DNA from: a virus
DNA length: 20,342 nucleotides
Direction: 5' to 3' (one strand)
IMG/VR virus record: IMGVR_UViG_3300031578_000435
Location: 1-20,342 of that record
In this document: in pieces, positions 1 through 20,342 of the stretch
Position numbering within the stretch: the first letter of the stretch is position 1
Layout: each line of letters starts with the position of its first letter
The notes under the pieces: generated by a model
Database searches by the model: none
What the model saw: only the letters and a program-made list of their open reading frames with translations
Told to the model about the DNA's origin: nothing
Program-made: the position numbers and the translations under genes

Positions 1-318
1 TATGGTGCAAGAATACAGAAAGGTGGGGGTAATTATAATCCTGCTAGTGTAGATTTTATTCTATTTGATGTAAAGATTGGTGAGTGGTGGCTAAAGCGTG
101 ATGATGTTGCCGATATTGCCTCAAAACTAGATATTAAAGTTGTGCCTACTATCGGGCAAGGAACTTTAATAGAAGCAATCACAAAGATAAAGAATGGCTT
201 CAATTCCCAATGGGGTAATTTCCCTGCTGAGGGTATAGTAATTCGTCCCACAACAGAATTACAAACTCGTTCAGGTCATCGCATTATTGGCAAGCTAAAA
301 ACAAAGGACTTCAAGTAA
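1..318 (+). CDS. RNA ligase, C-terminal part (partial at left edge)
   Basis: The frame is open from base 1 to TAA at 316-318 and gives the last 105 residues of a protein. It carries the C-terminal half of the nucleotidyltransferase fold of ATP-dependent RNA ligases (Rnl2 / RNA_ligase family): motif IIIa-like LFDVKIG at fragment residues 21-27, motif IV EGIVIRP at 77-83 and motif V KLKTKDF at 98-104, ending directly after motif V as compact RNA ligases do. These enzymes seal RNA nicks through AMP intermediates and phages use them to repair tRNAs cut by host anticodon nucleases. The adenylylated lysine (motif I) lies left of the window, so activity cannot be judged. A DNA ligase is less likely because the motif V wording fits RNA ligases better. 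The role here is inferred from family; the presence of tRNA-like elements downstream makes RNA repair worth considering. Confidence 0.8.
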   Translation, partial: YGARIQKGGGNYNPASVDFILFDVKIGEWWLKRDDVADIASKLDIKVVPTIGQGTLIEAITKIKNGFNSQWGNFPAEGIVIRPTTELQTRSGHRIIGKLKTKDFK

Positions 319-357
319 TTCAGTGGGGCAATGAAGTGAGTTACAGGAGTTTATGAA

Positions 358-525
358 GTGCCGGGTAAAGAAGTAGAATTAGATAAAGAGCTGGTGCTGA
401 AGGACCTAGAGCACCTTTTGCAGGTAGGTCATGGCGAGCTTGTTGTTAAGGTCGCTGAACACAGGATAGTTGACATTAAATATGATGTTCACCGTATAAT
501 CAGTAAAGGGAGGAATAATGACTAG
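358..525 (+). CDS. Small DUF2292-like protein
   Basis: A 55-residue frame starts at GTG 358, with AGGAG at 345-349 eight bases upstream, and ends at TAG 523-525, overlapping the start of the next gene. The sequence reads MPGKEVELDKELVLKDLEHL and then has a G-E-L-V-V-K-V stretch followed by H-R-I-V-D-I, the alternating beta pattern of the DUF2292 small-protein family, which has no known function. The overlap with the following ATG at 518 suggests translational coupling. No catalytic residues are visible. The family call rests on pattern only. Confidence 0.6.
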   Translation: MPGKEVELDKELVLKDLEHLLQVGHGELVVKVAEHRIVDIKYDVHRIISKGRNND

Positions 526-832
526 GCAAGAAGAGATAAGGGAAGGGATAGATGATGTTATAGACCGAATGGTAGGGCATTGTTTATCCCACACTGAAAG
601 GTGGACACTTAGGGACTTAATCCTCAAGGTTGAGAATGAACTGGGTGTAGTGATAGAGGTGGGTGAAACACGTAAGTATGATTGGGATATTGAAAACTAT
701 ACTTGTACTCGCTGTGGATATATCTTTGATACTGGTGATTATAATGTGCTAGATAAAATGGTTAAAAGACATTACCACGAGGAACACAATATTCATTTTC
801 TAGCAGTAGAGCCATTGATAAAGGAGAAGTAA
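518..832 (+). CDS. Hypothetical protein with C2H2-like zinc finger
   Basis: A 104-residue protein starts at ATG 518 after AGGGAGG (508-514), inside the end of the preceding small gene. The first 50 residues are mixed helix and charged. Then comes a probable zinc-binding unit: Cys63-x2-Cys66 in YTCTRCGYIF, and after about 18 residues a histidine cluster (His85, His87, His90, His93). This is a C2H2-type finger of the sort found in small phage nucleic-acid-binding proteins. A regulatory or nucleic-acid-binding role is an inference; the exact function is unknown. It is the last gene before a run of RNA hairpins at 844-961. Confidence 0.65.
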   Translation: MTRQEEIREGIDDVIDRMVGHCLSHTERWTLRDLILKVENELGVVIEVGETRKYDWDIENYTCTRCGYIFDTGDYNVLDKMVKRHYHEEHNIHFLAVEPLIKEK

Positions 833-854
833 CAACTAAATAAGAGCTGACCTA

Positions 855-910
855 GCTCAGAGGCGATAGCTGACTGAGCACAGTCCCCCAGAGGCAATAG
901 CTGACTGGGG
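855..910 (+). ncRNA. Two tandem hairpins with a conserved loop and covarying stems
   Basis: Two stem-loops repeat with a 31-base period. The first has stem GCTCAG (855-860) with CTGAGC (874-879); the second has CCCCAG (886-891) with CTGGGG (905-910). Both have 13-base loops, AGGCGATAGCTGA and AGGCAATAGCTGA, differing at one base. The stem bases that differ between copies change on both sides so that pairing is kept, which points to selection at the RNA level. An alternative stem GAGCT/AGCTC (844-848 with 854-858) could compete with the first hairpin. Function is unknown; a binding site for a phage or host protein is one possibility. Confidence 0.6.
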
Positions 911-923
911 ATAAGACGAAATA

Positions 924-970
924 GGAGGCAGATTTGAACCCGAAAGGGGGAGAACCTGCCTTTTGTTATT
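924..970 (+). terminator. Terminator-like bipartite hairpin
   Basis: AGGCAG at 926-931 pairs with CTGCCT at 956-961, and inside it CCC-GAAA-GGG (939-948) forms a GNRA-capped stem. The outer stem is followed by TTTGTTATTT, so this could end the upstream transcript. It also contains AGGAGG at 923-928, so it might instead sequester a ribosome binding site. The outer loop is long for a canonical terminator. Confidence 0.4.
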
Positions 971-984
971 TAGGTGAGAAGATT

Positions 985-1140
985 ATGAGGATATTAAATA
1001 AGTCGGTTTTCCTTGTTACTGCCGAGACTCTTAATTTAGCGAGTGGATTTCAGGATGTGTTCAAGGACAGTAAGGGCTATCGCCGTATCAAGCACCGCAG
1101 TCAAGCAAAACTAAGGAGACTTAATAGGCAAAGAAGATGA
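985..1140 (+). CDS. Small basic hypothetical protein
   Basis: A 51-residue frame starts at ATG 985 after AGGTGAG (972-978). The frame is open further upstream to a TTG at 934, but that codon sits inside the bipartite hairpin and the extra residues look non-native, so the internal ATG is preferred. The C-terminus is strongly basic (R-R-I-K-H-R, then K-L-R-R-L-N-R-Q-R-R), which suggests nucleic-acid contact. No family is recognised. Its stop overlaps the next ATG at 1137 in an ATGA arrangement. Confidence 0.5.
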   Translation: MRILNKSVFLVTAETLNLASGFQDVFKDSKGYRRIKHRSQAKLRRLNRQRR

Positions 1141-1328
1141 CGGCACTATTTTGGATACTAACACCTGAAGACCAGGCGAAACTGATGGAATATAACTACA
1201 AGGTCCATGGGATAAAACTGACTATTCCTCCAGACCCATTTAAGCCTGTATCTCTGGATAGTAAATTGGAAACTCTGGAGGAGATAGACCGCGAGATGAG
1301 GAGGGCACCATCCAGAAGCAGACGGTAA
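1137..1328 (+). CDS. Small hypothetical protein
   Basis: A 63-residue frame begins at ATG 1137, overlapping the upstream stop as ATGA. It contains a hydrophobic start (ALFWILTPEDQ), a short central proline-rich part and an acidic then arginine-rich end. No domain is recognised. The last 20 bases overlap the start of the following zinc-binding gene, whose ribosome binding site (GAGGAGGG, 1298-1305) lies inside this gene, so the two are probably translationally coupled. Confidence 0.5.
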   Translation: MTALFWILTPEDQAKLMEYNYKVHGIKLTIPPDPFKPVSLDSKLETLEEIDREMRRAPSRSRR

Positions 1329-1807
1329 AGACTGACTGTGATGACTGCAAGCGGTATAAAGAGAGCATTAAGAGGGATAAGCCGTTGCTCTGTTTCAAGG
1401 CTGATTATTACACGCCAGGGATGATCTTCTACTGTCGGCCACAAATGCGGTGGGCCTGTTCTTGTCTACCTCTTCTTGATGATTGCACTTGGCCACCCGA
1501 TCCTCATAGTACAGCCATTGACCCTGCTATCAAGAGCAAACATGTGAAGATACCAAGTAAGGTAGCTCAAGAACTGGCAATAGAAATCGATGTGAGGCTT
1601 GAGACATGCAAAAAGGATGGCAAGGACTTAGTAGACCTACTAATCAATAATGGCCCAGATGTTATTCTTACAGAAAGAGCGGATGATGTTCTTAATTACA
1701 TCAGTGGGTGGAGGAGGCGAAGGCAATCTTACGGCCAGTGGAAAGCTGATAGGTGGTATAAGAGTCGTAAAAGCGATAAAAAATATCGCATTTTGGTGAA
1801 AACTTGA
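1310..1807 (+). CDS. Cysteine-rich, probable zinc-binding phage protein
   Basis: The frame is open from 1265 to TGA 1805-1807. The only conventional start is TTG 1385 (AGAGGG at 1371-1376), but coding-like sequence with a Cys-x2-Cys pair (TDCDDCKRYK) continues upstream of it. The best Shine-Dalgarno in the area, GAGGAGGG at 1298-1305, sits correctly for an ATC codon at 1310, giving 165 residues beginning MQKQTVKTDC. More cysteines follow (LLCFKA, FYCRPQMRW, ACSC, DDC), suggesting a zinc-stabilised N-terminal half; the C-terminal half is basic, with W-R-R-R-R and repeated K/R. It is a hypothetical protein with no identified reaction. If TTG 1385 is the real start, the protein is 140 residues and loses the first CxxC. 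Confidence 0.6.
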   Translation: MQKQTVKTDCDDCKRYKESIKRDKPLLCFKADYYTPGMIFYCRPQMRWACSCLPLLDDCTWPPDPHSTAIDPAIKSKHVKIPSKVAQELAIEIDVRLETCKKDGKDLVDLLINNGPDVILTERADDVLNYISGWRRRRQSYGQWKADRWYKSRKSDKKYRILVKT

Positions 1808-1832
1808 CAATATTTCATTCTCGTGGTATATT
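1804..1832 (+). promoter_or_regulatory. Consensus sigma-70 promoter
   Basis: TTGACA (1804-1809), a 17-base spacer and TATATT (1827-1832) match the bacterial housekeeping consensus with one mismatch. It overlaps the stop codon of the preceding gene. Transcription would begin near 1838-1840 and run into the hairpins at 1857 and 1948. Confidence 0.75.
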
Positions 1833-1856
1833 GACTATTAAGAAGGATAAACTATG

Positions 1857-1883
1857 CCCGCCACCAGGCGGGTTCTTTATTTT
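1857..1883 (+). terminator. Terminator or attenuator hairpin close to a promoter
   Basis: CCCGCC (1857-1862), loop ACCA, GGCGGG (1867-1872), then TTCTTTATTTT form a compact GC-rich intrinsic-terminator shape starting only about 20 bases after the predicted transcription start. It would release a transcript of about 45 bases, or act as an attenuator. Confidence 0.6.
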
Positions 1884-1947
1884 CCAGCCAATAAATCCCA
1901 GTGGTCAAGTAAGAGATGTAAGCACGGGTATGGTTGGAACGAAGGAT

Positions 1948-1979
1948 AGCTCGGTAGAAATGCCGGGCTTTTTGTATTT
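1948..1979 (+). terminator. Second terminator-like hairpin
   Basis: AGCTCGG (1948-1954) pairs with CCGGGCT (1963-1969) through one G-U pair, loop TAGAAATG, followed by a run of five T at 1969-1973 and GTATTT. It lies just upstream of the Shine-Dalgarno of the metallophosphoesterase gene. Confidence 0.55.
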
Positions 1980-1991
1980 AAGGGGTGAATT

Positions 1992-2801
1992 ATCGAAGTC
2001 ATCGAGAAAATAATTCCCATTAACCGGAAGAGCCAAATTACAATCTATCCCATCGGAGACATTCACTGCGGTTCTATCCATTGTGCAGAGAATGAAATCC
2101 GAAAACAGGTGGATATTATCAAGAATGAATCTGATGCTCTCTGGGTGGGGATGGGCGATTATGCCGACTGTATCTTAAAGAATGACCCCAGGTTTGATAT
2201 TGGGGGATTGGCTCCCTGGGTCAAGCCTGACAACATAGTAGAGTCTCAAAGAAAGTGGGTTAAAGAGTTATTGGCGCCCATATCCTCAAAGTGTTTAGGG
2301 CTCCTTACAGGCAATCACGAAGAGACGATACACCTGCGTTATGAGAACGATATAACCCGCAACTTATGTGATGACTTGAAGGTTCCCTATGCTGGGTATG
2401 CCTGCTATATTGCACTATCTTTCAAACGAGCAGAAACGGCTTGCCATCGTTCCTTAATTCATGCCTGGCACGGTGCCGGTGCCGCGCAAACCGAAGGTGC
2501 CAGGTTGATGCGGTTGATGAGGCTGGTTAATGAGATTCAAGCCGATATTTATTTAATGGGACACCTCCACGCTATGACGCAGCATACCCCGGACCGGCTT
2601 TTATATTCGAACGGTAGGATTAAAAGTAGTAAATTGGTGGCTACTATCACTGGCTCCTGGCTTCGAGCATATACACAGCCGAGGAAGGGACAACAGCTCA
2701 ACGCTTCTTATGCCGAGATAAAAGGCTACAAACCTTCCAGGATAGGATGCCCCAAAGTGATAATCAAACCAGATAAAGGCGAATTTTCAATAGAATCATG
2801 A
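1992..2801 (+). CDS. Calcineurin-like metallophosphoesterase
   Basis: The protein shows the full motif series of two-metal phosphoesterases: GDIHCG (residues 22-27 counting from ATC 1992), GDYAD (55-59), GNHE (107-110), His157/His160 in HAWHGAG and GHLH (190-193). Such enzymes hydrolyse phosphodiesters or phosphomonoesters in nucleic acids or small molecules; the substrate is unknown here. GTG 2109 is the first conventional start in the frame but would delete the GDIHCG motif, so initiation must be upstream. The frame opens after TGA 1986-1988; AAGGGG (1980-1985) is spaced six bases from ATC 1992, with ATT 1989 as an alternative, giving 269 residues. It lies downstream of a promoter with two attenuator-like hairpins and overlaps the DUF4406 gene by four bases. 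Confidence 0.85.
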   Translation: MEVIEKIIPINRKSQITIYPIGDIHCGSIHCAENEIRKQVDIIKNESDALWVGMGDYADCILKNDPRFDIGGLAPWVKPDNIVESQRKWVKELLAPISSKCLGLLTGNHEETIHLRYENDITRNLCDDLKVPYAGYACYIALSFKRAETACHRSLIHAWHGAGAAQTEGARLMRLMRLVNEIQADIYLMGHLHAMTQHTPDRLLYSNGRIKSSKLVATITGSWLRAYTQPRKGQQLNASYAEIKGYKPSRIGCPKVIIKPDKGEFSIES

Positions 2802-3154
2802 GGATTTACACAGCTCACAATTACGGGCGTAGAAGAGGAGCAAGTGTAGAAACGTTACAGAGGAATGTTGATAGCTCTATCAGGTTAGGTCTTCAGCTCA
2901 TTAAGAAAGGACACAATCCCTTTATCCCGAACCTATTCCATTATGTTCACCTGATGGCTAACGGGTCTATCTCGGAAGATACATTCTTTCAACTCGTATC
3001 AGAGTGGGTGGGATTCTGTGATGCCTTATTAGTAGGAACTCCACCCGATGGACCTGTATGTGGTGTAAGGGATGAGATAAACATAGCCCAAAGTAAAGGG
3101 CTGATTATATATTATTCTATTGATGATGTTCCTGATATAAGTGGAGAAAGTTAA
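2798..3154 (+). CDS. DUF4406 protein (nucleoside 2-deoxyribosyltransferase-like)
   Basis: A 118-residue protein starts at ATG 2798, overlapping the stop of the phosphoesterase (ATGAGG). The order of features matches the DUF4406 family: N-terminal RIYTAHNYG, a helix with N-V-D-S-S-I-R-L-G, the K-K-G-H-N-P-F-I-P segment, a W-V-G-F-C-D-A-L-L-V strand, and G-V-R-D-E-I-N-I-A near the end. These proteins share the fold of nucleoside 2-deoxyribosyltransferases and are common in phages, where a role in nucleotide salvage is assumed. Whether the catalytic residues are all present cannot be judged. The overlap with the preceding gene suggests joint translation. Confidence 0.75.
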   Translation: MRIYTAHNYGRRRGASVETLQRNVDSSIRLGLQLIKKGHNPFIPNLFHYVHLMANGSISEDTFFQLVSEWVGFCDALLVGTPPDGPVCGVRDEINIAQSKGLIIYYSIDDVPDISGES

Positions 3155-3157
3155 TAA

Positions 3158-3298
3158 AGAGCCGAGGCTTGAAGCGAGTTGGTGAAATCGCACCAATAAC
3201 AGAGAGGTTAAGGGCGAACGCCGAAAGGCTAGTAGTATGAGGTGGCTACAATAGTAGAGGGTGGCGTAACTCTATTGCGTGTTGTAGGAGTAGGCTCT
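3158..3298 (+). ncRNA. Structured element closed by AGAGCC/GGCTCT
   Basis: AGAGCC (3158-3163) pairs with GGCTCT (3293-3298), enclosing several local stems: TTGGTG with CACCAA across AAATCG (near 3179-3196), GCC-GAAA-GGC with a GNRA loop (near 3220-3229), and CTACAA with TTGTAG (near 3246-3287) containing an inner TAGAG/CTCTA stem. No convincing ORF fills the stretch. The multi-branched shape suggests a phage non-coding RNA or structured leader. It does not match any RNA family that I recognise. Confidence 0.4.
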
Positions 3299-3304
3299 AA
3301 TTAA

Positions 3305-3481
3305 GCTATGGTGGCGGAATAGGTAGACGCTATCAGAGAGACTGAGACTGGTAACCTGGCAAGAGAACTGTCCGATAAGAGCTATAGCGCCCCTTTAACG
3401 GATGGGCACCGTGGGGATATTGAAGATTGCTATAGGTCGGTAAATCTCGGTTATCTAGGGTGCAAATCCCTAGCCATAGCA
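3305..3481 (+). ncRNA. tRNA-Leu-like element with very large variable region
   Basis: The 5' end is tRNA-Leu-like: acceptor GCTATGG (3305-3311), T and G at positions 8-9, D-arm GCG/CGC (3314-3316 with 3328-3330) with GG in the loop, then TATCA/TGAGA (3331-3335 with 3343-3347) around a seven-base loop GAGAGAC that would place GAG, a leucine anticodon, at 34-36. The 3' end has a T-arm-like CTAGGG/CCCTAG stem (3455-3460 with 3468-3473), loop TGCAAAT, and CCATAGC (3474-3480) closing the acceptor. About 107 bases separate the anticodon arm from the T-arm, where tRNA-Leu has about 15; they include a stem near 3390-3416. Oddities: no U at position 33, an A-G mismatch in the anticodon stem, one pair too many in the T-arm/acceptor stack, no encoded CCA. 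It is probably a tRNA-derived or decayed element and not a decoding tRNA. Confidence 0.5.
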
Positions 3482-3493
3482 AACGGTAGAAGA

Positions 3494-3673
3494 ATGTCAA
3501 AGATGAGAATCACAATAATACCGGCATACATGATAGAAACCACTGAAGGCAGGCAGTTATATCCGGCGTGGGTTATTGAGCGCAGTGTTTTTTATTTATA
3601 TGGAATAGATTGGGAATATTTGCGGTATCCGGATGAAATCTGGTGGAGACACCTTTGGTTGAACAGGAATTAA
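3494..3673 (+). CDS. Small hypothetical protein
   Basis: A 59-residue frame runs from ATG 3494 to TAA 3671-3673, and the next gene's ATG follows immediately at 3674. The sequence is rich in aromatic residues (FYLYGIDWEYL, IWWRHLWLN), reads like a real compact protein, and starts MSKMRITIIPAYMI. The ribosome binding site is weak; ATG 3503 is an alternative start. No family is recognised. Its position directly before the terminase small-subunit candidate suggests it is part of the late operon. Confidence 0.5.
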   Translation: MSKMRITIIPAYMIETTEGRQLYPAWVIERSVFYLYGIDWEYLRYPDEIWWRHLWLNRN

Positions 3674-4021
3674 ATGAGTACAAAGATAACAGAAGCACAA
3701 AAGAATAAAGCAATAAAGACATATGCAACATTCGGCACTATGACCAAAGCAGCAGAAGCCTGTGGCTCTAGTCGTCAAACACTATACGAAGAGGAGAAGC
3801 GGGACAAGTCATTCAAGAAGGCCATGGTCAATGCCAAACAGGAATATATAGAGGGGCTTGAGGCTGTCTTAGACCACAGAATTAAGGACGATCACGATAA
3901 AGCCTCGGCTATTCTATTGATGTTTAAGTTGAAGAAAGAGAACCCGGAGTATCGCGATAAGTTTGAGCATAAGGTAGACGCTGAGATTAAGATTATAAGC
4001 GGGGTTCCTAGACCACAGTAA
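3674..4021 (+). CDS. Terminase small subunit candidate (helix-turn-helix)
   Basis: A 115-residue protein begins at ATG 3674, adjacent to the upstream stop. Residues ~10-45 form a helix-turn-helix of the kind found in phBC6A51-type terminase small subunits and related phage DNA-binding proteins: K-A-I-K-T-Y-A-T-F-G, then T-K-A-A-E-A-C-G-S-S-R-Q-T-L-Y. A helical oligomerisation region with K-A-M-V-N-A-K-Q-E-Y follows, and the end is a charged tail. The small subunit recognises viral DNA and hands it to the large subunit, which lies about 850 bases downstream. The order small subunit, several tiny genes, large subunit supports the call, but a general phage regulator cannot be excluded. Confidence 0.65.
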   Translation: MSTKITEAQKNKAIKTYATFGTMTKAAEACGSSRQTLYEEEKRDKSFKKAMVNAKQEYIEGLEAVLDHRIKDDHDKASAILLMFKLKKENPEYRDKFEHKVDAEIKIISGVPRPQ

Positions 4022-4022
4022 T

Positions 4023-4209
4023 ATGGTGGAGGAATAGGTATGAGCGAGAAACCGTGGAAAGACTCACTATGGATGGACTGTCTTTTTGAACTCTATGATA
4101 AGGCAAGGAAAGAGGGCAAGGAGACAGTGGAGTTTGTTGATGTAGATAAACTCGTCATAGAGAAATCTAGGGAAATATCAGAATATAAGATAGGTGTAAA
4201 TCCCTAGCC
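4023..4209 (+). repeat. Diverged second copy of the tRNA-like element ends
   Basis: ATGGTGGAGGAATAGGTA (4023-4040) matches 3308-3325 at 17 of 18 positions, and GTGTAAATCCCTAGCC (4194-4209) matches 3460-3475 at 15 of 16. The two blocks occur in the same order and are about 187 bases apart here against 168 in the first copy, while the sequences between are unrelated. The acceptor pairing is largely lost (GCTATGG has become AATATGG). Confidence 0.5.
4040..4207 (+). CDS. Small hypothetical protein inside a tRNA-like frame
   Basis: A 55-residue frame begins at ATG 4040 after GGAGG (4028-4032, seven bases upstream) and ends at TAG 4205-4207. The protein starts MSEKPWKDSLWMDC and is charged, with a helical E-L-Y-D-K-A-R-K-E-G-K segment and an acidic-basic C-terminus. 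No family is recognised. Its ribosome binding site coincides with sequence matching the 5' half of the tRNA-Leu-like element, and its stop codon lies in the part matching the T-arm, so its borders seem built from a copy of that element. Confidence 0.5.
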   Translation: MSEKPWKDSLWMDCLFELYDKARKEGKETVEFVDVDKLVIEKSREISEYKIGVNP

Positions 4210-4408
4210 GTAGCTCCTCGCCTCACACTGACGCTAACAAAAAAGGCCCCTAGCTGTCAGCACATTTTGTAGCTAAATCCTATCTACAGGTCTACATAAC
4301 CTATGTAGTGCGTTGTTCAAATAGGGTAGGGGTCAATATTTTAGAAAAGATGGGAAGAGGGGCCAGTATAAGGTGCCTCTAATACCAAACAAAACAAAAG
4401 GGGGATGA
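4208..4408 (+). other. Gene-free structured leader before the 4409 gene
   Basis: This 200-base stretch has no convincing ORF but several stems: CTGACGCTA (4228-4236) with TAGC-T-GTCAG (4251-4260, one bulge), a perfect 7-bp hairpin CTACATA/TATGTAG (4292-4298 with 4302-4308), and AGAGG/CCTCT (4356-4360 with 4376-4380). GGCCCCT in the first loop (4245-4251) can pair with AGGGGCC (4358-4364), giving a possible long-range contact. No promoter or tRNA was convincing. Confidence 0.4.
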
Positions 4409-4690
4409 ATGATGGTAAATCGGACAACTTGGCAACTTGAAGCAGGTTTAGCGGAGAGGGTTCAGAAACGAATTAATGATGAGAGTGATGCCCGCCATAG
4501 TTTAGCCTTTAAGCAGGTATTAAATAGGGATATCGATTTCCTCAAGGAATTAATTGATGGGGCTTCACCGCCACTTATCGTATTGGGGCGACTTAAAATA
4601 ATTAGAAACCATTATCTAAATGCTAGGCGAACAGTTGATTTAGAGGTTTGTGCAGATTCGGGTAATTCAAAAGGGGTTGAAAGGGCATAA
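4409..4690 (+). CDS. Hypothetical protein
   Basis: A 93-residue protein starts at ATG 4409 (or the adjacent ATG 4412) after AGGGGG (4399-4404). The sequence is mostly helical and amphipathic (QLEAGLAERVQKRI, QVLNRDIDFLKELI, RLKIIRNHYLNARR) with a short disordered tail. No domain is recognised. It follows the structured leader and its stop overlaps the next ATG (TAATG), so it belongs to the packaging operon. It might be a small terminase-associated or regulatory protein, but nothing seen here decides that. Confidence 0.55.
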   Translation: MMVNRTTWQLEAGLAERVQKRINDESDARHSLAFKQVLNRDIDFLKELIDGASPPLIVLGRLKIIRNHYLNARRTVDLEVCADSGNSKGVERA

Positions 4691-4857
4691 TGCCGCTAAG
4701 CAAAGCTAAGGATAAGGCAAGGAAAAAGAAGGAAAGGGCTCAAATCAGGTTGGACAAGCAACTTCTCCCACCGCAGACATCAAAACCTGTCCAACCTAAA
4801 CAGACGGCTTCTTACCGGCCTGACCTGGATGCAGATGGCAAGCCTATATATGAATAA
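4690..4857 (+). CDS. Small basic hypothetical protein upstream of terminase
   Basis: A 55-residue frame begins at ATG 4690, sharing an A with the upstream stop (TAATG), and ends at TAA 4855-4857. It starts MPLSKAKDKARKKKERAQI, a highly basic helix, followed by a proline- and glutamine-rich linker and a short acidic end (DLDADGKPIYE). Small lysine-rich proteins of this layout often sit just before phage terminase large-subunit genes. The function is unknown. The tight overlaps on both sides support real translation. Confidence 0.55.
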   Translation: MPLSKAKDKARKKKERAQIRLDKQLLPPQTSKPVQPKQTASYRPDLDADGKPIYE

Positions 4858-4875
4858 ACTAAGTAAAAAGGGTAG

Positions 4876-6159
4876 ATGGTAAAGACAGTAGATTTAAGGA
4901 AGATATACAAGCCTTTCGAGCAACAGGTAAAAGCACACACCGCATCTGAAAGGTTTGTTTTATATGGGGGAGCGGTAGGGGGTGGAAAGTCGTTCTGGCT
5001 TTGCAGGGAGGGTATAGAGCTATCCCTTGAGTGTTCTGGTAATGTTGGGTATTTATGCAGGCATGAACTGTCTAGTTTTATGCGGACAACGATGCTTACG
5101 CTGGAACGACTCCTGCCCGGCGATATAATAGCACAACATCATCAGACCGAGAATTATTACCGCTTAATAAACGGGTCTCTTATATTTTATGGTGGTTTAG
5201 GCGATGACCTGAAGGCGATAGACCGGTTAAAGTCGATGGAGCTGGGTTGGTTCGCGATTGACCAGGCAGAAGAGACATCTGAGGGACATTTCTTCCTTTT
5301 GGCCTCAAGGTTACGCTTAAAAGCTCCGAATGTTAGATATAAGGGGATAATGACGGCCAATCCCGCTCCCGGGTGGGTAAAGCACCGGTTTATCGAGCAA
5401 AAACTGGAAGACCATGTATTTATCCCCTCACTACCGAAAGACAACCCGTTTCTGCCCGCCGATTATGAGGAGAGTTTAAGAAAACTCTATCCTGACGAAT
5501 TAGTCAAGCAGTTACTTGAGGGCGACTGGGATGCTCTGGAAGCGGGCAATTATTTATTCAAATATGCAGATATTAAGTCGGCCATAGACCGAGAAGTTGA
5601 TGTTGAAGATTCTGAGCCGAACATTATCGGTCAGGATATAGCCCGATATGGTGATGACAGTTCTGTGGCAATAGTTAAGCGGGGCAACAAGGTTGAATGG
5701 ATTGACCATTGGGCTAAGACGAACTTGATGCACACTACGGGCAAGGTGGTCAACTTGATAGACAGGTTCAAGCCCTCGCTGGTGAATTTGGATATTATCG
5801 GATTGGGTTCTGGCGTTTATGATCGGTTGGTAGAACTCAAATACAAGCAAGTTCAAGGTGTGAATGTTGCGGAATCGGCGCGAGGCGAAGAGAAAGAGAA
5901 ATTCGCCAACCTCCGTGCTGAGATGTATAAGAACCTATCAAACAAGTTCGAGAATGGTGAGATAAGCATACCTGACGACCTGGAGTTAATTGCTCAACTA
6001 TCTAGTGTTAAATACAAAATCAATTCAAGGGGGCAGTTGCAGATGGAGAGCAAGGAAGATATGAAAAAGCGTGGTACCAAGTCCCCTGATAAAGCGGATG
6101 CCCTGGCTTTAGCGTTTATGGACTCACCATTGATTGAAGCGAGGGTAAGATGGCTTTAA
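4876..6159 (+). CDS. terL: Terminase large subunit
   Basis: The 427-residue protein is the phage DNA-packaging motor: an ATPase that drives DNA into the procapsid through the portal and a nuclease that cuts concatemers. Visible motifs are Walker A GGAVGGGKS (31-39), Walker B with catalytic acid in WFAIDQAEE (125-133), the coupling motif MTANPAPGW (159-167), and the RNase H-like nuclease acidic residues in GQDIARYGDD (Asp254), VNLDIIG (Asp306) and SPDKADAL (Asp405/Asp408). Length is typical for a Terminase_6-type protein. ATG 4876 has AAAGGG a few bases upstream. Its end overlaps the portal gene start by ten bases. The gene order terminase, portal, protease, capsid is the classic HK97-like late module. 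Confidence 0.95.
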   Translation: MVKTVDLRKIYKPFEQQVKAHTASERFVLYGGAVGGGKSFWLCREGIELSLECSGNVGYLCRHELSSFMRTTMLTLERLLPGDIIAQHHQTENYYRLINGSLIFYGGLGDDLKAIDRLKSMELGWFAIDQAEETSEGHFFLLASRLRLKAPNVRYKGIMTANPAPGWVKHRFIEQKLEDHVFIPSLPKDNPFLPADYEESLRKLYPDELVKQLLEGDWDALEAGNYLFKYADIKSAIDREVDVEDSEPNIIGQDIARYGDDSSVAIVKRGNKVEWIDHWAKTNLMHTTGKVVNLIDRFKPSLVNLDIIGLGSGVYDRLVELKYKQVQGVNVAESARGEEKEKFANLRAEMYKNLSNKFENGEISIPDDLELIAQLSSVKYKINSRGQLQMESKEDMKKRGTKSPDKADALALAFMDSPLIEARVRWL

Positions 6160-8012
6160 GAGATTGGTTCAGAAAAGCTCCTGTTATTGGCCGGCGGTTT
6201 GGCTATTCAATTAGTCCGTGGACCACACCTCCCGAAAGGGATGCCAGGGGTTATTTATCGGCTTATGGTGAGATTTACAGCCTGTTTGGTATAGCCTTGC
6301 GGATTGCCACTGCTGTCAGCGAGGTTAAGTGGCGGTTATACAAAGGCAGTGAGAGAAGCGAACGGAGTCAAGTCTCTGAACATCCCATATTAAAATTACT
6401 TGATTATGCCAATGAATTTCAGACAGGGCAGGAGATAGTAGAGCTTACACAATTACACATGGACCTGGCAGGGAAGGCATATTGGTATTTGCCCAAGAAT
6501 GGCTTGGGTGTGCCAGGTGAACTATGGGTGTTACCACCCCATTTAATGAAAATAGTGCCCTCCGAAAAGGATTTTATTGCCGGTTATGTTTACTTGAATG
6601 GTAATGAATGGGTGCCTTTTGACAGGAGCGAGATTATAAGATTCCCCATGCCCGACCCCGTGAATCCTTACGGCGGGATAGGATATGCCCAGCCTGCTGC
6701 CGTGGAATTGGACTCTGAATCCTACGCCGGCAAATGGAACAGGAATTTCTTTTACAATTCGGCCAGAGCTGATGCTGTCCTTGAGGCTGAGGGAAGCCTG
6801 AGCGAAGAGCAATATAAGGAATTAAGGGAGCAGTGGGCAAGCCGCTACCAGGGTGTATCAAAGGCACACAAGATAGCCATATTAGAAGGTGGGCTTAAAT
6901 ACAAGCAGATTCAGGTATCGCAAAAGGATATGGATTTCCCTAATTTGAGAAAGCAGACCAGGGAGAACCTTTTGTTTACTTTTGGGATGCCCCTATCCGT
7001 GATGGGCATATCGGAGAATGTTAATCGAGCCAATGCTGAGGCGGGGGATTACACCTTTGCCCGGTGGCTCATTAAGCCCAGGCTTACCAGGATTAAAAAC
7101 AAACTCAACGAACAACTTTTACCTATGTTCCCGAAGGCTAAAGGCGTGGAGATTGATTTTGATGAGGTTGTGCCTGAAACGGTAGAGCAGAAAAAGGGAT
7201 TGGCCGAATCGGGTGTTAAGGCCGGCTATATGACTATCAATGAGGGAAGAAAGCTGGTTGGGTTAGACCCGATTCCCACCGGCGACCAGTTGCTTCTGCC
7301 AATGAATCTATTTCCGACACCGATTAAGGCATTTAAGGTAGCGAAGGTTTTTAGTGAAGATCAGAAGGAGACTTACTGGCAAGGCTATGCCGTTAAAACA
7401 GCGCGTCAAGAGAGTTTTTTTAAGACCAGGCTAAAGGAATTATTTAATGACCAGGAGAAAGATGCCATTAGTCAATTAAGGGACTCAGGGCAAATTGATG
7501 ACTCCTTATTTGACAGTGAGCAGACTAGAGATAAGTTTGATAATACCTTTAGACCTTTAATTGAGAATGTTTATAACTCCGCACTAGAAGTTGCTGTTTC
7601 TGACTTAAAGCAGTTAAACCCCCTTGCCCTTGAATGGATAGCAACTCGCTCCTTATCCCTTGCTACAAGCATAAACGAGACTACTAAGTTAGAAATCAGG
7701 CGACAACTAGCCGAAGGATTGAGGGAAGGCGAAAGTATCCCTAATTTAACAAAGAGAATCAGGGGTTATTATGATGACGCATTTAAGCGGCGGGCACCGA
7801 TGGTAGCGAGGACTGAAGTTATAGCTGCTTCCAATGAAGGTGCCTTACAGGGATACGAAGAGATGGGCGTTAGCAAAGCAGAGTTCTATCCCGCCCCCGA
7901 TGCTTGCGAGGAGTGTCTGGCAGAGGTTGGGGTATATCCAGTAGAGGAAGCACACGGCAAAATACCCGTGCATCCCAATTGTCGATGTGTAATGCTACCG
8001 GTCGTAGAATAA
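6150..8012 (+). CDS. Portal protein fused to MuF-like head morphogenesis domain
   Basis: The 620-residue protein begins at ATG 6150, overlapping the terminase gene. Residues ~1-370 read as an HK97-type portal, the dodecameric ring at one capsid vertex through which DNA passes: YGEIYSLFGIALRIATAVSEV, later ANEFQTGQEIVELTQLHMDL and MPLSVMGISENVNRANAEAG. Residues ~430-620 match the Mu gpF-like minor head protein: ARTEVIAASNEGALQGY near 553-569, then Cys586-x2-Cys589, His608, Cys611 and Cys613 in HPNCRC. In most phages these are two adjacent genes; here no stop separates them. A natural fusion is the simplest reading. The MuF domain is thought to enter the capsid or stabilise the portal region. 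Confidence 0.9.
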   Translation: MALRDWFRKAPVIGRRFGYSISPWTTPPERDARGYLSAYGEIYSLFGIALRIATAVSEVKWRLYKGSERSERSQVSEHPILKLLDYANEFQTGQEIVELTQLHMDLAGKAYWYLPKNGLGVPGELWVLPPHLMKIVPSEKDFIAGYVYLNGNEWVPFDRSEIIRFPMPDPVNPYGGIGYAQPAAVELDSESYAGKWNRNFFYNSARADAVLEAEGSLSEEQYKELREQWASRYQGVSKAHKIAILEGGLKYKQIQVSQKDMDFPNLRKQTRENLLFTFGMPLSVMGISENVNRANAEAGDYTFARWLIKPRLTRIKNKLNEQLLPMFPKAKGVEIDFDEVVPETVEQKKGLAESGVKAGYMTINEGRKLVGLDPIPTGDQLLLPMNLFPTPIKAFKVAKVFSEDQKETYWQGYAVKTARQESFFKTRLKELFNDQEKDAISQLRDSGQIDDSLFDSEQTRDKFDNTFRPLIENVYNSALEVAVSDLKQLNPLALEWIATRSLSLATSINETTKLEIRRQLAEGLREGESIPNLTKRIRGYYDDAFKRRAPMVARTEVIAASNEGALQGYEEMGVSKAEFYPAPDACEECLAEVGVYPVEEAHGKIPVHPNCRCVMLPVVE

Positions 8013-8022
8013 GGAGGTTAAT

Positions 8023-9171
8023 ATGGTTGAATCAATTAGAAAGGTGTTTGACTGCGAAATAAAGAAGCTGGGAGAACGCAATTATGAGTTTACGGCTTCC
8101 ACATCAACCCTTGATAGGGATGGCGAGATAATTGAGGCTGAAGGATGGGATTTAAGGAATTTCAAGAAGAACCCCGTCATTATGTATGCTCATGATTATC
8201 GTAGCCTGCCTATCGGGAAAGCGCCAAGAGTATGGCTTTCTGATGGCAAGTTAAAGAATATCGTTGAATTCCCCCCTGAAGGAACCTATGCGTTTGCCGA
8301 TATTGTAGAAAGACTTGTTGATACCGGCTATCTCAGGACAGAATCGGTGGGTTTCATTCCCAAGAAGTGGGAAGACGGGGATGGCGATAAGGCACCCAAA
8401 CGAACATTCCTCAAGCAAGAATTGCTGGAGATTTCTATTGTGCCGGTGCCCGCAAATCCCGATGCCCTCCGCAATGCTGTTGAAGATGGGGTGATTACCA
8501 CAAAGGAGCTCGATACATTATTTGAGGACGATATTGTCAACAAACCTGAAGAGACTGATGAATGGATAAGGATTCCAGTTAGGGATTGTAAAGTTACTGC
8601 CACAATAGACATTTCCAAGAAAGAAGGTATCAAGGCACTTTATTGTGGCAAGGAAAAGCAGGTCAGGACCTATATGTTTGACAAGAGACCGCCTTTCAAT
8701 TGGACTATGGCGAAAGCCAAGAAATGGGTAGAAGACCATAAGGCAATTGATGGGATTCCCGAGGGGATAGAGATTGAGGAAAAGGTTGTTACTCAGGCCG
8801 AAGTTAAAGATGAGATTGATTATATCAGAGGCATTATTGAGGATGTAGGTCTAAATGAAGAGGCGATGGAATATGCCTGGGAATTGATGCGGGATATTAT
8901 GCGTTTAGCAGGTGACGACATACCTGATGATATAAGGGATACAATCGGGATACTTATTACAGAGCAACAGGAAATCAAGGTAAGAGATGCCATTGATTAC
9001 CTTGAAGAATATCTTGCCAAGACTCACATTGCTGAGAAACCCGAGGAAATCCCGATAATTGTTGAGCCAGACAAAGATAAAACCAAAGAGCCATCCGCCG
9101 AAGACGTTTTGAAGGCTCTTACGGATACAGTCATTAAAAGGCTTGATATGGCTCAGGGTAAAGTGAGTTAA
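8023..9171 (+). CDS. Prohead protease with extended C-terminus
   Basis: ATG 8023 follows AAGGAGG. Residues 1-150 match the HK97-family (U35/S78) prohead protease: catalytic His57 in YAHDYRSLPIG, Ser108 in RTESVGF, and LLEISIVPVPANPDA at 134-148. The enzyme cleaves the scaffold or capsid N-arm during maturation. At 382 residues it is nearly twice the usual ~200. The extension holds a small domain at ~175-245 (VRDCKVTATIDIS, RPPFNWTMAKAKKWVEDH) and a long acidic helical region to the end. As no separate scaffolding gene lies between this and the capsid gene, the tail could act as a scaffold, which is an inference. A strong hairpin follows before the capsid gene. Confidence 0.9.
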   Translation: MVESIRKVFDCEIKKLGERNYEFTASTSTLDRDGEIIEAEGWDLRNFKKNPVIMYAHDYRSLPIGKAPRVWLSDGKLKNIVEFPPEGTYAFADIVERLVDTGYLRTESVGFIPKKWEDGDGDKAPKRTFLKQELLEISIVPVPANPDALRNAVEDGVITTKELDTLFEDDIVNKPEETDEWIRIPVRDCKVTATIDISKKEGIKALYCGKEKQVRTYMFDKRPPFNWTMAKAKKWVEDHKAIDGIPEGIEIEEKVVTQAEVKDEIDYIRGIIEDVGLNEEAMEYAWELMRDIMRLAGDDIPDDIRDTIGILITEQQEIKVRDAIDYLEEYLAKTHIAEKPEEIPIIVEPDKDKTKEPSAEDVLKALTDTVIKRLDMAQGKVS

Positions 9172-9195
9172 GGCAACAAACTCACAAAAAATACT

Positions 9196-9222
9196 AAATC
9201 CGCTCTTAAAGCGGATTTTTTT
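9196..9222 (+). terminator. Intrinsic terminator-like hairpin before the capsid gene
   Basis: AAATCCGCT (9196-9204) pairs perfectly with AGCGGATTT (9210-9218) over a five-base loop, followed by TTTT to 9222. It is a textbook intrinsic terminator, yet the capsid gene's GGAGG (9226-9230) and ATG (9241) follow at once with no room for a promoter. It may mark an RNA end or a stability element. Confidence 0.75.
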
Positions 9223-9240
9223 ATTGGAGGAAAACAAATC

Positions 9241-10446
9241 ATGGAATTAACACAAGAAATACTTGATGGATTTGCCGATAAAATCATTGAAGGGCTATCC
9301 AAAACAGACCGCAAACTAACTCCTGGTGACGATGAGGCGGTCACTGTCGGCAAGAGTCCAGAGGATAAACTTCTGGAAGACCCGAAGGGCGGATTTAAGG
9401 GTATGGGACATTACTTCCGCGACCTAATCAGCGCCGGTCATCCCGATGGTAGTGTCAGCGATTCACTGCGCAAATGGTCTAGCGCGGTAAGAGCTGTGAT
9501 GCAGGAAGGAGACCTTGCCCAAGGTGGCTATCTAGTTCCCGAAGAATTCAGGGCAACCCTGTTACAGACTGCCTTAGAGACATCAATAGTAGGTAGTCGA
9601 GCAGTTAGAGTCCCAATGGCTACCAATCGAGTAACCATCCCAGCACTGGTTGATAGCAACCATGCCACTAATTACTTTGGTGGAATCACCATTTACCGAA
9701 CCGAGGAAGCTTACGCTAAGACTGTCACCAAGCCAACCTTTGGCAAAGTGGGGCTAACACTTCACAAGCTAACCGGGCTGGCACAAGTTACCGATGAGCT
9801 TATCCAGGATTCACCAATAAGCATCGAGCCGATAGTGAGGTCAACATTCGGTCAGGCTATTGCCTTTGTGCAGGATGATGACTTCCTGAATGGCACCGGT
9901 GCTAATATGGCTCTAGGTGCTTTCAATGCCGGCAATCCGTCTTTGGTAGTTCAGGCTATTGAGCCTGGGCAGGCAATAAGTACCATCCTTTACCAGAACA
10001 TCATAAAGATGTGGGCACGCCTGTATCCTGCCGGACACGCTAAGGCTGTTTGGGTTGCCAATATAGAGTGCTTCCCACAACTGGCTTCTATGGCGATGGC
10101 TGTGGGTGCTGGTGGTGGTCCTGTTTGGATGCCTGCCGGTGGCGTTTCTGGTTCACCTTACCAAACCCTGATGGGCAGACCCCTCATCCTATCCGAGAAA
10201 ATGCAGGCTCTTAGCACGCAGGGAGACATTGGCCTTGCTGACTTCAGTCAGTATCTTATCGGTGAGAAGGCGGGTGGAATTCAGGTAGCGACTTCAATGC
10301 ACGTCTATTTCGTCTATGACGAGATGGCATTCAGGTTTGTCCTTCGCTATGACGGGCAACCCTGGTGGCTGTCTGCTTTAACCCCAAGACGTGGTGGAGC
10401 TGGTGCCACTCTTAGCCCGTTCGTAGTCCTGGCAGTCAGACCGTAA
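9241..10446 (+). CDS. Major capsid protein, HK97 fold
   Basis: The 401-residue protein starts at ATG 9241 after GGAGG. Its N-arm (about residues 1-90) is charged and helical, then GGYLVPEEFRATLL (95-108) begins the HK97-type core, with VPMATNRVTIPALVDS, an E-loop-like region (ITIYRTEEAYAKTVTKPTFG) and KLTGLAQVTDELIQDSP. The end, with YDGQPWWLSAL and AVRP, is also typical. It forms the hexamers and pentamers of the shell. The N-arm could be a delta-domain scaffold removed by the protease. It lies directly after the protease gene and between two strong hairpins, which may set its mRNA level. Confidence 0.93.
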   Translation: MELTQEILDGFADKIIEGLSKTDRKLTPGDDEAVTVGKSPEDKLLEDPKGGFKGMGHYFRDLISAGHPDGSVSDSLRKWSSAVRAVMQEGDLAQGGYLVPEEFRATLLQTALETSIVGSRAVRVPMATNRVTIPALVDSNHATNYFGGITIYRTEEAYAKTVTKPTFGKVGLTLHKLTGLAQVTDELIQDSPISIEPIVRSTFGQAIAFVQDDDFLNGTGANMALGAFNAGNPSLVVQAIEPGQAISTILYQNIIKMWARLYPAGHAKAVWVANIECFPQLASMAMAVGAGGGPVWMPAGGVSGSPYQTLMGRPLILSEKMQALSTQGDIGLADFSQYLIGEKAGGIQVATSMHVYFVYDEMAFRFVLRYDGQPWWLSALTPRRGGAGATLSPFVVLAVRP

Positions 10447-10450
10447 TATC

Positions 10451-10478
10451 GGGGGGGGGGTGAAATTCCCCCCCCTTT
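10451..10478 (+). terminator. G-run/C-run hairpin after the capsid gene
   Basis: A run of ten G (10451-10460) can pair with eight C (10468-10475) around TGAAATT, followed by TTT. It lies between the capsid stop and the next ribosome binding site (AGGAGG, 10487-10492). The short T-run makes it a weak terminator, but it could block 3' exonucleases. Confidence 0.55.
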
Positions 10479-10501
10479 GAAATAACAGGAGGTTAAACAA
10501 A

Positions 10502-11002
10502 ATGCAAGTAGCACAAATAATAAAAGTCGTACCAATGATTCTACCCCTCGACATCACCGCTGGTCTTTCAAGCGATGTGATAAATATGGCGAAGTGGAAT
10601 CACCTCGCTATATATATACAGCAGGGCGCTTGGGCTGGTGGCACTCCAACCCTGACAGTTGAAGCCTGCAGCGACAATGCGGGAACATTATCTCCAGACA
10701 TGGACTTCTACTATCGTAGAGCAATAATGGGTGGAGCTGCCCTTTCGGATGTTTGGGGTGCTCGCACCTGGTGTACCTCGACAGGGCTAACCATGCTCGC
10801 CACAGCCAATGCTGCAACCATTATCGAGCTGGATGCTGCTGAAGTCTATGCGAATAGGGTTGCTACAGTTGCCGCAAATGCTGGTTACCATCGTGTCAGG
10901 ATAACGATTGGAGCAGGCGGGGCAGTCGATTTAATTCAGGTCACTGCAATCCTGACTCAATACCGGTATGCAGAGGACTTGCTGAAAACAGTGCTTGACT
11001 GA
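10502..11002 (+). CDS. Putative capsid decoration or head structural protein
   Basis: A 166-residue protein starts at ATG 10502 after AGGAGG (10487-10492). The sequence has alternating beta segments rich in small residues (LTVEACSDNAG, YHRVRITIGAGGAVDLIQV), without charged clusters, like many capsid-surface beta-sandwich proteins. No catalytic motif or transmembrane segment is seen. Its position immediately after the major capsid gene, and with similar spacing to the two other small beta-rich proteins that follow, suggests a decoration or auxiliary head protein. It is assigned on context and composition only. Confidence 0.6.
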   Translation: MQVAQIIKVVPMILPLDITAGLSSDVINMAKWNHLAIYIQQGAWAGGTPTLTVEACSDNAGTLSPDMDFYYRRAIMGGAALSDVWGARTWCTSTGLTMLATANAATIIELDAAEVYANRVATVAANAGYHRVRITIGAGGAVDLIQVTAILTQYRYAEDLLKTVLD

Positions 11003-11010
11003 GGTAACTA

Positions 11011-11148
11011 ATGTCCAAGAAACACCAAAAGGACAAGAGGAAGGTGAGGGTTGTTAAAGCCCTCACCTATCCTGTTAAACATCGCATGGTGGTTAGTCCA
11101 CCAAATACCAAGGATGAGGAATGTAAGACCTCTCCTGTGACTCGGTAA
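11011..11148 (+). CDS. Small basic hypothetical protein
   Basis: A 45-residue frame begins at ATG 11011, six bases after GAGG (11001-11004), and ends at TAA 11146-11148. It starts MSKKHQKDKRKVRVVKALTY and is strongly basic. No family is recognised. A 9-bp inverted repeat (11042-11050 with 11060-11068) lies within the coding region and could fold in the mRNA. The next gene follows after 21 bases. Confidence 0.5.
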   Translation: MSKKHQKDKRKVRVVKALTYPVKHRMVVSPPNTKDEECKTSPVTR

Positions 11149-11169
11149 ATAAAAACTTGGAGGTAAATA

Positions 11170-11652
11170 ATGAGCGAATATGTAGACAATAAAGCATTAC
11201 GGAAATTACTATTGGGTCGGGAGGTTGCACGAGCTGCCAGTGTTTTGCCACAGACAGTAGTTTCGCCTGGCACACCCTATTACACTATTTACGGTGGTAA
11301 GGTATTGGTTACTGGACTGGTTGGCGAAATAGTAACTGCAAATGTGGGGGGTGCGTGTGCTGTTAGTTGGTTCCATGCCCCTACGGCTGGCACTGGTGCC
11401 CTTCTTACTGCTGCTACCACTATCACTACATGGGTAGTGGGGGACATTCTCAGTGTCTCAGGATTACTAACCGCTGTTATGTCACCTACAGTCCATGCCT
11501 CATCTGGAGTTATGCTGGAATCAGGCGGCAAAGGTATTCTGTTGATGCCAGGAAATCTAGGTATGATTTCCACAACGAGCGTAGCTGGCAATTGGAAGTG
11601 GATGCTCACCTACATACCAATTGATGATGGTGCTTACATAAGGGCTGTGTAA
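11170..11652 (+). CDS. Putative head structural protein
   Basis: A 160-residue protein begins at ATG 11170 after TTGGAGG (11157-11163). After a short charged N-terminus (KALRKLLLGREVARA), it consists of hydrophobic beta strands rich in T, V, G and A (GKVLVTGLVGEIVTANVGG, AATTITTWVVGDILSVSGLL). No membrane-protein signature is convincing. It could be a capsid decoration protein or a head-associated beta-barrel, but it is not recognised. It lies in the block of small beta-rich genes after the capsid gene. Confidence 0.55.
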   Translation: MSEYVDNKALRKLLLGREVARAASVLPQTVVSPGTPYYTIYGGKVLVTGLVGEIVTANVGGACAVSWFHAPTAGTGALLTAATTITTWVVGDILSVSGLLTAVMSPTVHASSGVMLESGGKGILLMPGNLGMISTTSVAGNWKWMLTYIPIDDGAYIRAV

Positions 11653-11662
11653 CTGGAGTGAG

Positions 11663-11720
11663 CCTGTCGGAAACGGCAGGGTAATACCCCCTTTAGGCGG
11701 GGGGTATAAAAACCCCCCGC
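11663..11720 (+). promoter_or_regulatory. GNRA hairpin plus mutually exclusive stems before the 11742 gene
   Basis: CCTGTCG (11663-11669), GAAA, CGGCAGG (11674-11680) form a GNRA-capped hairpin. Next, ATACCCCC (11684-11691) can pair with GGGGGTAT (11700-11707), whereas GCGGGGGG (11697-11704) can pair with CCCCCCGC (11713-11720). The two latter stems share the same G-run, so only one can form at a time, the layout of a switch. The ribosome binding site GGAGG follows at 11731-11735. Confidence 0.5.
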
Positions 11721-11741
11721 TGAATCACATGGAGGTTTAAT

Positions 11742-12110
11742 ATGGCTGGAAGTGCAATGGTTTTTACCGAAATAACACATGGAACGGTCAAGAAGATAAA
11801 GGCTGAGTGGACATCAGATGATACTACTGGAGCGGTTACTGGGACTACAACCAGCTTCTATTTTGGGCGGTTGCTTGGTGCTATAACAGTTCCAGATGCG
11901 GTTGCTGCTCCCACTAACCTTTATGATATAGCAGTAAACGATAATGATGCGGTAGATGTTGCTTTGGGGGCTCTTGCTGACCGGAGTATTGTCAATACTG
12001 AATTCGTTGCTGAAGCGGCAATGGCTGCTGTGGCTCATTCCCAATTAACAATCGCTATCACCGCTGCGGGCAATTCCACAGAGGGAACAGTCTATCTCTT
12101 TATAAGGTGA
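11742..12110 (+). CDS. Putative head or neck structural protein
   Basis: A 122-residue protein begins at ATG 11742, with GGAGG six bases upstream. It is beta-rich and contains FTEITHGTVKKIKAEWTSDD, then a strand pattern with FYFGRLLGAITV, and a C-terminus with QLTIAITAAGN. Proteins with this composition occur in phage head gene clusters but I do not assign a precise family. It is the last capsid-shell gene before the HNH insertion. Confidence 0.55.
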   Translation: MAGSAMVFTEITHGTVKKIKAEWTSDDTTGAVTGTTTSFYFGRLLGAITVPDAVAAPTNLYDIAVNDNDAVDVALGALADRSIVNTEFVAEAAMAAVAHSQLTIAITAAGNSTEGTVYLFIR

Positions 12111-12115
12111 TAAAA

Positions 12116-12271
12116 ATGACTTTTGGAAGTGAAATCCTACAAATGATTAAGCAGGTCAAGGAACAGGAACCTGAAAGACGAACTCTTTGCCCTGAATGCG
12201 ATTATCCATTAAAAGAATCTGAAGATGGGGTATTGTATTGTGAATTCTGTGGATTTACTTCGCCCACATAG
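12116..12271 (+). CDS. Small zinc-ribbon protein
   Basis: A 51-residue frame starts at ATG 12116 after AAGGTGA (12104-12110) and ends at TAG 12269-12271. It has two CxxC knuckles, LCPECDYP and YCEFCGFT, separated by about 16 residues, which is a classic zinc ribbon. Its 3' end overlaps the reverse-strand HNH gene by 70 bases. The function is unknown; zinc ribbons often bind nucleic acid or proteins. Confidence 0.6.
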   Translation: MTFGSEILQMIKQVKEQEPERRTLCPECDYPLKESEDGVLYCEFCGFTSPT

Positions 12272-12714
12272 GGTCTCAGGGCATTATGGTAGCCCGTATG
12301 TTGACCAGCAAGGGTTAAACGCAAATTTTCAATCCGATTATCGTCCCTAATACCATTTCTATGATGCACTATTTCAAGGGACATTAAGCATCGGTTTAAG
12401 TATTTTGCCATAATTAACCTATGTTCTTTAATGTAACCATTTTGTTCTGCCATGGGGTAAAAGAAATCATCTGGATGAAGCTGAATCATTACATATCCTT
12501 CAGATGTTAAAAATCTACCCTGATACAAACTGGGGTTGGGAAGTGCTTTGGCATCACAGCTTTTGCACCGCCCATTATAGTTTGGTTTTCTGAGGCTATA
12601 ATAATTAACCCACCGTTGCTTGCCACAATCAGGGCAGGCAAGCCAAATAGACCTCATATTGCTTTTATAGCCGATAGAGTGTCCATACGCTAATGTTCCA
12701 ATTTTTATACTCAT
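12202..12714 (-). CDS. HNH homing-type endonuclease
   Basis: The 170-residue reverse-strand protein cuts DNA and likely spreads itself by homing. A zinc-binding N-terminal part contains CPDC (27-30) and CKSC (50-53). The HNH core is EHRLIMAKYLNR (97-108), then EIVHHRNGIRDDNRIENL (114-131), with the invariant His117-His118 and the final Asn/His positions. The start is ATG 12712-12714; a TTG frame reaching 12735 would include the promoter, so it is rejected. It is the only clear antisense gene in the structural cluster, sits between small head genes and overlaps the zinc-ribbon gene tail-to-tail, as expected of a mobile insertion. Confidence 0.88.
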   Translation of the reverse strand: MSIKIGTLAYGHSIGYKSNMRSIWLACPDCGKQRWVNYYSLRKPNYNGRCKSCDAKALPNPSLYQGRFLTSEGYVMIQLHPDDFFYPMAEQNGYIKEHRLIMAKYLNRCLMSLEIVHHRNGIRDDNRIENLRLTLAGQHTGYHNALRPYVGEVNPQNSQYNTPSSDSFNG

Positions 12715-12720
12715 AACAAT

Positions 12721-12749
12721 ATTATAACATAGCAAAACCTACAATGCAA
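12721..12749 (-). promoter_or_regulatory. Extended -10 promoter for the HNH gene
   Basis: On the reverse strand TTGCAT (12744-12749), a 17-base spacer and TATAAT (12721-12726), preceded by TG-T, form a strong extended -10 promoter. The ATG of the HNH gene begins six bases downstream of the -10 box, so transcription would start at or next to the first base of the start codon, giving a leaderless mRNA. Confidence 0.7.
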
Positions 12750-12785
12750 GGGGTTGGAGTAGCGAATAAATCAGGAAGCTAATAA

Positions 12786-12995
12786 ATGGTAGTAACGCTA
12801 AATGAACTAACAGGAACAGACAAAGCCCACTGGGAACTGCACCTTAAAGCTGCTCAAAAGGACTTACCAGATAATAAGGAAGTCAGTGTGTTCTTGCTAA
12901 GTGGTGAGTTGCCCAAACTAGCACATCCTTCTTACATACACGACTGGCTGGATTATCCTGAAAGAAGAACTGAGATAGAGGCGTGGAATGGCTAA
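12786..12995 (+). CDS. Small hypothetical protein
   Basis: A 69-residue protein starts at ATG 12786 (GGAAG at 12774-12778). It is acidic and aromatic near the end (HPSYIHDWLDYPERRTEIEAW), with a helical N-terminal half. No domain is recognised, and no catalytic residues stand out. It resumes the rightward gene series after the HNH gene and precedes the beta-propeller-like protein by eight bases. Confidence 0.55.
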   Translation: MVVTLNELTGTDKAHWELHLKAAQKDLPDNKEVSVFLLSGELPKLAHPSYIHDWLDYPERRTEIEAWNG

Positions 12996-13003
12996 CGTAG
13001 GGG

Positions 13004-14278
13004 GTGATTACAATCGCTGATATAACTATTGAAGCTGCTGCCAGCACATTTCAAATGTCAAAAGCTGTACGAGGTGGAGTTTTCTGGACTTCCCCCACGG
13101 TTGGCTATGTTATTTACCTTGATGCCAACCAGGATTTGGTATATAGTAAAACCGCCGATGGCGGGGCTAACTGGGCTGCTGCTGCTCCTATTGCTGGAGC
13201 TACTGTAGGTAATATACTCCACTATGATTGTTATGCAGACTGGCAGACAGTTGGCGATGCTGGAACAAAGATACATATAGCATATATAAGCCTTGACCTT
13301 AATGAAATCAATTATGTTTATCTGGATACAAACGATGACTCAGTTGGTGGAGATGACTTAATTGAAGCTTGTCAGGGAAGTGGAACATTCATATCCACTT
13401 TTGGGTTTTCGTATAATATGGCTTCTATAACCAAGACCAGAGGTGGCAACCTTGCAGTTGCCTTAAAGTATAGAGACAATATTGGAGGTCTATATAATTC
13501 ATTCTACACTTCACCTGATGCCGATATTTGGACAAGTAAAGCAAGCCCTTATACTGGTGAGGCTGCTGGCGATTACTGCTTGCTATTTCCAGGCAACGAG
13601 GCTGATAACCAAGATATATGGGCTGTTTTCTGGGATGCGGATGCTGATGAAATCTCCCTAAAGACCTTTGATAACTCTGAGAATAGTTGGGGTGAGCAAT
13701 CCATTTCTCTCAATATGGCTGAAAGCGCTTCATATCTCCAAATGGATGGAGCTATCCGCCTCAGTGATGGACATCTTATATTTGCTGCATGGGATATGTT
13801 TGACTGGGACTTTGCTTCCTTAAGGACTTGGGATATAAATGGGGCGGGAAGTATCACCCCAAAGGCAATAGTGATTGCCGTCACACCTGAGTATTTCCTG
13901 TGCTCTGTCTTTATCAATCAGGTCAATGATGATATTTATGTTGCCTATGTGGGTGGGACTACTGCTGAGTCTTTGGTAGCAGCCTTCTACCAGAAATCAG
14001 TTAATGGTGGTGCCAACTGGCTCGGACAAACAGCTATGCAGGCTGATGCAGAAGATGATATGAGGTGGATTAGTTGCGGTGCTGTAAAGGCTACATGGGG
14101 CGGTAAGTTCCAACCAGTCTGGTTTGATGATGATGATAATGACATTTTTACCAATGTTGATAATGGAATATCAATAGCTGCTTCTGGAGTCCCAGTAGGG
14201 GGTGGTGCTCAGAATATAGTGGTAGGGGCAGGAGTGGTAGTGGGCGGTGCTCAAGTTATAATGATAGGTTTTCCGTAG
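13004..14278 (+). CDS. Beta-propeller-like virion protein with Asp-box motifs
   Basis: A 424-residue protein with the sialidase/BNR signature: Asp-box-like T-A-D-G-G-A-N-W at residues 50-57 and S-V-N-G-G-A-N-W at ~333-340, with other degenerate blades (SPDADIW, DNDIFTNVDNG). Asp-boxes mark beta-propellers in glycan-binding or cleaving proteins, so it is a candidate host-surface or glycan-binding protein; catalytic residues for sialidase are not evident. The C-terminus is glycine-rich and hydrophobic (VPVGGGAQNIVVGAGVVVGG). GTG 13004 overlaps the strong GGGGG/TGAT ribosome binding site; ATC 13013, eight bases further, gives a better spacing and is a possible start. Confidence 0.75.
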   Translation: MITIADITIEAAASTFQMSKAVRGGVFWTSPTVGYVIYLDANQDLVYSKTADGGANWAAAAPIAGATVGNILHYDCYADWQTVGDAGTKIHIAYISLDLNEINYVYLDTNDDSVGGDDLIEACQGSGTFISTFGFSYNMASITKTRGGNLAVALKYRDNIGGLYNSFYTSPDADIWTSKASPYTGEAAGDYCLLFPGNEADNQDIWAVFWDADADEISLKTFDNSENSWGEQSISLNMAESASYLQMDGAIRLSDGHLIFAAWDMFDWDFASLRTWDINGAGSITPKAIVIAVTPEYFLCSVFINQVNDDIYVAYVGGTTAESLVAAFYQKSVNGGANWLGQTAMQADAEDDMRWISCGAVKATWGGKFQPVWFDDDDNDIFTNVDNGISIAASGVPVGGGAQNIVVGAGVVVGGAQVIMIGFP

Positions 14279-14290
14279 GGGGAGGATGAT

Positions 14291-15931
14291 ATGGCAAGTT
14301 ATGTACCTTGTAAAAAGAATGATGCGAATGGCTATATATTCTATGTAAGTCTTGTCTCTCAGGCCAATACCAAGATATTTCAGGCTAACCCCACTTATGC
14401 TGCGGGGGATATACAAGTAGCCGTAGATGATGCCGCTCCAGGTAATGTTGATGCTGTTGCAATAGATGCAGACTTCACTAAACGAGTTAAGATTACATTA
14501 AGCCAGGCACAAACTAATGGGGATAATCTTACCGTTATATGCTCTGATGCTGCGGGGGCTGAATGGTGCGACCTTACCATCAATATACAAACTTCAGCCC
14601 AGACATTAGATGAGATTGATGTTAATGTGGATGATATTGAAACTGATACCAATGAGATTCAAGGCAAACTCCCTGCTAATAAGTTTATGGGTTCATCTGA
14701 TGGAGCCGATGATGATGGAACGCTCAATGCTATTACGGCTGCTGGACCCACTAAGGTTGAACTTGATACAGCTCAGGCAGCTATTATAGCTGAGGTTGAT
14801 GCCAATGAGACTAAGATTGATGCGATAAAAGCTGAGACTGTTCTTATCGTGGAAGATACTGGGACGACTTTACCTGGAACACTGGCAACTATCGCTGGCT
14901 ATGTAGATGCGGAGGTTGCTGCAATTCTTGCCGATACAAACGAGTTGCAGATAGATTGGGCAGATGGTGGGCGACTTGATGTGATACTTGATGCTGCTGG
15001 TGGTGCTGGTGACCCTTGGATAACTGCTCTCCCAGGTGCATACGGAGCAGGTACAGCGGGCAAGATAGTGGGTGATAATATAAATGCCCCAATAGCGACC
15101 GTTGACACTGTGGTTGATGCTATTAAGGCTGTAACCGACTTGCTTCCAAATGCTGGTGCTCTCAGTGATTTAGCAACAATCTTGGCTGATACCAATGAAT
15201 TACAGACTGATTGGGTTAATGGTGGTAGGTTAGACCTATTGATAGATGCCATTAAAGCAGTTACTGATAGTCTGCCAGATGGTGGTGCATTAACCGCATT
15301 GATTGCTTTAGTAGATGACCTTGAAACTAGGTTATCGGCTGTTAGAGCTGGCTACCTTGATGAACTGGCTGCAGCTAACCTCCCTTCAGATGTTGATAAT
15401 TTAATGCTTGATGTCGACTATAATCAGAATATATTAGATAACCTGGAATTCTGGTTGGAAGACGGTGGCAGGCTTGACCTACTGATAGATGCCATTAAAG
15501 CGGTAACCGACAATTTGCCAGATGCAGGTGGTCTGAATGACCTTGGAGCCTTGGAAGTTAGATTGAATGCGGTTAGGGCTGCTGCTTTAGATGAATTAAC
15601 ACCAGCTAATATCCCTGCCGATATAGATGCCATCAAACTCAAGACCGATGCTCTGCCATCTGGCGTTGCAAAGAATGTGGCTTTTAATAACCTGATGTTT
15701 ACTATGGTACTTGCAACCGACGGCAAAACTCCAGCCACGGGTAAGACTGTTGTTGCCCAAATCTCAAAGGATGGTGGTGCATTTGTCAACTGTGCCAATG
15801 CCGTTGCCGAAGTTAGTAATGGGTGGTACAAAATTTCTCTTATCCAGGCCGAAATGAATGCTGATATAGTAGCACTCAAGTTCACCGAGACGGATTGCCT
15901 GCAAAGAAATATGGAGATTGCCACGACATGA
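14291..15931 (+). CDS. Long repetitive fibre-like protein
   Basis: The 546-residue protein begins at ATG 14291 after GGGAGG. The N-terminus (1-105) is a beta-rich attachment-like domain. From ~105 to 455 it is a long alpha-helical, probably trimeric, stalk with repeats: ILADTNELQxDWxxGGRLD (213-230, 298-315; shorter copy at 385-396), DAIKAVTDxLPxxG (276-289, 319-332, 400-413) and VRAxxLDELxxANxPxD (351-367, 428-444). The C-terminal ~90 residues (from about 461) form an Ig-like or lectin-like domain (LATDGKTPATGKTVVAQISK, GWYKISL). It is interpreted as a fibre or spike. It lies before the connector genes and may project from the head or neck. Confidence 0.75.
   Translation: MASYVPCKKNDANGYIFYVSLVSQANTKIFQANPTYAAGDIQVAVDDAAPGNVDAVAIDADFTKRVKITLSQAQTNGDNLTVICSDAAGAEWCDLTINIQTSAQTLDEIDVNVDDIETDTNEIQGKLPANKFMGSSDGADDDGTLNAITAAGPTKVELDTAQAAIIAEVDANETKIDAIKAETVLIVEDTGTTLPGTLATIAGYVDAEVAAILADTNELQIDWADGGRLDVILDAAGGAGDPWITALPGAYGAGTAGKIVGDNINAPIATVDTVVDAIKAVTDLLPNAGALSDLATILADTNELQTDWVNGGRLDLLIDAIKAVTDSLPDGGALTALIALVDDLETRLSAVRAGYLDELAAANLPSDVDNLMLDVDYNQNILDNLEFWLEDGGRLDLLIDAIKAVTDNLPDAGGLNDLGALEVRLNAVRAAALDELTPANIPADIDAIKLKTDALPSGVAKNVAFNNLMFTMVLATDGKTPATGKTVVAQISKDGGAFVNCANAVAEVSNGWYKISLIQAEMNADIVALKFTETDCLQRNMEIATT
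14921..15628 (+). repeat. Repeat region in the fibre gene
   Basis: Three imperfect units encoding the ADTNELQ/GGRLDLLIDAIKAVTD and LDEL/AN-P-D modules lie here. Similarity is also visible at DNA level (for example the 15242-15262 and 15485-15505 stretches), so length may vary by recombination. Confidence 0.65.
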
Positions 15932-16155
15932 TAATTGCCTTTGATGACGATGCCACAGTTTATTCACCAACCCTAACGATTTATGGTGCCCCAACATGGA
16001 CTTGGGCTTTTAGCGAATCATTCCTTGTGAGGAAAGTAATTGAATTAACCCTAGCCCTTTACGCAAGGGCAGCAAGTATAAATCTATATGACCGTAATCT
16101 TATAGCCGACCTGTCATCAAGGACACTGAGCCTGAAAACAAGGACAAAGCCATGA
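15928..16155 (+). CDS. Small hypothetical protein after the fibre
   Basis: A 75-residue frame starts at ATG 15928, overlapping the fibre stop as ATGA, and ends at TGA 16153-16155. A longer frame from TTG 15895 is unlikely. It has a beta-rich start (MIIAFDDDATVYSP) and an amphipathic helix with LALYARAASINLYDRN. No family is recognised. Overlaps with both neighbours indicate a translationally coupled gene and perhaps an accessory of the fibre. Confidence 0.5.
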   Translation: MIIAFDDDATVYSPTLTIYGAPTWTWAFSESFLVRKVIELTLALYARAASINLYDRNLIADLSSRTLSLKTRTKP

Positions 16156-16481
16156 AGCATATTACAATTCCAAAAGATGATGTGGGTTTCAAACTCTACT
16201 TTACAGTTCAAAATTCCAGTGGGGGAGTGGTTGATTTGACTGCTTACACAGCCGTTAATATCAAGATGTGGGTACCGGGAATACCGGGAACACTACTGTT
16301 AAATAAAGCCTGTGCCAATCTGACAGCTCTTGGAACCTGTGATTATACTGTTGCACTGGCGGATTTTACTCCTGCAACATATCCCGCCGTGGGGCGTTAC
16401 ATGGCTGAATTGGAATTAACAGCAGCTAGTATCATTGAAAGCACAGAGAATTTCGCAATTACTATAATAGAGAGTGGATAA
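16152..16481 (+). CDS. BppU-like / Ig-like small virion protein
   Basis: A 109-residue protein starts at ATG 16152, overlapping the previous stop. It looks like a single beta-sandwich: FKLYFTVQNSSGGVVDLTAY, VNIKMWVPG, and a final strand TENFAITIIESG. This pattern resembles the N-terminal domain of baseplate upper protein (BppU) and related adaptor domains that anchor fibres. The position between the fibre and the first connector fits an adaptor. The call is moderate. Confidence 0.55.
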   Translation: MKHITIPKDDVGFKLYFTVQNSSGGVVDLTAYTAVNIKMWVPGIPGTLLLNKACANLTALGTCDYTVALADFTPATYPAVGRYMAELELTAASIIESTENFAITIIESG

Positions 16482-17069
16482 ATGAGTTATTGTACATTAG
16501 ATGAAGTCAAAACCGAACTTGATATAGACGATGAAAAATATGATGGTATGCTTCAAGGTATGATTGAGCAGGCCAAAGGTTTTATAGATGATTTCTGTGA
16601 CCGCCAGTTCGATAGTACAGCCGCGACTAGATATTTTGATGGGGCAGGTTCCCTTTTGTGGATAGATGATTTGGTAAGTATAGCAGGAGTCAGTGATGGC
16701 ATCTTTCTTGATGAAGATGGCGATGGCACATTCGCTGTAACGGCAATGGCATCCACTGATTATATTCTTTATCCCCTCAATGGAACACCCAAAACAATGG
16801 TTAAAATAAGCCCCGCGTCAAATTACAGTGGCTTTGCTAGTGGTGTGAAAAAGGGCGTGAAGATAGTAGCCACCTGGGGATATGGAGCTACGGTTGCCAA
16901 GCCGATCAATAGGGCATCCATAATTCAAGTCTGTAGGTGGTTCAAGAGAAAAGATAGTGCCTTTGGTGATGTTATTGGGACCAGCGAGTTAGGAACGATA
17001 AGCATGTATAAAGGTTTAGACCCCGATATAGCTATGATATTCAAGCCGTACAAGAGGTACAGAATATGA
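16482..17069 (+). CDS. Head-tail connector, HK97 gp6-like
   Basis: A 195-residue protein starts at ATG 16482 immediately after the previous stop. The N-terminus YCTLDEVKTELDIDDEKYDG and Q-A-K-G-F-I-D-D-F-C are typical of the gp6/gp15-type connectors that form a ring beneath the portal. A middle beta domain follows (FDGAGSLLWIDDLVSIAGV, DYILYPLNG), and the C-terminus is a helix (IIQVCRWFKRKDS). It seals packaged DNA and receives the tail. The gene order with the gp10-like and terminator-like genes that follow supports the call. Confidence 0.8.
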   Translation: MSYCTLDEVKTELDIDDEKYDGMLQGMIEQAKGFIDDFCDRQFDSTAATRYFDGAGSLLWIDDLVSIAGVSDGIFLDEDGDGTFAVTAMASTDYILYPLNGTPKTMVKISPASNYSGFASGVKKGVKIVATWGYGATVAKPINRASIIQVCRWFKRKDSAFGDVIGTSELGTISMYKGLDPDIAMIFKPYKRYRI

Positions 17070-17458
17070 GCATAGGCGTAACACTTTCAATAATCGGACT
17101 AGATGCACTCAAGAAGAAGCTCCAAGAAAAGAATGTTACCGAGCCCCTGAATGATGGTATTAAAAAGGCCACCCTTCTTTTAGACAGGGAAGTTAAACAG
17201 GCTACGGTTGTTGATAAAGGTTATGCAAGGGCTACAGTATCTTCAGAAATTGGAACTGGATTTGGTCAAGTAGGAATGAGCGCAGAATATGGTCCTATCC
17301 TAGAATGGGGCTCAGTATATATGGAAGCGCGACACATGGAGGGCGGAACCAAAGTTCTGGGCGAAGGTATGTTTGCCTTTGGGCTCCGTAAACTGACGGA
17401 CAAGATGAAGGATTTACTGGGTGACATAGCTAATGCAATCGAAGCCAGGTGGAAATAA
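17066..17458 (+). CDS. HK97 gp10-like neck/tail completion protein
   Basis: A 130-residue protein starts at ATG 17066, overlapping the connector stop by four bases (ATGA). Helical N-terminus (LDALKKKLQEK), then VDKGYARATVSSEIG and YGPILEWGSVYMEARHM, which is the signature stretch of the HK97-gp10/Bacteriophage_HK97-gp10-like family: a beta structure with a conserved Y-x-x-x-x-E-W/Y-G followed by A-R. These proteins act at head-tail joining. The stop overlaps the next ATG. Confidence 0.8.
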   Translation: MSIGVTLSIIGLDALKKKLQEKNVTEPLNDGIKKATLLLDREVKQATVVDKGYARATVSSEIGTGFGQVGMSAEYGPILEWGSVYMEARHMEGGTKVLGEGMFAFGLRKLTDKMKDLLGDIANAIEARWK

Positions 17459-17874
17459 TGGGACTTGAACTTATTGGTAGTGGAATAAAAACCAGACTAC
17501 AGACTATCAGTGACTTGAAGCGTGTCTATGCCCCCAATGAATTAAGGGATACTTATAATTCTTTCCCTTGTGCCATCATTATGCCCGGGGAAACAAACTA
17601 TGACCAGACATTTTCAGGGGCTTACTTCTCGAGGTGGCGTATTATCGTGATGATAAGCAAACAAGACACGCCATCAGCATTAAATAAACTTATGGATTAT
17701 ATGGAACCGACAGGGACTAACTCAATCAAGGCAGCACTCTATGGAGACTCTACACTTAATGGCAGTGCCGATGACTGCGAACTGGACCGCAATTTAGGGT
17801 ATGGGGTGATGACCTTTGGGGGTATTACTTATCTATCAACAGAATTTGATTTAATAGTCTATGCCAGACAATAA
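17458..17874 (+). CDS. Tail terminator-like / neck protein
   Basis: A 138-residue protein starts at ATG 17458, which shares an A with the preceding stop (TAATG). A longer GTG start at 17449 is less likely. It is an alpha-beta protein with LIGSGIKTRLQTISDL at the start and a C-terminus of alternating strands (YLSTEFDLIVYARQ), as in tail terminator proteins that cap the tube. Placement directly after the gp10-like gene and before the tube genes supports this. Confidence 0.7.
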   Translation: MGLELIGSGIKTRLQTISDLKRVYAPNELRDTYNSFPCAIIMPGETNYDQTFSGAYFSRWRIIVMISKQDTPSALNKLMDYMEPTGTNSIKAALYGDSTLNGSADDCELDRNLGYGVMTFGGITYLSTEFDLIVYARQ

Positions 17875-17891
17875 CAATAGGAGGTTAAGAG

Positions 17892-18284
17892 ATGGCACAC
17901 ATAGCAGGACGAGGGGGAAATGTATCAATCGGTGCCGGTGCTGGAACGGCGGTCGTTGGTGTTAAATCATGGACACTAGACTACACGGTGGATATGCTGG
18001 ATACTACGGACTTCGCTGACGGTGGGACAACACCCTATCCCAGAACTTTTCTTCCAGGACTCTCAGGATGGTCAGGAAGTTTTGAGGTTATCAAGGGGGA
18101 TGCTCCACAAGCTCTCGGGGTAAGCTCAACCCCTATAAATCTAAACTTGGAAGAGGTTGATAACACCACCTACTGGAGGGGATTGGCATTTATTAATGGT
18201 ATCCATTCTTCTGTTAGTGTTGATGGGCTTGTAATCTACACTTACGATTTCCAGGGTACAGGCGAATTAACGGAAGCCGCATAA
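17892..18284 (+). CDS. Major tail tube protein
   Basis: The 130-residue protein begins at ATG 17892 after AGGAGG. It resembles compact siphophage tail-tube proteins: KSWTLDYTVDMLDTTDFADG (25-44), FLPGLSGWSGSFE (53-65), and a C-terminal GIHSSVSVDGLVIYTYDFQG. These subunits stack in hexameric rings to form the tube. It is closely related to the next gene, indicating duplication. Confidence 0.8.
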   Translation: MAHIAGRGGNVSIGAGAGTAVVGVKSWTLDYTVDMLDTTDFADGGTTPYPRTFLPGLSGWSGSFEVIKGDAPQALGVSSTPINLNLEEVDNTTYWRGLAFINGIHSSVSVDGLVIYTYDFQGTGELTEAA

Positions 18285-18294
18285 GGAGGATAAT

Positions 18295-19122
18295 ATGGCA
18301 AAATTAAGCGGAAGGGCCGGTGGCGTTTATACCGGGGCTGAGGTAGTTGAAGACTGCGAGGTTAATTGGACTAGCGATGGGGGATCAACCTCGGCTGATG
18401 TAGATGGAACGGCAGGGAATTTTAAGGTAGGCACTTATAGCATAAAGGTAGTTATCCCTATAGGAACGGGGGCTACGGCATTGTGTGCGCACGACCCCCC
18501 TCTTGATGGAAACCTTTCAGATCGTGATGTGATTTATTTATGGGTGAAGGATAGCATTGGGTTTGCGGCTGATACTATGGCATTGCTTTTAGATGGTGAC
18601 GCTGCGTGTACTTCACCAGAAAAAACCCTTCTCCTTCCAGCTATAGCAGCAGATACTTGGACTAGAATAGCATTAGACTTGGGCGATGCTTCGGGATTGA
18701 CGGCTGTAGCGGCTGTAGGCATAGAGCAAGTTACCGACTTGGCGGCACACGACATCTGGGTTGACGACATAGAAGCCATCTCAATTGTAGATGGTATAAA
18801 GTCGTGGACTCTAGATTATACACTGGACACAATGGATACTACAGACTTTGGGGATGGGCAAGCCACCAATTCACCTAGAAGCTTCTTACCAGGACTCTCG
18901 GGTTGGTCGGGAAGTTTTGAGGGGTACAAGGATGGGGTGCCAACGGCATTATCATTCTCCGCACTCGTCAAGCTGGTACTGGCGGAGTCAATAACCGCAG
19001 GACAGAACTGGATAGGAGATGCTTTTATTACAGGTATTCATCCCAATGTTTCAGTTGATGGCATTGTAAGCTACACCTATGATTTTGTCGGTACGGGTGA
19101 ATTAGAAGAAGCGGCGGTATAA
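18295..19122 (+). CDS. Second tail tube protein with inserted domain
   Basis: The 275-residue protein starts at ATG 18295 after AAGGAGG. Its start (MAKLSGRAGGVYTGA) and residues ~166-275 (KSWTLDYTLDTMDTTDFGDG at 169-188, FLPGLSGWSGSFE, GIHPNVSVDGIVSYTYDFVG) match the preceding tube protein, but about 144 residues are inserted between them. The insert is beta-rich (VNWTSDGGSTSADVDG, GTYSIKVVIPIG, VIYLWVKDS, TWTRIALDLGD, HDIWVDDIEAIS), like a jelly-roll carbohydrate-binding-type domain. It may decorate the tail surface, as extra Ig-like domains do in other tube proteins. It probably arose by tandem duplication followed by domain insertion. Confidence 0.8.
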   Translation: MAKLSGRAGGVYTGAEVVEDCEVNWTSDGGSTSADVDGTAGNFKVGTYSIKVVIPIGTGATALCAHDPPLDGNLSDRDVIYLWVKDSIGFAADTMALLLDGDAACTSPEKTLLLPAIAADTWTRIALDLGDASGLTAVAAVGIEQVTDLAAHDIWVDDIEAISIVDGIKSWTLDYTLDTMDTTDFGDGQATNSPRSFLPGLSGWSGSFEGYKDGVPTALSFSALVKLVLAESITAGQNWIGDAFITGIHPNVSVDGIVSYTYDFVGTGELEEAAV

Positions 19123-19437
19123 ATGCTCACTGGGCAATTGGGGACACTGAATAGAGATGGCAAGCAAGTGGCTGGTTTTCTGGATTGGCAACTCGATGTG
19201 ACACTTGATTATGCGGGACAAGCCGAGTGGAAAACATATAAGGAGAGGGGTTGGAAGGCCAAGGCTAGTAGGTTCTGGATTTTGGAAAAGCTAGAAGGAG
19301 ACGAGTTTTACGCCATTTTCTATCAACGCATAAGGGACACTCTGGTAATAGTTAGCCAAATGGATGTGAAGGTTAAAGTTCCCAATGCTCCGTTGAATAC
19401 ACTTGTAATGGGGAACCTGGAAATGAGGCGCGGATGA
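19123..19437 (+). CDS. Small tail protein
   Basis: A 104-residue protein starts at ATG 19123 directly after the stop of the second tube protein. It is beta-rich with aromatic residues (GKQVAGFLDWQLDVTLDYAG, FYAIFYQRIRDTLVIVSQM). No catalytic motif is present. It may be a further tube-related or tail-associated protein. It overlaps the following gene by four bases. Confidence 0.55.
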   Translation: MLTGQLGTLNRDGKQVAGFLDWQLDVTLDYAGQAEWKTYKERGWKAKASRFWILEKLEGDEFYAIFYQRIRDTLVIVSQMDVKVKVPNAPLNTLVMGNLEMRRG

Positions 19438-19745
19438 TAGAAGCAATCGTTTATTTGGCTCGCAAGCTACACTGGACACTTAAAGAGATTGGGGAACTGA
19501 CCCCCAAACAATTCAATGATATATTAAGTGAACTTCAATTCCAGGAATCACAGGAGTGGTATCGACAAGACCACGCTGTGGCAACTCTCCTGGCTGCCAT
19601 CTATAACACCATTCCAACCAAGAGTCATAGAACATATAAGCCAAGGGATTTCTTGGGTGGGGCAGAACCCCAAAGGACAACCATTAAAGAGAAGTCGCTA
19701 GAAGAATTAGCTGGGGAAAAAGGGATACAAATGCCCCAGAAATAA
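19434..19745 (+). CDS. Putative tail assembly protein (chaperone-like)
   Basis: A 103-residue protein starts at ATG 19434, overlapping the prior gene. It is helical in the N-terminal half: LARKLHWTLKEIGELTPKQF, then a W-Y-R-Q-D-H-A-V-A-T-L-L-A-A-I-Y segment, like the GT-type region of tail assembly chaperones. The end is charged and disordered. It precedes a second chaperone-like gene, which supports a tail-assembly role, but the family call is uncertain. Confidence 0.5.
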   Translation: MIEAIVYLARKLHWTLKEIGELTPKQFNDILSELQFQESQEWYRQDHAVATLLAAIYNTIPTKSHRTYKPRDFLGGAEPQRTTIKEKSLEELAGEKGIQMPQK

Positions 19746-19821
19746 CATGAGACGCACCAGAATCAAAATCTGGGGCGGTTACTGGGGTGATAGGTAGATA
19801 TTTACCATTAAGGAGGGTGAT

Positions 19822-20121
19822 ATGACGAATATTTTAAGCACACCGGAGAGGAAAAGAATCAAACTAGGGGAGAAGGAGTATCGGCTATCACCGCTTAATC
19901 TTAATGTGCTGGCTGATATAGAGGAAACATTCGGTTGTAGCCTCCTGAAATTAGGGCGAGAGTTAGATAAAAGGCAAGCTATCACTTTGAGGAAACTGAT
20001 ATTTATTCTTCTCAAGGAAGAGTATCCCGATATAACTTTAATCGAGATTGGCAAGGCTATTACACTATCCAATCTGGCAACCGTTAATGAGACACTAGCT
20101 AAAGTATTGGCAGCGGGTTAA
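19822..20121 (+). CDS. Tail assembly chaperone-like protein
   Basis: A 99-residue protein begins at ATG 19822 with AAGGAGGGTGAT upstream. It starts with a beta hairpin (KRIKLGEKEYRLSPLNLN), followed by helices (VLADIEETFGCSLLKLG, TLRKLIFILLKEEYPDI). This pattern resembles tail assembly chaperones that bind the tape-measure protein. A tape-measure gene would be expected next, but the window instead continues with a reverse-strand gene. No obvious slippery sequence for a gpG/gpGT frameshift was seen at its end. Confidence 0.6.
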   Translation: MTNILSTPERKRIKLGEKEYRLSPLNLNVLADIEETFGCSLLKLGRELDKRQAITLRKLIFILLKEEYPDITLIEIGKAITLSNLATVNETLAKVLAAG

Positions 20122-20139
20122 CCAAAATGGCTTATTTTC

Positions 20140-20342
20140 TTAGGGGCGTTTAATGGCAGTCCATTCAATATCAACATAATCTTGTGATTTATTAATAATG
20201 ATAGCCACAAGATGATGTTTCTGTTCTTCACTAAGGGGATAGTCGACAGTATCAAAGCGATGTGCACACTCTAATGAATCAAAGATATCTATATACATGA
20301 AATTATATTGACTTTGCTGATATTTATCCACCAAATAGTCGG
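20140..20342 (-). CDS. Reverse-strand hypothetical protein, partial at right edge
   Basis: A reverse-strand frame ends at 20140 and stays open to the right edge of the window, so its start is outside. About 66 residues are visible, including CAHRFDTVDYPLSEEQKHH and a C-terminus IEWTAIKRP. The composition looks protein-like with no low complexity. No family is recognised. It runs opposite to the structural genes, in the place where the tape-measure gene usually begins, and may be a small cargo or regulatory gene. Confidence 0.45.
   Translation of the reverse strand, partial: DYLVDKYQQSQYNFMYIDIFDSLECAHRFDTVDYPLSEEQKHHLVAIIINKSQDYVDIEWTAIKRP

Follow-up and report, generated by a model that had tools for sequence, protein, structure and literature searches.

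The RNA encoded at positions 3305-3481 of the window (the whole stretch of viral DNA analysed; its 20,342 bases make up a complete IMG/VR record that includes head and packaging genes) is neither a tRNA nor the relic of one, and it belongs to a widespread and so far unannotated RNA family, here called the tRNA-shell family. The family, found chiefly in phages of Bacillota, is well supported: viral contigs and phage records as well as bacterial genomes (mostly of Bacillota) together hold at least 284 distinct copies. Their common shell combines an acceptor stem of 7 bp and U8 with a D-arm (GGCGGAAUAGGUAGACGC) and with a T-arm that has a 6-bp stem and the loop UGCAAAU. The constancy of the D-loop and T-loop is in part a product of the exact-pattern searches, although variant arms do occur among the BLAST and model matches. 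Comparison of the copies demonstrates, at the level of sequence, that this shell is kept by selection for structure and that it encloses an exchangeable, sequence-constrained insert. The reading considered best, with a probability of roughly 0.55, is that of a stable, trans-acting non-coding RNA of phages in which a mimic of the outer half of tRNA-Leu provides the scaffold for an exchangeable RNA cargo.

In the window, the RNA lies inside a 339-base non-coding stretch flanked by the ORFs at 2798-3154 and 3494-3673, and the terminase small subunit gene begins 192 bases downstream (Table 1). A covariance model (R1) built from 26 other family members, with the window left out, returned a match with boundaries at exactly 3305-3481, an agreement far beyond chance. 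The sequence-only reading had described a tRNA-Leu-like RNA here and had made its case dependent on recognition by a tRNA model; ARAGORN found no tRNA at these positions and Rfam, including its tRNA model, gave no match to them at gathering or permissive thresholds (E up to 10), while the model of the new family does recognise the element. The proposed acceptor stem stands, all seven pairs forming with a probability of about 0.99 when the window RNA is folded. The D-arm also holds, with its tRNA-Leu D-loop and with U8 at 3312, and the T-arm is present but has a stem of 6 bp rather than 5 and a loop reading UGCAAAU rather than UUCRANU. The D- and T-stem pairs sampled reach folding probabilities of only 0.12-0.42 by themselves, so the support for both arms comes from comparison and not from energy. 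The anticodon arm with GAG is not in the window; the sequence after the D-arm forms a local hairpin with 4 bp and a 5-nt loop (UCAG-AGAGA-CUGA) or with 5 bp and an 11-nt loop. A large excess of sequence between the D-arm and T-arm had been correctly noticed, although what was taken for a variable region of ~107 bases behind an anticodon arm is a single 124-nt insert with no such arm. A search for relatives of this insert, suggested by the same reading, came back empty: exact 17- and 22-mer scans found neither the insert nor the stretch upstream of the RNA (3160-3303) in other viral contigs, and local blastn gave no significant match. The upstream stretch is itself non-coding and structured-looking (folding z-score -2.15; outer pairing AGAGCC/GGCUCU plus several hairpins), has no Rfam match and no relatives found, and is possibly a second phage RNA.

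Table 1. Features of the tRNA-shell RNA, its surroundings in the window, and tRNA genes nested in related copies.
Feature	Position	Strand	Support
Entire tRNA-shell RNA, from base 1 to base 73, in its predicted mature form	3305-3481	+	cmsearch, model R1, 65.6 bits, E 1.3e-15
Acceptor stem, 5' strand GCUAUGG	3305-3311	+	7/7 pairs with 3474-3480; family-wide covariation at all 7 pairs
U8 G9	3312-3313	+	U8 in 221/221 family members
D-arm: stem GCG/CGC, loop GAAUAGGUAGA, as in bacterial tRNA-Leu	3314-3330	+	D-stem compensatory changes in relatives
124-nt insert ("cargo") replacing anticodon arm and variable arm	3331-3454	+	Family comparison
AU dinucleotide separating insert from T-stem	3453-3454	+	Preceding the T-stem in the family: T 279/284, A 252/284
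T-arm: 6-bp stem CUAGGG/CCCUAG, loop UGCAAAU (3461-3467)	3455-3473	+	
Acceptor stem, 3' strand CCAUAGC	3474-3480	+	
Discriminator position 73, A; no CCA after it	3481	+	
Terminase small subunit gene, second ORF downstream of the RNA	3674-4021	+	PHROG 4044, E 9.6e-17
Second, diverged copy of the tRNA-shell RNA, T-stem broken by insertion	4020-4215	+	cmsearch E 0.011
Nested tRNA genes (Lys, Ile, Ile, undetermined) within inserts of relatives	L038 3896-3968, L104 477-547, L110 3021-3091, L122 1753-1825 (oriented loci)		

The wider occurrence of the RNA is apparent from several kinds of search. A sensitive search of phage records located this D-arm in unannotated stretches of phages of Lactobacillus, Leuconostoc, Enterococcus, Weissella, Brochothrix, and Bacillus, and in those examined the T-arm is kept at varying distance and the acceptor sequence differs yet still pairs. 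Pattern scans of viral contigs yielded 109 and more than 120 stretches, and a scan of bacterial genomes yielded 77, nearly all in Bacillota (Paenibacillus, Listeria, Lactobacillaceae, Weissella, Clostridia). Carriers include the textbook phage SPP1 along with phi3T, SBSphiJ, and EFDG1. Under a strict filter, surveys around individual carriers were positive in 4 of 299 Bacillota genomes (the survey centre being one of them), in 7 of 200 genomes, counting the centre, from the order to which a Paenibacillus centre belongs, and in 1 of 200 from the phylum of an Alphaproteobacteria bin, namely the centre only; the weak matches (25-40 bits) in the surveyed genomes are as long as an ordinary tRNA-Leu. 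A description of the family was not found in the open literature searched, though one may exist elsewhere, and the 2018 SPP1 re-annotation mentions no tRNA and leaves this RNA undescribed where it deals with non-coding and intergenic sequence. Tools that search for tRNAs probably miss the family because it has no anticodon arm.

Pairing is maintained across the family while the sequence of the stems varies. The acceptor stem is fully paired in 228 of the 284 copies and has at least 6 of 7 pairs in 266, the T-stem has all six pairs in 266, and these counts, which are unselected for pairing, cover 206 distinct acceptor stems and 70 distinct T-stems. Within the alignment of 26 members, most of which were selected for full pairing, two-sided changes are seen at 12 of the 16 pairs (101 cells versus 24 in shuffles), and slid controls are about 40% paired versus 100%. 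Compensatory changes extend to the D-stem of relatives (GACGG...CGU, GUCGG...CGA, GUGG...CAC). A minority form, exemplified by the thermophilic phage D6E, has a UUCRANU loop yet keeps the 6-bp T-stem.

Several features distinguish the RNA from one that decodes. The window RNA has the 7-bp acceptor stem, U8, and D-arm of a tRNA-Leu and an A at position 73, but neither the 5-bp T-stem and UUCRANN loop of tRNA-Leu, in place of which it has 6 bp and UGCAAAU, nor an encoded CCA. Across the family, a normal anticodon arm (5-bp stem, 7-nt loop, U33) following the D-stem occurs in 1 of 284 members versus 1.8 in shuffles. UGCAAAU loops accompany 6-bp T-stems in 226 members and 5-bp T-stems in none, in loci mostly fetched by that motif, and CCA follows only 2 of these 226 members versus 112 of 266 ordinary tRNA-like matches in the same loci. 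Base 73 is A in 143 copies, T in 90, G in 27, and C in 24, and thus A in only half of them. Because the anticodon arm is at chance level, no CCA is encoded, and base 73 varies, it is very unlikely that the RNA decodes in translation, and a role as LeuRS substrate was rejected on the variable base 73. The pseudo-tRNA "tRNAOther" of Bacillus cereus was considered as well and is a different RNA with a Trp anticodon. The GUGC in the T-arm is reminiscent of the staphylococcal tRNA-Gly of wall synthesis, a poor EF-Tu binder, and the 13-bp stack of acceptor and T-stem would resemble that of bacterial tRNA-Sec.

The sequence-only reading also offered two origins from a genuine tRNA-Leu that the family data do not bear out. 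A tRNA-Leu gene split by an intron or insertion, and functional once the insert is removed, would account for the tRNA-Leu D-arm, and other phages do carry genuine tRNA-Leu genes whose anticodon loop holds an insert. Those genuine cases keep the split anticodon stem, the 5-bp T-stem, and the UUC loop, often with CCA, whereas the family has none of these; no anticodon arm is left once the insert is removed, and the group I and group II intron models of Rfam have no match in the window, making an interrupted gene highly improbable. A decayed tRNA-Leu captured by the phage is scarcely credible: the ancestry of the D-arm from tRNA-Leu is clear and a second copy in the window does look decayed, but compensatory changes at 12 of the 16 pairs and hundreds of intact, independent copies in unrelated phages refute decay as the explanation of 3305-3481.

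The interrupted genes in other phages (L349, L363, L407, L418, L460) are of interest in their own right. They are tRNA-Leu genes with anticodon-loop inserts of ~50-70 bases, several of which resemble a small tRNA-like hairpin set ending in ACCA, and excision of such inserts by RNase P and RNase Z, leaving ligatable ends, could constitute a novel tRNA splicing route. A further tRNA-Leu gene, at L192 6153-6441, has a CCA end, a group I intron-like insert of ~200 bases, and the D-arm of the tRNA-shell family.

The second copy in the window (Table 1) aligns to the first with a score of 72.5 (the best of 1917 null windows scoring 46), and its first 20 and last 22 bases are nearly identical to those of the first copy. 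For an ORF at 4040-4207 (55 aa) no relatives were found; its start lies at an RBS-like version of this copy's D-arm and its stop within the T-arm.

The inserts are mostly unique. They range from about 40 to 195 nt, the upper limit reflecting the search, and 166 of the 284 have no relative in the set. The predicted folds of 42% of members, versus 11% of shuffled inserts, include a helix that stops exactly 2 nt short of the T-stem, so the insert often begins like a variable arm that has been enlarged. A canonical tRNA T-arm is present in seven inserts (versus 0.05 expected), and ARAGORN finds a complete tRNA nested in four. No common fold was found among the inserts, so "cargo" may lump several functions.

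The distribution of related inserts indicates exchange between phages. The siphophage SPP1 and the Herelleviridae phage SPG24 have inserts that are identical at 54 of 57 positions and acceptor 5' strands that agree at only 2 of 7, and the SPbeta-like phage phi3T and Goe27 have inserts identical at 74 of 82 positions with 4 of 7 in the acceptor (by the gapped count used, unrelated inserts reach ~72% identity and the signal lies at 90-95%). The phi3T type of insert is common to the Bacillus subtilis phages phi3T, Goe27, and SBSphiJ1. The converse is also observed, as SPG24 and SBSphiJ1 (both Nitunavirus) have nearly identical shells, with the acceptor 5' strand and T-arm unchanged, around inserts of the SPP1 and phi3T types, respectively, and phi3T and BUCT082 have an identical acceptor 5' strand and D-arm and the same adjoining HU-like gene with different inserts. 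Since inserts are kept across unrelated phages and acceptors are not, the insert is constrained in sequence and the acceptor mainly to pair. As judged from these alignments, inserts and acceptor stems have demonstrably been recombined between B. subtilis phages.

The genomic surroundings of the family fall mostly into two settings, the head of the late operon and tRNA islands. Among 237 oriented loci, the commonest neighbors on the upstream side are late transcription activators or sigma factors, those on the downstream side are HNH and terminase small and large subunit genes, and normal tRNA genes lie within 1 kb of a quarter of the copies (56/243). No single flanking gene family common to all members was found. 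An RNA-processing link to the RNA ligase of the window phage, conceivable to the sequence-only reading, is not supported, a relative of this ligase fragment having been found in only 2 of the fetched loci. The same reading had also counted a lack of acceptor pairing in related phages toward its refutation; the closest terminase relatives lack the whole element, and the RNA is therefore accessory and dispensable there, and wherever the element does occur the pairing is kept. Beside the SPP1 copy (L341 2497-2606, about 110 nt) lies, at about L341 2617-2660, a very short tRNA-like element (ACGGAC...UUCAAUUCCCGGAGUCCGU) with an acceptor stem and T-arm only, which is conserved in phage 279BB001 (L481), a phage without the tRNA-shell RNA. 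A different non-coding element (GGGUAGUUGC...GGAACGUUUC...CUUAAA...) with no Rfam match is common to L475 (about 2770-2880), L476 (about 1925-2030), and L481, and thus to Bacillus Herelleviridae and an SPP1-like phage.

In the scaffold model, the RNA would be transcribed along with the late operon or the tRNA clusters, and host RNase P and RNase Z would cut its 5' and 3' ends as in a CCA-less tRNA precursor (in tRNA maturation, 5' cleavage is by RNase P and 3' cleavage by RNase Z if CCA is absent). Maturation would leave a stable RNA, 177 bases long in the window phage, to which the tRNA elbow may lend stability and recognition by tRNA-binding proteins, and which would be neither charged nor used in translation. 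The insert may be the working part, and the sharing of inserts by unrelated phages of one host suggests, less firmly, that it acts in trans on a host function through protein binding, as a decoy, or by RNA pairing. A broader form of the model, in which a constant scaffold in the shape of a tRNA would let phages of Bacillota mature and protect swappable RNA effectors and exchange them, like anti-defence genes, among unrelated phages of the same host, is advanced tentatively, as possible rather than probable.

The position in the late operon also allows a cis role, in which the shell would be tRNA punctuation, an RNase P and RNase Z cut site in polycistronic phage mRNA, and the insert would matter little. 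Most copies are indeed co-directional with their neighbors, often between a late regulator and the HNH or terminase genes, the SPP1 copy lies inside the head operon between genes 9 and 11, and the parts recognised by both nucleases (acceptor-T stack, T-arm, no CCA) are present. Inserts of up to about 195 nt would be superfluous to such a site, though, and the conservation of insert but not acceptor sequence in unrelated phages (54/57, 74/82), together with the occurrence of the RNA in tRNA islands away from late operons, makes punctuation an unlikely explanation. The suggestion of a decoy or tRNA mimic by the sequence-only reading pointed in the right direction, and a specific version, in which the shell soaks up an acceptor-, D-arm-, or T-arm-recognising enzyme of a tRNA-directed host defence or toxin and so protects phage translation, was weighed as well. 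Enzymes that bind the elbow and the acceptor see precisely the part that is conserved, variable inserts shared within a host fit an arms race, and an RNA without an anticodon arm offers anticodon nucleases no loop to cut. This decoy is a special case of the tRNA-mimic scaffold from which the data do not separate it, and taken by itself it is rated as rather improbable.

The findings concern a large RNA family that has gone unnoticed in phages with decades of sequencing and study behind them, and they make tRNA mimicry outside translation directly testable in genetically tractable laboratory phages. Should the inserts be effectors, the family would be a modular RNA counterpart to the anti-defence islands that encode proteins and a naturally occurring equivalent of the tRNA scaffold of biotechnology.

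Compared with known RNAs, the family shares with type II tRNA-Leu (RF00005 class) the outer half of the cloverleaf, namely the 7-bp acceptor stem, U8, the 3-bp D-stem, and the D-loop GGAAUAGGUAGAC, and differs in having no anticodon arm, a 6-bp T-stem (hence the 13-bp acceptor-T stack), a UGCAAAU loop, a variable base 73, no CCA, and an insert of 40-195 nt. The nearest Rfam family is the skipping-rope RNA (RF02924), which is found beside tRNAs in Bacillus Herelleviridae phages. It has an outer stem of 8 bp, and its first arm, containing GGAAUAGGUAGC, closely resembles the tRNA-shell D-arm. Model R1 matches it weakly (E 0.025), but it is short, lacks the UGCAAAU T-arm, and has a conserved 3' arm of its own, and the RF02924 model has no match in the window even at E 10. 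The bacterial Y RNA YrlA (RF02553) is likewise a non-coding RNA that mimics tRNA by a D-arm and T-arm, but its parts follow one another in circularly permuted order (T-arm, acceptor hairpin, D-arm) and its ends lie in a stem apart from these; identity with Y RNA was rejected on this topology, the order here being acceptor, D-arm, insert, T-arm, acceptor. No Ro60/TROVE protein was recognised among the window proteins scanned. DUF2828 proteins, which we take to be TROVE/Ro60-like, occur near five relatives in tRNA-rich phages (L205, L055, L154, L250, L140), and one of these loci has a sub-threshold YrlA match (L055 6676-6767).

Like the tRNA-shell RNA, tmRNA (RF00023) has a tRNA-like domain of acceptor stem and T-arm in which a large insert substitutes for the anticodon arm, but in the family base 73 is variable, CCA is absent, the acceptor sequence is free, and the inserts are mostly unrelated to each other; the tmRNA model has no match in the window at E up to 10. 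GOLLD and ROOL are likewise non-coding RNAs that phages and prophages carry near tRNA islands, and their function is unknown (PMC12286853). They are far larger than the tRNA-shell RNA and have ornate folds of their own, and their Rfam models have no match in the window. The family is placed, as a new form, among the tRNA-mimic RNAs, and to our knowledge a constant natural tRNA scaffold with exchangeable inserts has no parallel. There is an analogy with the laboratory "tRNA scaffold", with which recombinant RNA is expressed inside a stable tRNA shell by placing an arbitrary RNA at the anticodon position; that scaffold is man-made, whereas the tRNA-shell family is natural and would work alike.
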